The notes beneath the pieces are model-generated. The model ran no database searches. It was not told the origin of the DNA and was given only the letters and a program-made list of their open reading frames with translations. Position numbers and translations under genes: made by a program. Shown here in pieces: positions 1 through 45,747 of a DNA stretch of 45,747 nt. This DNA comes from a virus. The DNA lies in IMG/VR virus record IMGVR_UViG_3300047287_000089, positions 1 through 45,747 of that record. One strand, given 5' to 3'. Each line of letters opens with the position of its first letter. The first letter of the stretch is position 1.

Positions 1-182
1 GCATTAATCAGCTTTTCGTAGATGTCAGCAGAGTCCTGAAAATAGGAATGCCATTCAGTTAATGCATCAGCAAAGCAGTTGACAACTTCATCAGGTGTCA
101 ACTCACCAGCCTTGATACACTCTTCTGCTTCACATAAAGCATCCGCGAAAAACTCAGTGATGCGCTGTTTCGGTGTCATCAT
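1..182 (-). CDS. Small acidic protein upstream of primase, C-terminus cut by window edge
   Basis: This is the left, truncated copy of the small gene that is complete at 45228-45437. It starts Met-Met-Thr-Pro-Lys-Gln at 182, while the right copy reads Met-Ile-Thr-Pro. The start overlaps the TGA of the upstream 49-residue gene as ATGA, which points to translational coupling. The stop codon lies beyond base 1. The composition is acidic and helical with no motif I recognise, and the function is unknown. Confidence 0.75.
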   Translation of the reverse strand, partial: MMTPKQRITEFFADALCEAEECIKAGELTPDEVVNCFADALTEWHSYFQDSADIYEKLIN

Positions 183-328
183 TGTTGGGTGTGGAAACGT
201 TGGATCAATTCTTCGTAGCTATCCAATGCATCTTCAAAGCCCTCAACAATGTCATTCGGTGAGGAATGCTTGTCGAGAGCCATAATCAGATTGGTAGCTA
301 GATCTTTGATCAGCTCTATGTCAGCCAT
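179..328 (-). CDS. Small helical protein (49 aa)
   Basis: An uninterrupted 49-codon frame runs from an ATG at 328 to a TGA overlapping the next start. It begins MADIELIKDLATNLIMALDK and ends in RFHTQQ. The right-end copy (45434-45583) carries the same frame with almost only synonymous changes, which supports it being translated. It lies between endonuclease I, whose 3' end it overlaps by 13 nt, and the small gene before primase. It is predicted to be helical and acidic. No family is recognised. Confidence 0.75.
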   Translation of the reverse strand: MADIELIKDLATNLIMALDKHSSPNDIVEGFEDALDSYEELIQRFHTQQ

Positions 329-669
329 TCGATTGGGATACTGTGGAACGCACACCAAGGAAAGCCGTGTTTCTCAGCCCATTTGGCATACGTAGTTTTG
401 GATCCTTTGTAGATCTTGTTATAGGGTGATTGAAATACAAAGCGAATGTCGAGGTCAGGGTTTTGTTGCTTGACAGCTTTCATCTTCCGACGATCTTCTT
501 CCGTCAGGTGACCCTTGGCTTCAAGGAAGACACCATTGGGAAGAAGAAAATCAGGGCAGTATGTATGCTGTATTTGGTAAGCAACCTTATGGCATTCGTA
601 CTCGTACTTCACACCCAGGTTGACGAGAAGGTCAGCAACCTTCTCCTCAAGTCCTGAGCGGAAAGCCAT
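316..669 (-). CDS. Endonuclease I, Holliday junction resolvase (T7 gp3-like)
   Basis: The 117-residue protein follows T7 gp3 closely: an opening FRSGLEEKVADLL segment, the nuclease core with CPDFLLPNG (catalytic Asp) and VFLEAKG (Glu and Lys), then DLDIRFVFQSP and KIYKGSKTTYAKWAEKHG. T7 gp3 is a dimeric enzyme that cuts branched DNA, resolves recombination intermediates and helps degrade host DNA. This version lacks the basic C-terminal tail of the T7 protein (about 149 aa). It follows the ssDNA-binding gene with a 3-nt gap, as in T7 (2.5 then 3). The C-terminal part is repeated at the other window end with synonymous changes. Confidence 0.93.
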   Translation of the reverse strand: MAFRSGLEEKVADLLVNLGVKYEYECHKVAYQIQHTYCPDFLLPNGVFLEAKGHLTEEDRRKMKAVKQQNPDLDIRFVFQSPYNKIYKGSKTTYAKWAEKHGFPWCAFHSIPIEWLT

Positions 670-672
670 AAC

Positions 673-1242
673 TTAGAAATCTACGTCAGTTTCAGCTGCA
701 GGAGCAGGCGTCACATTCGGATCGTCAGCCTTGAAACCTTTGGTTTTACCAAAGAGTTCAGCAACGTCATCCGCATTCATATCACCAGCATCCACACCAG
801 CATTAGTGCTCAGGCTGATAATTTGAATACCCTTCAGCTTGAGACTGGTGCCGTACGTAACACCATCCTTCAGAATGTAGGGCTTTTGGAAGAAGGCCAG
901 TTTGACAGTTGAACCAGAGTAAATAGGAAGCGCAGTGTTTGTGATCACTGTACCTTCACTGTCCACAATGGTCGGCAGGTTCTCTTCATTCCAAGAGAAC
1001 TTAGCTTTGTACTTACCGTCAGATACTTCCTCCCAAGGTTCAGGCTTGAGAGTTGCACGCTTCGGGTTCTTCAACTTCGATTCAGCCCATTTGAGAACCT
1101 CAGCACGGTCCTCTTCAAGCTTCTCGATGACATCATCAGTAAGGATGGCGGCAAGAGAATAGCCATACTTACTTGGCTTCATCACAGCCTGATAACCTTC
1201 AAGGACAACAGGCTTTTCAGTGACGATAGTTTTGGGAGCCAT
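673..1242 (-). CDS. Single-stranded DNA-binding protein (T7 gp2.5-like)
   Basis: The 189-residue protein sits where T7 gene 2.5 sits, between RNA polymerase and endonuclease I. The middle is a beta-rich OB-fold-like region with the pattern SGSTVKLAFFQKPYIL...GTSLKLKGIQIISL, common in phage gp2.5 proteins. The last 15 or so residues are acidic and end in Asp-Val-Asp-Phe; in T7 gp2.5 an acidic tail with a terminal Phe contacts the DNA polymerase and helicase. Its ATG overlaps the polymerase stop as TAATG, so the two are probably coupled. It should coat ssDNA at the fork and in recombination. Confidence 0.9.
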   Translation of the reverse strand: MAPKTIVTEKPVVLEGYQAVMKPSKYGYSLAAILTDDVIEKLEEDRAEVLKWAESKLKNPKRATLKPEPWEEVSDGKYKAKFSWNEENLPTIVDSEGTVITNTALPIYSGSTVKLAFFQKPYILKDGVTYGTSLKLKGIQIISLSTNAGVDAGDMNADDVAELFGKTKGFKADDPNVTPAPAAETDVDF

Positions 1243-3575
1243 TAACAGAAAAAGTAGGTGGATTCAAGGACGGTTTCAAGATCGAGATCACCAATGATTG
1301 GTGGCTCAGTCTCTGCGCCAATAGCTTCAGCAAAATCCACAAGTGGATTGCTTTCACTGAAGATTTCGCAGTAGGTTTCCCTGACTACGCGATTCAAGAT
1401 GCCCATATCTGTGGCTCGGCAAAGCACCGAGTCATGAATCACAGTGAACGGGGCATCGAACTTGAGGAATGCTCGATGAAGGATCGAAGCATCAAGGGAA
1501 TGGATCAGGTTGGGAGCAGTACTGGACTTGTGACCAAGTACATCTGGCCCTTTCGGATAGTCTACAAGCTTGATCTTGGCCATTCCAAGAATCTCAAGTT
1601 CAACACGTTTGAACTCGTACTTGCGTCTGTTCTGTTTAACAAGAAAGCCGGATGGTGTTTGCCACACAAGATGATCAGCGCCACGTTTGAACGCAGCACC
1701 AACCTCTTTCTTGATCCAATCCATGACTTGCATGGGGCCAGGAACAACCTCATACATTGCCTCCCTAACTGCATTGACAATGAGTGTCAACTCATCAGGC
1801 GTGAACTCAGCACCTTTTTCCTGCAACGCTTCACGGATGTAAGCCCTGTTGGAATGCTGAGTAGCGTTGTATGGGATCGTCATCACTGTTCTCTTTGTGA
1901 CCTTCCGATCAAGAAGAGCAGCAAGATGACTAGGAAGCTTTGGTTTTGCATGTTCTGCAACAACCTTGTAAGCGTCCTGTGGTTGTTCACTTGGAAACAC
2001 ATTGACCAACTTTGCAGTTGACCAATCCCGTGCAAGGCCAGCCAAGATCTGGAGTCCACTGCACGTTGCATCAACTGCAACAGGCAGGTTTGTCCAGCTT
2101 CTGGAGCACTCGATGACACAAGCGTGATACTCCTCACATGCAGCGAGGAACTGCCATGGCTCATCAGCAACTTCCCAATCCGAGAGATTGCTTAGGGCAT
2201 CAGTTGCCACACGAGAAATCAGGTCGTGGTTGGCTGCCACCCAGTCCTGACGTTCTTGCATTGTTGCTTTGTCCAACCCGTAGGTGGTAGCAACTTGAAA
2301 CGCCAGCCATTCTTCAGCCTCTTCGGTCATGAAGGCAGGTTCAGCAAACTTTAAAAGCGCCTTGCCCGCGTCAGTATCTTGTGGGGTGAGGAAGGCCGGA
2401 ATCGGATAGGTGCGACCTCGATAGTCAAATGACCACGGAAGAAAGAACTTGTCTTTCTCCTTGAAGATCTTGACGGTCTCCATTGTCATGCGTGTGCGGC
2501 ATGACCGTTTGAATGCTGCAGCGTTGTGGTTCATGGCCTCCGCTGCTTGCCGTCGATACTCGTGCCTGGCCTCCTCGTTGTCCGCAATGTCCCAAGGTTT
2601 GTTGGGCAGCGGTAGCTCTACAACCGGCAGGAACTTTCCCACCTTGTAGCCACGCTCCATCAAGACCTCAGCAACCCCAACAATGAATTCATTGAGGGTG
2701 TAGGCGGTCTTCTGGAGTTTGTTCAGAAACAGGAGAGGCGTGTTCCCCTGTATTAGTGTCGGGTCACCCCTGCGTACCATCTCATGGCCGTGCATGACCT
2801 CGTTTAAGAGGTAACCACCGGCCTTGATAGGAGACCAATCTCGTGGTGGGACCAACATGGGCCACGCCATCGGAGCGAACATCAATGCATCCTTCATCAG
2901 CTCCTCCTTTGTCATGGCAAAGAGAAGGCTGGGAACGACCAGTATTGGTGTGCCGTTGTGGCGTTTAACGGTGACCCGTTCAAACCACCCCGTGGCTTTC
3001 ATCACACATTCAAGTAGCCACGCCCCCAGCTTTGCTCTGACCACTGATCCCCAGGTGTCCCAGTGGTAGTCATGGCGATTCATCATCGTGCGAGCGATGG
3101 TCGCCTTTTGCTGGGTGCCACAGGAGCTATGCCAGTAGTTGCGCTTAATGCGTTCGTACAGGTCACTGTCTTGGGACTCGTACCAACGGAGCTGCGCCTC
3201 CTGCTCAAGGGCCTTGCCAATGGCAGTGATCACATTCGCGATCTCATTGGCTCTGTCCTTAGGGCTGAAGACCTGATCGAAGGTCAGCTTCAACGCAATG
3301 GCTGCTGCAGCCTCTGGCTCGATCTCCGCCAAGTACTGGTGGATGGTGATGAAATCCTTACCGTTGTGCCCTTTGTGGATCCTTTCCAGCGTGTCCTGAA
3401 TGACCGCTGCAACGTCCACCAAGGCGGCTTGGATGCTGGCGTTGCCATACACACTCGCTGAGGCGTAGGAGCGCTCCTCCAGCTTCCTGGTGTTCTCTAG
3501 GAGCTTCTCTCGCCCGTAGGCAGCAGCTCGCTTTTCAAGTGAAAGTTCCTCCTCGATTAGAGCAGGAGTTGTCAT
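1242..3575 (-). CDS. Single-subunit DNA-directed RNA polymerase (T7 gp1-like)
   Basis: This is the phage transcription enzyme. Numbered from an upstream GTG at 3626, the T7 landmarks are present: DYRGR near 401-405, the catalytic Asp519 in VDATCSGLQ (T7 D537), Lys578 and Tyr586 in TKRTVMTIPY (T7 K631, Y639), and Asp732 in IHDSV (T7 D812). The C-terminus DLDLETVLEST resembles the T7 end. I prefer the ATG at 3575 (MTTPALIEEELSLEKR), which looks like cyanophage homologues and gives 777 aa; the GTG at 3626 would add 17 residues and place the ATGCCCTAAG motif inside the gene. A terminator lies just upstream, so the gene probably has its own promoter. Its product should transcribe the replication and structural genes. 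Confidence 0.97.
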   Translation of the reverse strand: MTTPALIEEELSLEKRAAAYGREKLLENTRKLEERSYASASVYGNASIQAALVDVAAVIQDTLERIHKGHNGKDFITIHQYLAEIEPEAAAAIALKLTFDQVFSPKDRANEIANVITAIGKALEQEAQLRWYESQDSDLYERIKRNYWHSSCGTQQKATIARTMMNRHDYHWDTWGSVVRAKLGAWLLECVMKATGWFERVTVKRHNGTPILVVPSLLFAMTKEELMKDALMFAPMAWPMLVPPRDWSPIKAGGYLLNEVMHGHEMVRRGDPTLIQGNTPLLFLNKLQKTAYTLNEFIVGVAEVLMERGYKVGKFLPVVELPLPNKPWDIADNEEARHEYRRQAAEAMNHNAAAFKRSCRTRMTMETVKIFKEKDKFFLPWSFDYRGRTYPIPAFLTPQDTDAGKALLKFAEPAFMTEEAEEWLAFQVATTYGLDKATMQERQDWVAANHDLISRVATDALSNLSDWEVADEPWQFLAACEEYHACVIECSRSWTNLPVAVDATCSGLQILAGLARDWSTAKLVNVFPSEQPQDAYKVVAEHAKPKLPSHLAALLDRKVTKRTVMTIPYNATQHSNRAYIREALQEKGAEFTPDELTLIVNAVREAMYEVVPGPMQVMDWIKKEVGAAFKRGADHLVWQTPSGFLVKQNRRKYEFKRVELEILGMAKIKLVDYPKGPDVLGHKSSTAPNLIHSLDASILHRAFLKFDAPFTVIHDSVLCRATDMGILNRVVRETYCEIFSESNPLVDFAEAIGAETEPPIIGDLDLETVLESTYFFC

Positions 3576-3612
3576 AAGAGACTTGTTGGTAGATTCGGGA
3601 AATAGACCAGTG

Positions 3613-3622
3613 CTTAGGGCAT
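3613..3622 (-). promoter_or_regulatory. ATGCCCTAAG motif upstream of RNA polymerase (copy A)
   Basis: On the minus strand this reads ATGCCCTAAG, 37 nt before the preferred polymerase start and directly after the terminator at 3631-3661. The same 10-mer or a one-base variant precedes several early genes (7218, 7626, 7992, 8060). One more exact copy lies inside this gene at 2191-2200 and may be chance. Function is unknown; phage promoter, operator or start-stop mini-ORF (ATG CCC TAA) are all possible. Confidence 0.45.
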
Positions 3623-3630
3623 ACACCTAA

Positions 3631-3661
3631 ACAAAAGGAAAGCGGGCCGCTTGGACCCGCT
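3631..3661 (-). terminator. Intrinsic terminator between attP region and RNA polymerase gene
   Basis: Read on the minus strand, AGCGGG(T)CC pairs with GGCCCGCT across a 4-nt AAGC loop with one bulged T. The run TTTCCTTTTG follows at 3640-3631. It should stop transcription from the integrase side before RNA polymerase. Similar tRNA-linked terminators occur in hosts, so part of it may have been acquired with the tRNA sequence, though it sits 29 bp past the tRNA match. Confidence 0.7.
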
Positions 3662-3689
3662 GTATGCCTTAGACAATTCTCGAAATCGA

Positions 3690-3731
3690 CGAACCTGAAA
3701 CTAGCGCGTCTACCAATTCCGCCACATCCGC
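3690..3731 (-). other. attP: Probable attP core: 5' half of a tRNA-Leu gene
   Basis: On the minus strand these 42 bases match the pattern of the first half of a cyanobacterial tRNA-Leu: acceptor GCGGATG, D-arm GGCGGAATTGGTAGACGC, and an anticodon loop TTCAGGT with anticodon CAG. The similarity stops after the anticodon; no T-arm or 3' acceptor follows, so it is not a complete tRNA. It lies about 120 bp from the integrase stop. Established for cyanophage P-SSP7: a 42-bp tRNA-Leu identity lies beside the integrase gene. I infer the same attachment-site role here. Confidence 0.8.
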
Positions 3732-3737
3732 AAGTGT

Positions 3738-3854
3738 CACAACCTCAGTGGTTGCAAGGGTTTTCAGGGGAGAAAACCGGCTGTGGCTCAGTGTTGGACT
3801 CGTAAGAAACGAGGCGTTTCACCGATGAAGGGAGCCTAACACAGAGGGTGTTAG
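3738..3854 (-). repeat. Cluster of inverted repeats between integrase and attP
   Basis: The 118 bases between the integrase stop and the tRNA-Leu segment contain three hairpins. A 7-bp stem lies at 3759-3778 (GGTTTTC/GAAAACC), a 6-bp stem at 3806-3820 (GAAACG/CGTTTC), and a 7-bp stem at 3836-3854 (CTAACAC/GTGTTAG) that overlaps the integrase stop. None has a clear U-tract. They may be integrase arm sites, a weak terminator or structured RNA; the sequence does not decide. Confidence 0.5.
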
Positions 3855-4840
3855 ACGCCGGTAGACGGGCTCAAATCCAGCTTCTGCAGGCCCTGCTGGG
3901 ACAGCCAGGCTTGCATCAGATCCTCAAGAGTTGGCACGGCTTGTGATGCATTGCTGGGCAATGTGTGGTTGCTCAATGCATCGATGGCGTTCTGTTTGGC
4001 CGGGTCTGAAACTTTTACATATCGTAACGTAGTTTCAATTTGCTTGTGACCCATCAATTCCTTGATGGTCAACGGAGCCACACCCCGCTCGTTGAGGAGC
4101 GTGCCAAACGTATGCCTTAACAAATGGGGGCAATACCCTTCAGGAAGCTCGATGAATTTCCTGACTTTGTTAAAGGCACGCCGGAACTGTTCAGCATTCT
4201 CGAAGTCGCTGCCAAACACCAACGCTGATTCCTTACGCCCCTCACAGCGTCTGACGAAGATCTCGTAGATCTGCTCAGAGATCGGAATGCAGCGGTAGTT
4301 CTTGCCCTTGGTCACAAACCCATCCCGTCCACCAACGTGAATGCGTTTCTGAGCCAAGTCGACATCGAGCACCTGCAGCTTGTTCAGTTCTGCAGATCGC
4401 AACCCGGCGTACGCCCTCACCAAGATGTGATCGGAGAGGTCGTTGTTGCAAAAGGGGTTGCGTGCGGCTGCGGCCATGTGATGCACCTGCTCCTCGGTGA
4501 ACCACTGCAACCGGTGTTCGCCTTCCTTACGCTTGGGAAGCTTGCGGAAGGGGATCTCATCGATCCTTCGGTTGTCATGGCAATGCGTGAAAACAGTACT
4601 GATCGTCGCCATCACGCGATTGAGGGTGGATGACGACATGTGCCGCTCATCCTCCAGCTCAGCAACGATCTGTGCTACTTGGTCCTCATCCATCTTGTAC
4701 ACCGGAAAGGAGCGACCGCGCATGCTGGTGACATGCCCGGTGTTGATCCGGTAAAAGTTCACGGAAGGACCGCTCCGCCAAGTGGGCCGTGTCTCAAACG
4801 TGTAGTCGACACACTGCCCCCAGGTCTTAAGTTTGACCAT
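3851..4840 (-). CDS. int: Tyrosine recombinase / phage integrase
   Basis: The 329-residue protein has the full tyrosine recombinase set (numbered from the ATG at 4840): Arg148 in VRAYAGLRSAEL, the HLLRH box with His239 and Arg242, His265 in LMGHKQ, and the nucleophile Tyr274 in TTLRYVKV. The N-terminal third would be the core-binding domain. An ATG 36 nt further upstream would overlap the MarR-like gene more deeply; the ATG at 4840 overlaps it by 14 nt and has GGGA a few bases ahead. Beside the tRNA-Leu half-site it should carry out site-specific insertion into a host tRNA-Leu gene. No excisionase is recognisable. Confidence 0.95.
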   Translation of the reverse strand: MVKLKTWGQCVDYTFETRPTWRSGPSVNFYRINTGHVTSMRGRSFPVYKMDEDQVAQIVAELEDERHMSSSTLNRVMATISTVFTHCHDNRRIDEIPFRKLPKRKEGEHRLQWFTEEQVHHMAAAARNPFCNNDLSDHILVRAYAGLRSAELNKLQVLDVDLAQKRIHVGGRDGFVTKGKNYRCIPISEQIYEIFVRRCEGRKESALVFGSDFENAEQFRRAFNKVRKFIELPEGYCPHLLRHTFGTLLNERGVAPLTIKELMGHKQIETTLRYVKVSDPAKQNAIDALSNHTLPSNASQAVPTLEDLMQAWLSQQGLQKLDLSPSTGV

Positions 4841-5189
4841 AAACAGTTTCCCAGAATTCACGAGCGATTTGTTCACCTAAAGGCGTGAGAGTCACGATCT
4901 TGTCTTGACCCCTGTACTCTTTGGTGATCCAACGTAGGCCAGGCTTACCCGTCCGTGTCTTATCAAATAACCAATTGGTTAATCGAGAAACACTGGATTG
5001 GTTGTAACCAAGACCTTCCTCAATCTGTGTACATTTAACAGGCCCTCCTGCAGCCGCGATGAACATAAACACGCAGAACAATTGTCCGGGCATCTCGTTA
5101 GTGGGAACCCGTCGCCTGAGTGTCTCCATGGCACGACAAAAGTTCCACAGCTCCAGATCAGAAACGGTGATCGCTCGTTTGAGAACCAT
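4827..5189 (-). CDS. MarR-like winged-helix DNA-binding protein
   Basis: The 120-residue protein has a central winged-helix pattern: CTQIEEGLGYNQSSVSRLTN is a good recognition-helix segment (helix, turn, S-V-S-R). It is followed by a wing (GLRWITKEYRGQDKIVTLTPLG) and a closing helix (EQIAREFWETVYG). This layout matches the MarR family. It overlaps the integrase start and is presumably co-transcribed with it, so control of integration or early transcription is a reasonable guess. About 180 bases upstream (5190-5369) show no convincing gene and could hold its promoter. Confidence 0.7.
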   Translation of the reverse strand: MVLKRAITVSDLELWNFCRAMETLRRRVPTNEMPGQLFCVFMFIAAAGGPVKCTQIEEGLGYNQSSVSRLTNWLFDKTRTGKPGLRWITKEYRGQDKIVTLTPLGEQIAREFWETVYGQT

Positions 5190-5369
5190 GAGCTGGGAAG
5201 ATGTCGATCCAATCCCAGATTAGCTCAAAACAACCCCAGAACAGTTTAAGGCATTCCTTTGTGCAGGAAAAGTGCAGCTTTCGCGAGGCGCAAATGGTCT
5301 CCCAGCCGACATAGAAATGAATCCGGGAAAAGTAAATTAAAGTCACGAGCAGGGAGGCGACCTTGAAGC

Positions 5370-5519
5370 CTAAAGATTGTAGAACGCTTGTACCAGTTGG
5401 TCGTAGGCGCTGGTGTTAAGTTCCATCTCATATGCAGAAGCTGCATAAAGGGATGGAAAGATACACATGTCCTCTCGATCCATCAATTCATCTGATTCCT
5501 CAGTGGTGAGTGTGTTCAT
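5370..5519 (-). CDS. Small acidic protein (49 aa)
   Basis: The ATG at 5519 overlaps the TGA of the upstream gene (ATGA), and a clean 49-codon frame ends TAG at 5370. It opens MNTLTTEESDELMDREDM and ends in QAFYNL. The coupled start and acidic composition support translation. No motif is recognised. Confidence 0.65.
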   Translation of the reverse strand: MNTLTTEESDELMDREDMCIFPSLYAASAYEMELNTSAYDQLVQAFYNL

Positions 5520-5815
5520 GAGTCGGCGTTGTAGTTGATGCATCCGATGATTGCTTGTGTCAGGATTGTCACCTCATCATCGGCAAGAGCAGAGTCACGA
5601 ATACGATCATGAGCTTTTGACTCAAGCTTGTAGGCGTACTCTTTGAGCTTTTTGGTTGCTGGGTTGTAGACACGGACGACCGCACAGTAAGGATCAGGTA
5701 AGTCCCAGATCATGACATCCTCCATTACCTCACGAAACGTTGGGGTTTCGATCTCGTCGTCGTCTAGGTTTTGCACCTCCTCCCAGTTGTTGGGAAATGG
5801 ATCTTTTCTGGCCAT
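5516..5815 (-). CDS. Hypothetical acidic protein (99 aa)
   Basis: The frame starts MARKDPFPNNWEEVQNLDDDE and continues with a mixed alpha/beta segment (YCAVVRVYNPATKKLKEYAYK) and a helical end. It resembles small phage proteins with no assigned role. It is transcribed leftwards after the terminator at 5988-6030, so it may be the first confident gene of the operon that includes the 49-aa gene. Function is unknown. Confidence 0.75.
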   Translation of the reverse strand: MARKDPFPNNWEEVQNLDDDEIETPTFREVMEDVMIWDLPDPYCAVVRVYNPATKKLKEYAYKLESKAHDRIRDSALADDEVTILTQAIIGCINYNADS

Positions 5816-6164
5816 ATGATGGGAGATTAAAGCATCGTTCTAGTTCCTGGATCGATTCCAGATCGCCCTCACAGTCAACCAGACAGGCATTGAGCATGCA
5901 GAATTGACGGATTAGGCGTTGTTGTAACGGTTCAGGCACAGGTTGCGTCCCTGTGAGTGTGCAACAGCGGTTTTCCTGTCGCGGGAGAAAAATAAAAAAG
6001 CCGGTGTTGACTGACGAGCCACCGCCGGCTGGGCAAGGATCCACTCTCAAGAGCGGTGGACCGGTGCTACTTATTTGGCAGGTGAGACCGTTCCCAGTGC
6101 CTGCGATCATGGGTCGGAATCGCTTCCGACAGACACATGATGCCGCAGTTATGCCCTTAGACAT
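5730..6164 (-). CDS. Doubtful 144-codon frame spanning a terminator
   Basis: An open frame starts 3 nt after the ribbon-helix-helix gene and runs through the hairpin at 5988-6030. Its middle (about 5818-5940, with QQRLIRQFCMLNACLVD and EGDLESIQELERCFNLP) looks protein-like. The first part is Cys/Arg/Gly-rich and the last 29 codons merely shadow the next gene. A shorter gene starting at the ATG at 5897 is an alternative. I keep it only as a possibility. Confidence 0.25.
   Translation of the reverse strand: MSKGITAASCVCRKRFRPMIAGTGNGLTCQISSTGPPLLRVDPCPAGGGSSVNTGFFIFLPRQENRCCTLTGTQPVPEPLQQRLIRQFCMLNACLVDCEGDLESIQELERCFNLPSYGQKRSISQQLGGGAKPRRRRDRNPNVS
5988..6030 (-). terminator. Intrinsic terminator with long U-tract
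   Basis: On the minus strand AGCCGG(CG)GTG pairs with CACCGGCT, giving 9 bp with a 2-nt bulge. TTTTTATTTTT follows. It would end transcripts coming from the ribbon-helix-helix gene side. Confidence 0.75.
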
Positions 6165-6167
6165 GGG

Positions 6168-6341
6168 TTATGTACCGGTTTGCTTTTCGTCACACAGGCT
6201 GCGCTCCAACAGGTAGGCGACAAGGTTGCTCATGCTGCGCCCCTCCCGTTGGGAGCGCTCCTCTATACGCTGGAAAACCAGCCCAGACAACGTGATCGTC
6301 ATCCGCTGGCTGGTAATACGCCTGTACCGCTGTGCGTCCAT
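6168..6341 (-). CDS. Ribbon-helix-helix DNA-binding protein (CopG/Arc-like)
   Basis: I use the ATG at 6341, giving 57 aa. The frame is open 50 codons further upstream, but that part crosses a strong terminator (6396-6437) and reads as noise. The body RMTITLSGLVFQRIEERSQ (beta strand then helix) followed by GRSMSNLVAYLLERSL (second helix) is the RHH fold: the strand pairs in a dimer and inserts into the major groove. Such proteins are usually repressors. It stands between two terminators, so it is probably a separate transcript and may control early or integration genes. Confidence 0.75.
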   Translation of the reverse strand: MDAQRYRRITSQRMTITLSGLVFQRIEERSQREGRSMSNLVAYLLERSLCDEKQTGT

Positions 6342-6395
6342 GAAATTGAGCTGCGTCCTTGATATGTCGTAACGCGGTTCCCCACGGCTGGGCAC

Positions 6396-6437
6396 AAAAA
6401 AAGCCCCAGGGAGGAACCGAAGTTCCAACCCCAGGGC
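6396..6437 (-). terminator. Strong intrinsic terminator with UUCG tetraloop
   Basis: On the minus strand GGAAC-TTCG-GTTCC forms the tip. Below a T bulge and a T-T mismatch there are nine more pairs of GCCCTGGGG with CCCTGGGGC. TTTTTTTG follows. It closes the transcript of the Gp88-like gene at 6508-7200. Confidence 0.9.
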
Positions 6438-6507
6438 CATAAGCCTGGATGCATCCGCGCGGGCCGGAGTGCTGCCTTCTTTAGTTGTCAAAGGATCCTA
6501 GCATCAG

Positions 6508-7200
6508 TCAGATAATGGTGGCTTCTACTTTCTTAGCTTGTGTTCCGTGAGCCTTGAATGCAACAATACAGGTACGTTCAGCGTTAGCGCATAACTTACA
6601 CTCTGCACAGGTTTTATTTGCTTTTGTCTGCGCAGGGCAAACAACGAACTTAACGCCATCAGTACACCAACTGTTGACTTGAGTATCTTTGGGTACGATA
6701 CAAACAGCTGGCATTCCTTCTCTGTACACTTCAACCGCGTGGGCCTGACTGTGTGCGCTGACATTGACTGTCATTCCCATATCTGGGGCAGCTTTAATCA
6801 GCTCACGGTTGCCGTAGTGGCTGATATCGTGATGAGTGTAGGTCCAGGCTTTTAGCTTACGCTCACCGCAAGCGTTGGCAATTAGACCTAAGGCGTGGGC
6901 ATTGATTGAACCGTTGAAGTGTGGCAAGTCTCCCGCTTGATTGTGCCTGAAACAGCTGCCCTCTGGCAGTGTTTTAAGAGCACTTACGAAAGATTCAATA
7001 TCAATACCACGTGGTTTGTCACGCCATGGGCCATCTGAAACAGCATCCCAATGTAGCTTTAATGGGCCTGTTTCAGCGTAGCAACCGTTATTGATCAACG
7101 CGCAGGATGGTGAGCAACTATCACGAGACGTTGTTGATACTGCAATCGGGCCAGTCTTAGCGTTGCTGGACTTTTTAGTCAGGTGATACCAATGTGCCAT
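6508..7200 (-). CDS. Cys-rich phage protein, Gp88-like (DUF7227-type)
   Basis: The 230-residue protein has an N-terminal Cys cluster (DSCSPSCALINNGCYAETG), a Gly/His-rich middle (FRHNQAGDLPHFNG, TYTHHDISHYGN) and a C-terminal cluster (CPAQ...CAECKLCANAERTC). This layout resembles phage proteins named after mycobacteriophage L5 gp88. The Cys groups could bind zinc or an Fe-S cluster; no enzyme activity is established to my knowledge. It is preceded 17 nt upstream by an ATGCCCTAAA motif and followed by a strong terminator, so it is probably its own transcription unit or the last gene of the small-gene chain. Confidence 0.7.
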   Translation of the reverse strand: MAHWYHLTKKSSNAKTGPIAVSTTSRDSCSPSCALINNGCYAETGPLKLHWDAVSDGPWRDKPRGIDIESFVSALKTLPEGSCFRHNQAGDLPHFNGSINAHALGLIANACGERKLKAWTYTHHDISHYGNRELIKAAPDMGMTVNVSAHSQAHAVEVYREGMPAVCIVPKDTQVNSWCTDGVKFVVCPAQTKANKTCAECKLCANAERTCIVAFKAHGTQAKKVEATII

Positions 7201-7217
7201 TGTTTTGGATGGTAGTG

Positions 7218-7227
7218 TTTAGGGCAT
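7218..7227 (-). promoter_or_regulatory. ATGCCCTAAA motif upstream of the Gp88-like gene (copy B)
   Basis: The minus strand reads ACCCATGCCCTAAACACTACCA, with the motif ending 17 nt before the ATG at 7200. It shares the core and the downstream C-A/G-x-TACCA context with copy C at 7626. Role unknown; see the motif finding. Confidence 0.45.
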
Positions 7228-7240
7228 GGGTTGAGGCAAG

Positions 7241-7375
7241 TTAAACACAGAAGAACAAAAGATCCTCTATGTCCTCGCTGTCGTCTTCATCCTTTGGGCG
7301 TGAGCGTAAGGCTTTCAATTCCCAATAGTCTTCTGTCCACTCACACTGATCGGGATAGAGATAGGGATTGTTCAC
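7241..7375 (-). CDS. Small acidic protein (44 aa, GTG start)
   Basis: The GTG at 7375 overlaps the TGA of the 22-codon frame upstream (GTGA). The 44-codon frame begins MNNPYLYPDQCEWTEDYWEL, continues with an acidic KDEDDSEDIED stretch and ends LLFFCV before TAA. Its codon pattern is coding-like and its neighbours are similarly coupled. Function is unknown. Confidence 0.65.
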   Translation of the reverse strand: MNNPYLYPDQCEWTEDYWELKALRSRPKDEDDSEDIEDLLFFCV

Positions 7376-7440
7376 TTCTTTAGAAAGTAAAGGGCAAAGG
7401 TGAGCGCAATTAGCGCAGGGATTGGAAGGGTGAGAATCAA
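7372..7440 (-). CDS. Tiny transmembrane peptide (22 aa)
   Basis: A TTG at 7440 overlaps the TGA of the 54-aa gene (TTGA). The 22-codon frame ends in a TGA that overlaps the GTG of the next gene. It encodes one hydrophobic helix (LTLPIPALIALTFALYF) ending in Lys-Lys, which is the form of a small inner-membrane peptide. The same frame is open further upstream, but there it only shadows the 54-aa gene. It fills the gap between two coupled genes exactly, which is the main evidence that it is translated. Confidence 0.5.
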   Translation of the reverse strand: MILTLPIPALIALTFALYFLKK

Positions 7441-7601
7441 ACGGGGTTTGTCCAGGTGTCGCGTTGTTTTTGAGTAATTAGTTTGTCTTCGCAAAGAGTG
7501 TCCACAAAGTTCAGCCATGCCTCGCGTTGCATAACCTTGTCGCCGCGATACATGCTGCCAATACATTCGCGAAACTCTGCTATGGCTTGTGTTTTGTTCA
7601 T
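7437..7601 (-). CDS. Conserved-type small cyanophage protein (54 aa)
   Basis: The frame begins MNKTQAIAEFRECIGSMYRG and continues with a helical region rich in charged residues, ending TWTNPV. I recognise the pattern (TQAIAEFRE..., REAW.NF.D.LC, Q...TWTNP) from small uncharacterised proteins of cyanophages, from memory only. Its ATG overlaps the stop of the upstream membrane peptide (ATGA), and its stop overlaps the next TTG. Function is unknown. Confidence 0.75.
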   Translation of the reverse strand: MNKTQAIAEFRECIGSMYRGDKVMQREAWLNFVDTLCEDKLITQKQRDTWTNPV

Positions 7602-7750
7602 TGGGCAACCTTTGCAGTGGTATCGCTTAGGGCATTGTTTGGGGCAAAAGGATCAACCCCCGCAAAGCCGAGCATAGTGATAGTGGAGATCAGGCAAGCG
7701 AAGCCGGTAAAGAGTGTGGCTTCAATGATGGTGCGTTGTTTGTGGGTCAT
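7598..7750 (-). CDS. Small single-pass membrane protein (50 aa)
   Basis: The ATG at 7750 opens a 50-codon frame. A short basic N-terminus (MTHKQRTIIE) is followed by a hydrophobic segment of about 20 residues (TLFTGFACLISTITMLGFAG) and a polar tail. The stop overlaps the next ATG. It is probably an inner-membrane protein acting early in infection. It does not resemble a known family, and copy C of the ATGCCCTAAG motif lies within its 3' end. Confidence 0.6.
   Translation of the reverse strand: MTHKQRTIIEATLFTGFACLISTITMLGFAGVDPFAPNNALSDTTAKVAQ
7626..7635 (-). promoter_or_regulatory. ATGCCCTAAG motif (copy C)
   Basis: Exact minus-strand copy inside the 50-aa membrane gene, 24 nt upstream of the 54-aa gene start. 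It shares a TACCA element a few bases downstream with copy B. Confidence 0.4.
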
Positions 7751-7774
7751 GGTGAAGTGCGTCCGTGTGATTAA

Positions 7775-7984
7775 TCAGATCAGATCCTCGATATCAGCCA
7801 CTTGCCGTAGGTGATCGATGAATTGGGCGAGCGTGGCAGTGGGTAGGAATCTGATCAGCTCTAGGTAGGTGTTCTCCTCTCCTAGTTCCTTTCCTAGTTG
7901 GGCAGCCTTGCTACGGATCTCTGATGGATCGCGCACAAGGTCAGCAAAGAGAGGAGCGGTTGAGGTGTTGGCAGTGGTGAGCAT
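7775..7984 (-). CDS. Hypothetical helical protein (69 aa)
   Basis: I choose the ATG at 7984, which has AGAGG a few bases upstream, over an ATG at 8050 that would read through the motif copies. The protein opens MLTTANTSTAPLFADLVRD and is then helical (EIRSKAAQLGKELGEENTYLE, ATLAQFIDHLRQVADIEDLI). It has no recognised domain. It is the first gene after the 8051-8356 non-coding stretch, so it probably leads the small-gene transcript. Confidence 0.65.
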   Translation of the reverse strand: MLTTANTSTAPLFADLVRDPSEIRSKAAQLGKELGEENTYLELIRFLPTATLAQFIDHLRQVADIEDLI

Positions 7985-7991
7985 AGGACCT

Positions 7992-8001
7992 CTTAGGGCA
8001 T
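7992..8001 (-). promoter_or_regulatory. ATGCCCTAAG motif (copy D)
   Basis: Exact copy on the minus strand, placed immediately before the AGAGG ribosome-binding site and ATG of the 69-aa gene. The short spacing means a leader as short as about 8-15 nt if this were a promoter start. Confidence 0.45.
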
Positions 8002-8059
8002 GGTCAATGCGGACTGATTGGGCGTCCGCTTGAGCCAATGGTAAGCGCAAGACCTAGAC

Positions 8060-8069
8060 CCTAGGGCAT
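8060..8069 (-). promoter_or_regulatory. ATGCCCTAGG motif (copy E)
   Basis: One-base variant on the minus strand, preceded by CAAGCC, 75 nt upstream of the 69-aa gene. It directly follows one arm of the 14-bp inverted repeat (8072-8085). Confidence 0.4.
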
Positions 8070-8071
8070 GG

Positions 8072-8189
8072 CTTGTTACAGAACTTATGAATTGCGAACA
8101 GATAACTTGACACTAACTAGCCCAGATCCCTTGCACTGCAGTGGTTCTCACTGTTCTCAATAAGGAATATCGGTCAGTTCTGTAACAAG
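8072..8189. repeat. Perfect 14-bp inverted repeat with 90-bp spacer
   Basis: CTTGTTACAGAACT at 8072-8085 is repeated inverted as AGTTCTGTAACAAG at 8176-8189. The spacer holds the 10-bp palindrome CACTGCAGTG and a doubled GAGAAC on the minus strand. It lies in the non-coding stretch 8051-8356, which otherwise holds a GC-rich segment (about 8245-8281) and an AT-rich segment but no gene I can support. Candidate roles are an operator pair, a replication origin or a recombination site. Confidence 0.7.
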
Positions 8190-8318
8190 ATGAACACTTT
8201 GTGGGTAGATTGGTGATCTAACACGCTCAAATCTCTCTACATCCAGGGGACCACGGGGGGTGCTGCGGCCCTGCGGCGCGTATATAAGACTTCAGAAATT
8301 TTTGTTGATTTTATTAGA

Positions 8319-8342
8319 CCCCTCCAGAAGCCTCTAGAAGGG
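8319..8342 (-). terminator. Possible terminator or processing hairpin after the 112-aa gene
   Basis: On the minus strand CCCTTCTAG pairs with CTGGAGGGG (9 bp with two G-U pairs) around a 6-nt loop. It is followed by TCTAATAAAATC, which is not a proper U-tract. It lies 15 bases past the stop at 8357. It may be a weak terminator or an RNase III-type site. Confidence 0.4.
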
Positions 8343-8356
8343 CCATTGTTTGTCAT

Positions 8357-8695
8357 TTAGGACTCCTTATACCAAGGAGCTGTTAAACGCATTTCAGGGA
8401 GGCTTGTAGAGGCCTCTGTGAACGTCTCCGTATAAACAGGAGTGACACAATCAGGCACTGGAGGTTCAATCTTCTTGTACTCCTCAATTGCCTGATCCAC
8501 CTCCACCTTAACCCGAGCATCAATCAGCTTCTCCTCAAGCCACACCAGTAGACCAAGAAGAAGATGATCAATCCAGGGAACACCACGTCTCCACGTCCGG
8601 TACAAGACACGGAACTCAGCAAGTTTTAGTCGACTAAATTCTTGCTCCACAGGTGTGGTTACGTTAGTCACTACACCACATTGCCTCACAAACAT
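8357..8695 (-). CDS. Hypothetical protein with amphipathic helix (about 112 aa)
   Basis: The frame overlaps the end of thyX by 32 nt when started at the ATG at 8695. An in-frame GTG giving VEQEFSRLK is a possible later start that would remove the overlap, and the open frame extends further upstream inside thyX. The middle (WIDHLLLGLLVWLEEKLIDA) is an amphipathic or membrane-edge helix, followed by a charged helix and a Pro-rich tail ending in LTAPWYKES. No family is recognised. Confidence 0.6.
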   Translation of the reverse strand: MFVRQCGVVTNVTTPVEQEFSRLKLAEFRVLYRTWRRGVPWIDHLLLGLLVWLEEKLIDARVKVEVDQAIEEYKKIEPPVPDCVTPVYTETFTEASTSLPEMRLTAPWYKES

Positions 8696-9305
8696 TAGGA
8701 ACGTTTTGATAGAGAAGGTCTTGTACTTGACCAGCAATGACAGCATGCTCCCTTTGTGTCCCATTCCCCGTTCTCAAGTCGCAGTAATGCAACCAAGACC
8801 GAATAGAACCATTCATGTAGATCCTTGACGGTGCTGCTAAGGGAAGAACCTCTCTTGCACACTCCTTAGCCACCCCACTGCTGACCATCTCCCGGTAAAG
8901 ATCCTCAGCTTCAGCAAAGTGCTGTTGAATACGACGTAGGAACACTTGTTTCTGAGACGTATCAAGGTCATCAGTACTGTTCTGACGGTTCTTAAAGTCC
9001 TGTCTCCTTAGTGCAGGAATGACAGGAGTCCCAATTGTGGTGACATCTGCATACCTCTGACTGAACTCCTGAAAGGAGAAGCTCCTATGCCTCAGGATCT
9101 GAGCTGCAATGCTTCTAGTAGTGTCAATAGATACACACATATTCACCATTTCAAACGGTGACCAGTGTTGATGATCAATGAGATATTTAATTAGCTTAGC
9201 ACTGGTCTCAGTGTTTGATTGATTGCTTGGATTAGACACCCTTGCCATGTAGCTAATGAGGTTCTCAGCATCAGGTGTGATGTGGATGAGTGTTGCTGTA
9301 TGCAT
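8664..9305 (-). CDS. thyX: FAD-dependent thymidylate synthase ThyX
   Basis: The 213-residue protein carries the ThyX signature RHRSFSFQEFSQRY at residues 72-85 (consensus RHRxxSxNxxSxRY, with Gln for Asn). ThyX methylates dUMP to dTMP using methylene-tetrahydrofolate, FAD and NADPH. Together with ribonucleotide reductase and the MazG-like gene it would supply dNTPs in a host short of nucleotides. Its ATG overlaps the stop of the preceding 61-aa gene (TAATG). thyX is common in cyanophages. Here it lies at the terminase-proximal end, away from the other nucleotide genes. Confidence 0.95.
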   Translation of the reverse strand: MHTATLIHITPDAENLISYMARVSNPSNQSNTETSAKLIKYLIDHQHWSPFEMVNMCVSIDTTRSIAAQILRHRSFSFQEFSQRYADVTTIGTPVIPALRRQDFKNRQNSTDDLDTSQKQVFLRRIQQHFAEAEDLYREMVSSGVAKECAREVLPLAAPSRIYMNGSIRSWLHYCDLRTGNGTQREHAVIAGQVQDLLYQNVPNVCEAMWCSD

Positions 9306-9490
9306 TAGTGGTGGTCTAGTTCTTTGTTAGCAGAGATGCGGATGTCGTCGTACAAGGAAGGGATATAACGATTCCTAGTACTTACTGGATATTGAGAATC
9401 CAAGTAGTCATTGTGTTGTTGCTTGAGTTCATTAAAGGTTTTGGGTGCTCTGAACATGAAATAGCTAGTTCTACGATGTGTTCTAGACAT
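9305..9490 (-). CDS. Small basic protein upstream of thyX (61 aa)
   Basis: It begins MSRTHRRTSYFMFRAPKTFN and is basic and polar throughout, ending SANKELDHH. The Arg/Thr/Ser-rich start with FMFRAPKTFNE is a pattern I associate with uncharacterised cyanophage proteins, from memory. It is translationally coupled to thyX and is the first gene after the 9491-9852 non-coding region. Function is unknown. Confidence 0.7.
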   Translation of the reverse strand: MSRTHRRTSYFMFRAPKTFNELKQQHNDYLDSQYPVSTRNRYIPSLYDDIRISANKELDHH

Positions 9491-9852
9491 AGTAGTAGTT
9501 ACTGAATTTTAAGTTACAGAAAAGGGATCAGTATCATCAAGTATCAACATTCAGTGTTGATCAGGATGATCTAGATCCACCCTCCTCTAACCCCAAGGTG
9601 TGAGTTTCAGCAGTTAATTAAGAGATGTCCATCCAGCGGACATCAACTAATTGTGTCATTAGCTGCTTGTTTGTGTCATTTGTGAGTCCAGTACTCACAG
9701 AATGTCCATCCCCAGGGACATTGATAGAGGAGCTAGTTGTGTCTTACGTCAGTGAGACTCGACTAGCTCCCTACTAGCTCCCCTCTTCCCGGTCCCCTTA
9801 ATAGTGTCGGGTCAGGCAAAACTCTTCCCTTGCAGTGGGTCTCATTTGAGTC
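9491..9852. other. Hairpin-rich non-coding region after the terminase; probable genome-end region
   Basis: No gene is seen in 362 bases. It contains hairpins at 9624-9644 (GATGTCC/GGACATC), 9681-9699 (TGTGAGT/ACTCACA), 9701-9722 (AATGTCC/GGACATT) and 9729-9770 (GGAGCTAGT/ACTAGCTCC). It also has direct repeats TTGTGTCATT (9651 and 9671) and ACTAGCTCC (9762 and 9773). In T7-like genomes the large terminase is the last gene and the terminal repeat follows it, so by position this is the best candidate for the packaging site and genome ends. I cannot see the actual termini. Confidence 0.55.
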
Positions 9853-11595
9853 CTATTTGATCCACGTCGGGGTGTTTCGACCGCCTTTGGCACCTCTAGC
9901 GGCTCTGCGTTGCTCAAGGTTGAAGCCCATCACGAGGTGATCTGTGGCGCTCTGAGGGTCATCCAAGAACGTTTCGAGGAGATCCTGCCAGTCCTCCTGA
10001 CGACGGGCTTTAACGGCCTCATAGGCGCTGATGGACATGGAGTCTGTGAAGTACTTCACGCCCTGGGCAAGACTGTCCAGACGGTCATCGTGTTTAACGG
10101 CACCCTTCTCTCGACACATGCGGCTCATCTGGTAGAAGAGCATGTAGAGGAGACGGTCTTCGGGAGGAGCGTCTTTATTGGAAGCGTAGTCCCATTCCAC
10201 CACACTCCTATCCACGATCAAGCGGTGCTGGTTCATCACGGGCTCTAGCGTGTCAATGATGCGGTCTTCCTTACGGACATTGGCTCGCACCTCTTCAACG
10301 TCTATGGCTTGCTTGGTCTGGATGAGGTGTTTTTTGAACAGTTCTGCGACGATGCCATCACCGAAGTTTGTTTCGACCACAAGCTTGGTAACGTTATAGC
10401 GCTTACACCCACGAAGGATGTCAAGAAGTGTATTGTCGCTATAACCGTCGCGATACGCTCGTACTTCGTGAACGTAGAGAAAGCCATTCTTTTGTGAGAT
10501 GTATGTAGCTGCTGTTTCGTCAGTACCTCTACCGGAAGGATCGACAGAGCAGATTGTTTCTGTGTACGGTCCCCAGTCGCCTTGGAGCTGCATTGGAGAA
10601 TAGAAATAGTCTCCAGGAAGTCCTACGGTAGGCAGGTCTTTGAGAACATTACGAGGGTCACTGCACCACACAACAGCATCCGGTGCCTGGGTTGGATTGA
10701 CTGAAGTAATGACTAGATCACTAAATTTGAGTGGGAACTTCTCAGCGTCACTCAGCGTTGTATCAAGCTGAAATTGAAGCATGAAGTTGCTACGACCCAT
10801 TGCAGCTTCACGTTCCAGTAGGTCATCACTGGTGAAGCGATCAGGGTCTGTTGGTGTCCACTCCTCCACGCCCATCTCGATGTCTTCCACGATCTGTGGA
10901 GCAAGGAGGTTCTCGTATTGGGAGAGCTTGTCCTTACGTGGGTAGCGGGATGGCCAAACAAATGGACGATAGTTACGTTCCGCTAGCTTTCGGTAGATGG
11001 TGAAGGTAGTCTGTGGAGTGCCAAGGTACATAATGCGAGAGTCCTTCTTTGGAGTGAGGATGGACTCCGCTTCTGTACACAGCTGCAGCAGCTTCTCCCG
11101 CATCATCTCGGTCATCGAGTTGCCAGGAACTTCGATGTCATCCAAAATCATCAGGTCAGCACGAGAACCAGTGAGCTGACCGGTGATACCAACGGACTTG
11201 ACGGATGGTGCCTGGTGAGGGCTGCAGTTCACGTCAAAGCTGATCCGGGACCACCGGGCGTCATCACTCTTTGGTCTCAAATGTGATAGCCAGGGTGTCT
11301 CGATGATCAGCTTCTGAAGGAAGATCGACATGTTGTCTGCACGTTCCTTGGATGCCGAGATAATCATGATCTTCTTCTCTGGATTGTTGAAGAGTGTCCA
11401 AAGAACAAAGGCACCAGTAATCCAGCTCTTACCTACACCCCGAAAGGCTTGGATCTGTAGTCGCTTAGGACCGTTCTGAAGGTAGTCAGCGATGGCGTAT
11501 TGGGCACGTGTAGGCGAGGGAAGATCAAGCTGTTGCCACAGGGCTTGCAGGAACAGCTTGAAATCACCTCTCAACGCAGAGAGGATATCATTCAT
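9853..11595 (-). CDS. terL: Terminase large subunit (DNA packaging ATPase-nuclease, T7 gp19-like)
   Basis: The 580-residue protein has a Walker A FRGVGKSW (Lys57), a Walker B LMILDDIE at 148-155 with the catalytic Glu, and a coupling-type motif YLGTPQT near 190. The RNase H-like nuclease domain has Asp352 in VDPSGRGTDE, Glu408 in VVETNFGDG and a late DDRLDSLAQG. It pumps concatemeric DNA into the procapsid and cuts it. The ATG overlaps the stop of the 73-aa gene (ATGA). Length and order fit T7 gp19 (586 aa), the last gene of the genome. A non-coding region with hairpins follows. Confidence 0.96.
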   Translation of the reverse strand: MNDILSALRGDFKLFLQALWQQLDLPSPTRAQYAIADYLQNGPKRLQIQAFRGVGKSWITGAFVLWTLFNNPEKKIMIISASKERADNMSIFLQKLIIETPWLSHLRPKSDDARWSRISFDVNCSPHQAPSVKSVGITGQLTGSRADLMILDDIEVPGNSMTEMMREKLLQLCTEAESILTPKKDSRIMYLGTPQTTFTIYRKLAERNYRPFVWPSRYPRKDKLSQYENLLAPQIVEDIEMGVEEWTPTDPDRFTSDDLLEREAAMGRSNFMLQFQLDTTLSDAEKFPLKFSDLVITSVNPTQAPDAVVWCSDPRNVLKDLPTVGLPGDYFYSPMQLQGDWGPYTETICSVDPSGRGTDETAATYISQKNGFLYVHEVRAYRDGYSDNTLLDILRGCKRYNVTKLVVETNFGDGIVAELFKKHLIQTKQAIDVEEVRANVRKEDRIIDTLEPVMNQHRLIVDRSVVEWDYASNKDAPPEDRLLYMLFYQMSRMCREKGAVKHDDRLDSLAQGVKYFTDSMSISAYEAVKARRQEDWQDLLETFLDDPQSATDHLVMGFNLEQRRAARGAKGGRNTPTWIK

Positions 11596-11813
11596 ATCAA
11601 GTAATCGTTACCTTTAATCTTGAGTCGATTCTTATTAAGAGATTTGCTTTTGTACGGTTGACGCTGTGGCATGCCGTACTCGATGCCCTTCAGACCTTGA
11701 ATGACTTCCCCTACCTTTCGCTCTTCTGGATACTCAGCTTTATTGAGCTTAGTTGCACCAACATTAGGACGCTCTGGAAAGAGCTCAGAAAGCTTTTTCT
11801 TACGTTTTGGCAT
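11592..11813 (-). CDS. Small basic protein before large terminase (73 aa)
   Basis: I choose the ATG at 11813 (MPKRKKKLSELFPERPNVGA), which gives a compact basic protein ending KSKSLNKNRLKIKGNDYLI; the open frame upstream shadows the sulfotransferase-like gene. It overlaps the large terminase start (ATGA). Position alone suggests a packaging helper or DNA-binding protein. The gene at 14208-14471 is the better small-terminase candidate by sequence. Confidence 0.6.
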   Translation of the reverse strand: MPKRKKKLSELFPERPNVGATKLNKAEYPEERKVGEVIQGLKGIEYGMPQRQPYKSKSLNKNRLKIKGNDYLI

Positions 11814-12336
11814 AATAAGATTGCATGCATTTAGTATTGTTTGACCAGTATTGAGGGCCAACTGGCTTTCCTTGTTGCCACTGCTTGGAGGCAAATTTCT
11901 TACGTTTGGCCTTATCGACAAAGAATGGATGGTCGGATAAAGCCTCGTAATCTATTTCCGAGCAAGCTTCAGGTGCTTGCTGCTTAATGTAATCCCAAAG
12001 AAGTAGTCGAGATACCACATAACGCTCCAGGAATACATCCCAGTCGTGTACATCATCCTTGCACCACTGGATACGCTTCATGCTTTGGATGATGTCTAGC
12101 GGGTCACGTCTGACAAATAAGAATTGAATACCTGGATAGACGTGTTGCAAAAGGATGAAGTGGTCAAGAGCTTGAGGAAGCTGGATCACACAGTTGGTGT
12201 AATCAGCTCCCATGGTGAACTCACTTTCATCAACAGCTTGCCTATCAAGGTCTGAAGCAAGAATCTGACTAGCGATTGTTGTACCGCTTCTCTGTGGCCC
12301 TGTAACAACGATTGGAGGGTAACTGGGTGTATCCAT
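11800..12336 (-). CDS. Sulfotransferase-like protein
   Basis: The 178-residue protein starts with a P-loop-like VVTGPQRSGTTIASQIL (GPQRSGTT at 13-20), which is the 5'-phosphosulfate loop of PAPS-dependent sulfotransferases. FLFVRRDPLDIIQSMKR in the middle matches the 3'-phosphate-binding motif (RxP..RxxS-like). It is short for the family (usually 250 aa or more), so it may be a minimal enzyme. The substrate is unknown; surface glycans or a virion component are possible. It lies among packaging genes, so it would be expressed late. Confidence 0.75.
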   Translation of the reverse strand: MDTPSYPPIVVTGPQRSGTTIASQILASDLDRQAVDESEFTMGADYTNCVIQLPQALDHFILLQHVYPGIQFLFVRRDPLDIIQSMKRIQWCKDDVHDWDVFLERYVVSRLLLWDYIKQQAPEACSEIDYEALSDHPFFVDKAKRKKFASKQWQQGKPVGPQYWSNNTKCMQSYYAKT

Positions 12337-12398
12337 ACCTAAAAGGGAAAAGAGAGGCCTTGTAGGGGCGTACAGGCCTCAATTAGAGCGTTATTGGT

Positions 12399-12563
12399 TT
12401 AGTCCCAATACGGGTAGTTCATATCCTCATCAATCAAGTCATACAGCGCTTCGGCATACACGACTTCTGGGTTGAATGGGAGGGCTGGTGGCTCAACTAC
12501 CGGTGCGACGGGCAAGGATTTGTTGTTGTTGTTGCTTACGCTTTTCGCGTTGCTTGTCGATTG
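12399..12563 (-). CDS. Overlapping acidic frame at the end of the disordered protein (54 aa)
   Basis: An ATG at 12563 opens a frame offset by one from the 388-aa gene. It shares 71 bases with it and continues 94 bases past its stop. Past the overlap it reads as a normal acidic tail (FNPEVVYAEALYDLIDEDMNYPYWD). It may be a separate small gene with an unusually weak ribosome site, or the real C-terminus of the 388-aa protein reached by a +1 frameshift in the (CAA)n run. An assembly indel is also possible. Confidence 0.45.
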   Translation of the reverse strand, partial: QSTSNAKSVSNNNNKSLPVAPVVEPPALPFNPEVVYAEALYDLIDEDMNYPYWD

Positions 12564-13659
12564 CATCTTTAAGTTTTTCACTGCCTGATTTTTGAGCGAT
12601 TGCACTGCTATCAGATTTATTGGAGCCGTTACCAAAGGCAGGGCCTGCATATTGCTGACCGTTGGAGGCGACATACTTGGATTTGTCTTCAGACTTACTG
12701 CTGCCTGAAGTAGCCGCTTGCTGTTCTTCCCGTTGACGCATGCGAGCCTTCATGGTGTCGTCAATCAACGGGTTATTGGTACGGCTAGTGCCACGATTGG
12801 GGTTAAAGTCTTCCCACTTACGGCCAGGCATTGCAGGGTTTGAGGCTTGGGGAGCTGCAGAGCGCTGGGAGCCACCGCCACCACCACCGGATGCAGTGCT
12901 GCGGGAAGGGGTGGATTGGGAAGGACGGGATGCGCTGGGGCGTGCAGGAGGTTTAGCAACAGGCTTACCGAAGTTCGGGTTGTTGCGAGGGCCTTCACCA
13001 GGAGGAATGTTGCCAACACCACCCATACCGCCGCGAGACTGTTGGCCGCCAGGCACATAACGGCCAGATTGACCTGATTCAGCTGCACGTTGTCCACGCT
13101 CAGCGCGAATAGCGCCTTTGTATGCGTTGGTAACTGCGTCGATAGCGGCTGAACCGCCCATGGCAAGTGCAGTTCCAGCAAGACCGCCCTTAAGTCCAGT
13201 CAGGGCGCGACCTGCTTTGGAAAGATTTTTAGTTGCAGAGGATGCTGCGTTGGAAACACGGGCAAGGGGGCCGCTGTTTGTCCGCACAAGAGCGCCGCCA
13301 GTGCGCGTAGAAGGAAGTTTGTCGGCGTTGGCCTTAACATCAACGGTCGGGCCAGCCTTTTCCACAGAACCCCCTTTGCGGCCAGGAGGGAGTTGTGGTT
13401 GACCTTTCAACGGTGCTCGACCTTGGGTAGCAAGAGCGCCACCTTTTGTGCCGGGAGGAAGTGCTTTAGGTGCTGGTTTAGAAGCACCACGACCAGTTGT
13501 CACCTTTGCAGACCCAGTGTTGCTACCACGAGTGCTGCTATTGGTCACTTGAGCGTTAGAGACCTTTTGACGGTTACCGCGTTGCGGGTTCTGGCCTTGA
13601 GTGATGGGCTTAGTTCCTTTACGCTTGCTACGATTAGAAGAAGAGGTAGGCGTTGCCAT
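12493..13659 (-). CDS. Basic low-complexity (disordered) protein, 388 aa
   Basis: The sequence is dominated by Gly, Ser, Ala, Pro, Lys and Arg, with repeated patterns such as LPPGTKGGALA, LPPGRKGGSVE and LPSTRTGGALV (near residues 67-124). One hydrophobic, possibly membrane-active stretch (GLKGGLAGTALAMGGSAAIDAVTNAYKG) lies at about residues 155-180. There is a Gly6 run and a C-terminal helix ending in Gln5. It is probably intrinsically disordered and positively charged. The late-gene position suggests a virion or DNA-associated protein, but no family is recognised. An out-of-frame acidic continuation follows the stop. Confidence 0.75.
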   Translation of the reverse strand: MATPTSSSNRSKRKGTKPITQGQNPQRGNRQKVSNAQVTNSSTRGSNTGSAKVTTGRGASKPAPKALPPGTKGGALATQGRAPLKGQPQLPPGRKGGSVEKAGPTVDVKANADKLPSTRTGGALVRTNSGPLARVSNAASSATKNLSKAGRALTGLKGGLAGTALAMGGSAAIDAVTNAYKGAIRAERGQRAAESGQSGRYVPGGQQSRGGMGGVGNIPPGEGPRNNPNFGKPVAKPPARPSASRPSQSTPSRSTASGGGGGGSQRSAAPQASNPAMPGRKWEDFNPNRGTSRTNNPLIDDTMKARMRQREEQQAATSGSSKSEDKSKYVASNGQQYAGPAFGNGSNKSDSSAIAQKSGSEKLKDAIDKQREKRKQQQQQILARRTGS

Positions 13660-13661
13660 AA

Positions 13662-13991
13662 TTAATTAATCCAAGAGAGAATAAGCTGTTCTTTACTGGG
13701 GTTCTCACCAAACGTGGCTCTCATCCATTGGAGCCAGTTTTGACTTCCCTTTGCCTGATTACACTTTCTACAACTAGGTACAAGGTTGTTAGTAAGGTCT
13801 TGTCCTCCAAAGGTCTTAGGTCGGACGTGATCAAGTGTAAGTTCATTGGCTTCATAAGTTTCTCCGCAATAAACACATTGACAATTAAAGTGTTCCTTTA
13901 TCGCACGCCTCCAAAGGCGTTTCGCTTCGGGGCTTGTCATGGTTATAAGGTTTTGGAGATAGTGATCAGGCGAGGGAAAGAGGGGAGTCAT
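13662..13991 (-). CDS. HNH endonuclease with zinc knuckles (109 aa)
   Basis: The core has CVYCG and CRKCN (two CxxC pairs that bind structural zinc) around the HNH residues: LTLDHVRPKTFGGQDLTNNLVPSCRKCNQAKG. This is the McrA/HNH_5-like layout. The ATG at 13991 overlaps the stop of the next HNH gene (TAATG). HNH proteins near the terminase can take part in DNA packaging in some phages or be homing enzymes. Here two adjacent HNH genes separate small and large terminase, so both explanations are open. Confidence 0.88.
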   Translation of the reverse strand: MTPLFPSPDHYLQNLITMTSPEAKRLWRRAIKEHFNCQCVYCGETYEANELTLDHVRPKTFGGQDLTNNLVPSCRKCNQAKGSQNWLQWMRATFGENPSKEQLILSWIN

Positions 13992-14236
13992 TACCGCATG
14001 TTGTTAGTCTTACGAGCGCCTTTGGCACGGTTTTGCTTACGAGGAACGATCTTGAGGTTCTCTCGTGAGTTATTCATTGGGTTGCCATCCTTGTGGTCGA
14101 CTTCATGACCATCTGGGATGTTGCCCATTGAGCGCCTGGCTCTTGCTCGACTAGCGTCTTGTTTACGGTGTTTGCGGCGGTAATCTTTTAGGTATTCAGC
14201 GCGAGCCTTATACTCGGCTTTCCAGTCTCGTGCCAC
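13991..14236 (-). CDS. Homing-type HNH endonuclease (81 aa)
   Basis: The N-terminus is very basic (WKAEYKARAEYLKDYRRKHRKQDASRARARR). The HNH core reads HEVDHKDGNPMNNSRENLKIVPRKQNRAKG, the pattern VDHxDGNxxNNxxxNL typical of phage HNH homing endonucleases. It overlaps the small terminase gene by 29 nt. The small size suggests a minimal enzyme. Whether it is active as a free-standing homing nuclease or serves packaging cannot be told from the sequence. Confidence 0.85.
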   Translation of the reverse strand: MARDWKAEYKARAEYLKDYRRKHRKQDASRARARRSMGNIPDGHEVDHKDGNPMNNSRENLKIVPRKQNRAKGARKTNNMR

Positions 14237-14471
14237 TGAGACGACTCCGTACTAGTTCTGGATCAATCTTCGGCAGGATCGAAGACAGCTGATCAAGAGG
14301 GGAACCTTCAACAGCAATGCCACTGATGTCGTTTGCCTTGAGCCAATCAGCCATGGCTTTCAGGTCTTGAGTTGTGGCTTCTCCACTTTTGATGCGGCGG
14401 AGATATTCTTTAGTGAGGAGGTCGTGCAACTCGTTAAAGTTGTCCTCTGTGGCTTTTTGATGTTTAGCCAT
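14208..14471 (-). CDS. terS: Probable small terminase subunit (T7 gp18-like)
   Basis: The 87-residue protein has an N-terminal helical part (NFNELHDLLTKEYLRRIKSGEATTQDLKAMADWLKANDISG) followed by a second segment with conserved-looking prolines and leucines. This pattern (LL...RRIKSGEA...DL..A.DWLK.N.I) matches small terminases of T7-like podoviruses, which bind the packaging site and recruit the large subunit. The size fits T7 gp18 (89 aa). Unlike in T7, several genes lie between it and the large subunit. Confidence 0.65.
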   Translation of the reverse strand: MAKHQKATEDNFNELHDLLTKEYLRRIKSGEATTQDLKAMADWLKANDISGIAVEGSPLDQLSSILPKIDPELVRSRLSGTRLESRV

Positions 14472-14709
14472 TTCTCAATACAATCTGATCTAGTTTGTTC
14501 TCGATGCGGATCATGTGATCTTCCATCTTTTGGAGAGCATTGGCGAGTTCTTGTCTTGGGACGTACTTTTCAGCAAGACGAAGTTCGATAGAGTCGATAC
14601 GCTTGTCAATCTGATCCATACGTGTGTTGGTACGCGAATTGAGAGTCATGACTCCCCCGCCAATGCCAACAACGAGAGATACAACTCCCGTGATGATGGC
14701 TTCAACCAT
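14464..14709 (-). CDS. Membrane-anchored coiled-coil protein (holin or spanin candidate)
   Basis: A single N-terminal hydrophobic segment (IITGVVSLVVGIGGGVMTL, residues about 5-23) is followed by a long charged coiled coil (RMDQIDKRIDSIELRLAEK... NALQKMEDHMIRIENKLDQIV). This is the shape of T7 gp17.5/18.5-type lysis proteins, and similar proteins are seen in cyanophage lysis regions. It overlaps the small terminase by 8 nt and follows the C39-like peptidase gene, so a lysis role is plausible but unproven. Confidence 0.65.
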   Translation of the reverse strand: MVEAIITGVVSLVVGIGGGVMTLNSRTNTRMDQIDKRIDSIELRLAEKYVPRQELANALQKMEDHMIRIENKLDQIVLRNG

Positions 14710-14713
14710 TGGA

Positions 14714-15268
14714 TTATTTTGTAGTAGTTGGTCTGAATGTCATGAACCATCCAGTACCTTTACCTTCGACTTCCCAACGGGGAAGCCAGTTTTGCCAGGA
14801 GTATCGAACGTCTTTACCGCCAGAACCAACGGAGACGTATCCACCGTTGACAGCATCCATCTCACCGTATGGATCGTGAAAGATGCCCTTGTCTCCCTCA
14901 TCACCAATGAGGAGCATCCAGTGGCCACCACCAACGGGTTTGGAGACGTGTCCCTTGTGGAGGATGCCTGTGGCTACTGGGAAGCCTGCTTTGAGTTCAT
15001 TGAGCAGTGCTTGGCGTGTACCTTTGGTGTAAAAGGAAGCGAACACTCCGTACTGCTGACAAGCTTTGATCTGACTGGCGGAGGAGGTAGTGTCTCCGTA
15101 TTTGAGGACAGTTCTCAGGTAATCATCATCAGCGTTACTACCCTTCAGGGCATCAGGACGGAGATACTTGATAGCCATAGCGCATGTCGAGCTAAAGCAC
15201 ATCCGATCTCCGTGGCCTGTTGCACTATCCGTCTGTGGGTAATACTGCTTCACAGGCAGCAGTACCAT
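14714..15268 (-). CDS. C39-like papain-fold cysteine peptidase
   Basis: The 184-residue protein opens with QYYPQTDSATGHGDRMCFSSTCAMAIKYL, where Cys24 lies in the position of the catalytic Cys of C39-like peptidases. Later GGHWMLLIGDEG and FHDPYGE supply the His and Asp. There is no signal peptide and no accessory cell-wall-binding domain. C39-like domains occur in phage endolysins and tail proteins. Its place between a holin-like peptide and a membrane coiled-coil protein suggests a peptidoglycan-cleaving endolysin. The substrate is inferred, not shown. Confidence 0.75.
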   Translation of the reverse strand: MVLLPVKQYYPQTDSATGHGDRMCFSSTCAMAIKYLRPDALKGSNADDDYLRTVLKYGDTTSSASQIKACQQYGVFASFYTKGTRQALLNELKAGFPVATGILHKGHVSKPVGGGHWMLLIGDEGDKGIFHDPYGEMDAVNGGYVSVGSGGKDVRYSWQNWLPRWEVEGKGTGWFMTFRPTTTK

Positions 15269-15273
15269 GACGA

Positions 15274-15471
15274 TTACTTAAGGGTATCTTTGATCCGCTG
15301 GATCTGATCGTCTTCCTTACGGAGAGGCTTCATGGCGTTGATGCCAGACAGAAGCAGTTGGACGATGCCGTTGGACTTCAGCTTGGAAGCACCAACAACT
15401 TCAGAGCCCAGGAACAGTGCAAAAAAAGCAAGGGTTTCGTAGGTGACCTTGATGCCAAGGATGGTAATCAT
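15274..15471 (-). CDS. Small membrane protein, holin candidate (65 aa)
   Basis: The protein starts MITILGIKVTYETLAFFALF. It has one N-terminal hydrophobic segment (residues about 12-27), a second weakly hydrophobic helix (IVQLLLSGINAM) and a charged end (KPLRKEDDQIQRIKDTLK). The pattern recurs in cyanophages as an uncharacterised protein, from memory. Position just before the peptidase gene fits a holin that times lysis. Confidence 0.6.
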   Translation of the reverse strand: MITILGIKVTYETLAFFALFLGSEVVGASKLKSNGIVQLLLSGINAMKPLRKEDDQIQRIKDTLK

Positions 15472-15491
15472 TTGTTTGTACCGTTAGGGTA

Positions 15492-15791
15492 TTACCAAGG
15501 CACTCCAGCAGCCTTAGTAGGAGCAGCTTGCTCATCAAGTTGAGCCTGGAGAGCTGCTTCGATTTCAGAAACCTTGTCTTCACCGAGTGAATCTTTGACC
15601 CAGTTCACGCACTGCTCTTCGGTCAAGTCTGCAAACGGTGTGGTTACTTCGCCTTCAAGACCAATAGAACCATACGCTCCAGAACGGTAGGTATCGTTGG
15701 AGGCGTCAATGGTGTAGTGAACCGTGTAGACCTTACCAGTGGCGGTCTCACGCTCAAGGTTGGCGATTTTCCAAGTAAAGGTGGTAGACAT
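15492..15791 (-). CDS. DUF7936-like conserved phage protein (99 aa)
   Basis: The sequence starts MSTTFTWKIANLERETATGK and continues with a beta-rich segment containing alternating strands (VYTVHYTIDASNDTYRSGAYGSIGLEG). It ends with an acidic helix (LTEEQCVNWVKDSLGEDKVSEIEAALQAQLDEQ) and APTKAAGVPW. The VYTVHYTI...Y.G..YGS....EG...PFADLTEE pattern is frequent in cyanophages near tail fibre genes. Function is not known; a virion-associated role is a guess. The upstream leader holds a terminator and the 18-bp motif. Confidence 0.7.
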   Translation of the reverse strand: MSTTFTWKIANLERETATGKVYTVHYTIDASNDTYRSGAYGSIGLEGEVTTPFADLTEEQCVNWVKDSLGEDKVSEIEAALQAQLDEQAAPTKAAGVPW

Positions 15792-15811
15792 TATAAAAAC
15801 GTGTTTTGGAA

Positions 15812-15845
15812 ATAAAAAATGAGCCCACCAGCATTGGTAGGCTCA
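15812..15845 (-). terminator. Strong terminator between tail fibre and lysis genes
   Basis: On the minus strand TGAGCCTACCA pairs with TGGTGGGCTCA over 11 bp (one G-U) around an ATGC loop. TTTTTTATTT follows. It lies just ahead of the DUF7936-like gene, downstream of the 18-bp motif at 15901, so a promoter there would have to read through it. Confidence 0.85.
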
Positions 15846-15854
15846 AAAACGTGA

Positions 15855-15890
15855 TGTTCCCGTTCGGGTAGAAAGCCGGTTATTCTCCGG
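15855..15890 (-). repeat. Hairpins in the tail fibre-to-lysis leader
   Basis: Between the terminator and the 18-bp motif lie ACCCG-AA-CGGGA (about 15858-15868), a variant of the motif core, and CCGG pairs around AGAATAA (15877-15890). The region 15792-16023 carries no gene. It reads as a regulatory leader rather than coding sequence. Confidence 0.5.
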
Positions 15891-15900
15891 TTTTACTGGT

Positions 15901-15918
15901 AGTTATTACCGTTCGGGA
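15901..15918 (-). promoter_or_regulatory. 18-bp motif, candidate late phage promoter (copy 1)
   Basis: The minus strand reads TCCCGAACGGTAATAACT and is identical to 33027-33044. Both copies point towards late gene modules (here lysis/packaging, there RlpA-like protein and capsid). The length is typical of T7-type promoters, and the end CGGTAA loosely recalls the published Syn5 promoter ATTGGGCACCCGTAA. Recognition by the phage RNA polymerase is inferred. Confidence 0.55.
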
Positions 15919-16023
15919 AGGTGACTGGTGACGTGGACTAGGGGCTTTGCTCAAAAACGTGTCTGGCTGACAAAGAATGTGCCTGCCAGACTCATGCTGC
16001 GCAAAACCAGTATCGAAGGGGAC

Positions 16024-19000
16024 TTAGATGCCTGCCGCAGTTAAGCGAGCTTCAAGACTTTCGATCTTGGCAACAGCTTCCTGCAGTGCAGCCGTCAGCA
16101 GGGGCACGAGCTTGGATTGGTCGATGCCTTGGTAGATAGGGTTGCCGTCATCATCGACTGCATCCTTCTCACCAGTGATCGCCTCAGGAACAACGCTCTG
16201 CACTTCATGCGCGAGGAAGCCGTCAACAGTCTTTGCCGGATCAGCAATAAAGTTGAAGCGGCTGGGCTTCAGTTGCTGCAGGCGGGTAATGCCGTCAGTA
16301 ACTGCAGTGACGTTTTCCTTGAGGCGGTAATCTGAACTGGTATTAAACGACGTAGAAGTTCCGCTTGTTGCAATAGCTCCTACACTTCCATTGGCGTTAT
16401 AGAACTCAGCAAGGCCCACAGCAGCGGTTGTGGTTGTAGCGAGCCGCAGAATTTTTCTGTCACTGCCAGCCACAAGAAAAGCTGAACCGCCAACCGTGCC
16501 ACTGGGATCAGATGTAACACCAAAATAGACGGAGCCGCCATTTGTGATCCTCATCCGCTCCGTCGGAGAAGACGCCCCATCCGCAGTAGTGGAGAACACT
16601 AATCTCGCCGGATGGTCACCCGACCCCCAGGCTGCATCTGCTACTGCATCAATACGAGCACCAATGCCAAACGCTGATCCATTAGAACCTTGGAAGAACA
16701 GACCTCCTAGTTCATCGCCGCTATTAACAGCGGTGTAGGAACCGAAAGACCCGCCACGCGACTGACTAAAGATTAGCTGAGATGCGCCACCACCAGCTTC
16801 CCAATGGAACAATTCAAGTTTTGCTCTTGTACCTGAACCGACGCCAGAGATCTGAGAAAGAGCATTACTGCCAGCGCTCGAAGACGTGCCAACTAACAGA
16901 CGTGACGAGGCATCAATCCGAGCCGCTTCACTTGCTCCAATAAAGAACTGGTGACTGGCGGCAGAGACCTGGCTATTGACGTAAACAAAACTGCCATTGC
17001 GGTTGTAATGAGTGAGCAGGTTAGTGTTACTGGTAGAGCCAGGTGTAAACTCAAAACCTTCGGCCCCAGAATTGGAGACGTGAAGTTTGCTTATTGCTGA
17101 AGTAGTGCCAATCCCTACGTTGCCTGAGGAATCAATAGTTAAACGTGTTTGTCCTGCGGTAAGATCTGCAATGTCAAGCTTATTAGTAATCGCACCACCA
17201 GCGCGAATAGCCCAGCTTCGGACTCCACTTTCTAAAAGACCTAAAGCAGCACTACCGCTAGTACCGGCAATTTCCAACTTGGAGCCAGGGCTACTAGTCC
17301 CCAGACCTAGTCGTGTTGTCCCAGGAATAACAACATGACCCGACTCCTCGTTGGCAATGTAGAAGTTATCGTCTGCTGTCTCTTTGTAACCAATGTATCC
17401 CTTGCGAGCTGAAGCATCTGTGAAGGAGATCCAGTTGCCACCGGTTGCTTGCGTGGTTTCAAGCCTCAGTAACTCAGAGCCACTGGTGGAGCCGCCAGCG
17501 CCTTTGGCGTGAAGTAAAGCACTAACGCTCGAAGTCCCTATGCCCACGAGCCCTGTCGAGGTGATGCGCAGGCGTTCCGCTCCATCCTCGCCATTATTGA
17601 AAGTAATAACCTCTCCGGCTCGTGCGGAAATTTGAAGTGTCCCGTTCGTTGAGTATTTAATACCGGCCTCATAGCCGGCGGGGCCAAACATGACTCTTTG
17701 ATTAGCGCCAACCTTGATGTTTCCGTTTACATCTAACGCTTGCGTGGGCGCAGAGGTTCCTATGCCTACACGATTTCCTGATGTCCATGTCAATACAGGA
17801 GTCAGGTCGGTAGCAGATGGATTTGCACTATGACCCAGCCCATAGACATCTCCACCAGATCCTCCCGTACCACTTACAACGCCAATGACGCCAGCGGAAA
17901 AATTACTTCCGTTGACGATATTGATGTTATTGCTGCTTCCTGTGTCGGTCGTTCTGAAGTAAGCAACACCTGTTCCCGTGCCAGCACAATCAAAGAACAA
18001 GGCAGGCGAACTGGTCCCCACGCCCAAACGCCCACTGCTATCAATGAAGAGGCGGCCAGACCCACCAGTGCTGATGGCTACGCTGTTTGCCGAGGGTAGA
18101 TACAGGCCGTTTGTGGGTACGGTGCTGCCACTGGGGATGAAGCTGGCAGCGCTGCTAGTGCCGGTGGTGGTGACGGTCTGGCTGCCAAAGTCCGGGCTGA
18201 TCTTGGTGCCGGCAATCGCGGCGCTGGCATTGATGTCGCCGTTGACGATGGTGCCGTCAGCGATCTTTGCGCTAGTAACTGCACCATCAACAATTTTGGC
18301 AGTACTAACTGTGTTGTCAGTAGGAGTACGAGTATCGCTGAGCCGGGCATCGTTAGTTACAACTGCTGCCTGACCACCAACGCTCAGTGAATTGGTGACA
18401 GCAACAGCACCAGATGGATCAACTGTTACTCGTGCGGTGCCACTGGTAACCAACGCAAGCTCATCAGCTCCAGTGTGGGCAATACCAGTATTAGTATCAC
18501 CATCAAAAGCGATAACTGGAGATGCTACAGACGTGCTATCATCAGCTCGGAGTTGTCCAGTAAGAGTGCCACCAGCTAGTTTCAGGTAACGAGTCTCAGC
18601 GTTGTTAGGGAAATAGTTCAACCAGTTCCAAGTCGGTCCAGTCGTGCTGTATTGCATACGAACACTAAGGCCGACATCACCAACAAATCCGGCAGGACGG
18701 TTTGCAAGAGGAGAAAAGCTTTCAATACCAGTTGAATCAGCTACTTCAATTGCATAGTTATTTGCAGGACTGCTAGGAATCCCGGCAACATTAGCGACAA
18801 GAACATATTGTAGTGAACTAGCGACTGCATTAAGAGCAGCAGTAGCGTTGGTACTGGCGGTGTTGGCCGTTGCAGTTGCAGCATTGGCCGTACTTAGAGC
18901 TGTATTTGCCGTATTAACCGCTGTCGTTGCATTGCTAGAGGCTGTGTTAGCCGTGGAGACAGCAGCACTAGCATTAGACGACGCTGTATTAGCAGTTGCA

Positions 19001-19620
19001 ACGGCTGCAGAAGCATTAGAGCTAGCCGTGTTGGCTGTGCTGAGAGCCGTGTTGGCGGTCGTTACAGCGTTGCTGGCGTTGGTGGATGCAGTATTGGCTG
19101 TGTTGACTGCAGCTGTTGCGTTGGTGCTAGCGGTGTTAGCGGTAGAGACGGCTGCACTAGCGTTTGTGCTTGCAGTGTTAGCCGTAGCTACAGCCGCAGA
19201 AGCATTGGTCGAAGCTGTGTTGGCGGTGCTGACAGCACTATTGGCTGTACTGATAGCCGTGTTGGAGTTCGTTAGAGCAGTGTTAGCCGTGGTGGTGGCC
19301 GAAGTTGCATTGTTTGACGACTCCTGCGTCACATAAAGGTTCTGAGTGAAGTTCTCATTCAGGTCGCTAGAGCGAATAGCAGAACCCGGATAGAACGTAG
19401 CAGCCAGTGCTGAGTCGTCAGTCTGACGGTAAATCCGAATAGCAGCCCCATTAGCCGGTGCTGTATTGAATTGGATAGTAGTAGCGTTGGCAAGGGTGTA
19501 TGCAGTTGTATTTGTACCATTGACACTTACTTTGATGTCAGTGGTCTCTAGATATGGAAAGGTAAAAGAAAAGAGAACGGTAGAACCGTTCCCTGTGTAG
19601 GTATTCTGAGTGACAGCCAT
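16024..19620 (-). CDS. Tail fibre protein with S74 autoproteolytic chaperone
   Basis: The 1198-residue protein has three parts. Residues 1-100 (TYTGNGSTVLFSFTFPYL ... SSDLNENFTQNLYV) match the T7 gp17 N-terminal domain that joins the fibre to the tail. Residues about 105-270 are an Ala/Ser/Thr/Asn coiled-coil-like repeat (TANTASTNASAAV and variants). The remainder carries repeated GxVGIGT(S)xP beta modules. The C-terminal about 100 residues (SDYRLKENV ... FLAHEVQSVVPEA ... LVPLLTAALQE) form an S74 intramolecular chaperone with Ser/Lys for self-cleavage after trimer folding. It determines host recognition; the repeats could change by slippage or recombination. Confidence 0.95.
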   Translation of the reverse strand: MAVTQNTYTGNGSTVLFSFTFPYLETTDIKVSVNGTNTTAYTLANATTIQFNTAPANGAAIRIYRQTDDSALAATFYPGSAIRSSDLNENFTQNLYVTQESSNNATSATTTANTALTNSNTAISTANSAVSTANTASTNASAAVATANTASTNASAAVSTANTASTNATAAVNTANTASTNASNAVTTANTALSTANTASSNASAAVATANTASSNASAAVSTANTASSNATTAVNTANTALSTANAATATANTASTNATAALNAVASSLQYVLVANVAGIPSSPANNYAIEVADSTGIESFSPLANRPAGFVGDVGLSVRMQYSTTGPTWNWLNYFPNNAETRYLKLAGGTLTGQLRADDSTSVASPVIAFDGDTNTGIAHTGADELALVTSGTARVTVDPSGAVAVTNSLSVGGQAAVVTNDARLSDTRTPTDNTVSTAKIVDGAVTSAKIADGTIVNGDINASAAIAGTKISPDFGSQTVTTTGTSSAASFIPSGSTVPTNGLYLPSANSVAISTGGSGRLFIDSSGRLGVGTSSPALFFDCAGTGTGVAYFRTTDTGSSNNINIVNGSNFSAGVIGVVSGTGGSGGDVYGLGHSANPSATDLTPVLTWTSGNRVGIGTSAPTQALDVNGNIKVGANQRVMFGPAGYEAGIKYSTNGTLQISARAGEVITFNNGEDGAERLRITSTGLVGIGTSSVSALLHAKGAGGSTSGSELLRLETTQATGGNWISFTDASARKGYIGYKETADDNFYIANEESGHVVIPGTTRLGLGTSSPGSKLEIAGTSGSAALGLLESGVRSWAIRAGGAITNKLDIADLTAGQTRLTIDSSGNVGIGTTSAISKLHVSNSGAEGFEFTPGSTSNTNLLTHYNRNGSFVYVNSQVSAASHQFFIGASEAARIDASSRLLVGTSSSAGSNALSQISGVGSGTRAKLELFHWEAGGGASQLIFSQSRGGSFGSYTAVNSGDELGGLFFQGSNGSAFGIGARIDAVADAAWGSGDHPARLVFSTTADGASSPTERMRITNGGSVYFGVTSDPSGTVGGSAFLVAGSDRKILRLATTTTAAVGLAEFYNANGSVGAIATSGTSTSFNTSSDYRLKENVTAVTDGITRLQQLKPSRFNFIADPAKTVDGFLAHEVQSVVPEAITGEKDAVDDDGNPIYQGIDQSKLVPLLTAALQEAVAKIESLEARLTAAGI

Positions 19621-19624
19621 GACG

Positions 19625-22600
19625 CTAGTTGCGAATATCTAGGATTTGTTGAAGCTGGGATGAGGTTTTAGCCGCTCCAGCTGTATCACCGATGTTCAGC
19701 CGCCCCTTGAGTTCCTTGTAGTAACCAGGAAGGTTGGAGGCAGTAGCATTATTTTGCTCCCATGCACTCCAGGCTTGGTTAAAGGCTTCATTGTGAATCT
19801 GATCAAGCATGTCGTGAACGACTGTTTCTTTGATCGGGAATTCCTTTTGATTCTTGAGGCCTCGTGCTTTTGCGTATTCTGTTAGCTTTTTGTCCCACCA
19901 TCCGTCGTTGGCAGTTCGTAGACCTTCAATTTGTTCAGCGAGACGACCATTCTGACCAATCCAGTTGTTGATCCAGAAGCGCTCTTCTGCTGTCAGTGGT
20001 TGGCCTGTAATCTTGTTAGTTCGGATGGTTTGGAGGTTGTCCCAGCCAGTAGAGAGCAACCACTGACGCCAGGGCTCCATACCACCGTTGCTCTTAAAGA
20101 ACGGCATCAGGGAGTTGCCTGCAGCCACTAATGGCTCGTTGTACCTGATCGGCTCACCTGTGTAGACATCGACAAGGTTCTTGAGTTCGTCGTTGCCGTT
20201 ATACAAGAACTTATTACGGTTTTTGAGATAAGACAAAACATCATTCTCAACGTCTTTGAGTTGCGGTGTGACTGCCTGACTGAGCAGACTACGAGCACCA
20301 GTACCAGGAATCATGCTGTCTGCTTGGGTAGCAAGGAAACGATTCCATGCACCTTCATCACCAGACAACATTGAAACCAACGGTTCAAAGCCACTCAAGA
20401 ACGTCTTATTGGCAACGTTCATTGAGATAGCAAAGCTAACCTTACGAAACCAATCCTCAGTGACAGCCTGGTCAACACGAGTTGATTGATAGACAATATC
20501 GCCAACAAGTGAAAGCAATGAGTCAAACGGTTCAAAACCTTTGTAGCTAATCCATTGATCGCCAACCTTGATGGAGTTGAACTTGGCTCCCATGTCCTGC
20601 ATACGCTTTCGCTCAGCACCATCCTGTGGTCCGTTACCGGTGAGATTGCCAGCCAAGGCCCACAAACCGGCACCCATGACGACTGCACTACCCATCAGCT
20701 GACGACCGACATACTCAGACTTGAGAGACTTGAATGCTTGCTCAGCTTCGCTAGTTTCAACCTTGATGCCATGCTCTTGAAGGACAGCCATAATCTCGTC
20801 TGGCGTTTGAGCCTTGAAGGCACGCCGTACACGGCCCATAGCAAGGCCAACAGAGCTGAGCGGGTTGAATGACCACGCCATTTCCAAACCGTTAAGTCCT
20901 GTCTTAGGGAACATGAACAGGGACTTAGCTATCGGCACATGCTTCATGAAGTTCTCTAGGCCAGCAACCATCTCACTATCAAGGTTTAGGGAGATTTCCT
21001 TTGACGCAAAACTGACAGCCTCATCAGTGATAAGACCAGTGTTATCAAAGACTTTGCTGTAGAGTTCACGCTGTTTTTGGTTGAACAGCGCTTCGTCAAA
21101 TGTACCCTTTGTGGCCTGGAACATCTCGTCATAGGCCTTGAAGCGAGAATTCATGCTTGCAATCATGGAGTTTGTGAATCCATCGACTGCGTGCATGGCA
21201 TTCACACCCCACCGAACAATGTTGTTCTTGTTGAATGCATGGAAGACTTTGGCGATATTCCAAGCAGCCAACCGTCCCATATCGCCAGGATTGGAGCTAT
21301 TTGCCCACTTTGACTGAGCGTACGCTTCGATGGCTGTGAAGTCGTCGTACTGTCCAAAGCTCAAGTCACTACGACCGCGAGCTGCGATGACTTCTGGAGA
21401 TGCGTTGACGGCTCTCCATTCATCACCCATGTGCTTGAATGCGCGTTGGAGGTTCTCTCCAATACCGCTGAATCCAGCCAGGGCTTTCTTAAAGGTGTAG
21501 GCATCACCAGTTGCAGCAGCACCAGCTAAAACAGAGATAGGCTTAGCTGCAAGGAGAACAGCGTTACCTGTTGCAGCACGTACAGCAGAGAGTCCACTCA
21601 GGATGTTGTTGTACCGGGTAGCCTGAGCACCTTGGACGACAGCGCTAGGGACTTCAGGGTTGCCGTCAATAAATGCCTTGCTAACAACACCAACGCGGTC
21701 TTCCATGTAGCGGTGAAGCTTGTACAGGTCGTCCACGTTGCCATTGGTGAAGTCGTAGATCTCGTTAAATGGCTTCAGAAACTCTGGGTTTTCCTTGGCG
21801 ATTGTGGTGTACTTTTGAACGAACTCGGCTCCAGCAGCAGCTTTATTGGCTACAACCTGATCGAACTCGTCAGCTCGTGTTGCCAACCAAGCAGCAATCT
21901 CTTCAGGAGACTTCTTACCCTTTTTAAACTTCAGGAACTCAAGGCCGCTACCACGAATCCAACTAATGACCTTCATCTCACCAGCCATTGTCTGAAGTTT
22001 TTTCAGAATCAACTCTTGTTGGCGAGAAGTATCAGCCACATCACCAATGAGGTTCGCTGCTCGAATTGTGTCGGCAACGTTGTCCGCAGCATTCTGAACA
22101 ATCAGAGCAGAAGCCCTTAGATTGTTGGGGTTGTAGACCTCATCGAAAGCCCTTTTGAATGCTTGACTGGTCATGACCCAGCCAGGTTCATCCAAGACAC
22201 TCTTAGAGTTGAACGAATCACGACGCATCTGCTTGACGATATCCTTGAACTGATCAAAGGAAACGTCAGGATTAAGGACGTTATTGACGAGAGAATCGAC
22301 GGACTTATTGATTTCTGCAGCAGGAATCTTGCGAGCTCCCCTCAGTGACTGAATAGTTACATCAGCACTAGGCGCTGCGCTAAGCCAGACATCCTCAAGG
22401 AGATCAGCTCTTTCTGATCCACGTGATGCACCAGATAGAAACTCCATAACATTGTCAGACACAGCAGATGTTGCTCGTCCGTTCAATGTGCCTTCGTTGT
22501 TTTGAATGCGCCAGTGGTCGACTTTTGCTTGAAGTGGGTCGATCTCTACGTTATTAACACCACGCTGCTGAGCCTCGTAGTAGTTATTGATGAATGGGTC

Positions 22601-23500
22601 ATAGCCACCATCAAGATCTACATCCACACGCCTGATGGCTTCTTGTGTAACTGCCTGTTCCCGCATGGCATCGCGGTTTTGGACAGCAGATACGATTGGG
22701 TCTTCATCAGCGGCCTCGCGTGCTGCTTTGGCTTCGACAGCTTGAGCAGCAATTGGATCTTTAGGCACAAGTTTAGTTGCACCTTTTTTCAAAGCAAACG
22801 CTGCTTCAATCAAACTGGTGGCACCAGATAGGCCAGCAGCTTCCATGATGTTTTTCTGGCGCTTCACATCAGGGCTGTCACCATCTCTGGTAGCCCAGGG
22901 GATGTCCCAACCAAGCCACTTATTGAGAGCACCTGCAATGTTGTCGTCGCGCTCACTGGTGCTAGAGATAGCAGTAACTGCCGTGTCAACACCTGCTGCA
23001 GCAGCAAGGCGACCAATGAGCTGAGTGCGCTTCGCAATGTTCAAACCTTTGGTGGCAAGGGTTGCCCCACGAATGACGCCAGCACCACCTACAAGGGTAG
23101 GAACGATGACTGAAGCTGCATCCCTAACAGCATTTTCAATACCATTGTCAGAACGAACGGCGGTCTTATCCCACCATTCATCAATACCTTTGGTAAGAGG
23201 TACAAGTCCAGCTACATCACTGATGAAGTCACCAACACCCAGACCGGCTGCTCGTGGCCCAAGAAACAGTGTGTTGTCAACGAGTTCACCTGCTTTGTTT
23301 AACACAGAGTTCTTCTCTTCGTCAGCTTTTTGCTTAGCTGCTTGTTCTTGGCTCTTAACCGCAGCCTCCTGTGCTGCCTTTTTGTCCAGGGAGTCTTGTT
23401 GTGCTTCCTGAATAGCTGCAGTATTTACGTCGTGTACATACTGTTCTTCTTCAGGATCATTGACTACCTGGGCATTTGATAAATCAAAGTAATCGGTCAT
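19625..23500 (-). CDS. Internal virion protein, T7 gp16-like
   Basis: The 1291-residue protein sits at the gp16 position, before the tail fibre. The start is acidic and Gln-rich (about 75 residues), followed by Ala-rich and hydrophobic stretches that could cross membranes, for example AVVMGAGLWALAGNLTG late in the protein. I see no lytic transglycosylase motif at the N-terminus, where T7 gp16 carries one. That activity appears to be in the upstream gp15-like protein. T7 gp16 is ejected into the cell envelope and helps pull DNA in. The ATG overlaps the upstream stop (ATGA). Confidence 0.85.
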   Translation of the reverse strand: MTDYFDLSNAQVVNDPEEEQYVHDVNTAAIQEAQQDSLDKKAAQEAAVKSQEQAAKQKADEEKNSVLNKAGELVDNTLFLGPRAAGLGVGDFISDVAGLVPLTKGIDEWWDKTAVRSDNGIENAVRDAASVIVPTLVGGAGVIRGATLATKGLNIAKRTQLIGRLAAAAGVDTAVTAISSTSERDDNIAGALNKWLGWDIPWATRDGDSPDVKRQKNIMEAAGLSGATSLIEAAFALKKGATKLVPKDPIAAQAVEAKAAREAADEDPIVSAVQNRDAMREQAVTQEAIRRVDVDLDGGYDPFINNYYEAQQRGVNNVEIDPLQAKVDHWRIQNNEGTLNGRATSAVSDNVMEFLSGASRGSERADLLEDVWLSAAPSADVTIQSLRGARKIPAAEINKSVDSLVNNVLNPDVSFDQFKDIVKQMRRDSFNSKSVLDEPGWVMTSQAFKRAFDEVYNPNNLRASALIVQNAADNVADTIRAANLIGDVADTSRQQELILKKLQTMAGEMKVISWIRGSGLEFLKFKKGKKSPEEIAAWLATRADEFDQVVANKAAAGAEFVQKYTTIAKENPEFLKPFNEIYDFTNGNVDDLYKLHRYMEDRVGVVSKAFIDGNPEVPSAVVQGAQATRYNNILSGLSAVRAATGNAVLLAAKPISVLAGAAATGDAYTFKKALAGFSGIGENLQRAFKHMGDEWRAVNASPEVIAARGRSDLSFGQYDDFTAIEAYAQSKWANSSNPGDMGRLAAWNIAKVFHAFNKNNIVRWGVNAMHAVDGFTNSMIASMNSRFKAYDEMFQATKGTFDEALFNQKQRELYSKVFDNTGLITDEAVSFASKEISLNLDSEMVAGLENFMKHVPIAKSLFMFPKTGLNGLEMAWSFNPLSSVGLAMGRVRRAFKAQTPDEIMAVLQEHGIKVETSEAEQAFKSLKSEYVGRQLMGSAVVMGAGLWALAGNLTGNGPQDGAERKRMQDMGAKFNSIKVGDQWISYKGFEPFDSLLSLVGDIVYQSTRVDQAVTEDWFRKVSFAISMNVANKTFLSGFEPLVSMLSGDEGAWNRFLATQADSMIPGTGARSLLSQAVTPQLKDVENDVLSYLKNRNKFLYNGNDELKNLVDVYTGEPIRYNEPLVAAGNSLMPFFKSNGGMEPWRQWLLSTGWDNLQTIRTNKITGQPLTAEERFWINNWIGQNGRLAEQIEGLRTANDGWWDKKLTEYAKARGLKNQKEFPIKETVVHDMLDQIHNEAFNQAWSAWEQNNATASNLPGYYKELKGRLNIGDTAGAAKTSSQLQQILDIRN

Positions 23501-26478
23501 CCGGGAATACCTAGAATCATACGTACACGGCGGGAGTAAGCCTGTTCTTCACGGCTACCTGGGGGGATGTAATGGGGCATAGGAAGGTCAACAGCTCTAT
23601 CTTCATAATGCAAACTACCGTCGGCATGGACACCATCGTTCATTGAACCGATCTTGATGCCATGGTTTTTGAGTGTTGCAATGGCACGATCACGGTCTTC
23701 ACGAGAACGGAAGCCCACATGTTCGTGGTAGTTACTGCCGCCATGATCAGCAGCGTAATAGAACTGATTTGGGTTGTTTGGGTTGCGGTAGCTTCTGTCG
23801 CCAGTCAAATACTGAACTACGTTGAAGTTCATCGTTGAACCTTGCCTCCAAGGAGACGAGCCAAAGCTCTTCAATGCGGCCTGCGCTTGCGGCAGAAACT
23901 CGGTGTAGCGTCCATTGGTATAAGCCTCCCAAGCACCTAAGCCCTGCGACTTACGAATTGCAAGTGCAGCTTTAGTATTACTCATCGGATCGAGGAGCTG
24001 CTGCCGAGATGTGATACCAAGAGCACGGAGCTTATCTACGTGAACTGGATAACGAACTTGGAACCAACCATGCACGTCAGTATCAGAACGTGCCGCATCC
24101 TGTCTGCCACTGGATTCAGCCATAGCAATGGCCGTCATGATCACAGCTTCCTTTGGATCACCACCAGCAGCCAGATAGGTGCTCATGATTTCACCAGGAG
24201 TGTTCACTGCACCACGTGCCCGCTTTGCAGGGAGACCGCCAGTTAGACCACTTCCATACGAAGCGATAGAGACCCGCGTGTAGTTAGGTTGGTAAGTCAG
24301 CAGGCGTTGGTACTCAGGATCAACGGAGGTCAGCGCTTGTTGATAAGACTTGATTGGAATCTGATCAATCCCATAATGCTTCATCTGTGCATTCAGCACG
24401 TCAGATGCAGAAACAGTACCACCAAACATATTGGCGATGTACTGAGCAGACTGAGGAATACGGAAGGCTCGACCAGCTTTTGAAGAAGCACTTATACGTT
24501 GCAGCTCTCCGCGATCAAGAAGACTCTCAGTATTTAACGCATCAGGATTACGTTTGACGATATCCCTGATGTGTGTCATCGGGTGGATTGAAGCTGAGGT
24601 AGGAGCTACAAGGAAGCTGGAAAAATGCTTTCTACGAAGACCCTTGTTGTTCGGGTCAAGGTCGCTAACACTGTATCGACCGCCTTGACGTTGAAACTCC
24701 TTCTCAAATCGTCCTAGTGCGTACGCATCAGCCTGTTCAGCAGTTGCACCAGGCTTCTGCATAGCAACGTTAAAATCACGCAGATACTGAGAAGTAGCAG
24801 CGTTAAGTGCTCGACCGAAGGTTGGGTCGTTAATGGCGTTTTTGTCAAACTGGCCAAGACGACGGGACAGCGAAGACTTAATATAGTCTTCCATTGAATC
24901 CTTCATCTCCTTAGGCATCGCAGACTCTTGAGCCTTTTGCGCCTTAGGAACCCAGTCTAATTTGAGTTTGGAGGACACGTTAGCAGTCCTAACTTCCTCA
25001 ACAGTCAGAAGACCCTGTGCTGCCTTATCAGCCCATAGCTCTTCGTAGAATTTGTCATTACGGCCATCGTTGCTCAGATCAGTCATGTACTGCTGAAGCA
25101 TCTTCTGACCTTCACTGTTGCCATCCTTGATCGCCTTTTCAAGGAGCGGCTCAAGTGCCTCGTTAGATCCGTCCCACTTACCGCTGTTAAGCCATTCACG
25201 AGTGGAGTTGTTCCATTCACCGAACTCGCGGTTTTTGGTTGACTCTTGAAGGCTGTACAGTTGATTCTCTGTCTGACTACGCTTCAGCGTCATTTCAGCC
25301 CACTGAGCGCTGTACTGGTCCTTAATGGAACGGTTCTGACCAGGGAAGATCATGTTGCCAAAATCTTCCAGTTGCGTTGGACTGTACTTCAGATTACCGT
25401 TTTCATCAGTAGCTGTGAAGAGCATCTCCATCAGCTTTGCACGTGCAGCAGCATGACCCAAGGGCATACCCTTTTCATCTACTGAACGCCTTAGGACGTT
25501 GTAGTAGTTGATGACACTAGTCGGATCAAAACTGTCGTACACCATATCTTTGGCTTCATCAAGCCGCTGATTCTGACGTTCTTGAATTTCAATTTGGCGT
25601 GTCTTACTAACCAGTCCTTCAAACGATGAGCGGACTTTGAGGTACATGGGTTCAAGGCGTGCGCTCTTGACCCCATAGAGGCCTTTCTCATCCATGAACT
25701 GTTTGAACAGTACAGGGAAGAATGCAGACTGCTCAGAACTGGTAGCTGCATCTACAGGTGTAATGGTCTTTTTAGAGCCATCCTCCTGAGGGACTTCAAT
25801 CTGCGTCTGGTTGTCGCTGTTGAATTTCTCTTCGATCCAACTACCGAAGTCCATTCCGGCACGTTCAATCATGGCCCGTTCACGGCCACGACGCTGCCAC
25901 CGGTTTAAGCCACGAAAGTAGTCAACCTGAATTGGATCAGCACCCATTGCCTGGGCCTTATCCGTTTCCTGATCCAGCTGTTCACCGTAGATCTGCAGCT
26001 GGTAATCAGTGTGCCTCTCCTTCAGCTGAGCCTCAGGGTTGACACCGTACATCATGTCTTGCCAGTACTGGTCTCTGGCTTGTTCAGTGCCTACAGCAGT
26101 GTCGTACTGGACAGCAAGTTCAGTGGCTTTTGTGCTGAGCGAAGATAAGCTCTTCAGAATAGCCTGCTGGTTTTCAGTCTCACGTACGATATTATTTGCT
26201 GAAGTCCTGTAGTCTCTTTGACTATCTTCTTTTCTGTTTCTAAGTGTTTCCAGGCGAATCTGTTGATTCCTATCCCTGGACCGTTGCTCTAGATCCTTAT
26301 TGTATTGCAGCTGATTAAGCGCAGCTTTTTGGTTCTTAAGATCCTGCTCCGCTTGCTGCTGCATACCCCGTAGGACACGAGCGCCCTCTTGCTCAATTCG
26401 AGCTACTGAGGCGTTCGATACTTGTACAGGACTAAAGCCACCACCTTGGGCGTACCCTTGATAGCCTACTTGTTCCAT
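23497..26478 (-). CDS. Internal virion protein (gp15-like) with two peptidoglycan-active domains
   Basis: The first about 750 residues are a Gln/Arg-rich helical body like T7 gp15-type core proteins. The last 235 are different. A lytic-transglycosylase-like domain (EIMSTYLAAGGDPKEAVIMTAIAMAESSG, with Glu788, then GWFQVRYP) is followed by a domain with HADGSLHYEDRAVD (Ser955, His957, Asp964), the SxHxxxxAxD zinc motif of M15-type D,D-peptidases. Together they could cut glycan and peptide bonds during ejection. In T7 the transglycosylase is in gp16, so the activity has moved to a neighbouring core protein. Confidence 0.85.
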   Translation of the reverse strand: MEQVGYQGYAQGGGFSPVQVSNASVARIEQEGARVLRGMQQQAEQDLKNQKAALNQLQYNKDLEQRSRDRNQQIRLETLRNRKEDSQRDYRTSANNIVRETENQQAILKSLSSLSTKATELAVQYDTAVGTEQARDQYWQDMMYGVNPEAQLKERHTDYQLQIYGEQLDQETDKAQAMGADPIQVDYFRGLNRWQRRGRERAMIERAGMDFGSWIEEKFNSDNQTQIEVPQEDGSKKTITPVDAATSSEQSAFFPVLFKQFMDEKGLYGVKSARLEPMYLKVRSSFEGLVSKTRQIEIQERQNQRLDEAKDMVYDSFDPTSVINYYNVLRRSVDEKGMPLGHAAARAKLMEMLFTATDENGNLKYSPTQLEDFGNMIFPGQNRSIKDQYSAQWAEMTLKRSQTENQLYSLQESTKNREFGEWNNSTREWLNSGKWDGSNEALEPLLEKAIKDGNSEGQKMLQQYMTDLSNDGRNDKFYEELWADKAAQGLLTVEEVRTANVSSKLKLDWVPKAQKAQESAMPKEMKDSMEDYIKSSLSRRLGQFDKNAINDPTFGRALNAATSQYLRDFNVAMQKPGATAEQADAYALGRFEKEFQRQGGRYSVSDLDPNNKGLRRKHFSSFLVAPTSASIHPMTHIRDIVKRNPDALNTESLLDRGELQRISASSKAGRAFRIPQSAQYIANMFGGTVSASDVLNAQMKHYGIDQIPIKSYQQALTSVDPEYQRLLTYQPNYTRVSIASYGSGLTGGLPAKRARGAVNTPGEIMSTYLAAGGDPKEAVIMTAIAMAESSGRQDAARSDTDVHGWFQVRYPVHVDKLRALGITSRQQLLDPMSNTKAALAIRKSQGLGAWEAYTNGRYTEFLPQAQAALKSFGSSPWRQGSTMNFNVVQYLTGDRSYRNPNNPNQFYYAADHGGSNYHEHVGFRSREDRDRAIATLKNHGIKIGSMNDGVHADGSLHYEDRAVDLPMPHYIPPGSREEQAYSRRVRMILGIPG

Positions 26479-26500
26479 TTAGTTAACCAGTTAGGAGTTA

Positions 26501-27352
26501 TTATTTGCCAAGGCTGCTTATGTAGCTACTAGCTATTGTCCCAAGACTGTCTCCAATTGTGCTTAAGTATGCACCAGCGGAACTGCCAGCCGTAGCTGCA
26601 ACAGGTTTTGGACGCTTAGGAATAGCAAGAGGCTTCATAATGTTGGCCTTAGGCAGAGGCTCAGGCTTTGGTAGAGACGGCGCACGTTCAGGCTTAAGCA
26701 TGCGAGCTGCTTCTGCAGCAAGGTCAGCACCAAGTTTTTCAACTCTGATCTTGTCCAGATTTAGTGAACTCTGCTTCTCAGCACTTCTCATGCTTTCATC
26801 CAGAATGGCAATGTTTCTTCCATAAGAAGCTCTGACACTCTGGATGTTTTTTGCTGCACTTCTACCAGCTTGACCACTTGCAGATGAAACGCCTTCCTCT
26901 TGCAAGTTCTGAACCATTAAGTCCTGAGATTGAAAAGCTGAACCAACCTTGATTTCTCGGAGCTTGTTGTTTTCAGCTTCGTATGCCTGAGCAGCAGCGA
27001 TGTTGTTGAACTGCAGTTGGAGCTGATAGTTCTTCTCAGACTGAGCGTACGCTCGAAGTGCTGTGTTGTACTCGAAGTCTTGAGCAGCCCTGTTGTAGTC
27101 ATACTCTCGAATAGCTAGCCGATCTTGATAGCCACGTATTAGCTGCTCGTTGGCTACGTCGTTCTGCCAGTTACTCTTGTTGTATTTATTGGTTAGCTTA
27201 CGGACTCTGTTGTCATATCGCCAGTCTTGTCTGGCTTGCTTGTTCGCTAATGCGGCTGCTCTACTAGCAGCAGACTGACTCTGAGATGCACCAAGCAATC
27301 CAAAGCCACCGCTGATAGCAGCACCCGCTATAGGACCCCATATAGCTGGCAT
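26501..27352 (-). CDS. Internal virion protein, T7 gp14-like
   Basis: The 283-residue protein starts with a Gly/Ala-rich segment (GPIAGAAISGGFGLLGASQSQSAASRAAALANKQARQ), which resembles the N-terminus of T7 gp14 and could insert in a membrane. A Gln/Asn/Tyr-rich helical body follows (YQDRLAIREYDYNRAAQDFEYNTALRAYAQSEKNY). The C-terminus is Pro/Lys-rich. T7 gp14 forms the outer-membrane part of the ejection channel. Position after tail tube B and before the gp15-like gene supports the assignment. Confidence 0.88.
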   Translation of the reverse strand: MPAIWGPIAGAAISGGFGLLGASQSQSAASRAAALANKQARQDWRYDNRVRKLTNKYNKSNWQNDVANEQLIRGYQDRLAIREYDYNRAAQDFEYNTALRAYAQSEKNYQLQLQFNNIAAAQAYEAENNKLREIKVGSAFQSQDLMVQNLQEEGVSSASGQAGRSAAKNIQSVRASYGRNIAILDESMRSAEKQSSLNLDKIRVEKLGADLAAEAARMLKPERAPSLPKPEPLPKANIMKPLAIPKRPKPVAATAGSSAGAYLSTIGDSLGTIASSYISSLGK

Positions 27353-27355
27353 TAA

Positions 27356-29782
27356 TTAAGTCCTCCGATAATAACGTGGAGAATAATTCCCTTCCCACAT
27401 CATTGAAGTCAAAGACACAGGGAATGGTGAGTCACTAAAGACCCGTAGAGTAAAGTTTGTATTACGTTGATGAATAGGTAGTGTGTACACAGTCTGTTCG
27501 TTCAGAGGAACGTCATTGCCCAAGTAATAGTCAGCATTTTGAACCGACTGAACGTCGTACCACTCAGATGCTCCTTGTGCTTTGAGCTTGAATCCAATGT
27601 TGCTTGAAAGACCAACAGAGAACTTGACACGGGAAATGGTTAGGTTTGCTGTGTAATCAGAGTTCTTGTCCCCAAGCTGGTAGTACAGCCTAGGTAGCTG
27701 CACATCAAAGTCATACTTGAATCCAAGATAGACAGTAGAGGAAGCACCGGAGTAATCATCACCGACAAACTCAAAGTAAGGATTGCCGTCATTACCACGG
27801 GTTGGAGTCAAGGTAAAGCCAGACTCACCTGTGTTATTTGGGTCGGCAATGATGACTGATGGACTTAAGCCACTAATATCGTTGTACCTCAGGTAGCAGC
27901 GATTAACCTTCGTAGTACTGTTGTAGGTGACGCTAGAAGGCGTTGCATAGCAGTCAAGGCATAGTTGTACCACCTGCCCGCTATCGGCCCTCAGAATGGC
28001 ATCATCGGGGGTCTGAGTGAGGTTTGCTTTAACCAGTGTGTATTGGTTGGACTGGTAGGTGACGACGTATGTGTCATCACTGTCCACAGCAACGAAGTTC
28101 ACATTGCCGTGCATTTTCCAGTTAAACCATGTTTGCATCACGGTTTCATTTCCAACCGAGTAGGTACGGAACAGGTACACGTAAGGGCTGCTCGGCCCAT
28201 ACATCGTGAAGAACGAGTTCTGTGGTGATGCCACTAGATCAGTGACAGTATCAGGAACCCACTCAGAAACAATACGGCCAATATCAAGGACATCTGGATT
28301 CTCCTGCTGACCACGAGTGGCCATTGCATAGATACGTGTATAACCTGGAGACTTGCTCAGGAAGATCATGTTTGTACCTACGTCAACGGGATCAATGTAC
28401 TCGTCGTTTTCGTAGTTTGAGATGGTACGGATTACTGTTGACCGTGGTCGCAGGATACCGTCATCGGAGTACATCAAGAACTGCTGGGCTTTGCTGAACA
28501 GCACAAGACCCTGAGCAGCAGGTAGCACTGCGTGAAGTACAGCAGGACGCAAGCTTGAACAACTCAGGTCAATAGGATCGTTGTCAGCCTGAGTAAGAGC
28601 AGAAACGTGGTAGAAGTTATAGAACTCACCGCTTTGACTCATTGACACATTGTCTTCAGTCAAGAAGCCAAGGCGGTTGTTGTGGAAGAACCCTTGCTGA
28701 ATCTTCTTGCCAACAAAGCTTGGGTGCTCATTGGTGATGTTGTCACCAACAAGACGGTCTTCCCAGGGAATCGGTCCAAAGGTGAAGGTATTGAGTGCTG
28801 TGTTGACCAGCTGATGTGGCATTGTCGATGCCGTGAGACCCGGAGACACATCAGGTGCAAGAGTCTCTTCCCATGTACCTTTACCGCTGACACCATTCTC
28901 AGCAATAAACTTGGCGTAGTAGCTGTCCTCTTTTAGAACCGTGTTGTTGATTTTGACGATCCGGCCATGCACAGTTTCTGCAGGTAGCTGAGAGAAGTTC
29001 TCGGCTTCGTCTTGGAACACCTTGAGCTCGTCACCACTGATGCCACCTTTTGCTGTGATTGTGAAGGCACTACTACGGCTGATCTCGATGACACCTTTGA
29101 GCTGGGTGACAGTAAGGCCAAGGCTATTGGCACTGTTCAGTGTGTCGATCCTTGTTTTGATCTGGGTCAATACTTCCTCAGCATTCAACACCTGAGTGTT
29201 TGTTGTGTTGCTGAGTGCTGGATCTTCAGTGTTCTTGGTTGTGTAAGCAGATGTGGTGTAGTCAGTACTTCCAACACGAATGGTGACGGAATAGCTAGCA
29301 CCGTACTCTGCACTGAACAGTCGCAGTGTTGCCTTGGATTTAGCTGTGTAGCTTGGTGCAGCTTGTGCTGTCACCGTTACTTGCTTGTTGACGACAATGG
29401 TGCTGTCTTGAACCGTCAGGATCTGTAAGCTGTCCTTAGCGTTGGACGATCCATAGGTCAGATAGCCGGTTCCACTGTTTGTAACGTTGACAGTAGCTGC
29501 TGGGTTATTGACATTCCAGATCTTGATATTTGATCCGTAGAACACCCCGATGTACTTTTCTGTATCATCACGGTTGATGTAGAACCATTTACCGTTCTGA
29601 AATTGGTTAGCTGTCGAGGAGAGGTTGCCAAGCCACTTGGTGCCAGGACGCTTGCTTAAACCAAATGTTGGATCAGGGTATGAGTTCAGTGCCTCTCTTA
29701 CCTGACCTAGAATCTTCTTGTCGTCAGGTTGCTTTGAAACTCCACCAAGGAAGTTTGGGATTCGTTGTGTTACTGCAGCCAT
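27356..29782 (-). CDS. Tail tubular protein B, nozzle (T7 gp12-like)
   Basis: The 808-residue protein opens MAAVTQRIPNFLGGVSKQPD, the T7 gp12 family start (Q.IPN...GVSQQP). It is beta-rich throughout, with many Tyr, Asn and Asp residues. SPGYTRIYAMA and NEQTVYTLPIHQRN are typical nozzle segments, and the end has SPFPVSLTSMMWEGNYSPRYYRR, also a gp12 feature. It builds the hexameric nozzle of the short tail. The ATG overlaps the stop of tail tube A. Confidence 0.95.
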   Translation of the reverse strand: MAAVTQRIPNFLGGVSKQPDDKKILGQVREALNSYPDPTFGLSKRPGTKWLGNLSSTANQFQNGKWFYINRDDTEKYIGVFYGSNIKIWNVNNPAATVNVTNSGTGYLTYGSSNAKDSLQILTVQDSTIVVNKQVTVTAQAAPSYTAKSKATLRLFSAEYGASYSVTIRVGSTDYTTSAYTTKNTEDPALSNTTNTQVLNAEEVLTQIKTRIDTLNSANSLGLTVTQLKGVIEISRSSAFTITAKGGISGDELKVFQDEAENFSQLPAETVHGRIVKINNTVLKEDSYYAKFIAENGVSGKGTWEETLAPDVSPGLTASTMPHQLVNTALNTFTFGPIPWEDRLVGDNITNEHPSFVGKKIQQGFFHNNRLGFLTEDNVSMSQSGEFYNFYHVSALTQADNDPIDLSCSSLRPAVLHAVLPAAQGLVLFSKAQQFLMYSDDGILRPRSTVIRTISNYENDEYIDPVDVGTNMIFLSKSPGYTRIYAMATRGQQENPDVLDIGRIVSEWVPDTVTDLVASPQNSFFTMYGPSSPYVYLFRTYSVGNETVMQTWFNWKMHGNVNFVAVDSDDTYVVTYQSNQYTLVKANLTQTPDDAILRADSGQVVQLCLDCYATPSSVTYNSTTKVNRCYLRYNDISGLSPSVIIADPNNTGESGFTLTPTRGNDGNPYFEFVGDDYSGASSTVYLGFKYDFDVQLPRLYYQLGDKNSDYTANLTISRVKFSVGLSSNIGFKLKAQGASEWYDVQSVQNADYYLGNDVPLNEQTVYTLPIHQRNTNFTLRVFSDSPFPVSLTSMMWEGNYSPRYYRRT

Positions 29783-30390
29783 TAGCGATACAAGGCACGA
29801 TAGGGTTCATAGCTGGTGTAATAGTTCGCACCACGAGGATGACCAAAGAAGGTGTAGTCACCTTGGTTGCACTCATACTCCAGAGCCATAGCACGGGTGT
29901 ACGCCTCACGTTGTTGCAGCATCTGGTATTGAGTACCGTCACCGACAATTCGGCTTGACACGATGGAAGCAGCTCGTGCAACGATGTAGTCCTTGATAGG
30001 TGTTGGCAGATCAACCCAGTCAAACAACCACACCACATCACAGCTGACCTGTTCTGTGAAGGTGTAGCTGTGAGCAGTTCGGTCGTACAGCTTTCCACTA
30101 CGGCGGACTACATCACGATCTCGGTAGTCAGGAGTGAGATCGAGTTGAAGAACGTTATTGGGGATTTGGATCTGATTGTTGTTGTCTGGAGTGAATGGGT
30201 AGTTGAACTCTTTATTGAATGTCCATCCCTCTGCCTGCACCTCCCGTGACACCTGCAACAGTGTGTCGTATGCAATCGCAACGTCCGGGTTGGTTTGATC
30301 GAGAGTAGTGACAGGAGCCTGACCAACTGACGCCAGGATCTCATTAACAGCTTGAAGCTCGGTCTGAGCGTTAGTGGTAGGGAACGGCAT
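29782..30390 (-). CDS. Tail tubular protein A, gatekeeper (T7 gp11-like)
   Basis: The 202-residue protein starts with ELQAVNEILASVGQAPVTTLDQTNPDVAIAYDTLLQVSREVQAEGW, the clear T7 gp11 signature. LYDRTAHSYTFTEQVSCDVVWLFDWVDLPTPIKDYIVARAA follows in the central fold. T7 gp11 forms the dodecameric ring below the portal that closes the capsid after packaging. It overlaps tail tube B by one base and follows the terminator at 30415-30442. Confidence 0.96.
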   Translation of the reverse strand: MPFPTTNAQTELQAVNEILASVGQAPVTTLDQTNPDVAIAYDTLLQVSREVQAEGWTFNKEFNYPFTPDNNNQIQIPNNVLQLDLTPDYRDRDVVRRSGKLYDRTAHSYTFTEQVSCDVVWLFDWVDLPTPIKDYIVARAASIVSSRIVGDGTQYQMLQQREAYTRAMALEYECNQGDYTFFGHPRGANYYTSYEPYRALYR

Positions 30391-30414
30391 AACAGTTATG
30401 TTGTATGCAATGGA

Positions 30415-30442
30415 TAAAAAGAGGGGACTCCGAAGAATCCCC
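30415..30442 (-). terminator. Terminator after the capsid module (T7 Tphi position)
   Basis: On the minus strand GGGGATTC-TTCG-GAGTCCCC forms an 8-bp stem (one G-U) with a UUCG tetraloop. TCTTTTTATCC follows. It lies between the capsid cassette and tail tube A, where T7 has Tphi. It would lower tail gene transcription relative to capsid. Confidence 0.9.
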
Positions 30443-30447
30443 GCAAC

Positions 30448-30470
30448 TTCTAATTTGGATTAAATTAGAA
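30448..30470 (-). repeat. Perfect 9-bp hairpin next to the Tphi-like terminator
   Basis: TTCTAATTT and AAATTAGAA flank a 5-base loop. It lies 5 bases upstream of the terminator on the transcript, just after the stop of the 60-aa gene. It could protect the 3' end of the capsid mRNA or be an RNase III site. Confidence 0.7.
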
Positions 30471-30475
30471 ATAGA

Positions 30476-30658
30476 TTAGACGTTAGCGATGTTGCACTCA
30501 ACGCCAGGATATGCAGTACGCAGACCCTTGGTGGTCGAAGCCACAGCAGAATCAGCGATAGCGGCGCCACCAAAGCGACGCTGAGTCTTGGCAACAGAGA
30601 TACGCACAGCATCAGTTGTGCAGCATCCGTTGTTACCAGCAGCTACAGAAGCAGCCAT
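30476..30658 (-). CDS. Small structural-type protein (60 aa)
   Basis: The protein reads MAASVAAGNNGCCTTDAVRI and continues with Ala/Thr-rich strands, ending ECNIANV. It lies between the 109-aa protein and tail tube A, in the module with capsid. Small proteins in this place in marine podoviruses can decorate the capsid (Syn5 has knob-like and horn proteins). The similarity is positional only. Confidence 0.65.
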   Translation of the reverse strand: MAASVAAGNNGCCTTDAVRISVAKTQRRFGGAAIADSAVASTTKGLRTAYPGVECNIANV

Positions 30659-30669
30659 GATAAATCACC

Positions 30670-30999
30670 TCAGTTGGTATAGGACACAGTTGCAACACGG
30701 AAGGTTGCATCAGTTGTACCAGCTACAGTAAGAACATCACCAACACGGTAACCATCTCCACCTGCAGCAACGGTCTGTCCAGTGACAGCACCGCTTGTAA
30801 CAGTAGTAGTAATGGTGCAACCAGAGCCGTTGATGTTGTCATCAGTAGTGGCTTTAGTACCCGCCGTTTGGCCAGTACCAGCAGTCAGTCGAGTTACCGT
30901 GACAACAGTCCCACCCTCGCGTCCGGGTTCAATCGGAGGACGAGGGTAGAACGTTGTCGAAGTGGTAACACCAACACCGTCAAAAGGTTGAGCGGCCAT
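30670..30999 (-). CDS. Small Gly/Thr-rich protein after capsid (109 aa)
   Basis: The sequence is beta-rich, with Thr, Val and Gly: TVVTVTRLTAGTGQTAGTKATTDDNINGSGCTITTTV and VAAGGDGYRVGDVLTVAGTTDATFRVATVSYTN. The GDGYRVGDVLTV phrase occurs in beta-solenoid or Ig-like virion proteins. It follows the major capsid gene directly, so a capsid decoration or knob protein is plausible. The transcript ends at the Tphi-like terminator. Confidence 0.65.
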   Translation of the reverse strand: MAAQPFDGVGVTTSTTFYPRPPIEPGREGGTVVTVTRLTAGTGQTAGTKATTDDNINGSGCTITTTVTSGAVTGQTVAAGGDGYRVGDVLTVAGTTDATFRVATVSYTN

Positions 31000-31017
31000 C
31001 GGTAATTACCTCAACTA

Positions 31018-32037
31018 TCAGGAACGAGCAGACTGCAGTTCGATAGCAGCAGCAGGATTCAGGGTGCCACAACCCATGGCAAGACGACCAACAATCACGT
31101 CGCCCTGGTACATGGTACGCACATCAGAACCGGTGGTCTGCACTTGAGGACCAATGGCCTCAACCACACCAGCGGCATCCTTCTGGTAGATCAGACCGCA
31201 GTGGGTGCTGAAGTCACCAGAGTAGTTGTTGTTCTCACCGTTGACAGAAGCAACGTTACCAGCCAGGAAAGGCAGGTTGTTTGAACGCTTGATGCTGATG
31301 CCAGCGATCTCATAGAGACCATCACCAGAGTTCATCGAACCCTGAGTGTTACCGAATTCACGGTACAGGATGTTGGTATCAACCTGGCTGATCAGTGCGT
31401 AGTACTGACGAGGGGACAGCACAGCAACACGACCTTGCTTAGGCAGGTTCTTCTCATCCATGATGGAAGCAGCTTCAAAGAAGGCGTCCACGATGGCCTG
31501 AGCATCGTATTCCTTATTAGCACCAAGTTGAATGATGCTACCGCCGGGCTCAGGACCAGGAGCGGCAGTGATGGGGTGAGCTTCACGAGCAGCCTTCGCA
31601 ATAGTGCGGAAGATTTTCTTGTCGTAAGCTTCAGCCAGAGCGTGACCGATCTTAGCGGCGATCTCAGAACGCAGGCTGTAGTGGGCGAGAGTCTCATCCA
31701 GGTCATAGACAAATGCGCTGGAAACCAGCAGGTCGTCGCAGACGATGGTCTTCTCAGCCACCGGGGGATCGCCAGAACCCAGGATCGGAGTACCGGGTTC
31801 ATGGTACGAAGCCTCCATACGGCCCGTGAAAATGAACTGCATTGCCTTACCGTTCTTCAGGGTACGGCTTTGCACAGTGCCTTTTGCAATCGTTGCCGAT
31901 TCATAGGCTTTGAACATCTCGCCCGAGAACAGGCGAAGATAGGTTTGATACTTGGTATCGTAAGCAGTACCAAGAGCAAGAGGAGTGGCCGACGTATTAT
32001 TTACGCGACCTACAGGAGTAACAAGAGTGTTAGCCAC
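31018..32037 (-). CDS. Major capsid protein (T7 gp10-like)
   Basis: The 339-residue protein has a T7-type start (YQTYLRLFSGEMFKAYESATIAKGTVQSRTLKNGKAMQFIFTGRMEASYHEPGTPI), followed by VCDDLLVSSAFVYDLDETLAHYSLRSEIAAKIGHALAEAYDKKI. The late part has GRVAVLSPRQYYALISQVD and SIKRSNNLPFLAGN. This is the HK97 fold as used in T7 gp10 (345 aa). It is preceded by a long structured leader with a tRNA-like element and followed by two small proteins. No frameshift site for a second 10B-type form is obvious at its end. Confidence 0.97.
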   Translation of the reverse strand: MANTLVTPVGRVNNTSATPLALGTAYDTKYQTYLRLFSGEMFKAYESATIAKGTVQSRTLKNGKAMQFIFTGRMEASYHEPGTPILGSGDPPVAEKTIVCDDLLVSSAFVYDLDETLAHYSLRSEIAAKIGHALAEAYDKKIFRTIAKAAREAHPITAAPGPEPGGSIIQLGANKEYDAQAIVDAFFEAASIMDEKNLPKQGRVAVLSPRQYYALISQVDTNILYREFGNTQGSMNSGDGLYEIAGISIKRSNNLPFLAGNVASVNGENNNYSGDFSTHCGLIYQKDAAGVVEAIGPQVQTTGSDVRTMYQGDVIVGRLAMGCGTLNPAAAIELQSARS

Positions 32038-32068
32038 AATAGTAAAGAGAGAAGTCTGTGTTCGTTTC

Positions 32069-32086
32069 TCTCTAAGCGCTTAGAGA
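32069..32086. repeat. Perfect 18-bp palindrome in the capsid leader
   Basis: TCTCTAAGCGCTTAGAGA at 32069-32086 is fully self-complementary. It lies 32 bases before the capsid ATG (32037). A second hairpin (TGAACA-TG-TGTTCA, 32097-32110) and a third (GTCTG/CAGAC, about 32130-32145) are further upstream. These could shape the capsid mRNA 5' end or be protein-binding sites. Confidence 0.75.
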
Positions 32087-32187
32087 ATCACATGAGTGAA
32101 CATGTGTTCATTAAAGTTGTTTCTTGATGTCTGTCTCTCCAGACCGTCATGACTAAAGGTTGTCTTCCGTAGAAGGCCAATAGTCAA

Positions 32188-32258
32188 TTCTTCCATCGGG
32201 AATCGAACCCGAACTCTTCGGCATGTCGCCTATGTCCTGACCACTAGACTATGGAAGA
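32188..32258 (-). tRNA. tRNA-like element with 5-nt anticodon loop (non-canonical)
   Basis: On the minus strand 71 bases fold as a tRNA: acceptor TCTTCCA/TGGAAGA (7 bp), D-stem GTCT/GGAC around AGTGGTCA, and T-arm TCGGG-TTCGATT-CCCGA. Between D- and T-arms there are 21 bases. They fit A26, stem TAGGC/GCCGA (one A-G mismatch), a loop GACAT of 5 nt instead of 7, and a 5-nt variable region. No anticodon with U33 can be assigned and no CCA is encoded. It could be a decayed tRNA or a tRNA-shaped processing element in the capsid leader. An automatic tRNA call may give a misleading amino acid. Confidence 0.6.
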
Positions 32259-32315
32259 CACCACATTGCTGTGGATTTCAGCCCGATTAGTGTGCGTTAG
32301 CACGCACTGCGGGAA

Positions 32316-32462
32316 CTATTTCTTAGCAGTCTTTGCAGACTGTTTGAACTGTGCCGCAGTAGGAGCACCAGCAGATCCAGGCTTCCTCATCTTCTCACCA
32401 GAACCATTCTTGATGCGAAGACGTTTGGCATGGATGTTTGCATACAAGCCTTGCTTAGCCAT
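32316..32462 (-). CDS. Conserved-type basic small protein (48 aa)
   Basis: The frame begins MAKQGLYANIHAKRLRIKNG and continues with SGEKMRKPGSAGAPTAAQFKQSAKTAKK. I know this pattern (MAKQGLYANI.AKR.RI..GSGEKMRKPG..GAPT...F..SAKTAKK) from many cyanophages, from memory; the function is not established. It is Lys-rich with Gly and Ala. The ATG overlaps the stop of the preceding 57-aa gene (ATGA). Confidence 0.8.
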   Translation of the reverse strand: MAKQGLYANIHAKRLRIKNGSGEKMRKPGSAGAPTAAQFKQSAKTAKK

Positions 32463-32635
32463 CACGGCCACGCAGTACCGCCTGCTTGAACCTTGACACC
32501 CTTCGGGCTCAGTTCAGTCAGGGTTTGCGCTGCCTCACCATAAGCGCTTTGAAACGCTGGGCTGTTAGCAGTAGGAGTAACGTATTGAACTGTGACCGAA
32601 GACACCTTCGGATCAAAAGGATTAGCTCGTGCCAT
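32462..32635 (-). CDS. Small hypothetical protein (57 aa)
   Basis: I choose the ATG at 32635 (MARANPFDPKVSSVTVQYVT), 1 nt after the RlpA-like stop; the frame is open 12 codons further but only shadows that gene. The protein is Ala/Thr/Ser-rich and ends GVKVQAGGTAWP. It lies between RlpA-like protein and the 48-aa gene in the capsid operon. Function is unknown. Confidence 0.7.
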   Translation of the reverse strand: MARANPFDPKVSSVTVQYVTPTANSPAFQSAYGEAAQTLTELSPKGVKVQAGGTAWP

Positions 32636-32636
32636 T

Positions 32637-32939
32637 TTACTTAACTCTTGTAATGGTGACTTGACCAACACCTTGGCTTCTTAATCCAATTGTCTCAGCA
32701 GCAGCACGACTCAGATCGATCTCTCGTCCGTGAACAAAAGGTCCACGATCATTGATACGGACAGTGACGCACTTTTTAGTTGAGGCACTGCAGACTCGAA
32801 CCTTCGTTCCAAAAGGAAGCGACGGGTGTGCAGCAGTCATTGAATTCATGTTGTAGATCTCACCGGAGGCGGTGCGATTTCCGTGATACGGATGGCCATA
32901 CCACGAAGCAAGAGAAGCAAGAGTGAGTGTCAAATAAAG
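32637..32939 (-). CDS. RlpA-like double-psi beta-barrel protein
   Basis: From the ATG at 32939 the protein has 100 residues: a hydrophobic start (MLYLTLTLASLASWYG) and then the RlpA domain. The signature is complete: SWYGHPYHGNRTASGEIYNMNSMTAAHP, LPFGTKVRV, VTVRINDRGPF, GREIDLSRAAAETIGL and GVGQVTITRV. Bacterial RlpA cleaves naked glycan strands as a lytic transglycosylase; the Asp of NDRGP and His of the AAH box are kept. The start might act as a signal. It lies in the structural module, between scaffold and capsid, where no lysis gene is expected. Confidence 0.9.
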   Translation of the reverse strand, partial: LYLTLTLASLASWYGHPYHGNRTASGEIYNMNSMTAAHPSLPFGTKVRVCSASTKKCVTVRINDRGPFVHGREIDLSRAAAETIGLRSQGVGQVTITRVK

Positions 32940-33026
32940 CATTGGTTCATTGCAAGGGACTTTTATATTTCCATCTACTTCTTCCCGATAAGGAAGATTC
33001 CCCACAAATACGCGCAAAATATGGGG

Positions 33027-33044
33027 AGTTATTACCGTTCGGGA
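33027..33044 (-). promoter_or_regulatory. 18-bp motif, candidate late phage promoter (copy 2)
   Basis: Identical to 15901-15918 on the same strand (TCCCGAACGGTAATAACT). It follows the stop of the 15-aa peptide and precedes the RlpA-like gene by about 90 bases. A transcript from here would cover RlpA-like protein, two small proteins, the tRNA-like element and capsid. Confidence 0.55.
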
Positions 33045-33092
33045 TCAGCAGCCTTTCTTGCCGCCGCCGCCTTTACCGCCTTTGCCTTTCAT
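33045..33092 (-). CDS. 15-residue Gly/Lys-rich peptide
   Basis: An ATG 2 nt after the scaffold stop opens a 15-codon frame: MKGKGGKGGGGKKGC, then TGA. Similar Gly/Lys micro-peptides ending in Cys are found in cyanophages near capsid genes (from memory). If real it is very basic with a single terminal Cys. A stretch this repetitive can also arise by chance in GGC/AAA-rich sequence. Confidence 0.5.
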   Translation of the reverse strand: MKGKGGKGGGGKKGC

Positions 33093-33094
33093 GA

Positions 33095-33862
33095 TTAGAA
33101 GTTGAGATCGGACATTTCAAGCTTTGCAGCTACATCTGCACGGTATGCAGGATCGTTATCGTAGCGAGGATCGCTCATCGCTCGGACAAGTTCTGCTTGG
33201 CTACGGAAGCCCTGCTGATTGCTAGGAGCCTTACCAGTCAGCATCTGACCGTCATAGCCCTGAGCCTCTTGGAATCGGAAAGCCAAGGCATTCACAGCGA
33301 AGTAACAGGCAAGAGGATCACCCCTTTCCATCACTGCGTCATACATAGAGATTTCCTGTTCACTCAGAGATTCCTGAGCCCAGCCCATCATCTGTGCATA
33401 CTGCTGCTCACCACCGACAATGCCTTGCAATGTCTGCACATCTTCAGCGGTGATTACCTCACCCTGTGGACCAGACTCTTCAATCTGAGCACGGTACTCA
33501 AGGTACATCTGTGCAAGGTCTGCAGGATCCATCTTCTCCAGAGCCTGGAGGGTCTCTTCGGAATACTCATCCTGTGACTCTTGCCAAAGACGATCAAGGA
33601 AATCAGTGGTGATCTCCTCCTGTTGAGTCTCGTCTTCAACGGGTTGTTCCTCTACTTGCTCAGCATTCCGCTGGGCAGGATCACCCAGTTTCTTTTGCAG
33701 CTCAATGTATGCCTGTTCAAGATCCTCGGCATCTTTGAACTTACCTGCCAACAGCTGTTGCTGTTGTTGTTCAAGAGCCTCACCCACTTGAAGTGAGTCA
33801 AGCTCTTCAGCAGTAAATTCTCCGTCTTGAGCTTCAGTCGGATCAAACGTCAGTGTAGCCAT
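33095..33862 (-). CDS. Scaffold / capsid assembly protein (T7 gp9-like)
   Basis: The 255-residue protein is acidic and Gln/Glu-rich, with helical coiled-coil segments (EALEQQQQQLLAGKFKDAEDLEQAYIELQKKLGD). The phrase KFKDAEDLEQAYIELQKKLG is the mark of podovirus scaffold proteins. The last part (YDGQMLTGKAPSNQQGFRSQAELVRAMSDPRYDNDPAYRADVAAKL) is also common in T7 gp9. Scaffold guides capsid assembly and leaves before DNA fills the head. It lies between portal and capsid as in T7. Confidence 0.93.
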   Translation of the reverse strand: MATLTFDPTEAQDGEFTAEELDSLQVGEALEQQQQQLLAGKFKDAEDLEQAYIELQKKLGDPAQRNAEQVEEQPVEDETQQEEITTDFLDRLWQESQDEYSEETLQALEKMDPADLAQMYLEYRAQIEESGPQGEVITAEDVQTLQGIVGGEQQYAQMMGWAQESLSEQEISMYDAVMERGDPLACYFAVNALAFRFQEAQGYDGQMLTGKAPSNQQGFRSQAELVRAMSDPRYDNDPAYRADVAAKLEMSDLNF

Positions 33863-34061
33863 TAGTAGTGATAACTTTTAAATTGCCGAGTCCAACACGT
33901 TCCACTCGGTTCGGAACTCCAACACTGGGTTTACCAATCTTGGTGCGAGGTGCATATTTGTTGCCAGAGTCATCGAAGAACTCTTTATCTTCAGCCGATA
34001 GCGGGGGCGTTACCGGTTTCGATTTGACCTTGGCTGGGCGGGACGGGGTTGCCTTGTCCAC
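33843..34061 (-). CDS. Small protein between portal and scaffold (72 aa)
   Basis: The frame starts MDKATPSRPAKVKSKPVTPP inside the last 71 bases of the portal gene and overlaps the scaffold start by 20 bases. The part beyond the overlap (DDSGNKYAPRTKIGKPSVGVPNRVERVGLGNLKV) reads as a normal, Lys/Arg-rich protein. A later start cannot be excluded, but there is no good ATG after the overlap. Function is unknown. Confidence 0.6.
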   Translation of the reverse strand: MDKATPSRPAKVKSKPVTPPLSAEDKEFFDDSGNKYAPRTKIGKPSVGVPNRVERVGLGNLKVITTNGYTDV

Positions 34062-35604
34062 TGATCATCTCCATTGCTTGTGGGTTTTTGCTTGGGTCAA
34101 GTAGAGGTGTCTTTGCAAGCTGACCAATCTGCTGTGTAAGCATCATGTCTTTCTGCATGTTCACGTTCTGCATCTGCTCTTGCTGCATTTCATCGCTGCT
34201 CTTAACAAGGTTGAGAACATCAATGCCTTGAGCAGCTGCAAGCCGCTTAATTACCTCATCACTATTGATGTATTTCGCCAGTGCTTCTGGACCCATTGTT
34301 TGAGTAATAGTCTGAAGGAAAGAACCAAGGCTCTCTCGATCCTGACCACGCCCAAGTGCATTCACACCAGCAACGATGGTGGGCTTGACAATATCCTTTG
34401 GAAGACGTGGGATTTGCCCAGTCTTTTGGAAGACATTGAGTTTACGGTTGAGATAAGGAACAAGGAACTCTGTAGTCAGCAGACTGAACAGTCCACCAAG
34501 CTGTTGCTCCAACTCCATCTGAGTCATCCGCACCTCTTCTGCTGTAGTCCGTTCGGACTGACGAACACTGAGGATCAGGAATGCTTCAGACAATCGACGT
34601 TCCAGTTGCTGCATCATTTCAAATGCAGTTCGGAAGTCAGCAGTCTTACCAACCTGAATGACGCCAATGTCATCAGGCCTACCTTGAACGATGGCACCGT
34701 TGCCTGCTTGAGCCAGCGTTTGGGGTTTGGTAGTGCTTGAGGGTGAAACTACGAAGACGACCTTAGCGGCTGCTGCAGAGCCTTCTACGAGTGCCTGAGA
34801 GAGTGCTTCAAGGGACCGTAGGTCACCAATGAATTCTTCTACTCGGCCTCGTCCATACACCTCACCATCAACAGTATTAAAGCGCAGGACTAACCAAGGG
34901 TTTGCTTCAACGGGAGCTTTACCCATTGAACCTGGGATGATCTTGTCTTCATACTCTTGATGCCAGACGAACCTATTGTTGTCACGGCGGATGTGGGTGT
35001 AGATATCAACCTCATCATTACGATCTGCCTCAGTACCGTCAGGACGGTTAGGCAGTATCTGAGGAAGAACCTTTAGTAATAGCTTTTTAGAGATCCGTTC
35101 TTTCGTGACTATTTCAAGCACATTGCCGTTGCCATCTCTTTCAACAACGAAGCGGTTCAAGGGGTACAGCTTAAGCTGTTTCTCTCCCATGAAGATCAAC
35201 GCATTACCTGTCACCACCAAATGCTTCAGTGCTTGGTGTACGACGACACGATCACTAGAGGCAGCGATGGATTCAAGGATAGTGCGCTCAATCTTTGCAA
35301 AGGAAAGATCCAGCTCAGAGCGGACTTCGGGTGGGAAGTCCTGACCCAATGCACTGTCATCTACCTGAAGCTTAAAGAAGCTGGTCTGAGGAGGCAGTAG
35401 AGCCAGCATCAGTTTAGATGCCAGAGTGACTACCCCCTTTGCACCAACGCTTTGCCAAGGAGTTGGTAAATGACGTGCGCCTTTGATCCACTCCTCTTCA
35501 CCACGATTCAGGTAAGGAAGAGTAAGGTCAGCGGCTTGTCTTGCGACGTTTAGAAAGTTGGAACGATCACTTGCTAAATAGTCATACCTTTGTTTGGCAG
35601 ACAT
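33991..35604 (-). CDS. Portal / head-tail connector protein (T7 gp8-like)
   Basis: The 537-residue protein matches T7 gp8 in size (536 aa) and in features: YLASDRSNFLNVARQAADLTLPYL, WQSVGAKGVVTLASKLMLALLPPQTSFFKL, ALKHLVVTGNALIF and RTTAEEVRMTQMELEQQLGGLFSLL. Portals form a dodecamer at the tail vertex through which DNA passes. The end is Gln/Met-rich (MQQEQMQNVNMQKDMM). The start follows the stop of the 355-aa protein with a 2-nt gap. Confidence 0.97.
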   Translation of the reverse strand: MSAKQRYDYLASDRSNFLNVARQAADLTLPYLNRGEEEWIKGARHLPTPWQSVGAKGVVTLASKLMLALLPPQTSFFKLQVDDSALGQDFPPEVRSELDLSFAKIERTILESIAASSDRVVVHQALKHLVVTGNALIFMGEKQLKLYPLNRFVVERDGNGNVLEIVTKERISKKLLLKVLPQILPNRPDGTEADRNDEVDIYTHIRRDNNRFVWHQEYEDKIIPGSMGKAPVEANPWLVLRFNTVDGEVYGRGRVEEFIGDLRSLEALSQALVEGSAAAAKVVFVVSPSSTTKPQTLAQAGNGAIVQGRPDDIGVIQVGKTADFRTAFEMMQQLERRLSEAFLILSVRQSERTTAEEVRMTQMELEQQLGGLFSLLTTEFLVPYLNRKLNVFQKTGQIPRLPKDIVKPTIVAGVNALGRGQDRESLGSFLQTITQTMGPEALAKYINSDEVIKRLAAAQGIDVLNLVKSSDEMQQEQMQNVNMQKDMMLTQQIGQLAKTPLLDPSKNPQAMEMISGQGNPVPPSQGQIETGNAPAIG

Positions 35605-35606
35605 TG

Positions 35607-36674
35607 TTAGATGTTAAGTGCGTTTCCGTATTGCAGTCCCCGACCAAGGAGACCAGTACCACGGCCATAAAGACCAAGTTTTTGAATGCGTGACTTAGCG
35701 CGGCCAAGGCGATTAGCACCAGCTGCACCAGTACCACCACCAGCCATCATTCCAGGACCACCAGTTGTGGTTGCCTCAGGTTGGTTGGTAGTGACAGGAG
35801 TGTCGGTTGTACCAGGCGTGTCAGTACCACCAGTAGTGTCACCACCAGGGGTGTAGCTGTAAGGACTCATCATCTGCATGGGAGACTGGAATGCCTTATT
35901 GGAATTCTTCGGTGAGTAACCACCAGCAGAGTTCACCTGATAGGCACCGCCACGTTGCAGCGGAATTAGACCAGCAGCAGACTGAGCAATGCTTCGGTCA
36001 GTAGGGTTGCTTAGCTGGAAGTTATTGTATGAAGCATTACGGTAGTTGGTAACGGCTTGACCGATCCGCCCGTCACCGTATGTGCTCTTGCCAATCATTT
36101 GATCAAAAGCCCAGCCAGATGGTTGGTTCTTGATGATGTTGTTTACAGCATTAGATCCAAGACCAATCTTGAGCTTTGAGCCCCGGTCTTTCAAACCAGC
36201 ATTCAGCTGATCCAACTGACGCACAGCCTTGTCAGCACCAACATCGAATTGCTTGGTGATCTTCATCAGCTCTTTGTTGCCGATGTTCCCATCCGAGCCA
36301 GCAATGCGTAGCGCTTGCTTAAGACTGTCTGCATCACTCAGCTGCTTTGGCTGAAGTGACGCATTGTATTTATCCATCTCAGCCTGCAGACCTTCACCAA
36401 TGGTGAGGCCAGAGTTCTTCGCATAATCAAAGAACTGCTGAGGGGTTTGACCGGAAGCAATCGCTCGGTTGTAGGACTGAAGCCCTAACCCCTGCTGTGC
36501 TTGTGCCTGCGATTGGTTGAAGGCCGACATGTTTTGCCGAACCTGATCACCAATCGTCCCTCCATAGCCACCAAGGAAGTTGTAAATGTCTAGGTCGCTG
36601 TAGCCAGACTGTTTGGCACGGTTGTACGAACCCATGCCAAAGCCGCCATTGCTGATAAAATCAGATACTGCCAT
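35607..36674 (-). CDS. Gly/Gln-rich probable virion protein (355 aa)
   Basis: Residues 16-50 and 67-100 look like an internal repeat (SYNRAKQSGYSDLDIYNFL and SYNRAIASGQTPQQFFDYA). A segment near 125-145 (GSDGNIGNKELMKITKQFDVGADKA) resembles an EF-hand-like loop with helix. The C-terminal third is Gly, Thr and Pro-rich (GGTDTPGTTDTPVTTNQPE) and ends with an Arg/Gly-rich tail. Proteins with this shape precede the portal in cyanopodoviruses; a virion role is likely but unproven. Confidence 0.7.
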   Translation of the reverse strand: MAVSDFISNGGFGMGSYNRAKQSGYSDLDIYNFLGGYGGTIGDQVRQNMSAFNQSQAQAQQGLGLQSYNRAIASGQTPQQFFDYAKNSGLTIGEGLQAEMDKYNASLQPKQLSDADSLKQALRIAGSDGNIGNKELMKITKQFDVGADKAVRQLDQLNAGLKDRGSKLKIGLGSNAVNNIIKNQPSGWAFDQMIGKSTYGDGRIGQAVTNYRNASYNNFQLSNPTDRSIAQSAAGLIPLQRGGAYQVNSAGGYSPKNSNKAFQSPMQMMSPYSYTPGGDTTGGTDTPGTTDTPVTTNQPEATTTGGPGMMAGGGTGAAGANRLGRAKSRIQKLGLYGRGTGLLGRGLQYGNALNI

Positions 36675-36864
36675 TGTCCTCTTCGGTAAGTCGGTGTTGG
36701 ATCCACTCGACCACAGAACGTTGGCCAGAGCGGTACATTATTTGTGAAATACTTTCACTAGGGTTGGGTGTTGTGGGTGGAAAGTTCTCATCTAATTCAG
36801 CGATGAGTGAGCTGAGCTGAAGACCATGTGTCTCAAGCGTATTGAGGTAGATTGGGGTTTGCAT
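36661..36864 (-). CDS. Small conserved-type protein (67 aa)
   Basis: I use the ATG at 36864 (MQTPIYLNTLETHGLQLSSL), 9 codons inside the longest frame, giving 67 aa. The protein is helical, with ELDENFPPT and IMYRSGQRSVVEWIQHRLTEED. I associate the pattern with cyanophages (from memory). It overlaps the ribonucleotide reductase small subunit by 32 nt and the next gene by 14 nt. Function is unknown. Confidence 0.75.
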   Translation of the reverse strand: MQTPIYLNTLETHGLQLSSLIAELDENFPPTTPNPSESISQIMYRSGQRSVVEWIQHRLTEEDNGSI

Positions 36865-37546
36865 GTTCAAAGAACGCAGGCATCCGAGCACGTTGTGTTT
36901 CGATCAGACCTTCAGCCTTACCTGCATACATCAGGCTGTCGCTTTGATCCAACCAGAACTGTTTGTCCAAGTACTTGTTCTCGGAACGCTTCAGCGGTTG
37001 CATCACCCAGTTAATGGTTGCCTTCCGCAGCTTGTCCAGTGAAGGGCTAACAGTCAGACCAAGCTCACGGCACACCAAGCTATTGGTAGCTACGTGAACC
37101 TGTTCATCACGACTGATGTCAGCACTCACTGTTCGCATTCCAGCGTCACCATTAAAGCGGAAGAACGGGAGTAGTACGAAGAAAATCGCACGCTCGGCAA
37201 CCATCGCCTTGAGGACAGTGTGATCAGGATGCGAGACCCAAGCTTCCCGGAGGCGCATTGCTTCGGCCTCAGCTTTCTCGTCAACGCCGTAAGCGTTTGC
37301 GATGTAGCCGAGAGCCAAGTCGTGGTTTTCTTCGTCCCGGATATTGGACAGCAGTAGGTCGCGTGATAGTTCTGGAACTTCATGAGTCAGAGCATCTTTA
37401 ATAAAGTCCCCAACGGGGAGTTCCATGTGCCGCAGGGCAAGAGCCCGGAAGATGGTTTCTTCCGAGCCCTCCTTGACAGCACCGGCTGTGGTCTGAACAG
37501 GAGACCACTTACGCTTTCGACTAAATAGTTTCTGATAGGGATTCAT
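36833..37546 (-). CDS. Ribonucleotide reductase small subunit-like di-iron protein (NrdB-like)
   Basis: The ATG at 37546 overlaps the alpha-subunit stop (TAATG), giving 237 aa (MNPYQKLFSRKRKWSP). Two ExxH pairs are visible: NIRDEENHDLALGY and SRDEQVHVATN. A further Glu lies in MVAERAIFFVLL and an acidic pair in EGSEETIF, which fits the six-ligand di-iron site of class I beta subunits. It is short (E. coli NrdB 375 aa). I cannot place the radical-bearing Tyr with certainty. It pairs with the large subunit to make dNTPs. Confidence 0.78.
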   Translation of the reverse strand: MNPYQKLFSRKRKWSPVQTTAGAVKEGSEETIFRALALRHMELPVGDFIKDALTHEVPELSRDLLLSNIRDEENHDLALGYIANAYGVDEKAEAEAMRLREAWVSHPDHTVLKAMVAERAIFFVLLPFFRFNGDAGMRTVSADISRDEQVHVATNSLVCRELGLTVSPSLDKLRKATINWVMQPLKRSENKYLDKQFWLDQSDSLMYAGKAEGLIETQRARMPAFFEHANPNLPQYA

Positions 37547-38949
37547 TACTCTCCGCAATTACAGTCAGGTGCCTGGTGCGGGCTAGCGCCCACAGGATCA
37601 TTGAGAAGCGCATCCAAGTAATCGTCCACCTCCGATTCATCAAGTGCAGCGTAAGCACTCGATTTATCTTGAGTGTCTCCCATCACTTGAAGCGAATAGT
37701 AAAGGGAGGTCTGATCAGAATTCAGCCACTCTTCAATAAAGGCTTCGTCATAGATGACCACATCGGACCAGCTATTGAACGAGTACCCGTGAAGAAGTCC
37801 CGTGATGTCAAGCATCCGTACGATGCCGTTAGCCACCTTGAAATAATCTTCCCAGCCAACTTCAGACGCGATCTCAACAGGACCGTAGTCAAAGCTCTGG
37901 ACACCAAACGTACCGCTGTCACGGTCAACCTGGCGGGCAATAGGAGGAGCGATCTCAGGGCAGGTGGTGTACCCATCGAGATCGGTGTAGCGGTAGCTGC
38001 AGGAAGCAGTAGGAGCAATGGCGAAGGCACGGACCATGCCGTTGGCCTTAGCGATCTGTGCTGCCTCTTGGATGCCATTACGAAACTCATGAGCCAACAC
38101 CGCAGCAGGCGTGTGCTCGTGAGGAACGTTGTTGTTGATGGCAGTTAGGGCTTCACCAAACTCCTTGTAGGTCACCCCTTGGCGACGGAGCAGGTTGGCC
38201 AACCCAAGCATTCCGAGACCGACCTGGCGATCAATCTCTGGAGTGAGGTATTCACCACTGTCTCCGACACCCGTCTTTGCATGGAGTGAGCACAGCTCTG
38301 ACATTCCGGTACTGAACGCACGTCGAATGTCATCAAATTCGCATGCCCCAAGATTGACATGTTGCAGTAGACAGGTTCCCCGTGAGGGCAGGTACACTTC
38401 CAGGCAAACGTTTCCGTAGACACGGTTTCCATACTTGTCAACCTTAGTTTTGTTCAGCCAGATGTCACCACGTTTGATGCCAAGGATCAGAGCTTCCTTG
38501 ACTTCTTCGGAAGCAAGGTTCCACCAGTGCCAATTAATGTTGACACAGCGTTTAACCCAAGGCAGCTCACTACGGCTAGCAGTAATAAACTCAAGCACAT
38601 CAGGATGGTTGAGATCCAGATGACATACAACTGCTCCATTCTTGTAAACACCACCACGCCTCAGGATTTCATTGAGGGTGGAGTAGATCTTTGCAAACGA
38701 GACTGGGCCAGAAGCAACCAAGCCTTTGCCGTTCTCAGCTCCCTTGGGTCGTAGTTTGGATAAGTGGACCGCCACTCCTGCTCCATAGCGGAGAGCATGG
38801 CTAACAAATCGCCAAGACGCTTCAATTCCATTCTCTCCCTCCATTGTGTCTTCAACAACGAAGACGGTGCAGCTCACAGGTAGACGAGATGTCGGATCAT
38901 CAATCCAACTTTGTACACGGCCAGTACGTGCGATGAGTTCTTTAGTCAT
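37546..38949 (-). CDS. Ribonucleotide reductase large subunit (class I NrdA-like, short form)
   Basis: Active-site elements of class I alpha are visible: a Cys in LPVSCTVFVVEDT (position of C225), NVCLEV (N-x-C-x-E, with the radical Cys439 and Glu441 of E. coli), a Cys in RGTCLLQHVNLG (position of C462), and APTASCSYRYTDLDGYTTCPEI, close to the phosphate-binding loop. The C-terminal CNCGE supplies the CxC pair for re-reduction. It has 467 aa and no ATP-cone, so it may lack dATP inhibition. It overlaps the methyltransferase-like gene and is coupled to the beta subunit. Confidence 0.9.
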   Translation of the reverse strand: MTKELIARTGRVQSWIDDPTSRLPVSCTVFVVEDTMEGENGIEASWRFVSHALRYGAGVAVHLSKLRPKGAENGKGLVASGPVSFAKIYSTLNEILRRGGVYKNGAVVCHLDLNHPDVLEFITASRSELPWVKRCVNINWHWWNLASEEVKEALILGIKRGDIWLNKTKVDKYGNRVYGNVCLEVYLPSRGTCLLQHVNLGACEFDDIRRAFSTGMSELCSLHAKTGVGDSGEYLTPEIDRQVGLGMLGLANLLRRQGVTYKEFGEALTAINNNVPHEHTPAAVLAHEFRNGIQEAAQIAKANGMVRAFAIAPTASCSYRYTDLDGYTTCPEIAPPIARQVDRDSGTFGVQSFDYGPVEIASEVGWEDYFKVANGIVRMLDITGLLHGYSFNSWSDVVIYDEAFIEEWLNSDQTSLYYSLQVMGDTQDKSSAYAALDESEVDDYLDALLNDPVGASPHQAPDCNCGE

Positions 38950-39538
38950 TGGTGGTTAGATTCATGCATAATTGTTGTGTGACTCCTGCAGCCCACTGAC
39001 TGCCCATTGCATCTGCGATGCCTTGGTAGGTAAGGCTACGTAGCTTCCACCTGTGCTCCGATGGTGGGAGGCGGTGTATCTTGTTCTCCCTTCCTTCTAC
39101 AATCTTTGTCGGTTGTAGCGGTGGGAGATTTTTCAACCAAAGGCACGTGGCCTTTGTTTCACCATGACCAAACATCCAAGGTTGAATAATCTGATCGGGT
39201 TTTCTAATCCTTGACGAGATAACACTTACTGGATTTTCGATTGCAATCTGTTCGATAGGAGCATCCATTAAGCGTTGGACAAAATCCAGCGCCTTCATTT
39301 GCTCCTGTTCTTTCTTGTGAAACCACCTTGCTCCAGAAACAGCAAGATGTGTGCAGGGCGGATGAGCGATCATTAAATCCCAACCATCGTTGATGATGTC
39401 AAACACATCACCTTGATAGTGAGGACCAGGTTGATCAGTTGGTAGTAGATCACAAGATACAGCTTCGCAACCATTCCGTATAAACGCATCTCGTACTCTG
39501 CCTGAAAACTCGCAGGCAACAAGTACACGTTTAGACAA
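38942..39538 (-). CDS. C5-cytosine methyltransferase-like protein
   Basis: I prefer a TTG start at 39538 (reading MSKRVLVACEFSGRVRDAF), which overlaps the MazG stop; an ATG 19 codons upstream would overlap it by 65 nt. RVLVACEFSGRVRDAF is an SAM-binding motif I-like start. MIAHPPCTHLAVSGARWF contains the Pro-Cys of motif IV, and IENPVSVISS matches the ENV-like motif VI. The C-terminus has TKATCLWLKNLPPL. The target-recognition domain is small, so this 198-aa protein is a minimal member seen in phages. It may modify phage DNA against host restriction. Confidence 0.75.
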   Translation of the reverse strand: MSKRVLVACEFSGRVRDAFIRNGCEAVSCDLLPTDQPGPHYQGDVFDIINDGWDLMIAHPPCTHLAVSGARWFHKKEQEQMKALDFVQRLMDAPIEQIAIENPVSVISSRIRKPDQIIQPWMFGHGETKATCLWLKNLPPLQPTKIVEGRENKIHRLPPSEHRWKLRSLTYQGIADAMGSQWAAGVTQQLCMNLTTND

Positions 39539-39911
39539 GATCAATGAGTGAAGGTTCTTTGTAGTTAGGCCCTTTGAGGATCTTTCCATCCTCACGGCGT
39601 ATGGGTTTGCCGTCTTCCCCGAGCTTGCTCATGTTGCTGGCATGGACTCGGTTGTGTGCTGTTTGCAGGTCCCAACCAAATGCTGCAGCCATCTGATGAC
39701 ACACGTACACCAGATCAGCAAGCTCCTTTAGCAGGTGCTCACGTGCTCGTTTGTTGGTGATGTCATTAAGGAGATCAAGGTGAGCGTGTGCTACCTCCAG
39801 GTGTTCCTCATCGATCAAATTCTGCTGAAGCTTCAAAGAGGAAATCGTCAACCCGAGCGGCAGCTCGTACGCTCTCCGAAATTCGTGTGCTGCTGTTTCG
39901 TAGAAACTCAC
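39531..39911 (-). CDS. MazG-like nucleotide pyrophosphohydrolase
   Basis: I use a GTG at 39911 (reading MSFYETAAHEFRRAYELP), since the ATG at 40010 would put 33 poor residues in front. The all-alpha NTP-PPase pattern is visible: LIDEEHLEVAHAHLDL followed by LLKELADLVYVCHQMAAAFG, with EExxE- and ExxD-type metal ligands. The end RVHASNMSKLGEDGKPIRREDGKILKGPNYKEPSL is typical of cyanophage MazG/HisE-like proteins. The enzyme hydrolyses NTPs or dNTPs; in cyanophages an effect on dNTP pools is supposed. Confidence 0.8.
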   Translation of the reverse strand: MSFYETAAHEFRRAYELPLGLTISSLKLQQNLIDEEHLEVAHAHLDLLNDITNKRAREHLLKELADLVYVCHQMAAAFGWDLQTAHNRVHASNMSKLGEDGKPIRREDGKILKGPNYKEPSLIDLV

Positions 39912-40089
39912 GTTCGTTTTCAAGGTAGTGGATTGCTTTGGTGAGATCGTCGATGGGGTCTGCTGTGGGTTTCTTTCCACAACGGCAGATGTATTTGATT
40001 GCATTACCAAGATGGAAACTCAGTTGTTGTTCTCGGATGAAGTCCCCGACTTTCCAACTGCTTCCGTAATGCTCTGGACTGTTGGCCAT
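39808..40089 (-). CDS. DUF3310-type protein (93 aa)
   Basis: The protein begins MANSPEHYGSSWKVGDFIREQQLSFHLGNAIKYICRCGKKPTAD and continues with PIDDLTKAIHYLENEREFL. This is the DUF3310/SaV-like motif (HY....L..G..IKYI.R...K.....DL.KA..YL). It is widespread in phages and of unknown biochemical function, often near nucleotide genes. The last 30 or so residues overlap the MazG-like gene and its ATG lies in the NblA-like gene, so the three genes are tightly packed. Confidence 0.85.
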   Translation of the reverse strand: MANSPEHYGSSWKVGDFIREQQLSFHLGNAIKYICRCGKKPTADPIDDLTKAIHYLENEREFLRNSSTRISESVRAAARVDDFLFEASAEFDR

Positions 40090-40271
40090 TGTTTGACAAG
40101 GTTAGAGACAGTGTTTGTGAGGACAAAGTTCTGATGTTGTAAAGCAAGAAGGACAGTGATTATGTCCTCTTTTTTTGCTTCAGGCAGTAAGTCGTTCAGG
40201 CGTCGCATTTTGAACTGCTGCTCCACCGTCATCTCCATCACTGGTGGTGGGGGTCCAAAGGATTGGTTCAT
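40020..40271 (-). CDS. nblA: NblA-like phycobilisome degradation protein
   Basis: I take the ATG at 40271 (83 aa, MNQSFGPPPPVMEMTVEQQF); the ATG at 40238 would give 72 aa. The sequence MTVEQQFKMRRLNDLL then EDIITVLLALQHQNFVLTNTVSNLVKQW follows the NblA pattern: VEQQF start helix, a second helix with Leu/Leu/Gln, and a V..N......K end. NblA binds phycobilisomes and recruits the Clp protease; freshwater cyanophages are known to carry nblA. It would free amino acids or cut light capture during infection. It overlaps the exonuclease (92 nt) and DUF3310 (70 nt) genes. Confidence 0.68.
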   Translation of the reverse strand: MNQSFGPPPPVMEMTVEQQFKMRRLNDLLPEAKKEDIITVLLALQHQNFVLTNTVSNLVKQWPTVQSITEAVGKSGTSSENNN

Positions 40272-40974
40272 CGGTATCGAAGTTGTAGTCGGAGTGTTGG
40301 AGAATCCTCGCGAGACGTGCATTAAGAAGGGCATCATCGGCAGTCATTCCACGTTCTTCAAAGGTTTGAATAACTGTCCCCCAACAGCAGCCATGTTTTT
40401 CAAGGAGAGCATCAGCACGTTTGATACCAATCCCAGGAGCACCTGCGTAACCATCCGTCTGGTCACCACTCATGGTTTGAATCAGATGCCAGCGATCTCC
40501 TTCTTCCTTGGTGATTTCAATCACAGGATTCTTGAGATCAAACAGCAGCCCTGGTATCTGTCTCATGTCCTTATCGGGTGAGCAGATAATCAGTTCACTC
40601 TCTGATTCAATTGGATCGGTGGCGTAGATGCCAAGGGCATCATCAGCCTCAAGGTTGTCAACGACCATAGTGATGTAGTTATCACCACACCAATTGAGCA
40701 GGCGCTTGTAGCCGCAGGGCTTCTTCCTATTTCGATGACCCTTGTAATCCGGGAAAATTTTTTTCCTGAAATTATTCGGGCTAGAAAAGAAAAGGATGAA
40801 GTCATCAAACTGACCCATGCATTCAGCAATGGACATCAGCTCCTTCTGGAACATCTCCAGAACTTCCGAGAAGCGACTTGTGACAACGATTAGGTCATCT
40901 CCGTAGTCGATCTCATCTTCACAAGCAGCACATGTTTTGTACGCGAGGAAATCAGCGTCAATGAGTAAGGTCAA
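40180..40974 (-). CDS. 5'-3' exonuclease, FEN-like (T7 gp6-like)
   Basis: The 264-residue protein starts TLLIDADFLAYKTCAA (metal-binding Asp). It then has FPDYKGHRNRKKP with the helical-arch Arg/Lys, VVDNLEADDALGIYA (Glu-Ala-Asp-Asp metal site) and IICSPDKDMRQIPG. A helix-three-turn motif SGDQTDGYAGAPGIGIKRADALL completes the flap-endonuclease signature. T7 gp6 removes RNA primers and degrades host DNA. The start is a TTG at 40974 overlapping the preceding TGA (TTGA). The C-terminal part overlaps the NblA-like gene. Confidence 0.95.
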   Translation of the reverse strand: MTLLIDADFLAYKTCAACEDEIDYGDDLIVVTSRFSEVLEMFQKELMSIAECMGQFDDFILFFSSPNNFRKKIFPDYKGHRNRKKPCGYKRLLNWCGDNYITMVVDNLEADDALGIYATDPIESESELIICSPDKDMRQIPGLLFDLKNPVIEITKEEGDRWHLIQTMSGDQTDGYAGAPGIGIKRADALLEKHGCCWGTVIQTFEERGMTADDALLNARLARILQHSDYNFDTDEPILWTPTTSDGDDGGAAVQNATPERLTA

Positions 40975-41177
40975 AACTCTCCCAATGCCTCCTTGATGGA
41001 TTTCTCAGCAAACCCACTTGCACGCAAGATGGTTCGGAATTGTTCGACATAGCCTTGGATGGTCATGTCTGTAGCATCAAACTCAAAGGTGTACTTGTTT
41101 ACTGATGGGTAGTCAGGTAGGTCACCGTTCTTGCAATCGAGGGTTACTGTCACCCACGTTGAGAATTCATTCCTCAT
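40971..41177 (-). CDS. Small conserved-type protein before exonuclease (68 aa)
   Basis: The protein reads MRNEFSTWVTVTLDCKNGDL and ends IKEALGEF, with strands then a helix (IQGYVEQFRTILRASGFAEKSIKEALGEF). The position between the small basic protein and exonuclease, and the ATGA and TTGA overlaps on both sides, show a coupled series. I have seen similar proteins in cyanophages in this place, from memory. Function is unknown. Confidence 0.7.
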   Translation of the reverse strand: MRNEFSTWVTVTLDCKNGDLPDYPSVNKYTFEFDATDMTIQGYVEQFRTILRASGFAEKSIKEALGEF

Positions 41178-41305
41178 TTACCTTGCCCTCGACGTAGTTT
41201 CTTTGTACCTTTTTGAAGTGAGCGGGTTCCATTTCCTTGACGGGTGTGCTTGAACTTGGCACGTGATTCAAATTGTTTCTTGGCTAGGTTTGTTTTGGAT
41301 TTCAT
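41174..41305 (-). CDS. Very basic small protein (43 aa)
   Basis: The frame begins MKSKTNLAKKQFESRAKFKH and ends KGTKKLRRGQGK. About a third of the residues are Lys or Arg. It overlaps the stop of the HNH gene on one side and the next ATG (ATGA) on the other. High charge suggests nucleic acid binding. No family is recognised. Confidence 0.65.
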   Translation of the reverse strand: MKSKTNLAKKQFESRAKFKHTRQGNGTRSLQKGTKKLRRGQGK

Positions 41306-41730
41306 CGCTTTGCGATTTGGATAGATATTTAATAGCCATTTCAAGGCCAGCTATGTTGTCACCCAAGAACCCAAGCCCAAGGTTGCAAGAACGGCACAGC
41401 CATCCACGAAACTGCTTAGTGTTATGGCAGTGGTCAAGATGGAAATCATCCGTCGTAGCACCACAGCATTCACAATTGTCTGGTTTTGTAGGTGCAACCT
41501 TTTTTTAGGGCAATAACAGTACGTTCGGCTTGATATTTGCATTGTTTGCAGCGAGTATCAAGACCGTCCGAAGTGTGTGGCAATTTGCCAAAATTGACTG
41601 TAGGCAAAAGCTGCTGACATATCTTGCACTGCTTAGTGAGTGCCCGCCCAAGTACTTCCCCTTCCAGCTTCGGCTGCAATGGGGATTCGCAGCCTGTAAT
41701 ACTCGCCAGCGAGAGCTGCTGACAATTCAA
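41268..41730 (-). pseudogene. Endonuclease VII-type HNH gene split by an A7-tract frameshift
   Basis: The N-terminal part has two CxxC pairs (KQCKICQQ, RCKQCKY) around FGKLPHTSDGLD, as in cyanophage endonuclease VII homologues. It runs to ALKK and then hits a stop. The other part, in the next frame, reads CECCGATTDDFHLDHCHNTKQFRGWLCRSCNLGLGFLGDNIAGLEMAIKYL, the HNH active region. The frames meet at A7 (plus strand T7, 41500-41506). A6 would give the family's continuous ALKKVAP. The start is unclear and lies inside the polymerase 3' end. It may be an assembly indel, decay or slippage. Confidence 0.82.
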
Positions 41731-42904
41731 GGTTAAACATTAACGTGTCCGCATGAGCGGGGTTACATTCAAACTGAAGCTCATCATGAACAAATGCCAA
41801 TTGATCAGCTTCAATATTTAGTTGTTTAATTTGGTCGTTAGCGATGACCATCCATCGCTTTGCAATGACACCGGCTCCTGATTGCAGGAGATAGTTCAAA
41901 GCTTTGTGAGGCCCGTCAACGTGAATTTTTCGTCCATCAACTGCATTGATGTAGCCAGTTGATTGAACCTTTTTCTTGACGGCCTCAACAAGATCGCTAA
42001 GACCATCAGTTGCATCCAGAAACGCTTGGCGTAGTTCTGATCCAACCTTTTTGGCCTGGGCAGATGTAAGCTGAGGATCGTATGTTCTGCCAAGTTTTTC
42101 AACTCCACCTCCATAGAGAAAGCAGTATTGAATACGCTTGACAGCCGACCTAGATACGCCAATCTTGTCGGCATTAACCTGGTGGATGTCGCCATTAAGC
42201 AGGATCTCGCCATAGCGGCCACCGTCATACCGACTAAGGTAATGCGCGAACATCCGCAACTCGATGCCGCTAAGATCGGCCCCAACCATGACCAATCCTG
42301 GAGTTGCTGTGAATAAGCGTCTGAATCGTTCATCAGATGGAACTTGGGCCAGATTTGGGTTTCGATGAGCGCAGCGATGGGTGTTAGTAGCTACTGAACA
42401 GTTGTGATGAATACGGTTCTTACGAACTAGCTTTAACCAGGCATTGGCACCTTCCGATAGCATGCCTAGTTGCTTGCTTAGTTCAAGACACTGAAGAAAC
42501 TCAAGAGCGATTGGCGTACCAATGTCTGTGAGTACAACTTCATCAATGGTTGCTTTTCCTTTATCAGTAAACTGATTAGGAGTCCAACCATAGAACTGCT
42601 TCATCACCCACGCAATGTGGTCTCGACTGGTTGGGTTAAGATCCTTGAGGCGCGTAAATGTGCCATCTGTGAAATATCCTCTGGTCTTGTTAGGACGACG
42701 AGGAGTAAACTCGCCTCCCTCAACGAAAGGATGCCGCTGTCGAAGAGATTCTTGCAGCGAATCAAGTGAAGATCGAAGTTCGCATTCCAGCTCATGAGCG
42801 GATCGTTCGTCGAAGTACCAGCCATGTAGTTGTTGCTTGGTGAGGATCTCAGCGACTCGGTGCTCTAGCGTGACCCAATCAGGTATTTCTGGAAATGATT
42901 CCAT
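41633..42904 (-). CDS. DNA polymerase A, polymerase domain (T7 gp5 C-terminal part)
   Basis: From the ATG at 42904 (MESFPEIPDWVTLEHRVAEI) the protein has 423 aa. Family A motifs: motif A GADLSGIELRMFAHY (catalytic Asp), motif B RSAVKRIQYCFLYGGG (Lys and Tyr) and motif C FVHDELQFEC (His-Asp-Glu). RCAHRNPNLAQVPS precedes motif A as in T7. The exonuclease domain is encoded by the preceding overlapping gene, in another frame. Together the parts (171 and 423 aa) are close to the about 590 aa of intact cyanopodovirus polymerases. This is replication polymerase; thioredoxin use cannot be judged here. Confidence 0.95.
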   Translation of the reverse strand: MESFPEIPDWVTLEHRVAEILTKQQLHGWYFDERSAHELECELRSSLDSLQESLRQRHPFVEGGEFTPRRPNKTRGYFTDGTFTRLKDLNPTSRDHIAWVMKQFYGWTPNQFTDKGKATIDEVVLTDIGTPIALEFLQCLELSKQLGMLSEGANAWLKLVRKNRIHHNCSVATNTHRCAHRNPNLAQVPSDERFRRLFTATPGLVMVGADLSGIELRMFAHYLSRYDGGRYGEILLNGDIHQVNADKIGVSRSAVKRIQYCFLYGGGVEKLGRTYDPQLTSAQAKKVGSELRQAFLDATDGLSDLVEAVKKKVQSTGYINAVDGRKIHVDGPHKALNYLLQSGAGVIAKRWMVIANDQIKQLNIEADQLAFVHDELQFECNPAHADTLMFNLELSAALAGEYYRLRIPIAAEAGRGSTWAGTH

Positions 42905-43380
42905 AGTTTGTGCGTGACTTGAAGATCCTGTACGCAATAGTCCTCCATGTCTTGTGACCAGTTTTTCCAGTCAGTTTGTTTTGCAAAGCCACCCTTATAT
43001 TCACCAAGCCTGTAACCATAAGCTTCAAGAGAGTGTCGACCATAGAGCTGAATTGGCATATGATCCCAGTTCCTCTTTCTGTCGATCTCAAGAAGGTTAG
43101 GGTGATACAAACGACTAAGAATAAGAGTGTCAAGTGTTCGTGGCGGTGTGAACCACGGGTAGAACTTCTGAATGACAGGGATGTCGTAATTAATTACGTT
43201 CTGGCCGATGATCGTACAAGCATCTTCCAGCATCGTAATGGCACGTGCAATAGGTTCTTGAGTACCCTCGTCATTGAAGACAAGAGTCTGATTGTTACCA
43301 ATGTCTTTGATAGCAACACAGTGGATCGTGGTTACGTTGTCGTACAGCCCGTCAGTTTCGATGTCAAAGAGTAAGTGCAT
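42865..43380 (-). CDS. DNA polymerase A, 3'-5' exonuclease domain (T7 gp5 N-terminal part)
   Basis: The 171-residue protein opens MHLLFDIETDGL (Exo I, DIE), has IIGQNVINYDIPVI (Exo II, N..xxD) and ends with MEDYCVQDLQVTHKLW (Exo III, YCxxD). The residues of the proofreading site are all present. It stops TAG at 42865, about 40 bases after the start of the polymerase gene. In T7 both domains are one 704-aa chain. The two parts may associate, or a -1 shift could join them; no classical slippery heptamer is seen. Confidence 0.93.
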   Translation of the reverse strand: MHLLFDIETDGLYDNVTTIHCVAIKDIGNNQTLVFNDEGTQEPIARAITMLEDACTIIGQNVINYDIPVIQKFYPWFTPPRTLDTLILSRLYHPNLLEIDRKRNWDHMPIQLYGRHSLEAYGYRLGEYKGGFAKQTDWKNWSQDMEDYCVQDLQVTHKLWNHFQKYLIGSR

Positions 43381-43544
43381 TAGTAGACATCATTAGGTTC
43401 CCAGTGCGGATTGACTCCGTAGTGCTCACAAAGAACTTCAAACAGTGCATGCAGATCAAGCACGTTGCCCCGATCTGCAATCCCGCCACGTTCAGCCATG
43501 GCTACTAGCTCGTCCTTTGTGCAGAGGATGATGATGTCAGACAT
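43380..43544 (-). CDS. Small protein before DNA polymerase (54 aa)
   Basis: I choose the ATG at 43544 (MSDIIILCTKDELVAMAERG), which overlaps the stop of the preceding 57-aa gene by 8 nt. The frame is open further upstream but only shadows that gene. The protein ends HWEPNDVY and its stop overlaps the exonuclease ATG (TAATG). No motif is recognised. Confidence 0.7.
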   Translation of the reverse strand: MSDIIILCTKDELVAMAERGGIADRGNVLDLHALFEVLCEHYGVNPHWEPNDVY

Positions 43545-43710
43545 CGATGATGGTGCTGCAGTTCTTGATGGCAGCCTCGATGCTTTGAAGCGTGTCAGCC
43601 CTGAATGGTTGAGCACGTTGCACCATTTCAGGTGTTGGAGGGTTGGGACGCACAAGGCGTTGTTGGTAATCAGAAGTCCGTTGTTGGATCGAACTCTTGT
43701 TCTGGTTCAT
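43537..43710 (-). CDS. Small protein after primase/helicase (57 aa)
   Basis: The ATG at 43710 (MNQNKSSIQQRTSDYQQRLV) lies in the last 41 bases of the helicase gene. After the overlap the frame reads PTPEMVQRAQPFRADTLQSIEAAIKNCSTIIDV, a normal helical sequence. A shorter start at the internal Met (MVQRAQPF) is possible. The close packing with both neighbours supports expression. Function is unknown. Confidence 0.55.
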   Translation of the reverse strand: MNQNKSSIQQRTSDYQQRLVRPNPPTPEMVQRAQPFRADTLQSIEAAIKNCSTIIDV

Positions 43711-45259
43711 GTTCGCTAAAGCGACAAGTGTTAAGGTCATAAGTAAGCTCACAGCAAGGGCCAACTTCACCGGTGTACCGATTCTTGAGTACTCGTACAG
43801 TTGTGTTGGAGTTGGTTTGCTGATTCCGTTCCAGTGCAATAACGGCATCACTGAGTTGTGCAATGCTGTGAGAGCCTCGTAACGAACCAAGATTCACACG
43901 AGCACCTTCCTCATGGTTTTGATCACCACTAGGACGACGTAAGTGAGAAACAAGGAACAACGAGATGCCTGTCCTTTCGACAAGGCTGCGAAGGCGTGTC
44001 ATTGTTTGATCAATGACGCGACGTTCATCACCTTCCAATCCACTCAGCAAAATACTGAGGTGATCGAGAAAGACAATCTTTACATCAAGACCTTGGGCAA
44101 GATACTCCACACGGTTATAAATAACATCGGGATCAAAACTACCGAAGCCATCAAAAAGGTAAAGCGGCCAATGTCCAAGGGTTCTGGAGTAGACATCTGT
44201 AAGTTCAGTGCGTGAGTGTTCGCCAATGTGGAATGGTTTGCCCTCAGCTACGGACATCAAGCCAAGGGCAGTTCGTCGATTTGACTCTTCAAGTGCCAGA
44301 TAACCGACTCGTTCTCCCCGACAAAGCAGATGAGTTGCGAGTTCACGACAGAATGAGGATTTTCCAATGCCAGATCCTGCAGTAATAGTGATAAGTTCTC
44401 CAGTCCTGATCCCGTGGAGCTTACGCTGTAATCCATTGTACGGGTATTCATGAATCCCTTCATCGTTAGGTTTAAGGATCTGCTCTAAGAGGTTCTTCGC
44501 TTCGACAATACCGTCTGGGCGATATGCGGAAGCGTTCCAAATTGCCTCTTTAATCGCTTGTGCCTTGCCAGCCTGGAGTGCATCGGAAGCATCCTTGAAA
44601 TCTGGCAAGTGAGCGATCTTAACCTTGCCTGGTGGCAATACCCCTGCCGCATCCTTCGCAGCCTGACGGCCTGCGTCGTCATTATCAAAGAAGAGGACAA
44701 TCTCTTCATAGCCCTGGAGCCACTCAAGCTGTTTTTGAATCGCTCGTTTGGCCGATTGGGCACCATCCGGTACTGAAACCATCGGCCAGTTCCCCGAATA
44801 AGCTTGATAACACGAAAGAGCATCGATTTCTCCTTCAGTGATGACAACTCTCTTCCCAGAACTTGGGAAGAGCTGCTGTCCAAATAGTTGTCCATCAGGG
44901 TTTGATCCTTCCCATCGGAATGTTTTGTCAGGGGTTTTGACCTTGGCACCAGTACAGCTTCCATCACGACCGAAGTAATGGAAATAGAGTTGGTTGCCAT
45001 CTCGATGAACTCGATACTTTCGGCAAGTCTCCTCGCTGATACCACGTTTTGGTAGTGGTTCTGCTTCTCCCTTAAGAGAGAATGTCATTCGTTGTTTTGG
45101 CGTTTGGACAACGTTGAATTGACCCGGTTCCCGATAGCCGCACCCAAAGCACCAGCCATGGCCGTCGTCGTAACGACCAAGATTGTCTCGACTGCCACAA
45201 GCAGGGCAAGGTTCATGAGCGATACACCTACTTGTTTCTGTATCGTGAGATGATTGCAT
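43670..45259 (-). CDS. DNA primase/helicase (T7 gp4-like)
   Basis: The 529-residue protein has a zinc-binding domain (Cys18, Cys21, Cys37, Cys40; CPACG and CFGCG), a TOPRIM domain (VITEGEIDA with Glu142; FFDNDDAG near 190) and a RecA-like helicase: Walker A TAGSGIGKSS (Lys300), Walker B-like VKIVFLDHLSIL, and the later SHLRRPSG and RGSHSIAQLSDAVIAL motifs. T7 gp4 is hexameric, makes primers and unwinds DNA at the fork. The ATG at 45259 overlaps the preceding small gene by 32 nt. The acidic tail EHEPEQEFDPTTDF ends in Phe, as does T7 gp4, where it contacts polymerase. Confidence 0.96.
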   Translation of the reverse strand: MQSSHDTETSRCIAHEPCPACGSRDNLGRYDDGHGWCFGCGYREPGQFNVVQTPKQRMTFSLKGEAEPLPKRGISEETCRKYRVHRDGNQLYFHYFGRDGSCTGAKVKTPDKTFRWEGSNPDGQLFGQQLFPSSGKRVVITEGEIDALSCYQAYSGNWPMVSVPDGAQSAKRAIQKQLEWLQGYEEIVLFFDNDDAGRQAAKDAAGVLPPGKVKIAHLPDFKDASDALQAGKAQAIKEAIWNASAYRPDGIVEAKNLLEQILKPNDEGIHEYPYNGLQRKLHGIRTGELITITAGSGIGKSSFCRELATHLLCRGERVGYLALEESNRRTALGLMSVAEGKPFHIGEHSRTELTDVYSRTLGHWPLYLFDGFGSFDPDVIYNRVEYLAQGLDVKIVFLDHLSILLSGLEGDERRVIDQTMTRLRSLVERTGISLFLVSHLRRPSGDQNHEEGARVNLGSLRGSHSIAQLSDAVIALERNQQTNSNTTVRVLKNRYTGEVGPCCELTYDLNTCRFSEHEPEQEFDPTTDF

Positions 45260-45437
45260 TAATCAGCTTTTCGTAGATGTCAGCAGAGTTCTGGAAATAC
45301 GAATGCCATTCAGTTAATGCATCAGCAAAGCAGTTGACAACTTCATCAGGTGACAACTCACCAGCCTTGATACACTCTTCTGCTTCGCACAAAGCGTCAG
45401 CGAAAAACTCAGTGATGCGCTGTTTCGGTGTAATCAT
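45228..45437 (-). CDS. Small acidic protein before primase, complete copy (69 aa)
   Basis: The frame begins MITPKQRITEFFADALCEAE and is helical and acidic, ending AIISRYRNK. It overlaps the primase start by 32 nt and the upstream stop by ATGA. The left-edge copy (1-182) differs mostly by synonymous changes (plus D/N, T/S and M/I), which shows selection on the protein. No family is recognised. Confidence 0.8.
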   Translation of the reverse strand: MITPKQRITEFFADALCEAEECIKAGELSPDEVVNCFADALTEWHSYFQNSADIYEKLINAIISRYRNK

Positions 45438-45583
45438 TGTTGGGTGTGGAAACGTTGGATCAATTCTTCATAGCTATCCAATGCATCTTCAAAGCCCTCA
45501 ACAATGTCATTCGGTGAGGAATGTTTGTCGAGTGCCATGATCAGATTGGTAGCTAGATCTTTGATCAGCTCTAGGTCAGCCAT
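45434..45583 (-). CDS. Small helical protein, second strain copy (49 aa)
   Basis: This is the same gene as 179-328. It starts MADLELIKDLATNLIMALDK; the left copy has Ile in place of the first Leu. All other base changes here are silent. Coupled to the next gene by ATGA. Confidence 0.75.
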   Translation of the reverse strand: MADLELIKDLATNLIMALDKHSSPNDIVEGFEDALDSYEELIQRFHTQQ

Positions 45584-45747
45584 TCGATTGGGATACTGTG
45601 AAACGCACACCAAGGAAAGCCGTGTTTCTCAGCCCATTTGGCATACGTAGTTTTAGATCCTTTGTAGATCTTGTTATAGGGTGATTGAAATACAAAGCGA
45701 ATGTCGAGGTCAGGGTTTTGTTGCTTGACAGCTTTCATCTTCCGACG
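45571..45747 (-). CDS. Endonuclease I, C-terminal part, second strain copy
   Basis: The last 58 codons of the T7 gp3-like gene lie here; the start is beyond the window end. The protein sequence is the same as in 316-492 (KQQNPDLDIRFVFQSP ... FHSIPIEWLT), with silent changes only. Complete gene at 316-669. Confidence 0.9.
   Translation of the reverse strand, partial: RRKMKAVKQQNPDLDIRFVFQSPYNKIYKGSKTTYAKWAEKHGFPWCAFHSIPIEWLT

Follow-up and report, generated by a model that had tools for sequence, protein, structure and literature searches.

The leader of the major capsid gene in the 45,747-nucleotide stretch of viral DNA analysed here (the window) carries a tRNA-like structure that is real and conserved and has no readable anticodon. 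Structures that resemble tRNA, in many designs, occupy the same place in the capsid leaders of many other cyanopodoviruses. The element is probably a non-decoding RNA that host RNase P and RNase Z cut in the manner of mascRNA, so that the capsid mRNA would start at a defined 5' end protected by a stem. An open-access literature search found no description of tRNA-like cyanophage leaders.

The tRNA-like element and its setting

The capsid protein encoded in the window shares 96% identity with its counterpart in Synechococcus phage S-SRP01. The gene, its leader and the small gene upstream all lie on the minus strand, with the tRNA-like element between the two genes as the sequence-only reading had placed it:

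31018..32037, minus strand: major capsid gene, GTG start, 339 aa
32069..32086, minus strand: 18-nt perfect palindrome, TCTCTAAGCGCTTAGAGA = UCUCUAAGCGCUUAGAGA, read from the sequence, between the element and the capsid start
32129..32187, minus strand: covarying RNA element, starting at the base after the discriminator
32188..32258, minus strand: tRNA-like structure (Rfam RF00005 at 49.4 bits, ARAGORN, fold, covariation in relatives)
32188, minus strand: discriminator A of the tRNA-like structure
32252-32258 with 32189-32195, minus strand: its acceptor
32196-32212, minus strand: its T arm
32218-32232, minus strand: its anticodon arm, with the 5-nt loop GACAU at 32223-32227
32234-32249, minus strand: its D arm
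32261..32274, minus strand: small hairpin CCACAGCAAUGUGG, upstream of the tRNA-like structure at a distance of two bases
32316..32462, minus strand: upstream 48-aa gene, translated as MAKQGLYANIHAKRLRIKNGSGEKMRKPGSAGAPTAAQFKQSAKTAKK

Homologues of the 48-aa gene also precede the capsid gene in CRP-125 and HTVC134P, and in some relatives a small hairpin of the CCACAGCAAUGUGG type is likewise found ahead of the conserved hairpin that takes the place of the tRNA (see below). On the minus strand, the 71-nt element reads UCUUCCA UA GUCU AGUGGUCA GGAC A UAGGC GACAU GCCGA AGAGU UCGGG UUCGAUU CCCGA UGGAAGA A. Its seven acceptor pairs are all perfect, the D stem has four pairs (one of them U.G), and the T arm is perfect, with the loop UUCGAUU. 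A GG able to dock on the T loop is present in the D loop (AGUGGUCA), and the acceptor and T stem (7+5 bp) form a 12-bp stack beneath that T loop. The discriminator is followed by UUG, and CCA is not encoded.

The Rfam tRNA model (RF00005) scores the element at 49.4 bits (E 1.1e-7 for the window), 20 bits above the gathering cut-off of 29 bits, which places it in the tRNA family by score. The cloverleaf is also its minimum-free-energy fold (-22.7 kcal/mol, z -1.95), and it is kept when the whole leader is folded. A scan of both window strands gave two strict fold matches, namely the element and one chance match in a gene region on the other strand. The perfect 7-bp acceptor, the D and T arms and the length of 71 bases reported from the letters alone are thus borne out by sequence, Rfam model and fold.

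The anticodon arm departs from this pattern. It consists of four pairs, one A.G mismatch and the 5-nt loop GACAU, as was also read at the outset, and the element therefore has no U33 and no readable anticodon; a decoding tRNA has a 7-nt anticodon loop with U33. ARAGORN labels the element ‘tRNA-Cys(aca)’, a label that is forced, since the loop is abnormal. Among other Rfam families, only mascRNA (weakly) and antisense plastid-ycf2 were hit, both below cut-off, and a search of GenBank phages with the 71-nt element gave no significant match. The element could derive from a tRNA. A parent was sought in prokaryote genomes through the D-arm string, which retrieved only an archaeal tRNA-Gly and no cyanobacterial parent.

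Several other features of the window were noted. The palindrome, described earlier as following the element, is genuine, and its position is about 100 nt downstream rather than immediately behind it. In a survey of 273 leaders, the palindrome before the capsid start varies in sequence (AAGCGCTT, CAACGTTG, AGGATCCT, AACCGGTT, GACGTC and others) and stays perfect through its centre. Because a hairpin loop need not be self-complementary, this retained palindromy, as read from the sequences, suggests an intermolecular duplex (RNA dimer or kissing interaction) or a sequence-independent requirement for symmetry. No terminator-like site was found when an intrinsic terminator was sought in 31900-32700. 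The Syn5 promoter ATTGGGCACCCGTAA is absent from the leader, and its one 3-mismatch match elsewhere in the window is no better than chance; a repeated phage-promoter motif was likewise ruled out, the downstream motif occurring once in the window. Finally, positions 1-300 and 45256-45555 form a terminal direct repeat of at least 300 nt whose copies are 96% identical, which suggests that the genome is nearly complete and that its terminal repeats are imperfect.

Conservation of the five-nucleotide loop

An exact 23-base piece of the element was found in 12 viral contigs, and the 22-base D-arm string retrieves ten distinct versions in all. The acceptor, D and T arms are common to all ten, and the anticodon stem differs: GGC/GCC in the window, GCG/CGC in L128 and L151, GCC/GGC in L291, and GUC/GAC in L334. 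The loop is GACAU or GACAA, always 5 nt, and the fourth stem position is always mismatched. Across this family, 97.4% of cells are paired, and none of 500 shuffles was as good. Double changes occur at 2/3 anticodon-stem pairs and at two acceptor pairs, counts behind which few independent events stand, the sequences being closely related. Different elements in the same slot also have 5-nt loops (AGAUA in L168, with a fully paired stem; ACAUA in L183 and L326). The first acceptor pair is lost in the L097 and L111 variants and likewise in the L033/L089 type, a loss that weighs against processing as a tRNA mimic.

These comparisons bear directly on the alternative that had been raised from the start, namely that the element is a decayed phage tRNA, perhaps a tRNA-Val(GAC) whose YUGACAU loop has lost two bases and which is now drifting. 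GACAU does read as a valine loop without positions 32-33, the stem does contain a mismatch, and relatives do hold intact tRNA-Gly and tRNA-Trp in the same slot. Simple decay is nevertheless argued against, because the 5-nt loop is kept while the stem around it changes in compensating fashion (GGC/GCC, GCG/CGC, GCC/GGC, GUC/GAC). Against it also stand the 5-nt loops in the other tRNA-like types (L168, L183 and L326), the T and D arms, which remain perfect across different phages, and the lack of a cyanobacterial parent with the D-arm string, only an archaeal tRNA-Gly being found. Compensatory changes, rather than the uncompensated lesions of a pseudogene, are what these related sequences contain. 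The covariation weakens the decay explanation, which is decidedly unlikely, and the alignment that the sequence-only reading had called for, with a constant loop and covarying stems, is that of a maintained element. That reading had also held that an ordinary 7-nt loop at this place in relatives would speak for decay or sequence error. Such loops occur, in the tRNA-Gly(UCC) of NATL1A-7 and the tRNA-Trp of L015, yet neither is an evident parent; as different tRNAs occupying one slot, they show exchange and not decay.

A recombinant was also observed. In L097 (6633-6760), the window's tRNA-like element precedes a capsid gene of another lineage, where the downstream element is divergent, and the recombination border is at the 3' acceptor strand.

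One slot, many designs

Capsid leaders were collected by capsid homology and by pattern, with isolates added (about 380 loci, 280 of them distinct). Directly before a conserved ‘TTG’, they carry one of two structures: a hairpin whose loop is CACCUCARWGUMGGA, or one that resembles tRNA. Among 138 distinct capsid-selected leaders, 101 have the conserved hairpin, 29 a tRNA-like structure, and eight remain; four of these eight are truncated, and the other four are tRNA-like on inspection (L017, L284, P60 and S-SBP1). All intact leaders of this set therefore have one or the other structure in the slot. The conserved hairpin, present in most relatives (e.g., L002, S-RIP2 and S-B28), has a covarying stem and a fixed 11-nt distance to the downstream element, and it is not obviously a tRNA mimic.

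The tRNA-like designs are diverse. The slot holds an ordinary tRNA-Gly(UCC) in NATL1A-7 (70.5 bits, and annotated as such), a tRNA-Trp(CCA) in L015, and elsewhere anticodon-dead tRNAs and Gly-like forms without a normal D arm. In L373, the acceptor and T arm are of Gly type and the anticodon arm is absent altogether. Finally, mini forms in P-SSP7, Syn5, P60 and S-TIP37 have an acceptor and a T arm with a short D-like piece, and no anticodon arm. Examples are GACUG-AUGGUGUA-GGGGAGG(UUCGAUU)CCUCCCC-CAGUC; AACUGA-UCUGGUGAUUUAU-GGGGGG(UUCGAUU)CCCCCC-U-UCAGUU in S-TIP37; GGUAG-AGCUGGUGCGCA-GCAGGG(UUCGAUU)CCCUGC-CUACC in Syn5; and GAGUA-AUCGG..CCGAU-CA-GGGAGG(UGCGAGU)CCUCCC-UACUC in P-SSP7. ARAGORN detected none of the isolates' mini forms, and the Rfam tRNA model gave no leader match in P-SSP7, Syn5, S-CBP3 and S-SRP01.

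On a tree of 217 capsid proteins, the slot switches between hairpin and tRNA-like forms at least 38 times, a number inflated by recombination and weak branches; under shuffled labels the mean was 73 switches and the lowest 61. Exchange in the slot is frequent. By eye, no tRNA-like structure is present in the capsid leaders of T7, CRP-125, BB8, HTVC019P and HTVC134P, all from outside the cyanophages (T7, roseophage, Bordetella phage and pelagiphage leaders), or in that of P-SCSP1a, which suggests that tRNA-like capsid leaders characterize the main group of cyanopodoviruses. The earlier attribution of the feature to this one phage was thus too narrow; it is a leader property across cyanopodoviruses.

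That these are ordinary decoding phage tRNA genes, with the odd variants as side products, is scarcely credible: the NATL1A-7 tRNA-Gly(UCC), with its 70.5 bits and its annotation, fits such an account, and against it stand the window element, which lacks a decodable loop, and the mini forms of P-SSP7, Syn5, S-TIP37 and P60, which lack an anticodon arm and escape ARAGORN. Decoding may, in addition, be selected in those leaders with an intact tRNA-Gly.

Translational operators that mimic tRNA are known, as in thrS of E. coli. It is conceivable, though highly unlikely, that the leader structures act in a similar manner, recruiting a tRNA-binding host or phage protein (a synthetase, EF-Tu, the CCA enzyme or a scaffold protein) to control capsid translation with no cutting. 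The tRNA-Gly-like versions retain both features that a synthetase would need, the UCC anticodon and U73; elsewhere the anticodon and discriminator differ or are missing, so that no single synthetase could read all versions, and some 150 nt separate the element from the start codon downstream.

Other structures were seen in and around these leaders. In P60 (L400), the tRNA-like structure overlaps the last scaffold codons (GCUAG.. of AKLARSGDLL*), so that protein and RNA share sequence. In L014, L015, L016, L033 and L089, a further structured module, GCCTAAGC..TATGTCCTGATGAGGCATA..GCTTAGGC, lies upstream of the tRNA-like slot; its stems covary (GGCCAGCC/GGCTGGTC; TACG/CGTA), and it has no Rfam match. 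Mini tRNA-like structures also occur before psbA, at about 1912 (plus strand) in L395 and about 2032 (minus strand) in L384, each with a hairpin directly after it (GGAC..GTCC, GGAG..CTCC) and, in L395, a 13-nt distance to TTGG. A general feature of psbA leaders was rejected, a T arm lying next to psbA in two among the 71 distinct leaders listed (108 found).

Constant spacing and elbow

Between the T loop and the TTG there is a distance of 13 nt in 98/123 tRNA-like leaders and of 14 nt in 23/123, with the proviso that the collecting pattern permitted 11-14 nt, so that part of the set was preselected in this respect, the isolates and capsid-selected leaders not. In a real tRNA, the T loop is separated from the maturation end by 12 bp plus the discriminator, compared with the 13-14 nt found here. 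The partition of the helix varies (7+5, 6+6, 5+7 or 5+6), with 40 combinations of acceptor and T stem. The hairpin class keeps a distance of 11 nt in 142/147 cases, with stems of 5-10 bp.

A strict test for tRNA-like structure was passed by 26/128 full capsid-selected leaders versus 0/2560 dinucleotide shuffles. When 5.75 million bases were scanned on both strands, 75/97 distinct strict matches fell in the collected capsid leaders, and inspection of the remainder yielded about ten more capsid-leader copies (mainly from isolates) and two before psbA. Of 120 strict matches, 118 have a GG no further than 14 nt into the linker, a count that includes the stem GGs of forms with a UGC T loop. Judged by eye, the automatic GG test being too strict, nearly all UUC T loops are accompanied by a D-loop GG (L326 is an exception), and UGC T loops have a small hairpin in place of the D-loop GG.

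The constancy of these parts also bears on the suggestion that the slot holds a structural insulator or 5' roadblock, in which any stable fold would stop upstream mispairing or exonucleases with no specific cleavage. The non-tRNA hairpin in most relatives accords with this, as does an alternative centroid fold in the window that pairs the 5' half of the tRNA with the downstream element. A mere stable fold, however, needs no T loop, no D-loop GG and no constant 13-nt distance, and even in the hairpin class the loop is conserved and the distance is a constant 11 nt (142/147) despite stems of 5-10 bp. An insulator is accordingly an unlikely explanation. The centroid pairing itself was taken as chance, since by eye it is not kept in L031/L036, relatives whose downstream element differs in sequence.

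The downstream element

Directly after the discriminator begins a second RNA element, made up of an outer stem (UGACUA/UAGUCA), GG/CC pairs, a hairpin with a UACG tetraloop, and then the hairpin GUCUG-GAGAGA-CAGAC. In the fold of the window leader, the outer stem begins one base after the discriminator. Across 34 distinct leaders, 98.5% of cells are paired, with 46 double-change cells, and none of 500 shuffles was as good; UACG is the usual loop among relatives. There was no Rfam match at E<=1. A core of roughly TTGGCC-hairpin-GACAACC also occurs in BB8 (L415), CRP-125 (L414), HTVC019P (L418), HTVC134P (L419) and P-SCSP1a (L417), i.e., in Autographiviridae of Bordetella, roseobacters and SAR11 and in P-SCSP1a, where the tRNA-like part is absent. 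Judging by sequence, this core looks like an undescribed and widespread RNA motif of capsid leaders.

Proposed processing of the capsid message

In its anatomy, the window element resembles a mascRNA-type processing signal, and a cut is predicted. Host tRNA-maturation enzymes would recognize the elbow, in which the T loop docks on the GG of the D loop, together with the 12-bp stack of acceptor and T stem. Cleavage by RNase P would fall at the 5' side of the element (32258/32259), and that by RNase Z after the discriminator (32188/32187). Freed in this manner, the capsid mRNA would begin UUGACUA..., with one unpaired base followed by the conserved, covarying stem-loop. Bacterial mRNAs with a stem close to their 5' end resist 5'-dependent decay, and such a stem-capped end could confer resistance to 5'-end-dependent decay by RNase E, with a possible effect on mRNA stability or translation. 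The anticodon arm would need only to fold, leaving its loop free of decoding constraint.

The assignment to these two enzymes is favored because the parts that are kept, namely the T loop, the D-loop GG, the 12-bp stack and the CCA-less trailer, are those that guide the finding and measuring of tRNAs. The idea of a processing signal, put forward from the sequence alone, is therefore strengthened by comparison: the loop is kept while its stem covaries, and tens of designs preserve only the parts read by RNase P and RNase Z. More tentatively, and with somewhat less confidence than for the window element, cyanopodoviruses as a group may cut their capsid mRNA with the host tRNA-maturation machinery, with tRNAs, anticodon-dead tRNAs, mini-tRNAs and the CACCUCARWGUMGGA hairpin as interchangeable devices that yield the same stem-capped 5' end; whatever RNA presented an elbow and a 12-bp stack would then suffice, the hairpin being a fourth, non-tRNA kind of signal. 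If the hairpin and tRNA-like forms are equivalent, their shared function could be one other than cleavage, such as that of an insulator or a protein site.

P-SSP7 and Syn5 are model marine phages, and the capsid message is a major late product, with leader RNAs that are unannotated. Should this cutting take place, a lytic phage would be employing host tRNA-maturation enzymes for mRNA processing, and the natural designs, which range from a full tRNA down to a bare minihelix, would reveal the in vivo requirements of RNase P and RNase Z. Cutting would also matter for the question of how the messages of the phage persist when infection increases host RNase E. In infected Prochlorococcus MED4, expression of host RNase E goes up, and phage transcripts are thought to be protected by antisense RNAs (PMC9692554), making protection of phage messages plausible.

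Comparison with known systems

A parallel in position is the NATL1A-7 tRNA-Gly(UCC), which shares the slot, the 13-nt distance and the downstream element, and differs in its intact 7-nt anticodon loop with U33, with which it could decode. In tRNA punctuation, tRNAs between genes serve as cutting marks, both in mitochondria and in bacterial tRNA-mRNA operons. Those tRNAs decode, whereas many of the cyanophage slot forms cannot, and some have no anticodon arm.

Viral RNA also mimics tRNA in the 3' tRNA-like structures of plant viruses. These have a pseudoknotted acceptor, lie at the 3' end of the genome and are charged with amino acids, and in all of this the cyanophage leader elements are unlike them. 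RNase P can cut the structure of TYMV (PMC11143913). It also cuts mRNAs and phage RNAs, including the M3 RNA of phi80 and the C4 antisense RNA of P1/P7 (PMC11143913); the likeness lies in phage RNA as a substrate of host RNase P, the cut being only predicted here. M3 and C4 are small RNAs of other phages, whereas the present element lies in a capsid mRNA leader and keeps the geometry for RNase Z as well.

The strongest likeness in anatomy is to mascRNA and menRNA, at the 3' ends of MALAT1 and MEN-beta (RF01684), which have an acceptor, a T arm, an elbow formed by two D-loop guanines and the T loop, and a compact anticodon loop (PMC11693755). The compact anticodon arm of mascRNA is non-decoding, RNase P and RNase Z cut by way of the elbow, and neither mascRNA nor menRNA is aminoacylated (PMC11693755). 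There is no sign of common descent, the mascRNA model scoring the phage element at 17.4, below its cut-off of 42.5. The animal elements form the 3' end of a nuclear long RNA, whereas the phage element would set the 5' end of an mRNA. Finally, unlike mascRNA and menRNA, the phage slot is a single place shared by several unrelated designs.
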